From assembly GCA_025617745.1 (NCBI GenBank), contig CM046870.1:8186303-8250302 (forward strand): 64,000 bases of DNA. The letters run 5' to 3'. Shown piece after piece: positions 1 to 64,000 of the stretch. A program made the translations under genes and the position numbers. The notes under the pieces were generated by a model. That model was not told where the DNA came from. It did not search any database and worked only from the letters and a program-made list of their open reading frames with translations. Every line of letters starts with the position of its first letter. Within the stretch, counting starts at the first letter, position 1. The DNA comes from Heliocidaris erythrogramma. Lineage: Eukaryota; Echinodermata; Echinoidea; Camarodonta; Echinometridae.

Positions 1-369
1 GGTTTAAAAATAAAAAAAGAAGGGAAATCAAACAAAGTGCACTTTATGCATTTTTCAAATATGGTGTGCACAAAATACTGGAAGGAGAAGTGCATTCAAC
101 CATTCTCGACATGTAGACAAATACGTAAGTGTATATCGCTCTATGAAAGTGTAATAAGATCCATTACAACAGACGTGGGCCGTCAGAAAACTGTGAATTC
201 ACCTATCATGTGTGTGAAAGCAATTTATAAGTCACACTATTTATTTGTCTGGACGTTACTTTTACTTCACGGCTGAACGCGGGAGGAGTGGGGATGTGAG
301 ATCTTCCAATTAGTGAATGACTATGATACATTTAGCCATTTTAATATGACTGAGAAAGAGAGAAAGAGG

Positions 370-555
370 TGTGGAGGGGTGGAGAAGGAGATATGGAGAT
401 AAAGGGGAGAGGCAGAGACAGGGAAAGAGAGGAGAGAGACGGAGGGAGAGGGAGATAAAACGCAAGGAAGAGAGAGCTAGAGAGGGGAGAGAGAGAGCTA
501 TGGAGGAAGAGAGAAGAGAAAGAGAAAAGGGAGAACGAACAAGAAAAAAATAATA
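370..555 (+). repeat. Purine-rich tract (gagagg)
   Basis: Seen: about 185 bases almost free of C and T on the plus strand (gagagagacggagggagagg and similar). The open frame here is low complexity and not a gene. Confidence 0.85.
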
Positions 556-779
556 AATGACACTTACATGACTTGTTTATGAGCTGCCAACAGCATTAGC
601 AGCAGAATAGTTTATTTAATTACAGGTAAAATAATAGCTACATGTGCACATATATCCTCCGTAATGTATTACCCTGCAATGCCCCTGCCTAAAGATGATC
701 CCACGCAAATTCAGCAGTCGCATCACAGTGATTAAGCATTATACTTTTAAGTAGGTAAATACTTCATATCTCTCTCTAT

Positions 780-1085
780 AGAATTTCTTCTTCTTCTATT
801 CCTATTCCTATTCCTATTCCTACTATTCCTAATCCTATTCCTATTCCTACTATTCCTACTCCTACTCCTACTCCTACTCCTACTCCTATTCCTACTCCTA
901 CTCCTACTCTACTCCTATTCCTATTCCTACTCCTACTCCTACTCTACTCCTACTCCTACTCTACTCCTACTCCTACTCTACTCCTACTCTACCCCTACTC
1001 CTACTCCTACTCCTACTCCTACTCCTATTCCTATTCCAACTCCTATTCCTATTGATATTCCTACTCCTACTCCTATTCTTATTCT
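780..1085 (+). repeat. Hexanucleotide microsatellite (cctact / cctatt)n
   Basis: Seen: about 300 bases of cctatt and cctact units with occasional loss of a base (ctctact). Read on the minus strand it gives a Gly/Val/Ile repeat (open frame 984-1205), which is an artefact. Confidence 0.95.
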
Positions 1086-1777
1086 TTCAAGAGGAGGGGA
1101 AATAATTACATTTGTTTTGAAATTGTAGAGCTTACAATAATTAAAACAATTTATCAATGCTCTTTCAGATAGCTGGGGACTACAGAGTACTTGGGGTGCA
1201 TTCATAATTTATTTGTGTAGGCAGAATGAGCTTTTTGAAACACTCATCTAAAATGCAGTTTCAGGGGGTACTGTTCATACTTCTTTTCTCCAGGCGAATT
1301 CAGGCTCTACAGCTGGTTTCGCAAACCTCACTGCGTATGCTACGCGTTTATATGATGTCATATAAACGTGTTTACAAATGAGTGTGCATTTTATACTCTT
1401 CCCCAGAAACCATGTTTTTGGAGAAACACGATTCAAAATGCACTTTTTCACGAGTTTTACATTAGCATTTTAAATAGGCGATTGTACGAAAATGACTGTA
1501 AACACAACCGTGTTCTGTACTAAACGCGTAACAAAAGGCTCATTCTGACCTGAAAAATGGGAGCATAAACGCACCCTTGGAAAGCATGATGATGATAAAA
1601 GGAACCTGAGCGAAACAAATTCAACATCATTAAGCCAACTCTATAGGTGTGGATGTAATTATAAAATTAGCAATTTGGCTGGGTATTTCAACACTACATA
1701 TGGTAGAACTCTATGAATATTACATGTGAAAATGGTCATCTGATAAGGTTGGATGATCTTAGATGAAAAAGAGGGTC

Positions 1778-2175
1778 ACTGTTCGGGGGGGGCGGGGATA
1801 GAAATAGGGAAAAGAAAGGAGAAAAGGGAAAGAAAGTATTTAAACAGAATAAAGTATTTAAACAGAATAGAGGGGGTAGGGTGGGGGAAGGGGAAGAGGG
1901 GGAAGGGGAAGCAGAGGATGAGAAGGGAAGGAAGGAAGAGAGGGAAGGGAAAGGGGGAAGCAGAGGGCGAGGAGGGGAGAAGATGGTATGAGGAAGAGGA
2001 AAAGAGAAGGGAAAGAACAGGATGAACAGGATGTAAGGAAAGGAAGAAGATAGATGAGAAGGTGGGGGAGGAGAGGGCAGGAGGATGGGTGCAGAAATTG
2101 AAGCAGGGGAAGAAGTAAGGCAGGAAGAGGTAGAGAGCATGAACTCGAGAGAGGAAGGGGAAGAAGGATGAACAT
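1778..2175 (+). repeat. 400-bp polypurine tract (gggaag)
   Basis: Seen: nearly 400 bases of G and A with few pyrimidines (gggggaaggggaagaggggg and similar). Generates overlapping open frames on both strands (1736-2252), all low complexity. Confidence 0.9.
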
Positions 2176-2199
2176 CCAATCATAAAGTGCCATTCAAAA

Positions 2200-4500
2200 T
2201 CAGAAAGTCGAGAAAGAGCGAAAGTTAATGATGTAATGAAATGGAAAATCAAATAGGGCTTTTAAAAAATGTATAAAAATAGACACGAATGCAAAAAAAT
2301 GCTAAGCTATTCTTAAAATGACTATTAAAAAGCACAGTAGAATAAAATGTTATGGAGTAAAATACAAATAATTCATGCAAAAAAGCATGACATGGCATGA
2401 ATTTAGGCATTTTTTTTTCTCAACCCTACCTACATGCACATGTATAGAGATATCACTGTACTCCAAAAAGTTGTGTATGCCATCCATTTGCTAGATAACT
2501 TGAAAGTAAATAGTTATGTTTATGGATATAAATGAAATACTAATATTATTCATCAGAAATAGATAAAGTGGTTCATCCATTATCCCTTAACAAAATTACT
2601 TACTATATTCTCATATACAAAATAATCTTTCAGAATCATTCACGTGCAGTATCAACGAGAGATGCAATTCAGCTGAGACAATATACTTGTGCCATTGTCT
2701 TACAAATGAGATTAAATTACCTGTGCACTAGAAATTTATTTGGAATAGAGTAGAAATTCGTTAGGGGTTCAAAGCTCGGCATTATGAAATAATTTATACA
2801 TATCCAAATGCAGGCACTAAAAGTGCTCTAACATTTGCTCTATTTATAGATAAGTAACCGATTGTAGTTTTCACTCTCGGGGTAACGCACTTTGTAGTTT
2901 GTGTGGCGAGGACAGAGAATCTAGGGCATTATTGTTGTGGACTGTAACGTAAGATATATATTCTCACTTCTTGAATGACAAGAGGCTAGAACACTCTTTT
3001 AGACAATTCCTTTCGGGAATTATATTACCTGACGTATATTTGTAGATTGATAGCAAGTCTTAAATACAATTTCAAATGTACTCTTTTCTTCTAAGCTTGT
3101 CAATATCTTCATGGTTCAATTGAAAACAGAGCAAATGCATGAACAGTATTTACATTTTTAGTTCCTAATATTCTGTTGCATGATAAACCAAATCCTTTCA
3201 ATTTGACACATACAATGTACGTATTATGTTAATAAGCAAATTTTTTGCTAGTTCTTTTTTCTACCAGAACTCATTTGGAACTTTCCAGGGCCAAATCACC
3301 CACTACTCCTAAGTATTTTTTTTTCTTCACTGCAGTGAAACCTCTATATAAAGGCAACTCAAGGGAAACAAGAAAATGGTCTTTATGGGCAGGTGGTCTT
3401 TTAACAGGTTACTTGTAATTAGTGTTGTTCCATGAGAAACACAGCTCAAGCAAAACAAACAAAATCCTTTATAAATAGTCGGTCTCTTCATACAGGTGGT
3501 CACTGAAGAAGGTTGGGTACATGGGGATGAATCACTTTAAATACATACATGGTGACATCTCCAAGAAAACAAAAATTATGACCCACACCTGAATTAATGA
3601 AGTGGCTGTCACAGGAGGCTAGCACTTTGGGCAGTGAAGTTACACTGACACTTGAAGTGTAATGGAAGCTGGGGAATGTGAGACAGCAATAAGCCGCTAG
3701 CTATAAACTTTTTGACGCGCCCGGGTTCCCATGCCCGAAACCCTTTTCAGACACTTCTACATCCTGGGCTAAATTTAGCAAAATAAAGAAATATCTGGCG
3801 ATTGAGGCACTACCAGAAGGGCACGTAGTACATTCTGCAATTTAAGCCTAAATCGCTAATTACATTTCAGACCTTAACATTGTGCAAACAAGCTGAACAA
3901 GGAACGAGGACATTTTCTTTTGGGGCAATGCATGCATCTTAGGTGACCTTGAGAAAACAACTACTGAACTCTATTTTGGTATTACATATTCCATAGACCC
4001 TAAACTGAAATATCTTGGGCACTGTCATCAACTGATTATTTCAAAAGATAAAGGAAATGGCCCCAGTTTTTATGTTTAATTGGGGAAAACTCAGACACTG
4101 AAATTGTCTAAATACTTTGCCGAGTCGGGTATGTGTATTTCAAATTGTGATATTAGTAGGCCTTCAAGTGGCTGACAAACTCGGCATGATCTCTCGTTTA
4201 TTATAATTGGGGATTATACTATCTGACTATATAGACATGTGTAAGATGAACCAAGATAGTAATACAAATTCATGGTACAAAAAAATAAATGGGATGACAG
4301 ACAGAAAGATGGCAATCAAAAATTCACTTTGCAAAATTAAACCCTCCTAAGCATGAACGGTTTAATAAGCACTGAGCTTTTGCTGATGATCCTAAAACTC
4401 CATGGCATACCACTTTAATATATTGCATATCAGCCTTGAATATTTGCATTACATTTATGAAAGCCTGGCTGACAAATTAAACCCTAGGAAGTGCACTGGG
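2200..4500. other. Intronic DNA, no gene seen
   Basis: AT-rich unique-looking sequence on both strands. Only short open frames, none with coding composition. Presumed part of the ERG intron below 8517. Confidence 0.5.
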
Positions 4501-4511
4501 AGTACATGCAA

Positions 4512-4822
4512 AGATGGATCCAGGGAGGGGGTGTCATAGGGTCTGGACCCCCCTTTTTTTAATGGTTTGGTTTTGGTTTGATTAATGCTTTGTTTTACTC
4601 GACTGCTAATGCTTGTGAGTAAGTAACCAGGGGACGGACGGCTATAAGTCCTCTCCAACGGACTTGGTAATGATTATGCCTGACCATTGAACCAGTTACA
4701 AGACCACTGCTCTACCACTTAGCCATCGTTCAATAGCTTGCTTCCCCCCCCCCCTTTTTTTTCCTGGTCAGACTCAGGAGGAATCGGACACCCCTTTTTA
4801 CAAAATTCTGGATCCACCCCTG
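4512..4822. repeat. ggatccag repeat with nested tRNA-SINE
   Basis: Seen: gatggatccagggagggggt at the left, and gacaccccttttt...aaaattctggatccacccctg at the right are the ends of an inverted 'ggatccaggattt + G-run' repeat. Related single ends occur at 23840, 50350 and 57035. The SINE (4561-4738) and a C-run (4743-4756) lie inside. Confidence 0.55.
4561..4738 (-). mobile_element. tRNA-derived SINE, family A
   Basis: Seen on the minus strand: gatggctaagtggtagagca (box A-like) then gtggtcttgtaactggttca (box B-like), body agtccgttggagaggactta and cccctggttacttactcac, tail of ccaaaccaaaacc. The 54 kb copy on the plus strand has the same order. Known: such elements use an internal RNA polymerase III promoter and LINE machinery. 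Not a functional tRNA. Confidence 0.75.
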
Positions 4823-5267
4823 TAGCTAATTCCAAATGAGTGCTTGTCTGGGGTCTCATTAAGGTAGCTGTAAATAGAGAAACGGAGTGGCACAAAAAGA
4901 CCCTTCCATGCAGAACGGAAACGGCAAAATTGCTGGTGATAGTAGTGAATTACAAGTTGTAATTTCACTTATTGTAATGACAGTTTTTGTAATATTTAGA
5001 CTGGGCAAGCAGTAGAGCTTTTTTTACCCATTCTATAGCTTAAGTACATGTTTCTAAATTACAGCGGCTACGATATGATGATTTTCAACAATATGTATCT
5101 TGCATTCCAGACATGTCTTTTCGTGCAATACCATTTCGCTAAGCTACCTAAGGGTAAAAACATAAGCACAGGGTTGGTAAAATTTGAGGGGTCAAAGAGT
5201 AGTTTCTCTTGATCTTCTAGATTTGAAATACATCTATGATGGCACCAGAGGCACATTGAGGAAAGCC

Positions 5268-5388
5268 TGGGCCCTGTTTCATAAAACTTGTCATCAATGA
5301 CAAGTTGCAATAACTGTTATAAGCTACTGAAATCCTTGCATCTGATTGGCTGAGAGCAAATTTGTCAGGACACTGGATGAAACCCCCA
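5268..5388. repeat. Foldback MITE family K (gtttcataaaacttg), truncated right arm
   Basis: Seen: ggccctgtttcataaaactt, then the shared core ctgttataagctactgaaat and ctgattggctgagagcaaat, then a decayed right arm (ggatgaaaccccc). Same core as copies at 15537, 15678, 24959 and 47049. Confidence 0.7.
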
Positions 5389-5399
5389 CCACCCCCCCC

Positions 5400-7480
5400 C
5401 CTTAGAGTAGCAAATATGTCTTGTTCCAGCCAGCTTTCATTTTTGCAAATTCAATCCTTTTTGAGCCTCTGTGGTGTATAGACAAACAAATGTCTGTTAA
5501 CAAAACTTAATTAACCTCATTTTATTTGTACATTCAGGAAAAATATCAAACATATCACATTTCATTTTCAAATATCATTTTCAAATGCAAAAAGGGAAGG
5601 AGAAATTAGGAATCAATTTTACTTGGCCTAATATCTTCATGTCTATAGCAGTTCCTTTCCTGGTTTTCCATACTTGAATGTCACAAGTTTTCACTTTAAA
5701 ACTCATTGTTCAATCATCCTCCCTTTTTCCGAAATCACAAAACGGGTCATGAATATTTCATTTCTCTCTATAATTCAATTAACCTCTCACTTTTCCTTTT
5801 CAATCTGTTGGTTTAGAGCCTGGCACCTGCGAAACGAGACATTCTTCTTTTTTTCCCTCTCTATCCAAACTGTCTGCTGTTGATTCACAAGCACTATTTG
5901 CCATCTATAATTCATGCGTGGAGCCCGACACCGCCAGCTAGAGACAAGCGTTATTTATTCATCATCGTGGGTGGCTCTGTAGCCAGCACTAGGTGCGCGA
6001 TTGCCAATGCGCCAACTCCCGCTGCCTGCGGCTCGTAAGTATTCAAGGTGTGGTGCAAAGAGACAGGTACAGGAGACAGGGACATTTGGAGGAATCCAAG
6101 TAGCATGTCCACCCCCCCCCCCCCCCCCCTCAGAAATACCAATCTGGTAGACCTATACCTCCTCCAGCAGCAATTTTGGACCATATAGACGCCTGAAGAA
6201 TGTCAACTTTTTTATTGTTGCTTTTCTAGGAGTTTTGGACCACAAAAGCAATGAAAAGGTGGTAAATTGTTTTCTTAATGCTTGTCACTTGTCACTTGTC
6301 ACATGAATTGTGCCACCCTCCCCTGCAAAAGAAAATCCACTGGAATATAGGGGTTTAAAAGTTATCATGCAATACTTGCAGTAGTTACAATCATAAATGC
6401 TGGCCACTCTCTAAGCAAGCCTTAGAGAACAAAAATAGAAAATTGAAAGTCCTTTAAACTGATGCCAAACACTTCTTTTTCACACGTTTATATGCAAAGA
6501 AACTATTGTAAAATGAAAAAGAGTTTACATTTAGCCCCCAAAATTCTGTTCCACATTAGTTTACTAGTTTTTGAAGTCATTTTAGGAAAAAAAATATTAA
6601 TAGTATGTTGTTGTTTTTCCTTCATGCAATATTTAGAATATTTGATGCTCTAAGCACTAATATGAACTGAACACAAAGTACAGATTTTCCAGTGGGGTAG
6701 TGTGTGACTAAACACAGTCTGACACCAGTACAGAATAAGTTAAGTAATATGATAGGGTGTGGTAATTAGTCATGCTATACAGTCATCCTCCCACCTGATT
6801 CATCAAGGCTGGCAGCTTGAATTACATCCCCATTCTCATAGCATGCTTGCTGCCCTCTACAGATCAAGTAAAATGAACTATAGACCCATTGGAGTTCAGT
6901 ACATAGAACAAATGACCCCAGATATTTACAGATGTATTAAACATGGAGAGGTGCCAATACTTGGTGCAGTTTAGACTCCTTATTAAGTAATGGAGGCAAT
7001 TTATGAATATCTTTTGTTTCCCCCTTTGCCAAAAATTGCCATCAGTATAATATGAAATGCCCTTTTTTTGTTCCCCCTGTGTACAATAATATCTTTCACC
7101 TGGGTATTATGGCATGCACTTTGGTATAGAAAATATTACATTAAGCACAATTAGCACATATCCAATATTTGTCTCAATGGACTTTACAATTTGTCACAAA
7201 TGACCTTTATCTCCTCATGCCCGGATTGTAAATACAAACTGGCTTAATTTTCTGTATTCATATTTATTTCCTCTCTGAATGTCTCTAATTATTGGTTGGA
7301 ATGCTGCTGTGCAGTGCAACATTCAAAGACCAGAGCAAAATTACCAATCTAATCTTTGTATATTATTGAAAATGGAAAATGTCGACTAATGTCTAGACAA
7401 ACCAAAGGACATTAACAGTCTGCTAGTGCATCCCCTAAACATGGCACTGCAAGTTCAGACATTTAACGGCACTAAGCATT
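5400..7480. other. Intronic DNA, no gene seen
   Basis: AT-rich with a C-run at about 6112-6130 and a few short frames (5674-5883, 6462-6653, 6759-6974) lacking domain resemblance or splice context. Confidence 0.5.
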
Positions 7481-7489
7481 GATAGCAGA

Positions 7490-7648
7490 ATGCCGCCCTC
7501 TCTTGCCTGATGTCGCTCAATAGTTGCTATTATTTTCTTGCTCACTGTCAGCAAATAATACTAGTAAAATGTCGCCCTCTCTTGCCTACTGTCACACAAT
7601 GGTTGCTTTAATTTTCATGCTCATCTTCAGTAGATATGAATCAACTTT
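7490..7648 (+). repeat. Two-unit tandem repeat, period about 79 bp
   Basis: Seen: tgccgccctctcttgcctga at 7491 and tgtcgccctctcttgcctac at 7570, continuing with caatagttgct / caatggttgct and ttgctcactgtcag / atgctcatcttcag. Unit identity roughly 75 percent by eye. Confidence 0.65.
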
Positions 7649-8164
7649 GCATGAGGGCAAATTGGTGGCAGTGCCCTCTTTAGGTGATCTGCAGCAACTA
7701 GATGCCTTGGTTTTGCTACTACCAACTGTCTCCGAATCCCATTCCATGACATGATATAGTGAATGTGACTTTTCTGCTCTCTCACATTAAATCCTTGAAA
7801 CAATCTTCCTGTATGCATTCAAGAGGCCTTTATCATGGACTCTTTTGAGACAGTGAATTCATGTATTACTTATTCCATCTTCTCACACCCTATCTCTCTC
7901 TCTCTCTCTTCCTTTTTTGATATTTTTTCTGTGCTTAGAGACAATGTATTAAGTTCTATATGAATGTTTACTATGAGAATTACTTACTTCTATCACTGGC
8001 GATAGAGCACTTATAATGTAGAGCACTTACACATTCTTTTAATAATGCATCTATATCATTTCTGTATATAAAAATATATATAGTGAATTACTTCTAGTCT
8101 TATACAGAAATTCATCAGCATTACGTCTTATAACATAATCATCACTATTTTCTGAATGTAAACA

Positions 8165-8280
8165 CTGCCATCATTACCACTGTCATTATCATCATCATCA
8201 CCATCATAATCATCATCTGCATCATCATCACCATCATCATCATCATCTCCTACATCGTTCTCAACATCATTCTCATCTAA
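8165..8280 (+). repeat. (atc)n microsatellite
   Basis: Seen: interrupted atcatcatcacc units just downstream of the ERG exon duplication block. Confidence 0.85.
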
Positions 8281-8394
8281 ATAGCCATTTCATATTGACA
8301 TGAACACTATCAATAACACAACCTTTATCACTAACACCACAACCTTGTCACTACCCTCTCTCCCTCTCTCCAACCCACTCTCCCACCAACTAAC

Positions 8395-8460
8395 CTGTGT
8401 CACTCTATTGCCCATGACCTGGGTCGCATTTAAGACCATTTCCCTGCTATTTCCATCCAT
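8395..8460 (-). CDS. Possible alternative short exon or start of ERG (duplicated VTQ exon end)
   Basis: Seen: 122 bases downstream of the real exon end there is a diverged copy of its last ~45 coding bases and its donor. The minus strand reads ATG GAT and onward to VLNATQVMGNRVTQ, then a usable donor gttagt at the same phase 0. The genuine exon end reads VRDATQVVGNRVTQ. In the aligned 14 codons ten residues are identical and three codons differ silently. An in-frame TGA lies about nine codons upstream of the ATG at 8458-8460, so the frame would give 22 residues starting MDGNSREM. Known: vertebrate KCNH2 has an isoform (1b) that replaces the PAS-containing N-terminus with a short peptide joined at the same VTQ/VLS border. 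Inferred: this could be an analogous alternative first exon. It may equally be an inert tandem duplication, as no promoter or strong acceptor is visible. Confidence 0.3.
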
Positions 8461-8516
8461 CTCCACCCACTGCCCAGCTCACAACCCTTTCTCCAACTTA
8501 TCTCCCACCAACTGAC

Positions 8517-8746
8517 CTGTGTCACTCTGTTGCCAACCACCTGTGTCGCATCTCGGACTGGTTTCAGGATCTTCTTGGTGACAGCCGATGAGCTGGAGTC
8601 CTCCCGATTATCTTCATGAAGGCCACTTTCTAGGGGATGCTCGTCCAAGCTCCGGAGGCTGTGAGTCGACACGTCCTTCCGCAGCACCCGGTATCTCGCC
8701 AAGTCCGAGTCGGATGCTGCCGAGGGTAGGTTCTTTGCAAAGTTTC
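8517..8746 (-). CDS. ERG: ERG-type K+ channel, last linker exon before S1
   Basis: Seen: minus-strand acceptor accttttcag/GAAACTTTGC and donor GTGACACAG/gtcagt, 230 nt, entering in phase 1 and leaving in phase 0. The protein contains LPSAASDSDLARYRVLRKDV, close to vertebrate ERG NSTSDSDLVRYRTISK, and ends KKILKPVRDATQVVGNRVTQ, parallel to vertebrate KIKERTHNVTEKVTQ. In human KCNH2 an exon also ends at this VTQ glutamine and the next begins VLSLGADVLPEY before S1, so the boundary is conserved. That next exon is not found below position 8517, so the intron exceeds 8.5 kb. The exon is surrounded by partial diverged copies of itself (8376-8460, 8826-8922, about 9000-9056 and 13324-13481). If the donor at 8516 is skipped, the frame runs into a stop about 29 codons later. 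Confidence 0.92.
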
Positions 8747-8825
8747 CTGAAAAGGTGAAATCATGCAAATTCCAAATTTTACTCCAATTTCAAAAAGAAT
8801 AAACTTTTAAGGGTTGCTTGTGAAG

Positions 8826-9056
8826 CTTCAGAAAGCTGTGAGTCCTGGCATTTCTCTGCAGCACTCTGTATCTCTCTCTCTCCATCTCGCCCAATCAGAG
8901 TCGGATGCTGCCGACGGCAACATTGGAATAATGCAGTTACATAATATCTATTTAAATTGGAATTCCACTGAATTTACTTCCAATTTTAATGCTAAATCTG
9001 AGTCAGATGCGCACAAGGGCAGACCCTTTGAAAAGTTTCCTCAAAAAAATTGGAGT
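8826..9056 (-). pseudogene. Two diverged fragments of the SAASDSD exon in the upstream intron
   Basis: Seen: 8826-8922 aligns with exon bases 8657-8733 (gctgtgagtc, gcagcac, gagtcggatgctgccga in the same order) but has a small expansion of ctctctct and an early stop when read on the minus strand. A further fragment around 9000-9056 (gagtcagatgcgc, then agtttcctcaaaa) matches the acceptor end of the same exon. Between them lies AT-rich filler. These are remnants of repeated local duplication and not usable exons. Confidence 0.6.
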
Positions 9057-9238
9057 AATATAGGGTCTAATTCTAAATTTCAATTGCAATTCTTATCTAA
9101 TTGAATTCTAATTTCAAGACTAAATGTTATTGGAACTATGAATGCTATTTTTTCTTTACAAAACAGAATTTACCCTTATTGTGAATTTTTATTCCCCTTG
9201 AATTTATTTAATGCCCAATTGAATACTGAACAAACGCG

Positions 9239-9933
9239 TTTAAAAATCTGAATTCATCAAATGAAAGCTCATTTGCAATAATTCTTTAAAAATTTGGTGC
9301 CACAGGAAAGGGTAGATATCATATTTTCCCCATGAGACTCAATTTCAGACATTTTCAATATTTAGCAGCTCTAGAGCAATTTTGAGTGTTGAGGGTATCA
9401 TGAATAAGTCAGCACCATTAATCAAATTTGGTCACTGCAGATTCTGCTGAGAAAGTTGACCATCCATGGACGAGTGGCCAGTTTCCCCGGAGTGGAAAAT
9501 ATTTTAGATTTTATATGCTGCCCCAGAGGATAACATCATACCTGACTTATTCATGTAGTAAAGGGTCTTAAACACATTTAAAAATTTGAATTCATCAAAT
9601 GAAAGCTCATTGGAAATAATTCATCAAAGACTTGGTGACACAGGAAAGGGTAGATATCATATTTTCCCCCATGAGACTCAATTTCAGACATTTTCAATAT
9701 TTAGCAGCTCTGGAGCAATTTTGTGTGTTGAGGGTATCATGACCCCCCCCCCCCCCCCCCCACCCCCTAGTGAAGACCCTTTACTACATGAATAAGTCAG
9801 CACCATCAATCAAATTTGGTCACTGCAGATTCTGCTGAGAAAGTTGACCATCCATGGACGAGTGGCCAGTTTCCCCGGAGTGGAAAATATTTTAGATTTT
9901 ATATGCTGCCCCAGAGGATAACATCATACCTGA
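9239..9933 (+). repeat. Tandem duplication of a ~300-bp unit
   Basis: Seen: 9239-9543 and 9577-9933 share aattcatcaaatgaaagctc, gggtagatatcatattttcc, cagacattttcaatatttag, gaccatccatggacgagtgg and gctgccccagaggataacat at well over 90 percent. The second copy carries about 45 extra bases (C-run plus gaagaccctttactacatg) where the first has only catga; the extra is bracketed by catga repeats, so the first copy probably lost it by short-repeat deletion. Confidence 0.85.
9543..9799. repeat. 257-bp element with perfect 27-bp terminal inverted repeats
   Basis: Seen: tgacttattcatgtagtaaa followed by gggtctt (9543-9569) is exactly reverse-complemented at 9773-9799. The interior contains a C-run of about 19 (9741-9761). 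Part of a larger tandem duplication (9239-9933). Confidence 0.7.
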
Positions 9934-9939
9934 TCTGTT

Positions 9940-11500
9940 GTGGCTGTGTTCATACACATCGAGGCCAAATAAGCGGGGGAAAAGTTTGATTAAACTGTTT
10001 TAAAGGTAAGTCCACCCTGATGTCACGTTGGATTTAATTAAAGCAAAACAAATTAGAGAAACATATTAGTAAAAATGTTGACAAAAGACATAAGAAAATT
10101 ATGAATATTCCAATCGATCAAATACAAATTGGAAACTTTATCATCTCCCCGATACCGCAGTTACAACAACAAGACTGATGCCAGACCGACAACAGACCAA
10201 CATAAAAATTACACTGCCACCAATGGCCAAGAATCGGTCAGCTTGGCGGTGTGACAGTGGTATTATCAAAAGGAAATTTTCATTGATCTTAATCTTTTTT
10301 TAAATACAGGTGTAGATTTTTTGTGATAAAAGCTGTCTTTTAAAAAATACCTGTAAAATTATCATGTTAAGACTCTTTAGACACTACTGTCACCAGTGGC
10401 GGAGATGTGTTACCCAATTCTATTCATCGGGGGGAAGGGGGGACAACCTATTGTTACGTCCCCTCTGATGAAAAGATTTTCCAGTAGGAACACAACCTCC
10501 ACTCTACTTCCAATTCCCAATTAAGCAGAACAATTTGAAATTTGAAATAGGTGATGCTTCGTTAATTTTGTCCTCCATGGTTTTTTGCTAACTGGTCATG
10601 CACGAGGGTGCCAAATAATCTTAATAAAGACCGATGCTATGACCATCATCAGGAAGGTATCAGGGTGTGACATCCCATTAGTAAACAAGGTGGCCATCAG
10701 TATTTAAGAAGATTGGACATGAAAGGTGGTAAAACTGTCCCACAGGTTTTGTGAAAATGGCATTGGCACTTTCCTGTATTTTGTCCTTTTGTGGTCATTC
10801 AGTTGTAAAGGACAATTAAAAAAAAACACGTTTGTGCAGGTACATATTTACTTCTGCCATAACTTCAGATGCCCATAAGCTTGATACCATTTTTTTTTCA
10901 CCAAATCTCAATAAAATTAAATCGCACTAAGTCTACAGATGATTGACTATGATACTTCTGAATGCCTCCTTTCTCTCTTTCTCTCTCAAAAATATGGAAA
11001 GTTTTAATACTCCATACTCGGGTTACTCTTAAAGAAAAGGGAGAAAATTCCTTTGACCTTCATTCAAGCTACATGCATGCATGTACCTAGAACCTCTTGA
11101 ATAGAAAACTTTGTCTCTCTTTCCATCCCTGCCCGAGGCCTTTGAGTCAATACAGATGCAACGTTTGCATTTTTCATGCAATTTCCCTGATTGGTCACGC
11201 CTCGTATCATGTGGAGGCTTGGATAAACATCAATGAACAATGAAAAATTGACTTTCTATATTAAACTTTTTAAAAATGTAATCGACTTCTCATATCAAAC
11301 TTTAACCCTTCCACTCGTAGAGACAGAAATTCTGTATATAAAGTGACTTTAACCCATCCGGTGCACAAGGTTAACAAAGTGTATTATAATTGCAATTCCA
11401 TGTTTTAATAACAATATCATGTTTTGATTATAATTTTGTGTTTCTATTACAGTTTTTTTTCTCAATTGTTCATTTTAACTCTTTCAGTGCCGATATCACG
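9940..11500. other. ERG intron, no exon seen
   Basis: Part of the 3.9 kb intron between 12619 and 8746. Contains a ggggaagggg repeat end at 10425 and short A/T runs, but nothing coding. Confidence 0.5.
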
Positions 11501-11506
11501 TATATC

Positions 11507-11968
11507 TGACAGACAGTGTTATAGCTAGGAACTTTTTAGTGGTGGTTCAAATTTCACCGACTGACAAGCAACAAGTCATTCTAGCGAACGGAGCCTCGCA
11601 ATTAGCAGCTTCCGGTATACGCTACGTAAAACATGATATATATTTGTATGTGCAAATTACGAACAGTAGTACGGTATAGTGCGTAACAAAAGACAACGAA
11701 ACTCGGCAAATCTTTAAGAAATAATCATTTATTGTCAAATAGAAAGCATGATTCTTGTACGATTGCAAATAAAACAAGAATAAAGATGGAAATATGAATG
11801 TAAGTACCACGTTTCTTCACAAACGGTTACGTTTAATGCTGTTCTTATGTGGAATTAGTGCCGGTCGGAAGCACTGTTTTTCACCCGGAGTGGTGGACGG
11901 AAATCCCCCGTGCTGGTCGGGCCCGTCCACCGCCGACCACCGTAGCTATAACACTGCTGACAGACAGA
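11507..11968. repeat. Possible 460-bp inverted-end element
   Basis: Seen: ctgacagacagtgttatagc near 11507-11528 and its near complement (tagctataacactgctgac) near 11943-11968. Just inside, gtggtgg-like and ccaccgccgaccacc stretches also pair loosely. The right part is unusually GC-rich for the region and holds an open frame (11794-11997) that resembles nothing I recognise. Moderate support only. Confidence 0.4.
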
Positions 11969-12618
11969 CTTGTCATTGTCATTCACCAAGTGCTTGACCA
12001 CAGGAAAGGTATATGGTGGTCAATGTAAATCAAAATTTTAAGCATCAATCAAGCATTCTAAATATATAATTATAATTATATGCTACCACAGAAATTTTCA
12101 GAGGAAATTGCAGATTTTTAAGAAGATACTACCTTATTTCAACATTAAACAATAGTAAACAAATGAAAAAACAAAGAATACTGGATAAAAAGAAATTCAA
12201 ATGTAATTTTCAATAATTCTTATGCATAAATTTAGGTAAAGTAATAATGTTTGGTATCATAAGAATTGGTAATAAATTTCCTTCAAGTTTTGTACACAAC
12301 ATTTTGTGAAATGATAGATGGTTAATGAGGTGCAGACATTTGAAAATTAAGCATTGATCACATTTTGGTAAAATTTTTAAGACAGCTAAACCCCTTGGCA
12401 CAGTATGAGTTAATACAAAGATCCAAAGGTCCAGTCACCAATATTGAATTTCAAGAGGACAGACAAGTTTTCTTGGTCCCCAAATATTATATATAATGTT
12501 AAAACTTTGAAAATTCAAACTGCCTATTACCATTAACATTTCAATACTATTATCATGCCTTCATTATCAAATCTTTAGTCTAACTTGAAGGAAACCCATA
12601 ATTCTAAGATGAACATAC

Positions 12619-12821
12619 CAAGGTCACTTAGGTAAGAGTTGCGCATCTTTCTCGTCGTGATGCTGTCTGTGGTTTCCAGAGACGATGCCCTTCGGATGCT
12701 GACGCCGCTCCGCGCTGTCTGATTGGACCACGTCTTGGCCAGTGGGGTGTGTCTAGGGAATGTGTTATGCACAGTTAAGCTCGTCTCGTGTTCGTTTGCG
12801 TCACGTAATGAGCCATCTCTT
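12619..12821 (-). CDS. ERG: ERG-type K+ channel, linker exon with SIRRASSLE motif
   Basis: Seen: minus-strand acceptor gtccttgcag/AAGAGATGG and donor GACCTTG/gtatgt, 203 nt. It enters in phase 2 (AG from the previous exon plus A gives Arg) and leaves in phase 1. The protein runs RDGSLRDANEHETSLTVHN, then TFPRHTPLAKTWSNQTARSG, then VSIRRASSLETTDSITTRK. The string S-x-RRASS resembles vertebrate ERG (SVRRASSADDIE) in the same part of the linker and is a plausible basophilic-kinase site (R-R-x-S). The order matches the family: PAS, TFRLKLP, RRASS, SDSDL. Known: the proximal linker of ERG influences gating and is phosphorylated in vertebrates. Inferred: similar regulation here. The 12575-12913 open frame overruns both splice sites and should not be used as the boundary. 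Confidence 0.88.
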
Positions 12822-12881
12822 CTGCAAGGACAGAAAGGTATCGTTTTAACGTTATATTCTACACATTTTAAGAAAAAGTTT

Positions 12882-13131
12882 AACCCCTTCCATGCCACCA
12901 GAGTTTTGAGCAATGATCAAAAAAAACATTCAAGAGTTAAATATTAACTTTCGATGAGTTTTTTGCTTGAGCAATCTGGGCAAAGATATATTGCATAGGA
13001 ATAAACATTATATTGAAGGCACAGGTTTCTGTATGAGGAAGAATTTTCATGCCATATCTTTGCCTGAACAAAATGTTCAACACTAATTTTTTGGGCGGGA
13101 TTTGCCGCCCACGGCATGGTAGGGGTTAAGC
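12882..13131. repeat. MITE with ttaaccccttccatgcc ends
   Basis: Seen: gtttaaccccttccatgcca at the left and ggcatggtaggggttaag at the right are inverted. AT-rich interior including cagagttttgagcaatgatc. Related text lies at 28378-28530 (tatgccaccagacttttgaa, ataatggcatgatg). Not coding. Confidence 0.6.
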
Positions 13132-13209
13132 AGTTTTTTAAAAGCTTATACAACGCATGCTCCGGCGACAATTGCTCGCGTTAATTTCATACACAAACTT
13201 ATCTTATCT

Positions 13210-13625
13210 TATTTCCATATTCCTTCAAACCCCTCCCCTCCCCCTTCAACTTCCCACATGCAGGCAGTTTCCAAGGTGTAAAACCCAATTTGAAATAAGT
13301 TTTATCTGTCTCAAATAGCTACAGTCCGAATCGGAAGCTGCTGAGGGTAGGTTCTTTGCAAAGTTTCCTGAAAAAGTGATATCATGCAAATTCCAAATAT
13401 TACTCCAATTTGAAATTGAATAAACTTTTGAGGGTTGCTTGTCCAGATTCAGAAAGCTGTGAGTCTTGGCATTTCTCTTTTTTGAAAAAGCCTCTAATCC
13501 TATTTCCATATTCCTTCAAACCCCTTCAAACCCCTCCCCTCCCCCTTCAGCTTCCCACATGCAGGCAGTTTTCAAGGTGTAAAACCCAATTTGGAATAAG
13601 TTTTATCTGTCTCAAACAGCTACAG
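13210..13625 (+). repeat. Direct duplication (tttccatattccttcaaacc) bracketing the pseudo-exon
   Basis: Seen: 13210-13322 and 13501-13625 are near-identical (ctcccctcccccttcaactt, cacatgcaggcagtttccaa, ggtgtaaaacccaatttgaa, ttatctgtctcaaatagcta). The decayed exon copy at 13324-13481 lies between them, implying a local segmental duplication followed by recombination. Confidence 0.8.
13324..13481 (-). pseudogene. Decayed partial copy of the SAASDSD exon and its intron flank
   Basis: Seen: this block is a near copy of 8703-8866. It carries the acceptor (atcactttttcag), the first 44 coding bases (GNFAKNLPSAASDSD) and about 110 bases of the adjoining intron. The coding copy then breaks off into unrelated sequence (CSYLRQ) and soon reaches a stop. 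Its acceptor phase (1) does not fit the preceding exon 14199-14532 (which leaves in phase 2), so splicing to it in order would shift the frame. It is flanked by a second direct duplication (13210-13322 and 13501-13625). Most likely a non-functional intronic duplicate. Confidence 0.75.
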
Positions 13626-14198
13626 CATGATTGCGTTTCAAATGTGTGAAGAAGTATTACCCTCTATTACCCGCACCATCATAAGGTGAATTTACTCTTT
13701 ACTATTATTCATAGTTTCTTAGGAATACACTTCACTACCCTACACACTCAAAAGTACAGAGAACAATTTCCTTATACATTTATAATTCACTTTTGTAAAG
13801 ATCGCAGAGATCACTAACATTGACAAAATATCCTCCATTCATCCCATCCCATTCATCTACCCCCCCCCCCCCCAGTGGTGGAGGGGAGGGCACAATATTC
13901 TAAAAAATTTCTGACAAGCAAAAGAAAAGCAAAGACAAAGTGAAAAAGGCCCCCCCCCCCCGATCCGCCCTTCCTCCATGGTCAATTTCCTATTCCTGAC
14001 TTCAACCCTAGACTAAACACTATACCAACCACCAACCCTAACCCTGAACATAACCCAAAACTCATTGCCAAAACTAAACCTAACACTATATCTTTTATGA
14101 AATAAGTTAAGCCTGACAAAACGTCAGGTCACCTACGCGAAGCATTGACAGTTTCAATAACCTCCTCCATCGTGTACAGAGTTAAAAAAGAAATGTAC

Positions 14199-14532
14199 CT
14201 GAGGTGAAGAGAATCTGTGCTATGTTTGCAAAACAGTGGGTCCCCGCCGCCCCCAGAAAACGAATCCGAATGCACCGACTTCGTTGACTGGGTTGACGAC
14301 GTTGGAAGGTCGTTGTTGGAGGGGACTTCCTTCAAGCTCAGGAGCGGCATGGAGCTCTCGGGTTCTGTGGTGGTCGACGAGGACCCCGCACCTTGGCTGA
14401 CCCCGTTAAGAGCGCCCTCTTGGCTGTCCTTCTCGCTCCTTTCTCCATCTGCCTCTGGCGGGGCGGGCTGGTTGGCACTGTCCCGCTGGCGGTAGATCTG
14501 CGGAAGCTTGAGCCGGAAAGTCCGATGGTTGT
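14199..14532 (-). CDS. ERG: ERG-type K+ channel, linker exon with TFRLKLP motif
   Basis: This exon encodes part of the cytoplasmic linker between the PAS domain and S1. Seen: minus-strand acceptor tctctctgacag/ACAACC, donor CCTCAG/gtacat, 334 nt, entering in phase 1 and leaving in phase 2. The start reads NNHRTFRLKLPQIYRQRDSA. TFRLKLP is the conserved motif just after PAS in vertebrate ERG (KTFRLKLP). The rest is low-complexity acidic and Ser/Thr/Pro-rich (APPEADGERSEKD; SSSTTTEPESS; SGGGGDPLFCKHSTDSLHLR), as expected for this poorly conserved region. Base composition is much richer in G+C than the flanking intron, another sign of coding. The open frame continues a short way into the downstream intron without family resemblance. 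The plus-strand frames 14217-14495 and 14393-14647 are shadows. Confidence 0.9.
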
Positions 14533-14594
14533 CTGTCAGAGAGAGACAGGACCAACACAAAAATACAGTAGTATTATAGTCGGTTCTCTGACAC

Positions 14595-15120
14595 TTTTTC
14601 TGGCAGCAATTGCTCCTGGTTTTAGTTCATCAAAGATAAAGGGTTAGGGTCAGTGTTGCACTGGGATTATAGATGAGGTTTAGGAATAGGGTTAGGTATA
14701 GCGTTTGGTCCAGGGTTATAGGCGGGAATTTGGTTAGTGTAAGATATTGATTGCGGAGCAATTGTCGCCAGAGCATGTGTTGCATGTTCAACCTTTTAAT
14801 AAAGCCAGGAAGAACTGTACACTAAAATCTGACCTCTAATTCTAATGTATTAAACCTGATCAGAGTGATAATGAGACCTATTTATACTAATGCTCAAAAT
14901 TATTATACATGTAAGACACATGCTTCGGTGACAGTTGTTCCATGGTCAAGATCTAACAGTGAAATATTGCTTACTTGACCCATGACCCAACACTATGCAT
15001 AACCCTAAAACCTAACGTAAAACCCAAATACACTCAAAAGTAAAGTCCCACTCTAAATGCACGGTATATCTTTGATGAAATAAAAGCGTGGAGAAAATGC
15101 TGCCAGAACAAATGTTGAAT
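14595..15120. repeat. Two copies of the caattgctcc / TTAGGGTT-like foldback repeat
   Basis: Seen: 14600-14795 runs ggcagcaattgctcctgg, a gggttaggg-type body, then ggagcaattgtcgccagagc, i.e. inverted ends. 14920-15120 has the opposite orientation body (aaccctaaaacctaacg and so on) with tctttgatgaaataaaagcg. A loose third piece is at 14000-14105 (accctaacc strings, tcttttatgaaataag). Same family as at 18963 and 59750. No coding potential. Confidence 0.6.
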
Positions 15121-15536
15121 CACCCCATACATATTTTGGATCAAAGACGGGTTCGGCTAAGCACTGATGGAGTATAGCCACTATTCCCCAAGCAGCTACA
15201 AAATTGTCCTTATATGAACTATGGGGGAGGGGGGTGGGTTACAAACTCTATTAAGAAATGCAGAAAACAAAGAAAAAATAGTGTAGCCTTCTCCCAAGAG
15301 ACATAACTAAAATATTTGTTGACCCGAAGACTTACCTGTTAAGGCATCATCAGTTGATAGTTTTTGTGAATACTCAAGTTTGTTTCAAACCGTTTTTTTT
15401 TTTTTTTTTTTTTTTTGTAAAATGGGAAAATTTGAACTGTAGGTTTAAAATATTTGTAAGAGTTTGTACCAATTCTACAATTTGTACTTGTATTAGCACA
15501 GATCTGTACATGTATGTTCCATTCAGTATTGACTAA

Positions 15537-15679
15537 CCTGGGGAGTGTTTCATCAAGTGTTTTGTCAGTGATTTTTACCGACAACTGTTATAAGCTACTG
15601 AAATCTTTGCATCTGATTGGCTGAAAGCAAATTTGTCAGTAAAAATCACTGACGAAAGGCTTGATGAAACGCTCCCCTG
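15537..15679. repeat. Foldback MITE family K, subtype gtttcatcaagtg
   Basis: Seen: ggggagtgtttcatcaagtg at the left and its complement (gatgaaacgctcccc) at the right, with an extended match through the gtcagtgatttttac block, and the family core between. Forms a strong hairpin. It abuts the next copy at 15678. Confidence 0.8.
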
Positions 15680-15828
15680 GGCCCTGTTTCATAAAACTTG
15701 TTATCAATAACAACTGCCCCATTTCTAAGACAAATTTGCTATCAGCCAATCAGATTCAAGGATTTGAGTAGCTTATAACAGCTATTGTAACTTGTAATAT
15801 TAATAAGTTTTATGAAACGGGGCCCAGG
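15678..15828. repeat. Foldback MITE family K, subtype gtttcataaaacttg, reverse orientation
   Basis: Seen: ggccctgtttcataaaactt to aagttttatgaaacggggcc, with the core in the opposite orientation to its neighbour (ctatcagccaatcagattc). Directly adjacent to the 15537 copy, so two related foldbacks lie side by side, sharing the cctggg junction. Confidence 0.8.
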
Positions 15829-16389
15829 TCAGTTGGAAAAGATTGCAAGGGATTCAGATCATCATTCTTTGTTCATTTTTCTGGTTCTCACAATATACCT
15901 TACAAATGAAGTATTATTTTAAAATGGGTAATCCACTTTCCTTTTACGTTGGTTTAACCAAAAAAGTCAAATGAAAGAAACAGATCAGTGAAAGTATGAA
16001 GAAAATCCAAAATAGGTTAAGTTCTAAAATTGAACTTTTAAAGTGGGGATCAATCGGACAAGAAATTGGCAACTGTTTATTTTCCCTTGCAAGTACACCT
16101 CTCCATTCGTCAATTCAAACCTCCTTTATAGGTAATGAAAGGGCTAGTTAACTGTCAGTGATCTTATTGTGAAGTTCTCCTGGAAATTTGGACAAATATA
16201 TCTGCTTACAAAGTCATTATAAAACCTACAGAAAATCGTACTTATTTTAAATGAGATTACTTACTTGGGTTTTAAAGAATATAACTGAATATAAATCTTG
16301 ATAAATTATATATTTGGATAATATACATACTTAAAAAAAAAACCTTTACTCATATTGGAGATACTATAAAGGTTTTAACAATACTAAAA

Positions 16390-16625
<236 letters not shown>

Positions 16626-16859
16626 TTCTCTATGTCTACTTCTACAAATTTTACACAGTGACAATAAGAATTAATACTTCCACTGCTGCTATATCTGCTG
16701 CTTACATGTATATAATTCAACTTAAAACAATATATCACAGTGCTAAAAATATAAATATACAGATAAATATAATGGTATACATATCAAAACCTTTCACAAT
16801 TCTAGACTTCTTCTTGTGTTCTCTTTTGGGTTTTTTTTTTTAAATAATCAAACTCAAAA

Positions 16860-18960
16860 CTTTTGTTACATGGCTCCAGTAAACTAGTAACTTAATAATA
16901 TTTATGCACGATAGTAAAAAATCTATTGACTAATAGTGATTTTATATCAAATAAGGGAGCATAGCGAAACGCAATAGCGCTTAAAGACGCGGGAAAGACG
17001 CAAAGAGGTAAATTGATAGATTTGTCTGTGATTCTAAAATTAGAATCAGACATATCTGAATAAAAGTTTAAATATTATTTTCCTTAAAAGTGTTCAAAGA
17101 GGTAAATACAAATTCTACATCCTAATATTTTGGTTCTGCCTCTATAACATAAAATTTTGCTTTTGAATAATTTAATCATATATGCGTCTTTCCCACGGTT
17201 TTATGTGCATGACGTTTCACTAACCAACCATAAAAAGAACACTTTTGTATCGTCTAAGAAATAAAACGGGAGAATACACAATGCATTTGGTTATATTGTA
17301 TTGCAATACACAGGATTATTGCTTAAATACGAACTAAACATATAAGCAATAGGGGAAAGATTATGGCTTTAATATCATAAATAGAATACTAGCTGTAGTT
17401 ATAATGCATATATACACCATAATCCATTAATTAATATCTTCTTAAGATGTTCTTAAGATGTTCTTAAGTCAGACAGATGCATAATATCGTCCAGTTCAAG
17501 CATATACACTGCGTGGCCACGATATATTGATGCATTTCATATCACAATTTTGTTGTTTAATATAATAATCTTGAACTCTGGTCATGACAATCAATGAATT
17601 TTCACAGATTCAGATGAAATTTACAATCAATACTCTAATCGACAACAAAAAATGACAAATGCCATATAATTCATTAGAAAACAGAATTTAGTCCAGTTTT
17701 ATAATTAAAAAAAAAAAGGAAAATCAAGATACCTAGTCATCCTGACGATTGCAGAATACGCTGATTTGCATGTCATCTGCTGAAAGTCAGAACGGTCTTT
17801 AACTCCTATAATTTTAGATGGAGTTATTCCCTTCTAACTCTTAGAATACAATGTGCAAATGTGAGCTGTAATTGGTTAGTATTTGGTTTGTCAAAATAAT
17901 TACCCATTCCAAACACATATCTATTGCATTATCAAAATAGTGAATCACTTTCAGCTAATTTATATACAAATGAATGTCCATGACCAGAATTCAAGACCAT
18001 CTTTGTCTCTTTCCGACCCAGAATAACTGCATTTAATATATTTGCAGACTTATATCAGCATTAAATGGGAATTTTCTTTTGGAGTATGCAAGGGGACCAA
18101 CATAACGTACATATGTATATATTGCTCGCATAAGGATGCCTATTTAGGGTACTATTAGGGTTTTGTATAATTCCACATACAGTAATACAAAACAACGGAT
18201 TTGTATTCCAAAATAGCAGTTACTATGCAAGAAGCGGTGAGGCATTATTTTTGACAAATAATTTTTGTGCTAGTACAAAACTATTAAAATTTACAAATTA
18301 TATATTTTTTGAAGCTTTGCACACATGTATCATAAGTATGTTATTACAAATTAAAGAAGTATGAAATATTTCCATTGTAAATCAAGTAGATATGTAAATA
18401 GCGCTGACATTCAAATATAGCAAATAGCCAATGCTTTGCCGAGAATTTTATCAATAACCATCTAAAAGGTGGCTTAAATACATTTCATATTTAAAGACAG
18501 AATAATTAGACTGATAAAAGATAATAATATGAAATATACATAGGAATGAATCTACCAGCCAATACAAGGAATAGAAATCGATTAAAATGTCAAGTACATG
18601 TAAATCAGTTGGATGATTACCCTTATAAATATGAGAGAAAAATTATCATAGGAACAAAATATATGTGCAAAAAACTACAGGAGAGCTGGTCCTTGATCAA
18701 AAGCATCAGAATGAAGAAATAGCTGTAAGAGTAGTCAAAATAAGCACAGCAAACGGTAAAATCCAAGATGATGAATACAGGACAGGACAGATTTAGTAGA
18801 TAAAGAAAGTTTTTAAGTCAAGTTAGTGCACTCCAGAAATGTAAGAAACGTCAAGATATGGTAAATTTCAAAAAGTACATACAAAGATGTGAAGGGAAAA
18901 AACAATCAATAAAACAGTGTCATACACATCTCTCAAATTGGTAGTGTCCAAAACTTTGTG
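16860..18960. other. ERG intron, no exon seen
   Basis: Two kilobases of very AT-rich DNA in the 7.2 kb intron. Only weak features: a half P-family palindrome near 17800-17845 and a tandem ttcttaagatg at 17438-17468. Confidence 0.5.
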
Positions 18961-18962
18961 CT

Positions 18963-19770
18963 CCGATACATGCCCCTCCGACACATGCCCCAGCGGCAAT
19001 TGCTCCAGGTTTAATCTTGTCAAATATACAGGGTGACCCAGAAAGAATGCAACACCTGAGACCTGCAATTTCAATGACACCATTGACACAATATCATAAG
19101 TTTTTATTTTATAGGGTAGAAAATTCTTTTTCCGAGTGAAATAACACCAAGATTTTGGACAGGGTATTTTGATTCTACAGCTATTTTTGTAAGGCAATGT
19201 CAATTTCAAAATTTGCTGCATTTGCAACCGTAGTCATTCTTGAAGCAGCGAGAAATTTGCCTATGACGGCTTTCAATACAGTCAGCTTTGTTGACAAATG
19301 CGTGCCTGCTCTCGCTTTGAAAATGAAGACAGCATGAATGAAACAGAGATTTACGGAAAGCCGTCATACGCAAATTTATCAACGCTTTAAGCATGACTAC
19401 GGTTGCAAAAATAGCATATTTTGAAAATGACACTGCCTCACAAAAATAGCCATAGAATCAAAACACCTACCCCAAATTGATGATCCTAGGTGTCATTTTA
19501 CTTGGAAAAGAATGTTCTGCCTAATAAAACAAAAACTAATGATATTGTGTCAATGATGTCGTTGAATTTGCAGATCTCATGTGTTGCATTCTTTCTGGGT
19601 CACCCTGTATAGTGTTAGTGTTAGAGTTACGGTTGCAATTGGGTTTTAGGTTAGGTATGGTGTTAAGGAGAGGAATAGTGTTTGTTCCAGGCCGGCCAAA
19701 GCTAGGAATTTGATTAGTATCGGAAATTGATCGCAGAGTAATAATCGCCGGAGCATGTGCTGTATACAAC
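18963..19770. repeat. Older caattgctcc / CCTAA-type repeat interrupted by the 579-bp MITE
   Basis: Seen: the left piece (ccagcggcaattgctcc, then a tttaatcttgtcaaatata tail) and right piece (gttagggtt-like bases, ggttttaggttaggtatgg, then cgccggagcatgtgctg) are the two ends of a repeat also present near 13150, 14595-14795, 14920-15120 and 59750-59990. Its ends are inverted to each other (caattgctcc against ggagcaattg in the 14.6 kb copy) and the body is rich in ttaggtt, resembling degenerate telomere repeat. Confidence 0.6.
19029..19607. mobile_element. 579-bp fully palindromic mariner-like MITE
   Basis: Seen: terminal inverted repeats begin cagggtgacccagaaagaat and are flanked by TA on both sides (19027-19028, 19608-19609). 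Inner blocks also mirror: gcaaccgtagtcat against atgactacggttgc, and acggctttc against gaaagccgt, so the whole element is one long foldback of about 270-bp arms. It has no coding capacity. It interrupts an older repeat (18963-19026 plus 19608-19770), giving a clear order of insertion. Confidence 0.82.
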
Positions 19771-19784
19771 CCAGAACTTAGCAT

Positions 19785-19874
19785 AGATATATCGTTTGCT
19801 TGGAGCCAGAAGGGCGTTAGCTCTGTGTTAAAGTATATGAGCTAACACCCTTCTGACTCCAAACAGACAATATC
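19785..19874. repeat. ~85-bp palindromic hairpin family P, copy
   Basis: Seen: cgtttgcttggagccagaag then ggcgttagctc pairs with gagctaacacccttctgact and ccaaacagac; loop tgtgttaaagtatat. Prototype of a family with about eight full copies in the window. Confidence 0.8.
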
Positions 19875-20944
19875 AAAAGACTTGAGCCCTGTTCAGACAC
19901 GGCAAACCATCTCCAAAAACTACTGTGCTACAATGTAGGAAAATTTCATGTGTGTGCATGAATAGCAAAAAGGGAGTGTTATGGGTGTCAAAATAGATAG
20001 GTGTGCACAATGATTGGTCCCAAAACAAAACCAGAAACTTTTGCCACATGAACATTTTTCACATAGTTAATGACAGCCATTTTCGTGGCAAAATAGTTCT
20101 CAAAAATTTCCAAAATTTTGTGTAGTATGTGATTTAATAATTTTGTAGCACGAAACTTTCAAGAATCTTAACAACTCATAAAATGTTAAAGTTTTATGCC
20201 CACAAAAGTTTCCAGTTCAACAAAACATAAAGCACAATACGCTTTAATATATATCATTCAGTTTGGCACTGCAGTATTTTGAGGCGGTACAGCAAATCGT
20301 GTCCGAATGAGTCTTTATTGTGCAATAAGTATAAATTGACGGTATGATACACTGTCCACCTGTACAATGAAGTGCCAACATAACACAGTAATCATGGAAA
20401 AGTAGATAACCTTTGGAATTGTAATTTAAAATTATTTCAAATCAGAATATTTGAATTTCTAATAAAAGTTATAAAACTGTCTTAATTTTACAGGCCCCCC
20501 CCCCCCAAAGAAAAGGAAATATACAGACTATACATGTACATGTACCTATAAAGCCTGACAAGTTCCCCACATATGATTCTTACAGTACCGAATCTAATTT
20601 CCAATGCTTTTGAATACACTGATGGAAGTTTAATTCATCAATACTGTTTAACATAAGAAGTTGAAAATAAAGAAAGTACACATATAAGTATAAGCTGTTT
20701 TGATCCCATAACCTGTAAATAGTGATAAATTGAAAATAGGAAACATTTCTGATTAATTCCATGCATCCACATCAGTCTGTTAAATCATTAAATGCAGGTC
20801 ATATTAATAGAGAAAAAGAAAAATAAGAAAACTTAGAGCTGAAGTATTTTAAGGTGAAAATTGAAGTGCTGATGACTGGCAAATGAATTTTCTTTCAAAA
20901 GTTTCAAAAGATGCTTTAGCAATAGAGAAAATGACCCAATAGTA

Positions 20945-21026
20945 ATATACTATTTGCTGAGAGCCGGACAGCATTGATTCTGTGTAATATGATATGAGTT
21001 AATGCCCTTTCTAGCTCTCAGTAATG
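20945..21026. repeat. Palindromic hairpin family P, copy
   Basis: Seen: tttgctgagagccggacagc to gccctttctagctctcag. Diverged arms. A half copy follows at 21101-21125 (ctagaagggtgttagctc). Confidence 0.65.
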
Positions 21027-21737
21027 TGAGAAAAAAGGGACACAATTAACATTTTCAGTGTTGCATGTATATTTAATGCAAAATCACATCATCCACAGAA
21101 AACTAGAAGGGTGTTAGCTCATTTGAAATGTAAACATTTTACTTTTACTTTTCCTTTCTTATTTGCATCACTTCATATACATGATATTAAAGGTATGTGA
21201 AATTACATGTACATGTATGAATATAACTCCTAATACATTAACTATTTTTAGCCTTGAAATTGGTAGTAAATACACTTTAATACTTTAACCCCTTCTGTGC
21301 CACTAAATATCAAATTAACTGTAACACTTGAAAGTTTATTCATGTCAAATGTTCAAAAACTGGAGGAACAGAAAGGCTTAAGAATTTTGTTCATGAGTGA
21401 GATTGAACAGGAGGACGATTTGTTTCAGACTTAAAACTTTTTCTAGCTTATGGGACAGTTTGAAAGTACAATGCTGCTTGCTTATGAATATATGCATGTA
21501 GGGGAAAATTGCAGAATACTATATTTTATATATATATGACTTGGAGGCTGTATGAGGAGGAAAAGCAGTTATAGGTATAAGGATAAGCTAGGGTGATACA
21601 ATATAAAGGAGTAAATAGGATAGCAGCAGTTGAATAGCACTCGATACATAACACACACGCGACAAATGCCCACACATGGTGTAGTACAGAGACTGGACGA
21701 AGAGTCCAGTTTGCAGAAAGTGCGCTCTCTATCTTAC

Positions 21738-21797
21738 CTTGGTTTTGACTTTGGGAATTCATAGAGCGCTGAAGAGACATTGCTATTTTGAGCTTGT
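21738..21797 (-). CDS. ERG: 60-nt in-frame exon of the ERG gene (probably alternative)
   Basis: Seen: on the minus strand a strong acceptor with pyrimidine tract (catttccttacttctag) is followed by 60 nt and a consensus donor CAAG/gtaaga. The length is a multiple of three, and both ends are phase 1, exactly the phase linking the PAS exon (23570-23749) to the next exon (14199-14532). Including or skipping it therefore keeps frame. It would insert about 20 residues, KLKIAMSLQRSMNSQSQNQ, a basic then Ser/Gln-rich peptide, directly after the PAS domain and before the conserved TFRLKLP motif. I know of no counterpart in vertebrate ERG, so a cassette exon is an inference. The same DNA lies in a longer open frame (21526-21828), but the splice sites make the short exon the better model. 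RNA-seq junctions would decide it. Confidence 0.72.
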
Positions 21798-21829
21798 CTA
21801 GAAGTAAGGAAATGGGGGGATGAAGCATG

Positions 21830-23530
21830 ACAACGTCAATTAATTTCCGAAATCAGGTTTTTCAATTATTCTCTTCCCATTTCGTACAAACTGTGTTCAA
21901 GTTATTCAATTTCAAGGACTATGCAGACATTTGTCTAACACAACCATTTGAAATTGTCTTTATTTCTTATTCTTTTTACACACAGATCCTGTTTATTTAA
22001 TGATGTTAATCATTCGATTCCTGAGACTCAGCCCATAGCAAATAATGACTTTCTTTCTATTTTAATAGTTATGATTAAGACACAGATTATTTATCGTATT
22101 CACTGAAAAAAAAACGTATTATCACTTAAAACTAAAAACGGGACATTATAATGTGCATTTTATTTTCAAAATAACTGATTATGACAACTTTTATCACCAA
22201 GACAAATCCAACACACGAACACCAACAATTTTAAATCAGTCTTGTTAGTATTCCTGTAGATAACTTTAAAAATGTAAAACATGATAATGGTCTTTAATTG
22301 TTATCACTGATGAACTGAACTGAAAGCACATTTCAAAATTAGAAAATATGTAACTCAAGTCTGTACAACAGAATTCACAAAAATTCAAAATAGAATACAA
22401 GTAAAATAACAACCAGTTGAACTTGGGAGGAACATCATACTGAAATAAAAATAGATGTTAGAACATACAGCCATTAAATAACTAAGAGTCGTAACAAATC
22501 ATATCACTCAGAACATGCCAAAAAACGGCGCATTCTCTTTACAAATGAGTTCTGAAATACATGTTGGATCTAAAAAAAAATTAAAAGGGTATTTCCCGCT
22601 TAAAAAGTCTTTTTGACTTATTTACATGTATGTACATGTTGGTCATAAACTAAGCCTTTGAATGTTTAAAATTTATATCCTTAACATTTCCTACTCTAGA
22701 TTTTAGTACTTATAAAATAAAAACGTATCCAAAATATTTTTCCATGATTAATCACTTGCTGTTTATACAATTTACATCATCTTTTTGACAATGATTAACA
22801 ACTTCACCAGCAATATATTTATTGCCATTGTGATCTTACCCATTCTCACAACAGGTAAACTTAATCCTTATATTTTTTGGGAAGAATGAGAGAGAGACTA
22901 CAAAATGTTTTAAAAATTACAAACTTACAAATATTTTATTTAAAAACATAATAACATGTAATGTATGAATTCAAATGGCGGTGTCGAATATCATGAAGTA
23001 CTTTACAGTTGCTAGTACACTTGAAGAAACTTTGTTTTGAATGTGAAATAGAAGAAATATTGAAATATCTGAATAAGAGGAAGTGTAACCCAAACAAATC
23101 ATTATTTGCTGCTTCAAAGGGGACCAGTCAGCTAAAAACATGTTTCTACCTATAATATTAACTTCCCAAAAACTTTACCTGGCGTTCTTTAGGTTAACAG
23201 TAAAGGAGTATCAAAATATACAGGAAAATATGTTTTAAATATGCATGTATGGAACCCAAGTCAGATTTTATATATCTTGTATCAGGGATCGTGCATGTAA
23301 TCTCAACATCTCTAGAATACATGAATGTCTAAGGCTTTGATTTCACATTTGTGTTCACAAAAATATATCAAAATTTGATAATAAATTACTGTTTTACAAA
23401 GAAAGCTTTGGAATTAAAGTTAAAAGTGGTCCAATTCGACAGGGTTGGTAAGGAGTCTGCAATGTATAAAGTACCCTGGGGTAATAAATTCAAAAGAAAA
23501 TAAATTAGTTTGTACATAATAATGAAAGTT
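21830..23530. other. ERG intron, no further exon seen
   Basis: The 1.77 kb intron between the PAS exon and the 60-nt exon. AT-rich, with no repeat family recognised. Confidence 0.5.
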
Positions 23531-23569
23531 TCAAAATAAAAAAATATTGCAAGCAGAGAGACTACTTAC

Positions 23570-23749
23570 TCCTCCCTCTCCTCCATTTATAGCCAACGCT
23601 GTTTTCAGCCGCGGCCGGCGTGGCGGTTTCTTCTGGCGTGCTTGCATACTTGTTTTCGCTGATGTCCTCAAAGTTGAGGATACACATGATGATCTCCTCG
23701 TTCTCATTCTTGACGGGAGCGACCAAAACACTACAAAGGAACGATGTTC
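23570..23749 (-). CDS. ERG: ERG-type K+ channel, exon for end of PAS domain
   Basis: This exon encodes the C-terminal strands of the N-terminal PAS (eag) domain of an ERG-class voltage-gated potassium channel, which in the family packs on the cytoplasmic gate and slows deactivation. Seen: on the minus strand an acceptor (ccacccacag) precedes GAACATCG, and the exon reads TSFLCSVLVAPVKNENEE followed by IIMCILNFEDISENKY. This closely parallels vertebrate ERG, where PVKNEDG and IMFILNFE occur at the same place. The donor is A/GTAAGTAG. Length is 180 nt; it begins needing one upstream base and ends with one base over, and the vertebrate exon 3 is of similar size and begins in the same phase. The tail (TPEETATPAAAENS, then KWRRGR) is divergent linker. 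The plus-strand ORFs here are shadows. Which vertebrate paralogue it matches best cannot be decided; an invertebrate single-copy ERG is likely. Confidence 0.9.
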
Positions 23750-24958
23750 CTGTGGGTGGACAGTGAGAAAGAGAAAAGGTTGTAGTATTGTTATATTAGG
23801 CTCACCTGAATGTTTGAATTCAGTGCGTTGAGACAGGGGCAGATCTACTGTTTTGCAAACGGGGGGGGGGGGGGGGCACAAAAAAGGAATATCATCATCT
23901 TTTTAGGTGATAATTTAAAAAAGAATCTCTGACAAGCAACAAAAAACAGGTTATCAGATCTTTTCAAGTGCCTTTTGGGTGGGAAATTTGAAAAGGGAGC
24001 AAATTTTTCTTGGTTTTAAAAGGTGGCATGGGCCAGTTGTGCCTTCCTTAAATCCAGCAAAACTTAAGGACATGGCTAGGGAGACATTTTTTGTTGTTCT
24101 AAAAAAATAGTTCTTGTGAACCTAATTGCTCTAGTAATTCAGCTGATTTATACAACATATTAGTTTTCAGAGAGTCCCTGCTCTGGCTTAATTCCTATAT
24201 TTTGGCCAATTCACAGAAAGTATAGCTCAGGGAAAAAGAGAATCAAATTGACTATTAACTTGAAGATCCAAATATTGCATTTGAGACTTGCCAATGTTGG
24301 GGGACACAAGCAGTTGAAGAGGTTGCTATTGGCAAAAATACCCATAAGGTTTTGAATACATTTGTGATATGCTCAAAGTGTTAAAACGTGTTTCAGATAT
24401 ATACGGATATGTGTTGATCGATGCTTTGAGTTGCATTACCTGTTTCAGCACCTTTTAGATGTCCTGCCATCAGAATGAGGTGATGGATTGTGTGATTCCT
24501 GAACTTTCAATGCACTATATCCAGACTTTCCCAACTTTCTCACTTTCTAGATTTGAGGAACTCAACCTCACATTTGTACAAAGGAGACCACGTTTTAAGC
24601 ACATGTGTCGGGACAACTATAGCTAGATTTTCTGATCATTTATTTTTCATTACTCAGATAATATCAATTACCTGACAGATTTCATTAATTTTTACTTTGA
24701 ACATTCAATGTATTGTAACTTTATACCTTAACTATAATTTTCCTCTATTTGTTATTGCACTGTATGCTATCATCATTACCCTGCCTGAGGACCTTATATT
24801 TTATTTGTAAACCTCGGTCCTGGGTTATATGTTCATTCTTTATTTGAATGTTAAATGTTTTTATAATAAAGATGAAATAATAAAATTCATTTGATTCAGT
24901 GAGAATCACTTTTCAATCATTACCAGAAATTATAACCCAGTCACAAGACTGACACCAG

Positions 24959-25099
24959 GACCCCGTTTCATAAAACTTGTTATCAATAACAAGTTACAAT
25001 AACAGTTATAAGCTAATGAAATACTAGCATTTGATTGGCTGAGAGTAAATTTGCCACAGAAATGGGGCAGTTGTTATTGATAACAAGTTTTATGAAACA
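24959..25099. repeat. Foldback MITE family K
   Basis: Seen: ccccgtttcataaaacttgt at the left, aacaagttttatgaaac at the right, core agttataagctaatgaaat and tttgattggctgagagtaaa between. Arms about 45 bp including the ttatcaataacaa palindrome. Confidence 0.8.
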
Positions 25100-25208
25100 G
25101 ACAAAAAAATAAGCCTTACATTACGCTGACTGGACAATATTTTTGGGGTTATCGGTTAGTTTAGTGTCGGTCTGCCAGTGTGACTAGGGTTACGTATTAA
25201 TATTACCT

Positions 25209-25590
25209 TAAAAGAGAAGGTTGAGTTCTGGGAAAGGTGATGAATAACTTGTGAGCTTTCTAATTCCTTTTATGACGATTTGGAAGAACATGATAATACA
25301 AATGTCCCCAGACAAGGACTGCTCTTCAAATGCCCTCATTTTCAAAATACGACAAGAATTAGGCCAAACATTCATGCCACATTCATGTGTAGTCCCATAT
25401 ACCCATTTCTGTGTGCAATGCATGTGCTTTTCAGCGAGATTGGGTCAATTTCTAATCAATTTGATGATTCCAAAAACTCACAGTATACACCAATTCTTAT
25501 GTAATAATAATCAACCTTTCCCAAGTGCTTTGAAACTGTTTCTTTCACAATGTATAATCGAGGATCAGAACTCAACTTCATATTTAACAC
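25209..25590 (+). repeat. 390-bp MITE family L, copy 1
   Basis: Seen: starts ttaaaagagaaggttgagtt and ends in ccagaactcaac-like sequence near 25570, so the ends are inverted (gttgagttctgg). Interior hallmarks are gtgagctttctaattcc, atttggaagaac, gccacattcatgtg and gtgcttttcagcgagattgg. The same order recurs at 49664-50054 and 58622-58997, and the first third at 38582-38705. The long open frame across this copy (25251-25778) is chance in a repeat. Confidence 0.75.
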
Positions 25591-25779
25591 TTACTGTGCC
25601 ATTGTACCATTTGGCACAGACTCTACACAAAAATTCCATAGAAGAGTATTTATGTGGCAAACAAAGAGTTAAACATATAGCTAAAGCCCTTCTGGCTCTC
25701 AAAATACCATATTTCCTTCATTATTATAAGACTTGCCAAGTTAAGGGCATTACCCAGGTATACTCCATTGTGTTATGAA

Positions 25780-27600
25780 AGTACAGGAGGCAGTCGATGG
25801 CATTCATTGCTCAGACTCTCAAGAATATTGCCAATTTGGATCCCATTCCAAGCCGAGATGTAATTACAGATATGTGTGTCTACGGTGGGAACGTGAAGAA
25901 GATCCCCAGGTGTGCCAACGCCAGGTAATTAACCAATTATGGACAGTTGTTGTGAAAGCTGTTCAAAACGGGAGAAATTGGGCTCTAAACTCCTGTCTCA
26001 GCAACTGCATGCATTTGTTGTTGCTGTTGTTGTTGTTTTGTTGCTGTGTATGTATATTTTACAATTGTACATACCAAAGTTTATATGTGTCTATATTTGT
26101 TGGTACACCTGCAGGTCTACTCGTTTCATCTTACCGGTACATGTATATGCATGATATTTTAAGAAAACTTTTTTTTTAATAAGAAATTGACAAATTTATC
26201 TAACATGTATCTGTAACTATGTATATACAGCAATTATTAAAAGTACTTTTTTTAAACCTCGTTACCCTGGTATTCTATAATTACTATGAAATTCCCTTTA
26301 TAAAATTGTATGCATATTAATTTTCATTCAAAGAGCAGGGATCAGTTGTTTGGTATTTTATGAAGAGTTTTCACTACTAATGTATTATTTTTCAATGATC
26401 TAATTGTTCTGTAAGCCATTAAATGATTTTCCTATTTTCATTATTTTAACACTAACATTAACACTAAAAAAAACCAGAGACATACAGGACAATGGAATTG
26501 TTTACTATAATAACTTTACTAGTACTAACAAAATAAATTGATTTACTGAAAGTGAATATACAAGAATTTAAACAATAACAGAGATTGCTGATTGGTAAAC
26601 TTCAGAACAACATCACCACTTTGCCTACTGGCTTTGACAGCTTAATACCTTGGATAATACCTTGGATGTAGGCATTTAAAGTTAAAAAATTATTTGCCTC
26701 TGGTAGACTGGTACACTTTTAGTGGCGCTGCACAGCAGTAGAAGAACATGGACAGGAATAATTTTTTTTTCTGGTGTGTAATTTCCATGTGAAATATGAC
26801 AATTAGAACTATCACATTTCTTAGAATGCAAAATTAAAAAAATAAAATTCTCTATAAATCTCAATCTAACATGCATGACCCAATGATCTGGATTCATCAA
26901 GAGATACTGAATAGTACAAAAATCTGACGCAGCGATACACATACTGTGCAAATGGTATCAATTTAGAGTTTTATGCAATAACACTGTACAACATAGAGAA
27001 GCTTGAGTTTGTATTTACAACTTCAGTGAAATCTCGAAAAAACAGAATGGATAAAATCCCTCTTCACAAGATCACTATGGTAATCCACCAATACCAGGGG
27101 TCTACTAAAAGCCAACTACCGTCTGCTAAATTTGGCATTACTATGGTAACGGACCATTATCTGAAGGCATTTTTACAAGATAGAGACAGAGATGAGCGAA
27201 GTGAGACAGAAAGAGGAGATGGAATGACCCTAAATGGGGCTGATGTAAAACCTGTCCGTCACCCTGTTCACACTTGCTATTTAACCCTTTCTGGTGCGGC
27301 ACCAATAGACCTGTTCACAAATATATTCAAATTTTATGCATACTTTTAAAACAAAGATTGCTCTCGACAACCTGAAAGCTTGTCAGAGGCTTGTCAGACA
27401 TAGCAACAAGTAATGTATGCAAACTGGATTCCAAGTATTGTAGTTCATTCATTAATAACAGGATAATGGAATACCTTGTTACTAGGTCCCCAGGAAAGAA
27501 ACATCCATAAATTTGAATAACTTTGTGAACAGGCCTACGGCTCTGAGTTCAATGTCATGAACTAACTGAATTCTGAACACCCCCCCCCCCCCCCCCTCTT
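25780..27600. other. Upstream intron or flank, no exon seen
   Basis: AT-rich. Open frames at 25775-26179, 26682-26951 and 27026-27349 have no family resemblance and no good splice context on the minus strand. A C-run is at 27580-27596. Confidence 0.45.
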
Positions 27601-27613
27601 TTGTATACATGTA

Positions 27614-28273
27614 TGTGACCCTCCACCACAAAACGACCAATAAGTCGCAGTGGGAGTATTAGAGTAAACAGCTGAAAAAGGTGGGTTGGGTGGAAATTTT
27701 TATTTTAAGTTTTTTGTATTTTCTGAAAATTTATTAATCTACCATCTGACAAAATTTCATGGTAAAATACCATGTTGAAATATGTTTTTACTCTCATTCA
27801 AAATGAACATTTTTCCTGTACATTCAAACTTTGTGTGTCAGCTTGCTGGGATTGTACTTCACAATGCTTTTCTGGGATAGCTCAAAAACTATACACTCTA
27901 TGATATTCAAAATCTACAGAAACAAAGAAATACATCTAAAAGATATGGAAAGTTTCAACCCAATCCAATTAGTACTTCACAGTGTAGGCTACATGTAGGG
28001 AGTTTTGGCTCAACCTTTTGTGCGACAAACAATAGGACACAGATTAGGTGTTCTTAAATGGTCACTATTCTTTAGAGCCCGTTTTCTCTATTGTTTTGGT
28101 CATTAGCCTGTCTGACACGTTGGCAATCTCATTGTGATTTACAAGGGTTTGCTTAGTCCATACAAGACAAGTTATATATCATTTTAGAGCGTAGAATCTA
28201 AGCTTTCAAACTGTGTTGAAATTTAATCAACCCAGATTTCCGACTTATTGGTCGTTTTGTGGTGGAGGGTCAC
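27614..28273. mobile_element. 660-bp foldback element (tgtgaccctccaccac ends)
   Basis: Seen: the left end tgtgaccctccaccacaaaa continues with cgaccaataagtcg, and the right end is its reverse complement over about 34 bases with almost no mismatch. Flanks are TA-like (gta left, tat right). The interior is AT-rich, without an open frame. Terminal similarity this high suggests a fairly recent insertion compared with the other foldbacks. Transposase source unknown. Confidence 0.78.
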
Positions 28274-28732
28274 ATATATCATGCAATTGCAAACAATAGC
28301 CACTTCAGGTATGAACAAATCAATGTTGACAGCTGGGCAAGCCAGCAGTCCCCACATTAAAGGAGAGTCCTGGATGGAGCACCTCTATGCCACCAGACTT
28401 TTGAAAAATTGTCTTGAATGATCTTTCAAGCGTTAAATTTTGGTTTATAATACTTGTATCATAATAAAATTGGGCGTAAAATATTCCTTGGGAATAATGG
28501 CATGATGAGGTTGCCTGTTTCTGTTTAGGAAGTGGGGGGGGGGGCATTTTTAGTCCCAATACATTCTTCAACAGTCAAAGTTTTGGACTAGAATATGAAC
28601 ATTTTACCTGTTTCATGTAAGTTATTTTACAAATAATCCTTGTAAATGAATTCAGAACAGTACATTATGTGTTTCCTTGTTACATAGGAAATTAAATATC
28701 TCTCACATGTGCAGACTTTTCAATACAACGTA

Positions 28733-30406
28733 CAGTTAACAACAAAATTATTCATACCCCTTGGAAAATTATAGTTTTTTGCATTTTTCCTAAAAATGAA
28801 AGGTTAAATGAAGTTACTTGCACATCACTTGAATACATTTAGTTATCATCTGCAAATGAATGCCGTTTCCGGTTTCACCTCATTTGCATAACAATATAAA
28901 AGGTGAGTTATCCAAACTGGGCGATGTTCAAAATTATTCATACCCTAATTGGTGATTTATTGACTTTGTCATTCAGTATAAATCCGATCCTTGTGATTAA
29001 TGCTTGTAATTCACTTTATTTTAATACACCGTCACAAGGCTTCCGGAGGGGTCTCTGCTGGGATATCAGGCCAGTACCTGTTCTCCAATGGCTCAATCTC
29101 CTTGAGGATGTGTCCACACATGCCTTCACCTGACCTTCAGGGAGTTCATTAGATTTTGTGTCCTACAGGTGATGCAGTTATCGACTTCGTGATGACAGGA
29201 CTATGATATTGAAATTTTCGGTCATTTATTCCATGCATTTTAATGAAAATTCTGTATCTACTTATGAAGCAAAGCACCATTCCTGAAGAGCCCTTCCCTT
29301 TTGCACTGCCTGTGGGAGGGTTCACCTTTATTCATTGGCCCCATTCTTAATCAGAGTGCTCAGGAAGGCCATGTTGGTGATATTAAAGTCATTGCATGAC
29401 TCTAACGTCAGGTCACCATGAATAACAGTATGTAACCTTTGAGTACCATACACATCCCACATTGGCTGTTACTGTATATCAATCTTCATATGGTATATTC
29501 TTTGTATCTTTGGTATGAAAGCTACAATCCTTGATATCAAAATGAATGTAAACCAAATTTATACCATATGCCCTCCATGTTACCAGCTGCAGTGCACAAA
29601 ATGCTACCACTTTGACAGTGCACTGGAACATAAAGATCAGTATTTTAAGCTTCACTATAGAGTACCCACTTGCAGATGTCCATATCAAAAATGTGTCAAT
29701 CAGTGTAACTGAATAAACTGATCAAATTGGCACCATCCAACCTTTAGACAACTACCATATGGCCTCCCTAAACATTGTTAATAATAATGGAACAAAAGTA
29801 TCAGGAAATACCTTCCCTTGACAGTGCAACAGTGAATGCCTCTAGGGAAGTCTCTCCAGGAAGAGTGCTTTGTTTCAACTTAGATACAGAATTGTCATTA
29901 AAATGTAAGGAATATTAACGAAAATATCAATATCATAGTCCTATCCTCATGACGTCTAAAACTACACCACATGCAAACACAAAATCTGCTTTAAATCCAT
30001 CGAATCCCCTGAAGACCAGGTGATGACATGTGTGGACAACATCCTCAAGGAGACTGGGCCATTGGAGACCAGGTATTGGCCTGATATTTCAGTACAGACC
30101 TCCAGAAGCATTGTGACAGTGTGAAGGAAGTGTTACGAGCATTAATCACAAGGACTGGATTCATACTGATTGACAAAGTCAATAGATCACCAAGGGTATG
30201 AATAATTTTGAACATCACCCAGTTTGGATAATTCACCTTTTCTATTGTTATGCAAATGAGGTGAAACCAGAAACGGCATTCATTTGCAGATGATAACTAA
30301 ATGTATTCAAGTGATGTGCAATTAAATTCAGTTAACCATTCATTTTTAGGAAAAATGCAAAAAACTAGAATTTTCCAAGGGGTATGAATAATTTTGTTGT
30401 TAACTG
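28733..30406. mobile_element. 1.67-kb palindromic Tc1/mariner-like element with TA flanks
   Basis: Seen: the ends are inverted copies, cagttaacaacaaaattatt at the left and its complement at the right, each bordered by TA (28731-28732 and 30407-30408). The inverted similarity continues far inward: the caaatgaggtgaaacc block, the gatgttcaaaattattcat block, the ctcaaggag block (29097 against about 30045) and the dinucleotide-poor middle. Each half is thus a mirror of the other for roughly 600-800 bp. TA duplication and the ttattcatacccc end are typical of Tc1-like elements. No intact transposase frame exists; internal open frames are below 90 codons. It is likely a non-autonomous foldback derivative moved by a Tc1-like transposase elsewhere. 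Confidence 0.8.
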
Positions 30407-30969
30407 TATGTATTCCAGTCTTTGTTTCAATCATACAGTTTTATTCCTAAGAGTTACAACCAATGACAAAAAAGGTGTCTAAGGTAGATATGAACCTCGT
30501 CACACAGCTTGAAGCAACACTTAGCAATGTTTACAGTGTTGGATCTAGATATCTCTTATCTAAAATGATCTGCAAATTATCAGAAGATTCTGTTTTGAAG
30601 TAATCAGATTATAAATGTGTGAGGTATCAGAGCCTCATCGCAGGCATTGGCAAATTAAGTGGGCACACCTGCCCCCTGAGCCCCCCAAATTTAAAACAGT
30701 TGGCATACAGTATAGTCATACCTAATTACACAACCACAAATGTGCCCCTCCCGACTTTCAAATTTTTGACCATAAAGGCATGAGAAAATGAGATACCCTT
30801 CTTCTTTCTTCCCTTTTCTCCTTTTTCTTTCCTTGTCAGCATTTTTTTGAAAATTTGCCCCCCCCCCCTTTTCTTTTGAAAAAAAAAATATCCTGGATCC
30901 CAGGCACCACACTGTATTCCCAGGTGCCTGAAAAACATCCTTTTCATGTCCCCCTCAGGACTCAAAGAG

Positions 30970-31113
30970 TTAACAATTCAGAGCTTTGTGAGAAAGACTG
31001 TCACAACAACTCAGAATATCGCTTTCACCACCGCTTTCTAATGATGCGCTTCGGGCCGGTCTGTTGCACCTCGCTAAATTCACAATGGCTTTCTGTTCCC
31101 GCAGAGTGGTCAT
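30970..31113 (-). other. Unassigned 47-codon minus-strand frame in a GC-richer island
   Basis: Seen: starts ATG ACC ACT CTG, reads MTTLREQKAIVNLARC then NRPARSASLESGGESDIL, stop TAA at 30970-30972. Composition is more codon-like than the surrounding AT-rich DNA and it lies on the same strand as the ERG gene. I see no family resemblance to the known ERG N-terminus (exon 1 or 2) and no clear donor in useful phase. It may be an alternative 5' exon, a regulatory island or chance. Confidence 0.15.
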
Positions 31114-31585
31114 TCCTCTGCCCAACCATTAATGGACAGGTTCACATTTGAAACATTACTGGAAACTCTGAAACTTCTGATGTACGAAACATTCACAAAT
31201 TTTGGGAGTGGTTCAGATTTCATGCCGTGAAATAAATGAATCATAACTGAAAACAATGACTTTTTTCAATTCATGCGAGTTTCTTGCCAAATAATGTCTG
31301 TTGTTTACAATTCCCAAAAGTTTCATGTCACACAATTAAATTTGCTGGTTCTACATTAACCCTTCCAAAGCTATTGGGTTTACAAGCATACATGACATAT
31401 AAGATTAAATGACACAAAATTTTAAATAAACATGCTTTAATTTTCACTGCTCATCATGACAAAAAAGTGTTTTGTGTAATCGAACTTCACAATTCATCAG
31501 CCGACTTTTCAGATTTACACAGAACCATAAAAAGAGATTAGATGGTTACACCACCAACAGCACTGAAAGAGTTAAGGACAATTTG

Positions 31586-31677
31586 GTATCGCCGGTAGAG
31601 AGCCAGAAGGGCATTAACTCTGTCTATTATAATTATATATGACTTATGCCCTTTTGGCTGTCAGCAGATGATATGAT
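31586..31677. repeat. Palindromic hairpin family P, copy
   Basis: Seen: tagagagccagaagggcatt aligned with aatgcccttttggct at about 31645-31659 and a loop of tattataattatata. Confidence 0.7.
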
Positions 31678-32089
31678 AGATATGAAATTACTGTTCACTG
31701 ATCTGTAGAAATGAATTGGTTTACATTATTTTAGTTATGCATGACTAAATAATATTTGTAATCTAGAAAACTTGGCAATGCATTCTCTGCTCAAACATTA
31801 GCCTCATTCACACTTGATATACTTTTGACCCACACTTGACCCACACTTGACCCAGATTAATTTTAATCTCCTGGAGAACTTGAAGACCATTATGTTCATT
31901 GCCTCATGTAAAAATAAGTCAGGTTCACAACTGGCCCTTAAACCGGGTGCGCTTGTTATAATCCTGACGTACTGGAACAGAGGGGAAGCCAAACCTGTTG
32001 ACGGTTCCATCCAAAAATCGTTTGCTCACACTCTGATGTTAAAATGGCTACTTTTTCTCATTCTTTGTTCTAATTTTATTTCTCTACTT

Positions 32090-32400
32090 TTTTGTTGTTG
32101 TTGCTCCCTCTCTCCCTCTCTCTCTCTCTTTCCACTCTCTCCATTGAAATTTTCTTTCTACCTCTCCCTTCTCTCTCTCCAGCTCTGCCCCTCTCTCTAG
32201 CTCTGCCCCTCTCTCTAGCTCTCTCTCTGACTCTTCTGCACTCTTTTGTACCCTCTCCCTTTCTTCAATTTTCTACCTCTTTCCACTCTCCCTACCCCGC
32301 CTTTCTTTCTACACCTCCCCTCTCTCTCTCTATCTCTCCACCTCTGCTTCTCTCACTCTGACTCTTTTGCGCTCTTTTCTACCCTCTCCCTATATCTCCC
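32090..32400 (+). repeat. Pyrimidine-rich tract (ctctct, agctctgcccctctct)
   Basis: Seen: ctct repeats containing a local tandem of agctctgcccctctctct near 32180-32225. Open frames rich in Leu/Ser/Pro here are artefacts. Confidence 0.85.
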
Positions 32401-32900
32401 ATGTTATACCTCTTCAGTCTTGAGATGCAGAATCCGTTTATAAATCATCCATTTTATTTTCCACTCTCTTCTCTCTCGATACTTTTCCTCTTAGACAGCA
32501 ACCCAGCCGAGTTAGTGCTTCAAGTGCCTTTTATAATCTGGAGTGCCCAAAGAAGAAATTGCTTTTTTTAGAAGTACTGTCTTAACCTAACTTGTTTATT
32601 ATGTAGTCAATAAAGAAGAAACCGATTCTTATTTTTATCATTTGTACAACTGAAATGCAAAAAATAATTTTAAAATGTCAACTTGCTGAAAAGCACCACA
32701 ATGATATAAATATAAGGGACTGATGATGATAATAATACCCAAACTAAATGCACAATCTTCTATCAATTTTGCTAATTACTCTGCAATCATAAATCATACA
32801 TTACAGTTGCGTTCCGGACGCGTCTTTTCATGCCACTCCGTTACGTTAAGTTACCCAAGTAATCATATCTTTTTAATTAATGTGTTTTGTACATCATGCA

Positions 32901-33155
32901 GGTATTGTGGTATAGTGGTTCATTCACTTGACTCTTAATCAAAAGTTTGATGGTTCGAATCCCAGCCCGACATTAATCCACATTTGCCACTCTCCACCCA
33001 GGTGTGAATGGGTACCCGATATGCTAGAGCGCTACATATTTGGCCGCTAAGCTATGACCGGGGTAATAATGTTGAAGCGCCAGGATCGTCACGATGTGAC
33101 AGACATGAGCGCTATACAAGAAGCCACCATTATTATTATTATTATTATTATACAT
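32901..33155 (+). mobile_element. tRNA-Lys-like SINE, family B, ending in ATT repeats
   Basis: Seen: ggtattgtggtatagtggtt with gactcttaatca (anticodon-loop-like, CTT) and ggttcgaatccc (perfect box B). Body cacatttgccactctccacc, caggtgtgaatgggtacc, tail (att)n at 33132-33152. The head resembles a tRNA-Lys but lacks an acceptor stem. The body motif recurs in the copies at 34428 and 54451. Confidence 0.82.
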
Positions 33156-33381
33156 GCCCGCTATGATCTTCACTTTCCAGTCTCATGAATGAAGGGATAT
33201 ACAGAAAAAATGGGTCCATTATAATCATCTTTATACAATGGCTATGTGGACATCCCAGTAGACAAGCACACTAGACCAACAACCCAGTAGACAGATGGAA
33301 AAAGAGGAAAGTGAAAAGTGAAAGGGAGAAGAGACGAATGAGGATATAATGAAAGAGGGTAGAATTAAGGTACAGAAATGA

Positions 33382-33410
33382 GATGGAGAGAGAGAGAGAG
33401 AGAGAGAAAG
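33382..33410 (+). repeat. (ga)n microsatellite
   Basis: Seen: about 13 ga units within a wider purine-rich stretch (33300-33500). Confidence 0.85.
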
Positions 33411-34427
33411 CTATTGTGGAGAGGCAATAGTAATAGTAATTGGGAGACAATCAGGAGAATAGAAGAAAGAGTGGAAGGAAGTGAGAGAGAAGAGATCAAG
33501 AACCATTTATCAATGAAAAATGACCATAGTGAAAGTCTGTCCACAGCATGCATTCTATGCATTAAAAAAACCCCAAGAAAATCAAGGCACTATCTTGAAT
33601 ACAAGAATTACGTAATGCAAGACAAATCTCATTATGCATTAGCTTGTGATCATATCTTACACATGCACATACACAGAATTAAGCCTACATGTACATGCAA
33701 GGAGGAAGCCACTCCCATGAAAGATTAATCTATTTTTTCTTGCAATGACTTGAAATAATGCATGCTGCGGGCACTTGTAGTAGACAATGCATCATCTCAA
33801 ATTATAAGTCCGTAACCATGACATCCGTCTAGTTTGCAGTAAGGTATTAAATAGAGCTCTTGTGACAGGTAATGCTCATATTACACAAACATGAACTATA
33901 CTGTGTACATGTACCAAAAAGCACATATATACAGTAGGATGTTGGAATAGTGCATTTTGCAGTATGCCAGTACGCTCACAAAATAAACATGAAAACAAAA
34001 ACTATGTTGTTTTCCAAACCAAAAGCTTTTATGCTAACAATGATAATAATTATTATAATTATAACAATTATAACAATAATAACAACAAATTTCACTTCTA
34101 GAGCACCTTGTCAAGAGATACAAAGCACATGTAATAAATAAACAAAGAAAGAAACATTATAATAATACATTGAAAGTACAAACAAAGAGAAATATTAAGA
34201 CAATTAGAAGAGATGTGTTTTCAGACCAATTTTAAATGTGAGATTTTGGCAATTTTTCTTAGCATGGGGCGCTCTTGGGTTTCAAATGGGGTATAAAAGA
34301 AGGGTAATAGTGGAAAACATCCCTGAAAATAAAATCATGTACATTTGCATTACTGGGGTAATTGTAATCTGGACCATGGGGGTGGGTCATGGCCTTTTAA
34401 TAATGCATGATGGAAAATTAAGTTTAA

Positions 34428-34775
34428 TAATAATAATAAACAAGCATTTGTCAAGCGCCATCAATCTAGTAAACTATTCCGAGGCGCTGTATATTATTAC
34501 CCCGGTCATTGGATTCTGGCACGCCCGCACACAGTGTATGCACATTCTCCACTCCCTGGGGAGCATTCCAGCCAGTCGCCTGTTAAGCGCACACATGCTA
34601 AGCAAAGGACATTACCATTCGCCATCCTCCCGGGTACCCATTTAACACCTGGGTGGAGAGTGGCAAATGTAGATTAATGTCTTGCCAAAGGACGCTAGTG
34701 CTGCGGTGGGATTCGAACCCCAGACCTCGTGGTTCACAGTCCGGGGACTTATCCACTGATCCACAACACCTCTAC
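34428..34775 (-). mobile_element. tRNA-derived SINE, family B
   Basis: Seen on the minus strand: ggtgttgtggatcagtggat (box A region), ggttcgaatcccaccg (box B), then cattaatctacatttgccac, cacccaggtgttaaatgggt, gtgcgggcgtgccagaatcc, and an (att)n tail at 34428. Longest copy in the window, including a conserved body shared with 54451-54760. Confidence 0.82.
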
Positions 34776-34869
34776 AGTTTCTGATAGAAAATCTAACATC
34801 GAGTATTCCTTAGCTTTTGTTAGCTAGAATTACAAATGCAATGCAAGCCTTTTAAAAAGTAATTATATA

Positions 34870-35013
34870 ATACTGAATGGCCTTGAGAGGGATACAAGGA
34901 TATATCGCACAAGCCATAATCATATTTCACAAGTCAACACAGTGAGTGAAATATTTTTAAAGCGAGTGCGATATTCCCTTGTATCCCATGAAAGAAAAGT
35001 CATTCCATATTAT
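34870..35013. repeat. Small foldback (ggatacaaggatatatcgc)
   Basis: Seen: gggatacaaggatatatcgc at 34889 onward pairs with gcgatattcccttgtatccc at about 34970-34991, with an outer pair gaatggcctt / aagtcattcc. Total about 140 bp, no coding. Confidence 0.6.
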
Positions 35014-35029
35014 TATCATTAAATTGGAT

Positions 35030-36850
35030 GAAACTTAGTTTCTCATTTTCACCTTTAATTAGATCCGTATGTTTTTGTATTAATGTGAACATTACACAAA
35101 CAGAGAGAGAAACTTATTTTCTCCCTACCAAAGCATTTTACAACGGCTGTGCACATGTTTATTTGCTTTTGCATATTCAATTGCATATTCCCTTTTCTAC
35201 ACAGTCATGCACCCCAAACTATGTCATATTGAAAAATTACTGCATGGTCATTCGGGTAGTTTTTCTCAAATTATGAGATATTGAAAATGACTACACTATC
35301 ATTAGGGTACTTTTGTGCAAACCTTGAGATACATCAATTTTACTTGTAGGCTGAAAATCCTTCATAAAAATAACAATATATATTTAAATATTCAGTTATA
35401 TTTTAGTCATGGGTATGGCCAGTGTACATAAATAATAAGAACTGTCAACGTCCTGCCACAATTACCAATGCGTTTCTTGAGCAGGGACAAGAATTTGCAA
35501 GGTATGTACATCAAAAAATAAACTTGCTACAATATCTAAATTCTTAGTACATTCATATCTTAATTTAGATATGAATTATAAATTTATACCTGTCATAAAA
35601 ATCTATATCTTTTATTCAAAATTTAATTCATATTTAATCTTTTTCTTCATTTTGAATAATGTATGATATTTCTGGTTTATATATAGGCTACTGATCAGAC
35701 ATATATAGTTCTTATCATTCAGTTTAATTTGCATTGCTGGTAAAGATAGTTTATTATATTCTACACTGCATGTTCAAAACTACATATAATTATGTGCCAA
35801 ACAATTTTGGTAGAAAATGTAGGTCATTAATATTACATGTAAGTAAATAATGAGAACAAATTTTAAAAAGTAAGGAAATCAAGCTACATGTACAATTCCT
35901 AACCCATGTTTATGTGCAAATATGATTTGTACTTTTCAATAAGTTTGATTTCCGGCAGATTTTTGTTATTATGTTTTAATACATTTTCCTAGTTCAAAAG
36001 AACCCATTTAATGCCTGATAAACATTCCAAAATCAATTTAAGCCAGTTTCAATGGAAATGCAGTTCACCAAAACCGGAATATTCTTAACAACATTTTTTT
36101 TAAAATCTATTTGTAATACATATTCCAAAATATACTATCAGTATAGGAAATGAAAGAATGTGGTGCAGTAGTCAAATCAAAGATTTTCTTTGCTGTATGT
36201 TGCTTTGAAAATACAACAGAAGTTATGAAATTGTCTAAGCCGGAAATCAAACCACAAGAAGTGTTGATTAAAGCTTTGCATCATTATTCTCTCATTTCCA
36301 TTCGGACACTTTAGTTTCCTCATGAAGAAGAGGTACAAAAAACATTTAGTAACTCTTCAGGAAACAACTGAGATTCAGAAGGGTTTAACTCCTATACTTT
36401 TACATACAGTTAACGTCCTTCTGGATCTTAACAGAGGACATGAGGAAAGTGTTAAGGACAGGAAATTAAAAAAAAGCTAATGGCTTGTAAACTTCTGGGG
36501 TGATCAATCTTAAGCTCTGATCATGGAATCACTAATGTCGCACAGAATCTAATGAATTTCACAACTGTACGTTGAAACTGCAAGGTGATGACTGCATAAC
36601 AAATCTAGTAGAAAATTTAATACTTGGTTTTAAAAAGTAAAGTTGGGACCAAAGGTTATATTGGGACTATAACTCGTCCAATGTTTTCATATATTTATTT
36701 GTCCTAATAGGAATAAATGTGGTAATCATTTTCTGTAATATTGCTTACACATTTATAACCTTAGTTTCTTCTCTTCTTTTCTTTATATTTCTACACATCT
36801 TTCACTCTTCTCCCTTTTCCCATCATCCCTCCCCATTTTAGTAATACTTC
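35030..36850. other. Upstream intron or flank, no exon seen
   Basis: AT-rich. Apart from the P-family hairpin at 36361, no element is recognised. Confidence 0.45.
36361..36438. repeat. Palindromic hairpin family P, diverged copy
   Basis: Seen: gagattcagaagggtttaac and gttaacgtccttctggatct around a loop rich in ttttacat. Confidence 0.6.
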
Positions 36851-36894
36851 TTCAATTTTTACATTTTCATATTTGAACCATGACTGTATTTGTT

Positions 36895-37115
36895 TTAATT
36901 ATCTTCTTCTTCCTTCAGCTTTTTTTTCCTTTCTTTTCCTCTTGCTTTCTCCTTCTTTACCCCTACTCTTTCTTGCCCTTCTACTACTTTTCCTTCTCCT
37001 TTCTACTTCTCCTTTTCCTTCTTTATCTCTCTTTCCTTTCTTCTCCTCTTTCTTCTTCTTTTCCTCCTTCTTCCTTCTTTCTTCTTTCTTCTTTCTTCTG
37101 CTTAATTTTTTTTCC
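36895..37115 (+). repeat. Pyrimidine-rich tract (ttcctt)
   Basis: Seen: about 220 bases of T and C with ttcttcttt units. Overlapping open frames on both strands (36873-37219) are low complexity. Confidence 0.85.
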
Positions 37116-37421
37116 TTAACAGCTCTTATTGGAATATCCTGATTTGTCCTAGCTTTTTTTAAACATCCTTTCACAACACTATCTGTACGTAATCTTTCAT
37201 CCAATAGGACCATGACCAACCATTTGGAACAACCTTACTCAGTAGGGAATACTTTAGAGCACTACATGTGCTGAATAATTGAACAACCGCAGGAATGAAG
37301 GTATGGGACTTAAGAAGGATACTGATGGAAGGGTAGTATATAAATCAGTCATGGCATATAAATCAATGTCAGACAACATTGTATCGATTCCACATCAAAA
37401 CATTATCAAGAGGAAAATAAT

Positions 37422-37501
37422 TATATCGTCTGTTTGGAGCCAGAACTCTGTATTAAAGTATATGAGTAAACGCCCTTCCAGCTCTCAACAGACACTATAA
37501 T
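37422..37501. repeat. Palindromic hairpin family P, copy with arm deletion
   Basis: Seen: cgtctgtttggagccagaac and acgcccttccagctctcaac, then agac. The left arm lacks the agggcgttaa part, so the hairpin is asymmetric. Lies just beyond the 3' end of the Penelope remnant. Confidence 0.7.
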
Positions 37502-37559
37502 ATACAAACAGACGATTGGTACTACAAAACTTAAAGATAACATTTAACAAATTCATAGT

Positions 37560-38349
37560 GACAAAGCTTTTCGACCTGCACTCATCGGGTCACAACGCAG
37601 GAATGAGAGAATACAAGAAAATACGAAAGTCAAGGAAGGGTGTGTACAGCGACCCGGATATGATCCGGGCACGCTAAAATAATGGAAGAGCCTGTACAAA
37701 CTCCTTTTGTCGGCACAGTAGCGGATCTCTCGACTGAATGAACAACGCCTCTAAGAAGCGAAGATGCTGAGAGCTGTGTGCTCGGGCAACAATAGTGAAC
37801 TGAGCAGGGTTATACGCCTTGGAACAAGTCAGACTATTCAGCAAGTGCTGACCAATAGCAGAGTCGCAGTGATTGCGGCTCTGAACGTGAACATTAGCAA
37901 CGCTAGCAGCGGTTTTGCAATTACGCTTCGGCTGTGCTCGGCTACCAGCTGCTGTCTGTCGTACCAGGGAGGGTACGTGCTGTTTAATGCGGTCCGCTAG
38001 ACGCTGAGATGTACGGCCAACATAGACGGCTTCACACCGACAGTGATACTTATAAACGACATTGCTCATTTGGAAGGAAGGCAGTACATCCTTGCGAACT
38101 GCGGGTAGCATTCTATTTAATAGTAGAGAACACGACACGCGTAGCCACGGCAAAGTAACAGCGCGACACTGTATGCTTAATATTGTGTGCATACTTATCA
38201 GACACTTTATCTCGCCATGGTAATTTGAGGTAGACTGGGCATTTATTAGGCCCATACACAGGGCGAGTCTGCGAATCAATGGTACGCTGCACAACGCGAT
38301 CAATGACAAGTGGCAAGTGGGGTTTTTTAAAAAGGAGCGCGTTCAACAA
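37560..38349 (-). pseudogene. Penelope-like retroelement remnant with GIY-YIG endonuclease
   Basis: Seen: two overlapping minus-strand frames together resemble the C-terminal part of a Penelope-like element (PLE) polyprotein. The upstream frame (38113-38349) contains VYLKLPWRDKVSDKYAHNIK and ends RVVFSTIK, typical of the region after the reverse transcriptase. The downstream frame (37674 to about 38130) contains NRMLPAVRKDVLP, then NVVYKYHCRC, then VYVGRTSQRLADRIKQH, which is a GIY-YIG nuclease core, then a distal LEALFI stretch. A frameshift near 38110-38130 separates the halves. The reverse transcriptase itself is missing, so the copy is 5'-truncated. The tail after the stop (37560-37673) includes the string gtcgaaaagctttg, typical of PLE 3' ends. 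PLEs move by target-primed reverse transcription. The copy is dead. Confidence 0.85.
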
Positions 38350-38581
38350 AGGCCCCTATAAAGCATACCAAATGTTAGTATCAGTATTTCATTATTTATA
38401 ATGTTACAGCAGGATTTTTACCAGCAAAATGAACAATAATGCCAACACTTGCACCATACATGGAAACATCCAATATTTTCTTACAACCGAAAAAGTCGAA
38501 ATTTATTATCAATAAGATATGACACACTAATAAACGTTTTTTCAAAATACACATCTAATGCTGATGTGAAATTATTATCTA

Positions 38582-38710
38582 TAAGGACATTAAAGAGTAC
38601 ATTGAGTTCTGGTAAAGGTGAGAAGTAATTTGTGAGCTTTCTCATTCTTTTTATTCTGATGTTGAAGAATATCATATAGCTATGTCTTGTGAAAAAGATT
38701 GTGCTCGAAG
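38582..38710 (+). repeat. 390-bp MITE family L, 3'-truncated copy
   Basis: Seen: ttaaagagtacattgagttc followed by ggtaaaggtgagaagtaatt and gtgagctttctcattc, then similarity stops at an AT microsatellite (38717-38750). Only the first third of the family is present. Confidence 0.65.
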
Positions 38711-38715
38711 TGCTC

Positions 38716-38752
38716 TAATATATATATATATATATTATATATTTTAAATATA
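38716..38752 (+). repeat. (ta)n microsatellite
   Basis: Seen: atatatatatatatat-type run at the break point of the truncated family L MITE. Confidence 0.85.
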
Positions 38753-39696
38753 ATGAGATATAGTTGAAAATTCAGGACCAAATTCTGATATATTTGTGGA
38801 CATAGTCTCAAGCACCTACACCTGTGTTCAGTGGTTTTAATTATTTGAGATTTTCAGCAAGATTTATTTGTTTTGGGTGTTTTTGTTTGTTTGTTTGTTT
38901 GTTGTTTTTTTTGGGGGGGTGCTATTATTTTGATGATTCTAAAACATTATAATGTACAATCATTCATATTCATTGTATATTAAACTAACCATTTAAATTA
39001 TGTTCTGGACGATTTATTTCGCATTCATTGCAATTGCATGACCAGTACTCTACATTTTCTTTCATGTAATTTTGAGGATATACACTCTAAAAACTGAAGT
39101 GTTAAATCTACATTTGAAAGGGCCAAGGAGAGACAGCATTTTCAAAGGTGAGATTGAGTACATTTTTAAATGCTGAATACAACCTTTACAGTGTTGATCA
39201 AAGCAATTTACATATCAATAATGAACCCCAATATTTTGTAAATGCTGAATTAAAAGATGATATTCTCCCCTTTTGGTGAATCCATAAGGGGGAGGACCTT
39301 GTTCCCTTTTTGCCCCTTCACACATTTAACATCTCAAAATTTAATGCCAAATCTATTAACAGAATCAACTTACCTGATTTTCCAAACATCCAAGAAAACG
39401 GCAGGAGGTAGCATGAAAGAATATAAAAAAGAGAAAAAGAGAAATAGAATGATTTATTTGTGTATTAAGCAGGTGTGGTATTTTCACTCCAGTAGTTCTC
39501 CATATAAGATTTCTGTCTTTCTATTGGACATGGATTTAGGCTGATCTTATCCATCTTGTATGGATCTTATTCATTCAGCTGAAAGAAAGTTGAAACGGAC
39601 ACAAAGAAGACGAATTGTGCCATGGCGATCTCAAATTTCGTTCTGCTCCTTGCACCCAGATAAAGTTCTTTCTGCTGATGTACTTCTCTCATGAGA

Positions 39697-39781
39697 TCAT
39701 AGCATCCGCTGAGAGCCAGAAAGGTACTAGGTCCATGTAAAATTATGCGAGTTAACATCCTTCTTGCTCCCAGTAAACAAT
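39697..39781. repeat. Palindromic hairpin family P, diverged copy
   Basis: Seen: gctgagagccagaaaggtac and gagttaacatccttcttgct; arms pair less well than other copies. Confidence 0.6.
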
Positions 39782-40454
39782 CAAAAGGGCGTTCGATCAA
39801 TGCTAAAATGCAGTCACCTTTTTACCCATTTCCAGCTGTGTTAACAGTTTCTTGGCTGGACTCTTAACAGCCTTCCCACTGAACCACCCTGCATTCAGCC
39901 GGAGTGCCCCCGAGGCAGACATTTGCCATTTGCATTCACACTCCTTACGAACACAAAGCGTCTACAGCTTAACTACAACCAGGGAATCGCACTTACTATT
40001 TTGCATGATGGGTCCAGATTGAAATTTCTGATTGTCTTTATTCTTAGGACTCCTGTTAAAATATGGGATTAGGGGATCTGGAATAAAAAAATTGGGTGCC
40101 CATATGCACTGGACACCTGTAAGTACTAACCCTTCAATCTAACTATTATACTCAAAGCTGATCTTAAGTTCTGGTGATGAAATTGTATTTTTTTTAAACC
40201 AGCTTGAACTGGTCCTGAATTTTTATCAAGTGGTAGATAATAATAATTAACAGCTTCATGAATAACTTTTGCTGTAAGTTTGATCAACCACAGGTTTTTT
40301 TTGTTTTTTTTTCAATAAGATGACATTTAATTCCACCGTTGTGACTAAATAACGTTCAAGTAACGAAAGTATTACAATATCCTTCTCTTTTTTTTCTTCT
40401 GAAGCCTCAGTTCAATCATTATGACATTTCTACATAAACCAACTTATCAACTCG

Positions 40455-40600
40455 ACAAAAATAATAATAATATTCCGTTCTTGTATGGCGCATATCACAT
40501 TATGATATAACGTCTCTCTGCACTTCCAAAGGACTTTGGATATTATTACCCTGGCTTTAGCTCCGGCAACCGTAGCGCTCATTGTAATGAAAGCCAAGGA
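40455..40600 (-). mobile_element. SINE family B 3' fragment
   Basis: Seen: aataataataatattccgtt followed by gtatggcgcatatcac and ttattaccctggctttagct, equal to the tail-proximal part of family B in the orientation of the 34428 copy. Head absent. Confidence 0.5.
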
Positions 40601-40609
40601 CACATTTTA

Positions 40610-42700
40610 TATTCTGTGAGCTGAAACATCCTACAAACCATGAATACACATCTAATTTGCAAAGAAATATTGCAAATTGATCAAATCCCAAATTTTCACA
40701 GATTAAATCATGTCTTCAGAACTGCACAAATAATGTTCATATTGATGTTTTGTATGTTGAGTTTGAACGCACTCTGTCGAAGTTGCAGTGTATTGGGTGT
40801 GCCCCAAGGGCAGACAAATAGGTACAACTCATCATTCGGCCTCAAAGCATGACAAAAGGCCTTTCAAGTCCACGATGGTTCGACTTCATTCCGACTCATG
40901 TGTGACATCAGCTAGATAATTTAGTGCATGTGGGACAGCAGCAAAAGTAGACCCTGCGCAAGCATGCAAGATTATCCGGTTATTTTTACATCAGCGCTGC
41001 CAAGCCAGAAAGACTAACCAAATTATATTTAGAACGTGGCATATTCTTGCAAATTCCCTGATTACCATGGCAACTGAACCCTTGCAGCGGCAATGGCATC
41101 AAGAGCCTTGGGATTTTCAATTTGTGGACATGATGCATAGAGGAAGACCCTGGGAATAGAGTGTTCTTGAACAGTTGTTTTTCTACAGCTTGAAGGTGTT
41201 TAATTTTAATGCTCAACAGTTGAGTCTAGCATTTACAATACAAACTAGCTAATAATTGCTTTGAGTTGAAATGTACGTTTACATACAAAAAAACAACCAA
41301 AGAAATTCTATATGCACACACCTGTTGTTTACAATTCTTGTATACCATGAGAATTTACATCTAGTATTAAGATATTGCTGTGTCTAAAACTCTTCTTATA
41401 AATTCTTCAAATTTAGGTCAAAGTCATTTTTCATGACAAGTGAACATTTCATAAGATAACGGTGACAGTGACAGAGGATATTTTTTTATTTTACCTACTC
41501 TAAAATACCTTTCAAATAATTTTAGTTGCCTAAATCTAATGCATAAACAGTAATATATTTAATTAAACCTTACCTTTCTACTTGAAACTCAAAGCAGCTT
41601 TAGAATTATTGCAGCTTATTGTTTCAAGATGAAAGAATTGATAATTATGAACTTGTCATGTTTACATTACATATTTGTAGACTTTGTTTCACTGTAAGTG
41701 TTAAGAATCAGTTCATTTCAATTCCATCTAAGCCCATTGTTATCCATAATAGTCAACAGAAATATGTACATAGATACATGTATTTACAGGAGAATAGATA
41801 CATGATAGACAATCAACACACTTGAAAATACACAAAACAACTCCTAACTAAACTAAAAGAATAGAACTTAATAGAAAATTGTAATATGAGGTCTATTTGA
41901 TTCCATTTTTTAAATATACATGTAGAATGTGTGTTTCAAACTGAAGTATAAGAGTTGTATACAGTACATAATTATCAATGACTATAACAGTAACTTTAAA
42001 ATGGTAGAAACAGATAAACATGCAATTCATTATGCAGTATACATGTAAATGATATCATAGGAGAAATACTGTTTAATAGTTAATGTTTGTATTATACAAT
42101 TTTAAAAAGGTAATTTGGTAGCTGGAAGATCAAATTACTGAGTATCATAAATCAGATACATAAATAATGCTTATGATTTTATTTTTAATCATTAGGGCGA
42201 ATCCGAACAATGCAGTTTATTTCATCACAATAGAAATTTGACATAGGTATAGGTATAGGTTCATTTATTGTCCATTTTTGGTATGGAAATTTGTTGTATT
42301 TACATAAATACAACTATGCGTCAATAAACATAAACATAAAAATAAATACATACATGCATCGATAATGTTGTGTTAAGGCGAAAGCAACCGTGTGTTAAGG
42401 CGAAAAAAGAGGCTGAGATAAAAGGATTTCTCCCTAAGGCCAGAATAAGAGTTATAAATAATTGATTTATGAAACATGACACTTGAAAGATCTGTCCTTG
42501 GTAATCTCATATTGATATTAAAATGTACAGACTAATGTTCAAGGCCTAACTGTAGTACCAATTGGAAATATGATATGATTATGAAAGAGCAATTTTAATG
42601 TTCACACATTGCAAGCGGCTTTACAAAGACTGCTTGGCATATACAAAACAAACAAGGTATCAGGATGGAGGGCATTTTTTCTTTTTTTTTAACATATGTT
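40610..42700. other. Upstream intron or flank, no exon seen
   Basis: AT-rich. Weak tandem aggtataggtatagg at 42245-42260 followed by ttcatttattgtcc, possibly the end of a dispersed repeat. Nothing coding. Confidence 0.45.
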
Positions 42701-42719
42701 CATTATTCTGAAAATAATA

Positions 42720-42905
42720 TCGGATTGTAATATGATCCTTTGTAATATGATCCTTTGAAATGATGAACCCTATTTAATTTCCAGAATTATGAAACCTATT
42801 ACATTTTCAGAATTTTGAATCTTATTTCATTTCCAGAATTTCAGAATTACAAGCATTCAGAATAATGAACCTTTAGAAGTATAAACCTTTGGAAAAACAA
42901 AATGT
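42720..42905. repeat. Phased ttccagaattatgaacc array, locus 1
   Basis: Seen: repeated gaaccctatt, catttccagaatt, attatgaaacc words about every 30-35 bases. Diverged version of the arrays at 56490-56870 and 62385-62660. Confidence 0.55.
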
Positions 42906-43170
42906 TACTGTCAGAATCACCTACATGGTGTATGTCTATAAACCCATGATCTAAAGAGCTCAACAATATCTGCCCTTGGGTAAAGAAAAATTGAAGTTTT
43001 TTGCAATCATGTTGTTAATTCAAAACACTTCATAAGATAAAGGTGAAAAGCTTCTGCACATGCCTTATGTAAGATTATTTTTTCAAATAATTATTAAAGC
43101 CTTTTTTTCTCAAGGATTACTTGGAAAATTGGGGCAAGTATTGAAGATAAGATCAAATTCATCTCATAGG

Positions 43171-43244
43171 CCAGGGAGCGTTTCATCAAGTGTTTCGTCA
43201 GTGATAAAAATCACTGACAAAACGCTTAATGAAACGCTCCCCTG
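43171..43244. repeat. Coreless 74-bp palindrome of MITE family K
   Basis: Seen: ccagggagcgtttcatcaag to its complement, with the centre tgataaaaatca. The core found in other copies is absent, leaving an almost perfect 74-base hairpin. It probably arose by deletion of the loop. Confidence 0.75.
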
Positions 43245-43859
43245 ATGATTTAAGCATCTGAAAATGTCTAATGAAATGATTTTTTTTTTCTTATTATTTT
43301 ACTTCCTTTTCTTTCTCAATGACCAGTTGGGAAAATTTAGGTAATTTATTGAAATTATGATCAAATTCATCTTTCATGACAGGTGATTTTTGTGAACAAT
43401 TCCAGATAAAAAGTACAAAACAAAGAAACATACTAACAGCACTGACCGGAAGACTGGAATGAAATGTGTTTCCATCTAGCCCTAAATCTTTCCATTTCAT
43501 TGATTTCTAGCTATGATTGACAGTATCATTGAGGCCATCTCTTCTCATATCAAATATCCCTCAGAAATAGAAAATACGAGACTGTAATGGATGCAAATCA
43601 ATGGAGGAGATGGCCAGCTGGGTGGATTTCTCAACAAAAAAATCCCATTAATAAACACATACACTTCTCAAGGAAGAGAAAAGGGGGTTGAATTATGAAA
43701 AGACTGACAGTTTGTTGAACTGTTAATGCAAGAGTGTAAAACATTTTGATGAGGTGAAATTCAACGACGGATATTCTGAGAAGTTATTCGAGTCAACGCA
43801 TCAGTTTTTCTTTGAAAAATACTCTCATATTATCCACCCTAAGCCATGGTTACTCATTT

Positions 43860-44070
43860 ATGTTTAGGGTTCAGCCTTTCTTAAAATTGGGATGACAAAA
43901 ACTAACAAAAAGTGTTGACAGCACCTCTTTGTGTCCATCGGTTTTCAAACTGGGACGACATAAATACTGAGCAAAATGGTGACTATGCCGCTTTTATGGT
44001 AAGCGTCCGTCTGTTTTCAAACTGGGACAACATCAAAACTGAGCAAAATATTGACTGAGCCTCTCCTGGT
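43860..44070 (+). repeat. Tandem repeat, about three units of ~72 bp
   Basis: Seen: gttttcaaactgggacgaca at 43941 and gttttcaaactgggacaaca at 44013, each followed by actgagcaaaat and preceded by a gtccgtctg / gtccatcg variant. A more diverged unit (cttaaaattgggatgacaaa) precedes at about 43876. Confidence 0.65.
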
Positions 44071-44444
44071 GTTGGATTTCATTTGATTTTTAGGCAGGAG
44101 TGCTTTGGACAGTTTCCTGAGAGGTTTTGCTTTTCATCCACATGTCTTGACAGTTATTTGTTGCTGATTCAATTCAAAAGTAGTGATTTGCTGCGTTGAG
44201 AGCTCAAGGGAAATTCTATGGTGATGAAATATAATCATTTGAAGAAACGGGATACTGGAATTTTCCTTATGAAATCCAAAAAATATTTAGCCATGCTTTT
44301 TAGTGTTACTTTGTGTAGATATATAACGGCAACAATTATGCCTGCCTGAGTAGAACTTTTTCGTTTACTTTGTGAGTATATATAATTGTATATACTGTAC
44401 ATTTATCAATATAGAGACATAAATATTGTCAAAAATGATATAAT

Positions 44445-44672
44445 GATCATGACAATGATGATGATGATAATGATGATGATGGAAATGATGATAATAATGA
44501 TGAAGATGATGATGACAATGATGAATGATGATGGTGATGACAATGATGAATGATGATGGTGATGACAATGATGAATGATGATGGTGATGACGGTGATGGT
44601 GATAATGATGATGGTGATAATGATGATGATGATAATGGTGATGGTGATAGTGATAATGATGATGTTCCTGAT
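44445..44672 (+). repeat. (gat)n microsatellite with 31-bp higher-order unit
   Basis: Seen: gatgatgat with three copies of tgatggtgatgacaatgatg-type units near 44500-44590. The minus-strand His-rich frame is an artefact. Confidence 0.9.
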
Positions 44673-44879
44673 GAAGAGGGTTTATATTTCTTTTGTTTTA
44701 CATGTTTTTGATAACAATAATTTCAAGAAATATGAAAAAAAAATATGAAATGCTTAATTTTGTGCCCTTAAAAGCAGGACAGAACACATCACAAAAGTAA
44801 AAATTTATAAATAAAACATTCCATAGACAAGAAACTTCCAGTTTACAATTTCCTTCTTTACAATAGTCCTTTACCTGAT

Positions 44880-46300
44880 GCAATACACCTTTGAAGACTT
44901 GCTATTGTTAACAAGCCTATTGATTTATTTTCTGAGCACGTTCACTCTCGGACTAGCGCTCTTTGTTATTTAATTACTTTAATGAATGGTTCCCCCCGAC
45001 ATCAATAAATATTCAAAGTTTTTCTCAGATGCACACCCAATATACTTGATGTACGTGCATGTCCACCTTAAGCACACCCAAGATATTGACATGTAGCCAC
45101 TAATTAAGGTTCTAATATGAGGTAAGCAGATGACTAAACAACCAAATTGATATAAATTGAGTTTGATTGCACTGTTTAATCAATAGCTGATTCAGTCGAT
45201 GCAGGCAACCAGCAAGATCAATTTTGAATTTCAACCCGAGGCATACCAATTAGCATATAAATGAATGGTCTGGACAAAGTATACCACTAAATAAACATGT
45301 TATGAATTTACAATTGGCTATTTTGAAGAGGAATTAATCTTTTGTTTGTATTCTACACACAAAAAATAATGTATTTAATTATAATATGTTTCTTAACCAT
45401 TCAATTACTACATGTTCTTCTAAATATGAGACAATAATCATCAACTTTACAATAATAAAGAATAACCTATTTATTGCAAACTGATTTTGTACTATGTTAC
45501 AATTTTAATGTATGTATTGTCAACAAAAAACCTTAGATAATCATCAATAAGTCCCCCAAAGTTTTTTTATATTTGGATTTAGTAAATTTGATGAAACTAA
45601 AGATTTCAAGCTTTCACAATTTATTCTTTCAGTTCTTGTATCTCTCTCTCTCTCTTTGTGTGTGTGTGTGTGGGGGGGGGGGGGGTCTGAAACCAGAGAT
45701 GCCAAACTTTTATATGATGTGTACCACTTGTAGTTTGAATCAGTAAGAATCTACATAAATATCATATTGTACCAAGAATAATCAGTGACGTCTATTTCCA
45801 TGAAAGAAAAAAAAAATCTATCCAGAGAAATCCTCTTATTTCTCATTTGCTCCATTTTCAGATTTGCAACATATTGGTTGTTTTGGACCCTCAGGTCACA
45901 TATTGTCATTCCTTCGAAAAAATATGCTTATGTAATTAATTTTACAGCCTCTCGTTTTACTACCATTTTCTCAATCTTATGTTAACGGATATTAGCAAAA
46001 TACACCTCTTTAATCATATAATGGACTTTGTGCATGGCCTAAAGGTGAACATTGCCATGTTGGATGAAAATCTTCATGCATAATGCACATTATCAATGCT
46101 TCGTCCTCTATCGATTTTGGACGGTGGCCTGAAGCAAAGATACTTTTTAATCTCGCTGTCAGAGTTGATTGGGTATAAGTACTTCAAAGTTTATTACTTT
46201 TGCTTAGTTATTGGTATATGCTTAGATGGAACAATATCCTGTTTTCTTGATTTACAATTCATTTCCTTGCACTTTACAAGTCCTAGATCCTTACTTTCAC
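44880..46300. other. Upstream intron or flank, no exon seen
   Basis: AT-rich, with a ctct/gtgt/G-run compound microsatellite at 45640-45686. Short frames only. Confidence 0.45.
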
Positions 46301-46440
46301 TGTATATAATATCCTTTCTGTCCTTCTTCTCACCCTAGCTCTCATTCCTTTCCTTCAACATATTTTTCTTTCCTTCGCTCTTTCTTCCTTCTATTTTTCC
46401 CCTCCTCTCCCTGTTTTAATTTTGCTGTCTTCTCTTGTAC
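46300..46440 (+). repeat. Pyrimidine-rich tract
   Basis: Seen: cttcttctcacc, ctttccttc, ttcttccttc. A second such stretch lies at 46600-46750, with the P-family hairpin between. Confidence 0.75.
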
Positions 46441-46448
46441 CTCCATTT

Positions 46449-46527
46449 CGTCTGTTTGGAGCCAAAAGGGTGTTAACTCTGTGTTAAAGCATACAGTTAA
46501 TGCCCTTCTGGCTCTGAACAGACAATT
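46449..46527. repeat. Palindromic hairpin family P, copy
   Basis: Seen: cgtctgtttggagccaaaag then ggtgttaactc pairs with gttaatgcccttctggctct and gaacagac; loop tgtgttaaagcatac. Sits inside a pyrimidine-rich tract. Confidence 0.8.
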
Positions 46528-46954
46528 TCATCTTTCTCACAATTTTCAGGTTTCTGTAACACAAATCGGCCTTTAAAATTCTTTGTCACAGGTTTCTCTC
46601 ACAGACTCAGTTTGTCTCTTCTGCTTTCAAATCAATCTCTCCATCTCAAACTGATTTATCCTTCACCTTTCTCTCCATCTCTATTATTTTTTCTTTTCCT
46701 CTTTAATTTTTTTTCCTTCCTTCTCTGTTTCCCATTTCTCAATACCAAGAACACTTCAAACTTTCTCTATTCATCTATCAAATTTCATTCTGAAACATTT
46801 TAAAACTATTTTTCAGTATTTTCTATTTTCTCTGCAATCAATGTGTTTGACAGACTTTCAGATACATAACCTTGCATTTCTTGCACCAACAATTATTTGG
46901 AGCACTGTCTTATATTGGTGAAGGTTCTTGACTGCCAAAAAAGAGATTCTGCAT

Positions 46955-47048
46955 TCAACCCTCGCTATTATAAAGTGCTTATATACATCCCTGGACAAGG
47001 TATTTTACCACTTTAGTCTCTCTTGACCCAGGTGCAGTAAGTGGGTAC
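46955..47048 (+). mobile_element. SINE-like fragment cut by a foldback
   Basis: Seen: cattcaaccctcgctattat, gtgcttatatacatccctgg, cttgacccaggtgcagtaag, tgggtacctgg. Resembles the body of the SINE families; the K-family foldback begins at its end. Confidence 0.5.
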
Positions 47049-47188
47049 CTGGTGAGTGTTTCATCAAACGTTCTGTCAGTGATTTCTACTGACAACTGTT
47101 ATAAGCTACTGAAATCCTTGCATCTGATTAGGTGAGGGCAAATTTGTCAGTAAATATCACTGACAAGACACTTGAAACGCTTCCCTGG
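47049..47188. repeat. Foldback MITE family K inserted in a SINE fragment
   Basis: Seen: ggtgagtgtttcatcaaacg to cttgaaacgcttccctgg with the usual core. It follows immediately on a SINE-like piece (46955-47048, containing acccaggtgcagtaagtggg) and the SINE-like text resumes after it, so it appears to be a secondary insertion. Confidence 0.7.
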
Positions 47189-47785
47189 CATTGCTACAAA
47201 CCCTTGGAGTAACAATGAGTGCAGAGTCTTTCACAAATAGCAGTGACCATACTGATGAGGCTACCCTGGTTAACTGAGACCATATTGCTATTATCATTAT
47301 ATAACTGTTGATGTCAATTCGTAACTGGATATATTTATTTCACAAGGCCTTCTTTTGCAACTTACAAACAATTAAGTCATATTGCAGAATTATAACTAAA
47401 CCATACAACAATTCTTATGTAAAAAAATAGGTTTTTCTTAATTCTCCCCAAATAATATTTTGGAAGCTGTCTTTTGACAAACACTAGCGCCACAAGACAG
47501 TAAAGTCGTTTGTGTGGTGAGCCCAAGTTTCCCACCCTACATAAAGGGACTATTGATCAGGAAACTGTTTTCCATTGTGGATGTATGATGGTTGGGAGTG
47601 TTTTGATCAATAGGGTTAACAATGAATAACTGGATCAGAGGGACTAGCCGGAGTACAGGAACACTTATGTACTTCCCCCTTTTTCTTCTAATCTATAGTA
47701 TTATGCATGCAATTAGTTATCCCTACATAGTATAGGCATGTAAGTAGCATAGCACATATCAATGTCGTCCAGATTTCTTTAAGTG

Positions 47786-47798
47786 CCCCCCCCCCCCC

Positions 47799-47834
<36 letters not shown>
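47786..47834 (+). repeat. C14 A35 homopolymer pair
   Basis: Seen: fourteen C followed directly by thirty-five A. The A-run could be the tail of a retrotransposed sequence in plus orientation, but the bases before the C-run show no recognisable element. Confidence 0.9.
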
Positions 47835-47835
<1 letters not shown>

Positions 47836-48437
47836 ATCTGTAATTTTTATGACCTATGGACCAAGAAAACAGATGTTTAAAAGTCAAAAATTGACTTTTG
47901 AAAATAAAGTTATGGTAATTGTTTTTAGAATTTTGAATGTTACAGCATGAGATGTAAAGAAAGAGCAAACTGATTAGCATCAATAGTTTGGAAATGAAAC
48001 TTATTAACTTGGCTTTTTAACCTTGTGATATATATTCTAAATTTACAACTGCATGAAAAATTGTGTGTTATAAAAAAAACAACAAGAATCCAATTCACTC
48101 AAATAGTTGTCTTCTTTGTTTAATAAGACAGGATAGAAGAACTGTACTGAAGAACTACAGGTGACAACAGGTGTTCATTTTTATCTGTAGAAGGAGAAAG
48201 GGGGGGGGGGCCTGAATCTCATACTGGCCATTCATTTTGGGCTGGTGTTTACTACAGAACACATCCCTTTACGTATGCTTGCATTATCAGTTAGTATTAG
48301 GTAGCATGAAATACATGTTGTCATACTCAAACTACATGTACATGAATATTTTGTTGTTGTAGTTGTGGTTTTTTGTGCAGCTAAGTAATGAATTGAACAC
48401 AAATCTAAGTCATTCATCTTTTCCTGCTATTAACTTA

Positions 48438-48526
48438 TATATTGTCTGTTTGGAGCCAGAAGGGCATTAACTCATATACTTTAACACAGAGTGAACGCCC
48501 TTCTGGCCCTAAACAGCCAGTATTAT
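48438..48526. repeat. Palindromic hairpin family P, best-preserved copy
   Basis: Seen: attgtctgtttggagccaga then agggcattaactc pairs with gtgaacgcccttctggccct and aaacagc. The loop atactttaacaca is the reverse complement of the loop in copies at 19785 and 46449, so this copy is inserted in the opposite orientation. Confidence 0.8.
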
Positions 48527-48780
48527 GATTTCCTCATATCAAATGCATGCTAGCCCATTGTGTCATTAACACAGTCATAATACACTTAACTCATTTTCTG
48601 CTTTGGTCAACTAATGGAACATACAGTTGACTGCCAAAGTCGACTTTTGTCACACATGTACAACGTGTACATGTAAAATATGCTCTAAAACAATGTGGTG
48701 GTCTAGGTTTTCAATAAACATCATATAAAAGGTTAATGTATGTGTAAAGTACACCCATACTTTATACACATGATTGATTT

Positions 48781-49233
48781 TAGCTACGTTCATAAGTACA
48801 GGACTTGTGGTTTCGAAACTTTAAGTCAGCAAAACTTTAAGTTAACGAAACCATGACTCTCTAACCGCAATGAGGGTTCACACAAGCCCGAAACAACAAG
48901 CTGAAACTTCAAGCCGAGCGATCGTTGTGGTTAACCCCAGAAGTCGATACTACCAATTGTGTGTACAGTACACATACAGATCCTGTGTTCGTAATTCGCG
49001 TGAAGGGTATGACCCGGAAGTTTAACATGAACTGCGCTAGCTAACTACAAGCTGCAAAAGTTAAAAGTTTATTCCGTTCACATTGTCTGAAACTGCGACG
49101 GAGGACCACCCACTGCTCGTGGTTTCGGCCTTAACCACAAGCTCGCTTCTGGTTCTAGAACTACAAGTAAACTTAAAGTTTCGAAACTACAAGCGAAACT
49201 TAAAGTTTAGCTCCCATCAAGTGAACGTAACTA
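48781..49233. mobile_element. 450-bp MITE with TAGYTACGTTCA ends
   Basis: Seen: the left end tagctacgttcataagtaca and right end (complement of gtgaacgtaacta) are inverted. Subterminal blocks of gtttcgaaactttaagt occur at both ends in inverted orientation, twice on the right side. The middle is relatively GC-rich (gcgctagctaactac, gaggaccacccactgctcg). No frame longer than about 60 codons. Repeated subterminal motifs are usual for transposase-binding sites. Confidence 0.65.
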
Positions 49234-49663
49234 TAATACATGTTGACTATAATACATGTTGACCATGTTGACCGTCTTAGGGGGTAGACCAATTATTGAT
49301 TTTCTCTTTTTACATGGTACATTTAACAACTTTGTTGGGAAGAAGACAACAGGAAACTACCTCAAGGCCGTACGACAACACAAACAACTTGCCTTTCATG
49401 TGTGTTTATCATGTAGCTTGAAAAATTCTGATCTATCACACATTATTGTTTTACTTTTATTGTTGTTTTCAAGGAGGTGAAGGGAGGTTATAAATATTAC
49501 TATGCAGATACCATGTACACAGTAGGTTGGATTGCCATTCAAAGATACTGTTTGATATTTCAAGAGAAAATGATGTAACTAGATTGAGTAGCACCTCACG
49601 TATATCTAAAAATGCTTTCAAAATTTTAAAAAACAAGCGGTAAGGTGCATGCCATATTGAGTT

Positions 49664-50060
49664 TTAAAGAGAATGTTGAGTTCTGAGAAAGGTGAAAAAT
49701 AATTTGTGAGCTTTCTCATTCCTTTTATGTCAGTTTGGAAGAACATCATAGAGAAATGTTCCCTGAAAAGGATTGCTCTTCAAATGCCCCATATTCCAAA
49801 TACAAGGGAAAAAACTGAAGTGTTTGGCCCAAACATTCATGCCACATGTCTGTGCAGTCCCATATACCTACATGTATTTCTTGTACAGTGCATGTGCTTT
49901 TCAGCAAGATTGGGTCAATTTCTTATCATTTTGATGCTTCCAAAACCTGACAGTATGCACCAGCTCTTATATAGACATGATCAACCTTTCCCAATCGCTT
50001 TGAGACAATTTCTTTCACAACGTTATCACATGACCAGAACTTGACTTTATCTTTAAAGGA
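49664..50060 (+). repeat. 390-bp MITE family L, copy 2
   Basis: Seen: full-length copy beginning ttttaaagagaatgttgagt and ending accagaacttgactttatc. Shares gtgagctttctcattcc, tttggaagaacatca, gccacatgtctgtgcagtcc and cagcaagattgggtcaattt with the other copies at roughly 80 percent by eye. Open frame 49706-50044 is inside it and is not a gene. Confidence 0.75.
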
Positions 50061-50069
50061 GGGAACGTG

Positions 50070-51290
50070 ACCCTTTAATATGCCCGCCTCCATGGATCTG
50101 CCACTGTATCATACAAATTTGTGTACGTCTGTTTCATAATGCCATGGCTAATTTGATGGATAACCATCCATGTCTAGAGATACCCCTGGTAATCAAAACT
50201 GTGGAAAAAGCAAAGATATATCTCATCACTCCCTAATGACTCAAGTCTAAAAAGTGTGAATAAAGTATTGCATGCATACGATTCCAATTTCCACAACTTG
50301 CAATGTGTACCTAAGCCTTCTAAATATAGCTGTTAAGTAGTTTCACAAAGATTAGGGGCATATCCAGGAATTTTGAAGGGGGGGGGGTCATAATTCAGAA
50401 AATTTTTCATTTAAAAAGTGGTTATTTATTAACATTTTAAAAAACATATCTTAAAAGCAACAAAAAAAGACTTTCTCAGATCTATATTTCATGTCCCAAC
50501 TGCATGGGTAGAAAGTTTGAAATGAGGGGCACATTTTTCTTTTGTGAAAGTAAAGTATGCCCCATTGATTATAAAAGGGGGGCACATATCGGTTTTGCCC
50601 CCCCCCCCCCTTATTCACCAGTACATTTAAGCTGTAGTTTCAATGAGACGGTGATAGCCATGTACTAAATGAACGATGAGGATGCATTTTTTCTTCGTCT
50701 GGAAGATGACAAGCACAAGAAAACAAGAATTGTCAGTCTATAAATACAGTCATTAATTTTTACTTTTTTCTAAAATGTCTTCTACTGATTGATGCCGCTA
50801 TCAGACCTGCCAACCCTGAAATGCAAGAAATTGGGGAAAATGACAAGGCAGAGGCTCAAAATAGGGACATTTCTGAGTTTCCTTACATTACTACAGACAG
50901 AATTTTGCAAAAATAAGGAACACAGAGGCAGAAGTAGCTCTTTCTTTTACCAAACATCGGGATTTGTCCGTTAAATAGGGACAGTTGACAGGTATGCACT
51001 ACATATATATCTGACTTGGAATTTCTTTTAATATTTTATAGGAAAGCAACATGATGGATTTTATGGCACAAGGTCATATATTACTCCCATGGAAGTCCAG
51101 GTGAATGTTATTTTCATTACAATGGGAGAACCATGTAGTTGAAAAGTGTTGAAGCACATTATGGCTAGAATGCAGTCTTCTTAATATCTCACAACCAGAG
51201 TCAGTTTGAATGTGTGCTTATTGCTGCCGTAGATAAAAAAGGCCCTCCTACACATTCACATAAACTTTGCCAAAGCTGACAAAATTCTAG
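50070..51290. other. Upstream intron or flank, repeat ends and C/G-runs
   Basis: Holds a catatccaggaattt + G-run repeat end (50350-50390) and a matching C-run (50600-50611) with accagt after it. The frame 50789-50974 lies in the repeat-like text 'cctgccaaccctgaaatg ... gggacagttgacaggtatgc', a recognisable inverted pair of ends, so it is not a gene. Confidence 0.45.
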
Positions 51291-52195
51291 GAAAATGACT
51301 TGGGATAATGACAAATCCCAAGTGATGGTATGAAAATGTAAATACCGAGATTTAAAATTTGTAATTGCTTTTAAACTAAAAACCTTGAGTGTAGAATATG
51401 AACTGGGCAGGACAAATCTATTTGCAATATGAATGCCACCCCTTTTTTACACTGTATATCACAAATTTCTTCTTAATGGTGTGTAAAGGTTAGAATGCTT
51501 TGAAATAGAAACTAATTTTTGTAGACTGGAATGGCGTAATAAGAAAAAGATATTTGCGATGTGAACGCAACTTTTATTTTAGATGATAACAGATCCTGCT
51601 TTGAGATAGAAACCTAAATTTAGGATATGAAGTGGGCAAGAGAAATCATTAGCTTTATGAATGCAACCATGTTTAAGATGATAAGAAATCCCACTTGATG
51701 GTTTGGAGATGTAACCACTTATATTTGAAAAGTCTAAATGAAATAGAAACTGAAATGTAGAATATAAACTGGGCAGGACAAATCTTTCGCAGTGTCAGAA
51801 TGAAATTTTTTGAGACGATGACAAATCCTACTTGATGGTGTGAAGATGTAAACATTGAGATTTGAAAAGTGTAACAGCTTTATCCCTTTCAGGACAGGAA
51901 TTATTTAAGGGCTAAATTTATCACATTTTGTTCTTCAAATTGTTCATAGGACATAAACTGTGCAGGAGAAATAATTTTGTAATGTACAGTATTCAATAAG
52001 TAGGATGATGAATCCTGTATGGTATGGAGATCGATGTACAGTAAACACTTAGATTTGTGAAAACTGAAGTTTCGGATATGAACTGGGCATTCTGTGATAC
52101 GAATGCAACATTTTTAGATGATGACAAATCCTACTTGATAGTGTTGAAATGTAAACGATGAGCTGTAAAAGGTGTGACTGTGTTGAAAAAGAGAA
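51290..52195 (+). repeat. Degenerate tandem array, unit about 150-170 bp
   Basis: Seen: phrases recur in fixed order: gatgacaaatcctacttgat, ggtgtgaagatgtaaacatt, gagatttgaaaagtgtaa, gtagaatatgaactgggcag, gacaaatctttgcaatatga. They start near 51300, 51470, 51580, 51680, 51812, 52005 and 52115. Units are diverged and unequally deleted, so this is an old satellite-like array. One unit is interrupted at 51885-51950 by a piece of the AACCCTTTC repeat. Frames across it are short. Confidence 0.75.
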
Positions 52196-52946
52196 GCTTT
52201 GTTTACGATCATTAGGTAAATAAAGGAGTTATCACATACCTTGCTTGGTTAAATATAGCAGTGCGGCATTCATCATGTCCTTCAAAATGCAGTGCACAAG
52301 CAATGTGTGACCAAAGGGGCACAAGGTATATTTAGATGATGCTTCATAACAACTATGCCCCCTACCCAAAAAAGTATAACCCCCCCCCCCCCCCCCCCCC
52401 CGAAAAAATAATAATTAAAATATCTCACTTTTAGACACATGCAATTACATCATTTGGGAGGAAAGAGAACGGTCCACAAGTATTATTTTTTTTCTCACTT
52501 ATACAAAGATTTCCTAATATTCATGTTTCTCTTGAGAATCAAACCCGATTAAAGATGCAGGTGGTTAGATAAAAAACTGCCAATCAATGACCCCAAACAA
52601 ATTAAAGCCCCAATAATCAACAAAAAGGTAGAATTTCTTTCTCTCTACTGCATCACGCCACACTTAACTCCTGATTAAAGGATTGAGTTAAGTGGATATT
52701 AATAGACACAATTAATAGACAGTTTTAAATGGAAATATCTGTCATTGTAAAAGATAACGATCAACCAAGTCCTCTTACCCTTCAGACCTTGGCATCACAA
52801 ATATGACACTCATTTGCCTATTTTTTTCCCTTCATTTTTACTCTGAAGAACTGCTAACAAACAAGAACACATACATTTTACATCAGTGAATCCAAGAATA
52901 TTTATAGGACAGGGGACAAAAGTATACATTCAGTTTTATTTCTTAC

Positions 52947-53125
52947 CTGGGGGGTGTTTCATAAAGCTGTTCGTAAAGTTACGCATGACTTTACGAACGA
53001 CTGGAACATGTTCTTGGGTGCTATACATGTACTAATCAGATTCTCAATCATTTAGCACAAGAACTGATCACCAGTCGTTCATAAAGTCGTGCGTAACTTT
53101 ACGATCAGCTTTATGAAACACCCCC
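52947..53125. repeat. Foldback MITE, gtttcataaagctgttcgta type
   Basis: Seen: ggggggtgtttcataaagct to agctttatgaaacaccccc, arms about 58 bases (inner block ttacgaacgactgg against ccagtcgttcataaag), loop about 65 bases with tacatgtactaatcagattc. A different subtype from the aaacttgt copies, sharing only the outer gtttcataaa. Confidence 0.8.
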
Positions 53126-53355
53126 AAGTACTCCTAAACGCACTCAGTGGGTAGGGGCTGAACGCACTTCTAGCAATCAAGTCTGGAAATTTTACATGCA
53201 AATATAAATGGGTTACTTTTTAACCGGGGGGGGGGGGGGGGGGGGGGGCATGCCATCTTTGCTCTACCCCCATTAGATCAACAACTGATTGAAATTCTGT
53301 GATCTATTTTTGAACCACCCCATTCATATTGTCTGTCTTCTACTGCCAATCTATT

Positions 53356-53770
53356 TAACCCTTTCAGGACAGGAATTATTTAAGGGCTAAGTTGATCACA
53401 TTTTGTTCTTCAAATTGGCAACAGTAATATTTTTCTTTGAGTCCTAAATGGTTCTAATAAGGTTGAATGTCTTAGAAAACAATATACATGGTTACTAATT
53501 TTGTCAAAGTTTTTAAAGATTGCCAATTTTGATGAAAAATAATGATTTTGAACCTCTCAATGTGTTGCCAATTTAGGGATTTTAAAGCTTATTCTCGTTC
53601 ATTAAATTCTTGGCCTTAAAGGCAATATGGTCATGCAACAAAAATGGACATAGTGTGTGCTGAAATTTTTGCTCTTTCTACTCATGCATCTGGTATATTT
53701 TTTTGAGCTCTGAATCAAAAGTTATTGAGCTAAACCACAAAACTTGGTCAGTTGTCTCGAAAAGGGTTAA
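53356..53770. repeat. AACCCTTTC-ended repeat
   Basis: Seen: begins aaccctttcaggacaggaat and ends gaaaagggtta, weakly inverted ends. Its first 65 bases recur at 51885-51950 inside the tandem array, there cut off abruptly. Similar aaccctt starts occur at 21289, 27282 and 31359. No coding potential. Confidence 0.55.
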
Positions 53771-53959
53771 AGCATTGCCTTATAACCACATCATGCAGTA
53801 AACCATCTCCAACTAATGCTGCAGCAAATAAAATGACAAAAATGGTATTGCGATTTGTGCATCGCATGACTAGTACACCCGTATCTTATTAAACAAAAAA
53901 AGGCCAGTAAGCCTAGGGTACTTTGTTAGAATTTTTTTTTTTCCATCTCCACTTGCCAG

Positions 53960-54195
53960 AGGAGGCACGATGGCTCAGTGGTAGAGTAGTGGTCTCGTAA
54001 GTGGAGGACCCGGATTTGAAACCAAGTGAATGCGCTAGTGCCCTTTGGTAAGGCATTAATCCTCTTTACTAAGTCTCTCGGAGAGGACTTAAAGTCATCG
54101 GTCCCCTGGTTGCTTTAATACTTACAAGCATACACATGCTTTCTTAGCAGTCAGGTAAATTAAAAACCATCAAATCATACCAAACCAATCCTTTA
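53960..54195 (+). mobile_element. tRNA-derived SINE, family A
   Basis: Seen: gaggcacgatggctcagtgg and tagagtagtggtctcgtaag carry a box A; ggatttgaaac is a decayed box B. Body ctctcggagaggacttaaag, cccctggttgctttaatac, tail aatcataccaaaccaatcc. Matches the copy at 4561-4738 in the other orientation. Confidence 0.78.
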
Positions 54196-54450
54196 AACCA
54201 CAAATTGTTTTTAACAATATTGCAGCGGCCTTTTTTGGGGGGCGGTTTAAAATGCCAAGTATGAACAAGGCATAAGGAATGCAGACAGATATCATAAGCT
54301 CACCTGTGACTCAAAGGTCTTTACTGGTTTAGGGGACCAGACAACATGTAAACAGACCAAGATCATATGATGATCAACGGGTGAGAAACAAGGAGCATTG
54401 GGATTACCAAGACCTCCGTTTCTTGGTATCTGGAAGCTACTCTGCTGCCG

Positions 54451-54760
54451 TAATAATAATAACCGTTTTGTGTTTTTATATAGCGTAAGTAACTGATCAA
54501 AGCGCTTTTACCCCAGTCATTGGATTCCATTACGATTCCATTACGATTCTGCACTCAGAGTGCACATTCTCCTCTCCACTTGGAAGAATTCCAGCTTGGC
54601 AACCATTTTACAGGCACACATGTGCTATTCCGGCCACAATGACGTTCGCATCCTACCGGGTTCCCATTTAACACCTGAGTGGAGAGGAGCAATGTAGATA
54701 AAATGCCTTTATTACTCAAGGTCTTGAAGTGATTAAACCACTCGACTATGACACCTCTAC
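54451..54760 (-). mobile_element. SINE family B copy
   Basis: Seen on the minus strand: gtagaggtgtcatagtcgag (decayed head), cactcaggtgttaaatggga, gtgcctgtaaaatggttgcc, caatgactggggtaaaagcg, tail of ttatta. Box B has been lost. Confidence 0.75.
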
Positions 54761-55703
54761 ATGACTACATGTAGTTAAATCATCAAGTTAAATCATCAAG
54801 TTAAATCATCAAATTAAATCATCACGTTAAATCATCCAGTCAAGCATGAACAGTAATTTTCATCTGCTTTTTTCTGCCAAAGAAAAGCTGTTGAGCTGTT
54901 ACTGTTTTGTGTGCATTTATCCAAGATTCTCTTGCACGGGGGACGGGGCAGATGTTCGAAAAATCTTAAACAAACAAAAAAATTATATTTTAAACTATCA
55001 GGTGTCATTATAGTAAAACCAATAAATAATAATCTGTGTTCAATCCAAAGATACCTGGCAACCAAAGGCAGTTAGCAACATCATATTGGAACAAGCTAGG
55101 TTTAATTAAGGTACTATTAATGTTAGTCACAAGCTAAATTACATGCCCATCGACAAGATCATACTGGAAGTTAATGCATATATGCACATTAATAATGAGC
55201 CATGACAGCACATACTACAGTGTACAGTAAGTATGTAGTATAGTCAGGGGAATACACATAATGCATGATTGTACAATACAAACTATGCCGTTACAGTTAA
55301 AATGCAGAAATAACTTCTTAGCTCGCTCTATTATTCTATAGCTTTGTCATGTGTTGGTCCGAATACCTCTACAGTCAATTGAGGCCCACATACAAGAATC
55401 CAGAAGGGCAATGGCATACATACTGATGGTCTTGCGCTGAATTTTGGCTGTTGTCCCATTCCTACCCAAAGTGCCCCCTCTCTCCACAAGTACACGGGTA
55501 ATCAGTTTCAATTGACAGAGTTACTACTGATGCGATAATGATGATGATGCAGACAAATTCCTCAAGGGTACATTCTTGGAGTCAATTATACATCTAACAT
55601 GTTCCAATCTGATTAGTGACTTAGCAGAGCACTGAGAGGTCCACCAAAAAGAGAAAGTCAAAGAGCAATCAATATAGTAAGACATAGGGATAAAAAAAGA
55701 CAG

Positions 55704-55733
55704 AAGAAAATAGAGAGAGAGAGAGAGAGAGGG
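55704..55733 (+). repeat. (ga)n microsatellite
   Basis: Seen: agagagagagagagagagag run. A similar gaaaga run lies at 58262-58290. Confidence 0.85.
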
Positions 55734-55802
55734 GAGACAGACCGTAGGGAAGGGTATTTTCTATGAGAGTATGTCTTCTTTATAATCTGATAAACATGTC
55801 TA

Positions 55803-56130
55803 TAATAATAATAATTAACATTTAAATAGCGCTTGATTTACAAGTTGTTCCTAAGCAATTTACATATGAAATTAACAAACACTTAAGAAGAAAAACTTGA
55901 GTGATGAACAATCATGAGAATAAGAACATATAGCGTATAATAGAAGACAAAGATAAAAGATGAAATATAGTTATTTGACAAATCTACAAATCAGGAATTA
56001 TATATAATTGTGGCATTTACAGCATGACCAGAAAGGCCTTTAATCTGGTTTTAAAGTGGCAAGTGTTGGGGAGTCACAGTCGATCTCTTCAAACTTCATC
56101 TGGTAGTGGTATGATTTAAATCTGAAATCT
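55803..56130 (-). mobile_element. SINE-like element with ATT tail
   Basis: Seen: taataataataattaacatt then aatagcgcttgatttacaag and ctaagcaatttacatatg, later gaaaggcctttaatctggtt. The similar phrase ttttcagaccaattttaaat at 34216-34238 suggests a second dispersed copy (34040-34240). No tRNA head recognised. Confidence 0.5.
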
Positions 56131-56227
56131 GCATTAGATGTGGACATAGTAAAAAAAATATTTGCAGTGATCAAAATCTGAAAAAAATAATGAGATTTAA
56201 AGTTAAATTATGTAGAGAAAATCTTAT

Positions 56228-56401
56228 GGGGTGTTGCAAGAAAGTTGCAATTAATTGCAAATTGTAAAGCAAATTAGAACAACCATTCTGAATGGTTCAG
56301 GGTCTGCCCATTCAAGAAGATGCACTTGCAACAATGATTTTGATCGGTCAGTACCGATCAGTTGCAACTTGCAATCAATCGCAACTTTCTTGCAACACCC
56401 C
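56228..56401. repeat. Foldback MITE, ggggtgttgcaagaaagttg type
   Basis: Seen: the left arm ggggtgttgcaagaaagttg (then caattaattgcaa) is the complement of the right arm ending caactttcttgcaacacccc. Loop includes a short inner palindrome gatcggtcagtaccgatc. The overlapping open frames on both strands (56251-56518) are artefacts of the palindrome. Confidence 0.8.
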
Positions 56402-56489
56402 ATTAGAATACAAAAAAAAAATCTGCAACATAAAACAAACACATCTTTTTGCACACGATTTGATTTTCATTTAACACATATTTTTGAGG

Positions 56490-56870
56490 TTACATGTCGT
56501 TTTTCCAAAAGTTCATAATTCCAAAGGTCCATGTTTCGTTACTCTGACGGTTCGTAATTCCGAAAATGAAATAGGGTCCATTCCGAAAATGAAAAAGGGT
56601 TCATATTTCCGAAGGTTCGTAATTCCGAACAGTTATGTAGGGCTCTATTGCATTTTCGGAACTACGAACTTTTAGAATTATGAACCCTTTATCATTTTTG
56701 AATTACAAACCCTATTTCATTTTCGAATTTACAAATCTTCGGAATAGTAAATCTTTGGAGTAATGCATCAAATGTTCAGAATTATGAACCCTATTTCATT
56801 TTCGGAATTATGAACCCCCTGCTATTGGAAATACGAACCTTCGGAAATACGAACCTTCAGAAAAATGAGT
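56490..56870. repeat. Phased ttcggaattatgaacc array, locus 2
   Basis: Seen: first half in one orientation (aggttcgtaattccgaa, aaatgaaaaagggttcat), second half in the other (ttcggaattatgaaccc, ctatttcattttcgg), meeting near 56640-56660. The array is thus itself an inverted repeat with units of about 30-35 bases. The superficial look is CRISPR-like, but repeats are irregular and the host is eukaryotic. Confidence 0.7.
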
Positions 56871-58621
56871 ACGCCCCATTTTTCATACACTCCAGCCCAA
56901 ATTATCTCAGGGTTAGTGTGCAACAGGCTATATTAGATGCACACTGCACACGAGTTTCACTACGTCAAGTATGCAATAATGTCCAAGTAATCAAATAATC
57001 CTAAACTCTGGTTTACCTTCATCATACATATTCAGAGGAGGATCCAGGATTTTGTAAAAGAGGGGGCTAATTACAAAAAAAGTTAGAGAAACAAGAAGAA
57101 TAAGAAACAGAAAAAGGGTTCAAATCCCCCAAATCTCTGACAAGAATACTTAAAAAGGAGGGTCCTTACCCCAATGACCCCCCCCCCCCCCCCCCTTTGA
57201 AACGCCCCTGCTATTTCTCTACATCATGTCACTGGACACCAACTAATAAATGAAACCTCATAAACGAATCCAGCCATGTAACTGGTAGGGGTCAGCAGAA
57301 AGTAGGCTAGCACACAAGCTAAGGTGCAAATTCCTGCTGCTCTCCCAATTACACTTCAATTTTGCATTCAAATTGTTGTTCTCAGTTTACAGATTCACCA
57401 CTGCTGTGTCCGCACCTTTTAAAACTTTTTTAAAACTATAACTTCTGGAGCATTAATTGGCGGATTTAAGGGGGCACAAAGTGTGCCCTCTCTTTTAAAA
57501 GTGTAGACCTTATTTTTCATTTTATTCTAAATAGTTGATCATTTCTAAACAGGAATTTGGGTGAGCTGCAAGGTTTTGGAATCACTGAGTAATTGACTCA
57601 ATCATCCTGAAAATCACATACTGTACAGTGAAAAGCAAGATACAGATATGAGTACATGGGACTACAAACATGTAAGAGGCATCAAAGTTTAAACAAAAGA
57701 TATAGACATTTCTTTTATATTTAGAATATGAGGGCATGCCAAAAACAATCCTTTTAATGATTCATTGTTCTCAGGATATGCTTCCACACAGGAACACAAA
57801 GAATAAAACTCACAAATTATTTTTTCACCATTACAAAACCTTCTCTTTAATGCCCTTCTAGTTCTCTACAGGCAACATTTTCATTGCCACCTCAAGTCTT
57901 TCATCTTGGGATGCCTCGGAAGAAAGTGACACAATTACCTCGCGGCCAGTTTGCTTGTATACCAAACAGCGGACAACGGGTAAGTCAACAGCAGCGTGTT
58001 CATTTTCAAGTATTTAACCCCCCTCCGGGCAAGTGCTGTGTCCGCAGTTTGAAGCCGTGATAGCCAGGCACAGTAAGAACTGGAAACAGTCATTGATAAG
58101 GGGGGGGGGGGGAGGATGCACAGAAGCAGGGCAGTGTTACCACAGAAACGGCCAGTGGCAAAGCTAATGGGGGACAGCTAAGGAAGCTCCCACCCCCCCC
58201 CCCCAATCTAATTCAATTAAATTTCAGGTTTATTCTAATAAAACCCTAAAACTGAGAGAATAAGAGAAAGAGAAAGAGAAAGAGAGAGGGGAAGGTAACA
58301 TGAAATGATGATGAAAGACCCCCTCTCATACCCCCCTTTATCACTCAATGGCCTCATACTGTCACTGGTCATCCACCTACACGCATGGTGCTTCCTAATG
58401 ACATCAGTCCCCAGTCAATGGCTGGACCCATGCTATGCCAGTGGTGACAGCAGCGTAGGAGGTGATGAAGAGGTTGGAAGAAGAGTTAGATACAAAGGAC
58501 AGTAACACTATCCTTCTTTCCATCTTTCAACTCGGTCAATTCTCATCCTACTTTCCAGGCTATGCCCTGTATGTGTAATTGGAATGTCTGGCTTCATGAG
58601 ACAGATTGAGAGCCGCAGCTC

Positions 58622-58997
58622 AGTTTTAAAGAGAACGTTGAGTTCTGGGAAAGGTGGACAAATTATTTTAGAGCTTTCTCGTTTCTTTCATGTCAGTTTG
58701 GAAGAACATCATAGTAGAAGTGTCCCTTGAAAAAGAATGATTGCCCTTATATTGAAATATGACAAGAAAATAGCTGAAGTGTTTGGCCGAACATTCATGC
58801 CACATCTGTGTTTAGTCCCATATACTCATTTCTGTGTACAGGGCATGTGCTTTTCAGCGAGATTGGGTCAATTTCTTATCATTTTGATGATTCAAAAACC
58901 TTACAGTATACACCAATTCTTACGTAGAAATTCTTTCCCAATTGCTCGGAGACAATTTCTTTCACAATGCAATCGCATGACCAGAACTCAATTTTAT
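58622..58997 (+). repeat. 390-bp MITE family L, copy 3
   Basis: Seen: begins cagttttaaagagaacgttg and ends ccagaactcaattttatcc; terminal repeats inverted for about 24 bases with a few mismatches. Internal order as in the other copies. Same orientation as copies 1 and 2. Confidence 0.75.
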
Positions 58998-59749
58998 CCT
59001 TAACATGCAGAGGGGATTCATTCTTAAAGCTAATGTTAAATTTGGTAATGCCAGAAAATAAATTCTCACAGAATCAGAGGAATTCAACGTACAATGAATT
59101 CAAGACTAGAAATAATATCTGCCAAATAATTTTGGTAAAAAATATATAGCAGCCGAGTAATGAGAGAATAAAATAAGGAAACTGGGCTAGTTATCCCAAC
59201 CACATGGACTACACATGGTTCCGTATGTTGAAAAACGTACATGTACTTGGAAATAAAACTTGCATATTTTGGGAAATATGATTTCCAGTACATTTTCATT
59301 CAATTAAATATATGTATATATTTTTGGTTCCAACAACCCATCTACAGAATGATGAATAAATATTGCCATTTTTCTCATGTAATGCATTTCTGTTTAATAC
59401 CAGAACTCAGAATTACTTTAAAAGCACTGCATTCTAGAGAAAATCAATGATCTGTCAAAGGTATTCTTGCAGAACAAGAAAGACTGGTTGGTTGAATATT
59501 CCTCCTAAATATCCTGTCTCCTTGATTTGCATAAGTTTCTTGTTACTCCTTCTTTCCATTCTGAGATAACTGTAGATAGCAGCTTGGCAAAACCTTATGT
59601 CATAACAAAGCATAAGGGTTAATAATGGGGAAATGTTTAAGCAGTAAAATTTGAATATTTTGGTATTATGTATAGCCAATAAGGTAGTAAACCAGCTCTA
59701 TATCTGAATATTATGTCTCTGTCTTTATTGTATATAATGCAACTGCTTG

Positions 59750-59990
59750 TTCCTAAAACCCAATTGCAGCCTTAAGCTTCAAACCTAACCTAAAACCCAG
59801 TTGCAATCCTAACCTTTAACCTATTAAACCTAGAACCAAATTGCAACCCTTACCTTCAACCTATTAAACCTAGAACAAAATTGCAACCCTTACCTTCAAC
59901 CTAACCTAACATCTCATTGCAACCCTAACCCTATATTTTTGACGAAATAAAGCCCGGAGCACCTTTTACAGGTCTGGAGTAGATGTCCGA
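59750..59990. repeat. Tandem cctaacctaaaaccca-type array, same family
   Basis: Seen: five or so imperfect units of about 35-40 bases with the pattern ttgcaaccctaacct / caacctattaaacctagaac, ending in tttttgacgaaataaagc, which is the tail shared with the copies at 14100 and 15075. It looks superficially telomeric (CCTAA) but units are irregular. It is an internal expansion of the dispersed repeat. Confidence 0.6.
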
Positions 59991-60004
59991 GCACTGCTTC
60001 CAGA

Positions 60005-60250
60005 TACGTTAACGACACCAACAAAGAAAAGCACTTTTCCTTGCAGCCATTCTTGTGATGTCCACTTGGCATGCAACATGAGGCGCTGAAGACGCCTTTG
60101 TTTTGATAAACAAGCCCTCCAACCTTTTTCCATCCAACGGACCTCTATCAGGTGACATACTTCAGTATGTCTGTCACAGCTAGCATGATGTCATCAGGCC
60201 GTTATAGATTTTGGAGAAATCATTACAGGAGACGATATTTGGTTGTGAAA
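60005..60250. other. Non-repetitive, GC-richer block; possible regulatory DNA
   Basis: Seen: a 245-base stretch without low complexity or family repeats, holding the near-palindrome gacatacttcagtatgtc, tgatgtcatca (a CRE/ATF-like tgatgtca) and gaggcgctgaagacgcc. No open frame. Function not shown by sequence alone. Confidence 0.2.
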
Positions 60251-60599
60251 TGTTGTACAAAATCTGCTCTTTAATTGTACTTATAACAATAAGTACAAAT
60301 AGCAGATTTTATTGAAACAAAAAAGGAACAGTATGAGATAAGAGTACACCATGGATTTTTACACTTATCGTACATGTACATAGAGAGAATGGAATCCAGG
60401 AAACAAAAAGGGAAAACAGATGATATGCTTCGAGCTTTACATGTATAATCCACGATAGCAGCCCTTAAATGTAACCCCAATATAATCTGGGTTACCTTTA
60501 CGGGAATGAATATCCTGACCACGATTTTATGGGGGGGGGGGGGTGATAATCAGTAATAGAAGCATGGATGTTAACTGGTGGACAGCCAAGCTAACTGCA

Positions 60600-62250
60600 A
60601 GGCGATCTGTGATGGGGTACCTCGTAAATTGATATGCTCCACTTGCTACTAATGTGAGGCGCATATTGATTGTATCAGTACCACAGACAGACTTATATAA
60701 TGTTTAAAGCAACATTCATTGTTGGAGGGTACACATTCACCATTTTCCCCAAACCTGTATTCCCTAAATTTGAGCCATATACACAGATATTATCACATAA
60801 ATGCATCAAAGCTTGTGACAATGAGAGTTTAGAGAAGGCTCAATTCTGATAATACAAAGAAAATTTGTGGTTTAATACGGTCACCAAAAAATCCTATTGT
60901 CACTATATATTTTTAACAAAGTTCTAAAGAATATATTACTCACACAGATTTTTAGAGATGTGTTCATTTCATGATATATTTAGGGGCATTTCAAAGGGAA
61001 ACTGTGCAAAACTGTGTTTTAAGAGTTGTTTTATAAGAATCTATGGTGGCGGCCCCATGACTGTAGATAGAAGATTGTTCAAGATTTGGGGGGAAAGAGA
61101 AGAAGTGGACTACTGAAATCCCTCACACAAATCAAATTAACAAAGGTGTGATTGCTCTTTAATACAGGAGAGTATTAGTTCCCATATAAATCCCATAGGC
61201 AATGGCTAAATGCTAAAAATACAATAACATTCCACATTAAAGACATTTAATGTTAAAACGTTTAATGGTATCATTACAATCTGCACAAACGACAGGGTGA
61301 TTAATGGTGCAATTAATTGCGGGATTAAATCTACTTGTGTCAATCTCTCTGGCTGTCATGTCTAGACCCTTGAAAGATATCATAGCAAATTGAGAAGTAG
61401 ATGAAAGGTTAACTCATAAGTGAAAGTGGACTTAATTTGTTTACAATTAGATAGCATCTCAACTCAGTGATTGACTTTCAACACGTCATGGCAAACTGTT
61501 CAACTCTCTCCATTATTCTTTTTCCCTATACATCTTGACAGTTAAATGTTTGTTTGAAACTAAATTGGAAGTAGGCAGATGAAATCATATGTACATATAC
61601 ATCATAATCAGTTACTACGAAATTTTGTATGATATTTTTGACATCTATGCTATAACCTACTGAAATGAGGGTTGAGTTAGAGTCTTTTCTGTAAATGAAT
61701 CTTAACATTTGCCATTACAATTTTTTCAATTTACAACTTTCAATGATACATAAATGAGGAATCATTAGAATCAAACTTGACAAATTTTAACCCAAAAATA
61801 TATATGAATGCTGCCATTTGTCCGTAAGTTATTAAACTGTATATAGGTCCATGAATAACCAATACATCCTGCCATTTCATATGTAATATTTTTAATTCTG
61901 TTGGGTTTTTATTTAACACTGACGATAAGAAATTCCATAAATATTAACAATAAATTTTCTTCCAATTTTTTTCTACAATGAAACTGTTAGCTGCATTTTG
62001 ATATGGCAATTTATCAACTACACTTCGGAAAGATACAACACTGTGAAAATTCTAAAGAGAAAAGAAAAACATTCCTGACATTTAATCGCTAAACGAAACG
62101 TGAGAAATAATTCTTCATATCAAGGAGCAACCTCAGACTAAATATGTAATTACAAATGTAACTTTCAAATGAGGGCCTCTCACATCATGATTGCAAATTA
62201 ATCAGATCACCATAAAAGCATTCCAGTCCACCGGATAATTCCATTCACAG
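60600..62250. other. Upstream intron or flank, no exon seen
   Basis: AT-rich, apparently single-copy. No ERG exon 1 or 2 could be recognised on the minus strand. A taatggt/attaatg-rich stretch at 61255-61325 is the only local peculiarity. Confidence 0.45.
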
Positions 62251-62384
62251 ACAGTATATCTCATGCCATCATATGTCCAGATGGTATCTGATTACAATAA
62301 TTGCATTGTATCAATTACTATCAGGGAATGTGCTTGGTCTTTGACCCGGGAGGGGGGGGGGGGGGTACTGCATGTACTTGTTTT

Positions 62385-62660
62385 TCAGAAGGTTCACAAT
62401 TCCGAAAAACAAATTTCCCATAGCAAGGGATTCATAATTCCAAAAAATTAAAAAGGATTCATGATTCTGAACTTGTGATAAATTACCCCAAAGGTTTGTT
62501 ATTCCAAAGGTTTCTTAATTCCGAAAGTGCAAAAGAGCCCTATGTAACTTTTCGAAATTACAAACCTTCGGAAATATGAACCCTGTTCCATTTGCAAACT
62601 TATAAACCCTATTTTATTTTCTGAATAATGAACCTTCGGACAAACAAACCCTCAGAAAAT
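62385..62660. repeat. Phased aaggttcataattccg array, locus 3
   Basis: Seen: agaaggttcacaattccgaa, gattcataattccaaaa, aggtttcttaattccgaaag, then inverted (cgaaattacaaaccttcgga, aatgaaccttcgg). Same inverted design as locus 2, adjacent to a G-run at 62351. Confidence 0.65.
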
Positions 62661-62829
62661 TCAGTGATTTTCACAAAATTCACAACCTGACAGAACCTTA
62701 AATGTCGTACAATTCAGACATATTACCTTCAAAGCCCTATCATAAAAATGAAATGTGATGTACTGTACAGTGTAAATTAAGTTCATCGTTTGCTTTCCCA
62801 TTCCCATTCAAAACATCTGAAGATCAAGC

Positions 62830-63260
62830 GTTAATGTATGCAGGACCTTTTATTCATGAGAAATTATTCACTCAAGCGCTTCGTGTCAAACTCTGAATAT
62901 TTGATGATCTTATCGTTGAAATATAGATCATGTTCTTGGGAAGAGAGAGAGAGCGCCAGACAGCACGTATCACTAGCTTCCATCAGCGAACTGTATGGAC
63001 CATTCTGTATAGTTGTGTGTTAACGATGGCTAAGTACTTCTAAATTAAATTGCTTGAGTCCTTATGGACGAGTCCTTGATGATGATGTAGCCATTAGCCG
63101 TTCGCAGTGTCCCATATTTGTGATTGTTTGTGTTTGACCCGGTGCTGGAGCGATTGTTTGGACACAGAACAAAATTATGGAAAGATATTGCCCCTGTGGC
63201 CATCTCAGAACAACAATGTCCTCACCTGTCTCCCTTGATCATGACTGACTTGGAAAGGAT
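62830..63260. other. Non-repetitive block; possible regulatory DNA
   Basis: Seen: about 430 bases of mixed composition without repeats, with several aacaat/attgt (Sox-like) words and ggaccattctg. No ERG exon could be read from it on either strand. Confidence 0.2.
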
Positions 63261-63501
63261 ATTTTAAAAAAAAATTCCCATCTGAACTTCAAATTATGAC
63301 AGCCTTCTGCCCTTCTCGGCTATTCTTAACCTCTTTATCTCATTTTAGTACTGTGTTGATAATGAAGACAAAATATTTGCACTGTACGTTTATGTAGAGT
63401 TAGCGTCCTTCTGGCTCTCAGCGGATGGTATCTTTATCAGATATAATGATCATACTTCAATCTTGCACTAAACAAGTATGTCATGATAAGAGCATTTTTT
63501 A

Positions 63502-63554
63502 ATCTCTCTCTCTCTCTCTGTCTCTCTGTCTGTCTCTCTCTCCCCCCCCCCCCC
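63502..63554 (+). repeat. (ct)n microsatellite plus C-run
   Basis: Seen: ctctctctctctctgtctct followed by 14 C at 63541-63554. Confidence 0.9.
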
Positions 63555-64000
63555 TATATTCCTCTTTCAATTTCGCTATCTCTTTCTTGCTTTATCTGTC
63601 ATCATTTCACACTTCAATCTATTTATCTACTAACAATAGTTTTGCAGGAGAGAAAAAATGGGGGAAATCTGTCTCTCTTCCTATTTCTTCCCTGAAAGTG
63701 TTTTCAAGCTGCCTCCAAAGAATCATCCAGAAGACTCTGTACAGAGGTATCTTTTTTGCCATCTACAGTATGCATCTTAAGGCCATTATTTAGCTGGAGA
63801 GTATGTACACTGAGTACAATATTGAGACAAATGGAGGTATAAAAAGCATTTTTGTTTGCTTTGGATTTTCTTCAGCATAAACTTGACACTAAAGCAAGCA
63901 AGCTTCAAGCCTTTTAAGTCTGGCCTGGCTCTCGTTATCTGGAAATCAGTAGATCCTCAAATTGACTTGACGGAGGAAGGGAAAGTGCCGTCTAGATATA

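Follow-up and report, generated by a model that had tools for sequence, protein, structure and literature searches.

A segment of 60 nt in a long intron of an ERG channel gene of Heliocidaris erythrogramma (21738..21797, minus strand) may be an alternative cassette exon placed where the PAS domain passes into the N-linker, a reading whose chance we put, from the sequence, just under even. The splice evidence agrees with an exon and the codons look intronic; the exon is plausible and unproven. Positions refer to the window, i.e., the whole analysed stretch of 64,000 nucleotides (C18:8186303-8250302 in a 1.06-Gb genome of 26 contigs), with negative values or values above 64,000 for features beyond its ends. 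Inclusion would add the peptide NKLKIAMSLQRSMNSQSQNQ to a channel that is complete without it.

The host gene and its linker exons

The ERG gene was laid out on the minus strand by tblastn with an hERG sequence as query against 264 kb around the window. Eleven exons without the candidate join to 2,784 nt, that is 928 codons with 0 stops, reading from M1 to the CNBHD and including the PAS domain, the six-segment core, the SVGFGN filter and the CNBHD; the join ends at the CNBHD exons. In a search of the PDB with exon 3, hERG PAS structures ranked best. The joined exons and the PAS structure matches thus bear out the original assignment to ERG (Kv11). Exon 1 (119762-119687, 25 codons) and the PAS exon 2 (114895-114665) lie upstream of the window on the minus strand. 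They are followed by the last PAS exon, exon 3 (23749-23570, 180 nt, phase 1 to phase 1), by exon 4 (14532-14199, 334 nt), which begins the N-linker with (N)NHRTFRLKLP, and by exon 4b (12821-12619, 203 nt), a linker exon obtained in a phase-aware scan. Its SIRRASSLETTDSI resembles SVRRASSADDIEAM of hERG. Exon 5 (8746-8517, 230 nt) ends the N-linker (SDSDLARYR...NRVTQ), the S1-S3 exon lies at -50505 to -50972, and the pore, S6 and two CNBHD exons continue beyond it down to -58942, all on the minus strand. The candidate lies in the intron of 9,037 nt between exons 3 and 4. A genome search with exon 4 gave one match and thus showed no close paralogue or retrocopy from which a joined form might be read.

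Several further features of the gene were observed, all on the minus strand. Two donor sites were seen for exon 4. The inner one, at 14392, is strong (9.6 bits), has phase 1 and would lead in frame into exon 5; the outer one, at 14199, is weaker (6.0 bits), has phase 2 and leads in frame into exon 4b. By their sequence the two donors possibly offer a second splice choice within the same linker. An exon 4 that stops at the short donor 14392 was dropped as the principal form, since the phase left by the long donor 14199 is restored by exon 4b. The first part of exon 5, together with its acceptor and the preceding intron sequence (8857-8702), is duplicated about 4.6 kb upstream at 13478-13323 (91 % identity over 156 nt), and the exon end with its donor (8551-8485) is repeated just downstream at 8429-8362 with a second donor-like site (85 % identity over 68 nt). 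The intron between exons 2 and 3, both encoding PAS, is about 91 kb long and extends from 23750 past the window end. It contains an open stretch of 222 codons with VYKYHCRCEAVYVGRTSQRLADRIKQHVP at 38342-37674, which looks like the GIY-YIG portion of a retroelement of the Penelope-like kind.

Boundaries, phase and predicted product of the candidate

The acceptor at 21797 reads ...ccttacttctag/ACAAGC and ends in cttacttctag, the donor at 21738 reads ...ACCAAG/gtaaga and is near consensus. Exon 3 leaves one base at its end at 23570 (phase 1), and exon 4 starts at 14532 after the acceptor ...ctgacag/ACAACC. The skipped form reads ...KWRRGRNNHRTFRLKLP, the included form ...KWRRGRNKLKIAMSLQRSMNSQSQNQDNHRTFRLKLP with 20 additional residues, the frame kept and no stop. 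The segment 21797-21738 therefore combines an acceptor and a donor with an open frame, a length that is a multiple of three and matching phase; the predicted 60 nt, both splice sites and phase 1 on both sides were confirmed by the sequence and by the exon joining. The Ser/Gln-rich, basic insert of about 20 residues foreseen at the PAS/TFRLKLP junction was also recovered: the 20 residues comprise 4 Ser, 4 Gln and 3 Asn and carry a charge of +3, of which a net gain of +2 is left as the junction Asn becomes Asp on inclusion.

Upstream of the acceptor lies an AG-free zone of 73 nt with a pyrimidine tract (21798..21870, minus strand). It holds a branch-point-like TTGAC (A at 21836) and a TTAAT, both as consensus matches; the real exon 4 acceptor has no branch-site match across the same range. 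The splice-regulator motifs GCATG, CTCTCT, ACTAAC and CTAAC did not occur within 22100-21500. An origin of the segment from a repeat was rejected, since no likeness was found within 264 kb and a query of 501 bp gave one match in the genome (very common words skipped).

Splice signals and codons weighed against chance

The main rival of a cassette exon is a chance pseudoexon: intron sequence that happens to match the splice consensus and to be open for 20 codons, while exon 3 joins exon 4 and no product arises. Splice sites were scored with metazoan matrices, not trained on this genome. On this scale the acceptor reaches 10.2 bits (rank 28 of 3,735 AGs on the minus strand of the window) and the donor 10.4 bits (rank 10 of 3,657 GTs), and their sum of 20.6 exceeds that of nine of the ten constitutive ERG exons for which acceptor and donor scores were obtained (range 10.5 to 21.9). 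Among the seven in-phase candidates of its own intron the segment ranks first; the runner-up (14.6) combines the same acceptor with a weaker donor, and the third, with another acceptor, reaches 11.2, which is 9.4 bits below the segment. A scan of this type also served as a positive control and ranked exon 4b first among the right-phase candidates between exons 4 and 5. The length of the AG-free zone played no part in picking the candidate; it is 73 nt, and the zones of ten real ERG acceptors span 35-63 nt. Among AGs with strong scores the median zone is 32 nt on one strand and 36 nt on the other, and 6 % and 12 % of them reach 73 nt.

Equal splice sums do arise elsewhere. In the nine other ERG introns (166.9 kb, each scanned in its own phase) two candidates reach 20.6, with zones of 29 and 32 nt. 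Three of 28 antisense blocks of 9 kb hold an open phase-1 candidate with an equal or better sum; when a zone of at least 47 nt is required as well, none of the 28 does. In a separate listing, three antisense candidates of 24-200 nt have zones of 10, 19 and 30 nt. Across 528 kb of strand, six further open phase-1 candidates reach 20.6, in addition to the short-donor form of exon 4, so that sense and antisense sequences behave alike, and without the constraint of own phase the sense pair -12559 to -12735 is equally good (sum 24.2, zone 47). The candidate is thus unusual for one intron, yet it could have arisen by chance. For score and AG-free zone together we judge the expected chance count to be about 0.01-0.05 in the host intron and several times this value over the whole searched window of 64 kb. 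Chance is harder to dismiss because the original prediction had picked the segment from 64 kb, not from 9 kb.

The codon content is intron-like. With log-odds trained on 853 codons of this ERG gene, the insert scores -0.23 per codon, which is not coding-like, although a coding-like score is a usual and not a strictly defining trait of exons. A score this low was reached by only one of 137 left-out real windows of 20 codons (windows overlap), and a score this high by 26 % of 5,000 open intron stretches. The resulting likelihood ratio of about 0.10 is against an exon. The real exon 1, with 25 codons, also scores -0.22; the codon test is therefore hard on short exons, although its result still counts against the candidate, and the ratio may penalise a short, Ser/Gln-rich insert too strongly. 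The base composition points both ways. The T content is low (13/60), equally low in 3.0 % of 8,852 host-intron 60-mers, which favours an exon. The G content is low as well, 13 % versus 27-29 % in exons 3-5, and the GC content is reached by 19 % of the host-intron 60-mers, both of which count against one.

The intron-like codons, the signals of equal sum in antisense blocks and elsewhere, the search space of 64 kb and the complete ERG obtained by skipping speak for the chance pseudoexon; the low T content speaks against it, as does the AG-free zone, for with a real-like zone no match was found in the nine other in-phase introns and in the 28 antisense blocks. We regard the pseudoexon as a serious possibility, rather below an even chance. 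This weighting is a judgement: the prior that any one intron contains an unrecorded exon is low, and a splice likelihood ratio of the order of 10 in favour is set against a codon likelihood ratio of the order of 10 in the other direction. As the skipped form is already a stop-free ERG of 928 codons, the candidate could only be optional. An exon constitutive in every transcript is accordingly very improbable: its splice score would fit, being above nine of the ten scored constitutive exons, but its codon content differs from the other exons, and without it PAS already stands near TFRLKLP, the layout of ERG that is also found in hERG. It is improbable, too, that transcription starts upstream in the intron and that the segment serves a PAS-less, ERG1b-like subunit as its alternative first exon, with the donor joining exon 4. 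In-frame ATGs at 21780 (MSLQRSMNSQSQNQ) and 21762 precede the strong donor at 21738, and PAS-less ERGs arose repeatedly (PMC9428852, PMC9989356), among them ERG1b in mammals (PMC9428852) and forms in fly, worm and some cnidarians (PMC9989356). However, the start-codon contexts are ordinary, and a first exon has no need for the long AG-free zone and the strong, phase-correct acceptor, which argue for an internal exon over an alternative start.

The N-linker and a calmodulin lead

As a cassette exon, the candidate would yield ordinary ERG when skipped and, when included, a flexible, weakly basic, Ser/Gln/Asn-rich segment of 20 residues directly after PAS with the frame unchanged. The insert would be expected to lengthen and charge the tether from PAS to the remaining linker, and the altered tether may tune the coupling between PAS and CNBHD. 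The domain order of this ERG is shared with hERG1a (KCNH2); the insertion site corresponds to the human phase-1 intron that separates the PAS exons from the exon with TFRLKLP, and the insert would fall near hERG residue 158, inside the N-linker. No such insert is known to us in hERG. The original statement that no vertebrate equivalent is known agrees with the open-licence literature in so far as no such exon was found among the matches listed. ERG1b is a comparable isoform change in the ERG N-terminal region; it swaps PAS and linker for 36 unique residues (PMC9428852), whereas the candidate would keep PAS and add 20.

The hERG N-linker, residues 136-398, connects PAS to S1, and its role is described as not well understood (PMC9428852, PMC7515569). 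In channels lacking residues 141-350 and 871-1005 deactivation is slowed by an increase in the slow time constant, and a deletion of 138-373 is reported to move activation to negative voltages (PMC7580876). From these deletion effects, 20 residues added where the linker begins may be expected to alter gating modestly. The original prediction had called the site known to affect deactivation, which is only partly right: deactivation slows when 141-350 and 871-1005 are both removed (PMC7580876), the role of the linker is poorly understood (PMC9428852, PMC7515569), and an effect of the insert itself on deactivation is unproven.

A further lead comes from EAG channels. Calcium-calmodulin binds the EAG N-linker beside PAS, and hERG was not found associated with calmodulin (PMC7515569); to block the N-terminal calmodulin site of EAG, F151 and L154 are mutated (PMC11390113). 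With its position directly after PAS in the N-linker, the insert would occupy the place of the BD-N site of EAG1 (Kv10.1). The host's own EAG at C3:20235657 carries GVGRFAKLARTVTRSRS directly after a phase-1 acceptor, and the insert bears a weak likeness to it (KIAMSLQRS / KLARTVTRS). In EAG the BD-N segment is part of a larger exon, whereas the candidate would be a cassette, and the hydrophobic pair is absent from the insert, which has Lys at the position of F151 and Ile at that of L154. The likeness to the host EAG has P values of 0.005 against random ORFs and 0.012 against shuffles when register-anchored, 0.026 and 0.043 for the first 26 residues unanchored, and 0.06 and 0.48 for the full segment; the anchored test used a window length and an offset chosen after sight of the sequence, and the P values are uncorrected for several tests. 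With fly Eag, P was 0.02-0.03 unanchored and 0.03-0.09 anchored. No significant likeness was obtained with human EAG1 (P 0.28 against shuffles; anchored 0.16 against random ORFs and 0.35 against shuffles).

Inclusion would also join KWRRGR of exon 3 to NKLKIAMSLQRSM, a basic stretch with W1-L8-L14 spacing. This is the spacing of classic calmodulin targets. Of 172 pseudoexon peptides, 9.9 % show it, and 1.2 % (2/172) show it together with a charge of at least +3; the 172 peptides very probably include the insert, which meets the selection limits; the spacing, like the EAG likeness, was spotted by eye after the sequence had been seen. A calmodulin helix was rejected as an explanation on the hydrophobic moment: the included form has 0.50 and the skipped form 0.48, and 41 % of shuffled inserts do as well as the included form, which gives no support for such a helix. 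The junction peptide matched none of the 177,635 distinct PDB sequences searched (E up to 10). We treat the EAG-like sequence likeness as a weak lead. A calmodulin contact by the insert is possible, less likely than an effect on the tether. It is distinctly improbable that the exon acts as a splice switch, inclusion making an EAG-like calmodulin site and skipping removing it, which would set a calcium brake by tissue or stage.

The PAS domain gives ERG its slow closing. If the candidate exon is used, nature would have altered the tether of this domain in a frame-neutral way, which would allow a direct test of the poorly understood N-linker and of calcium-calmodulin control of ERG, as in EAG. 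If it is unused, it would be a warning that near-perfect, phase-matched splice signals occur in long introns.
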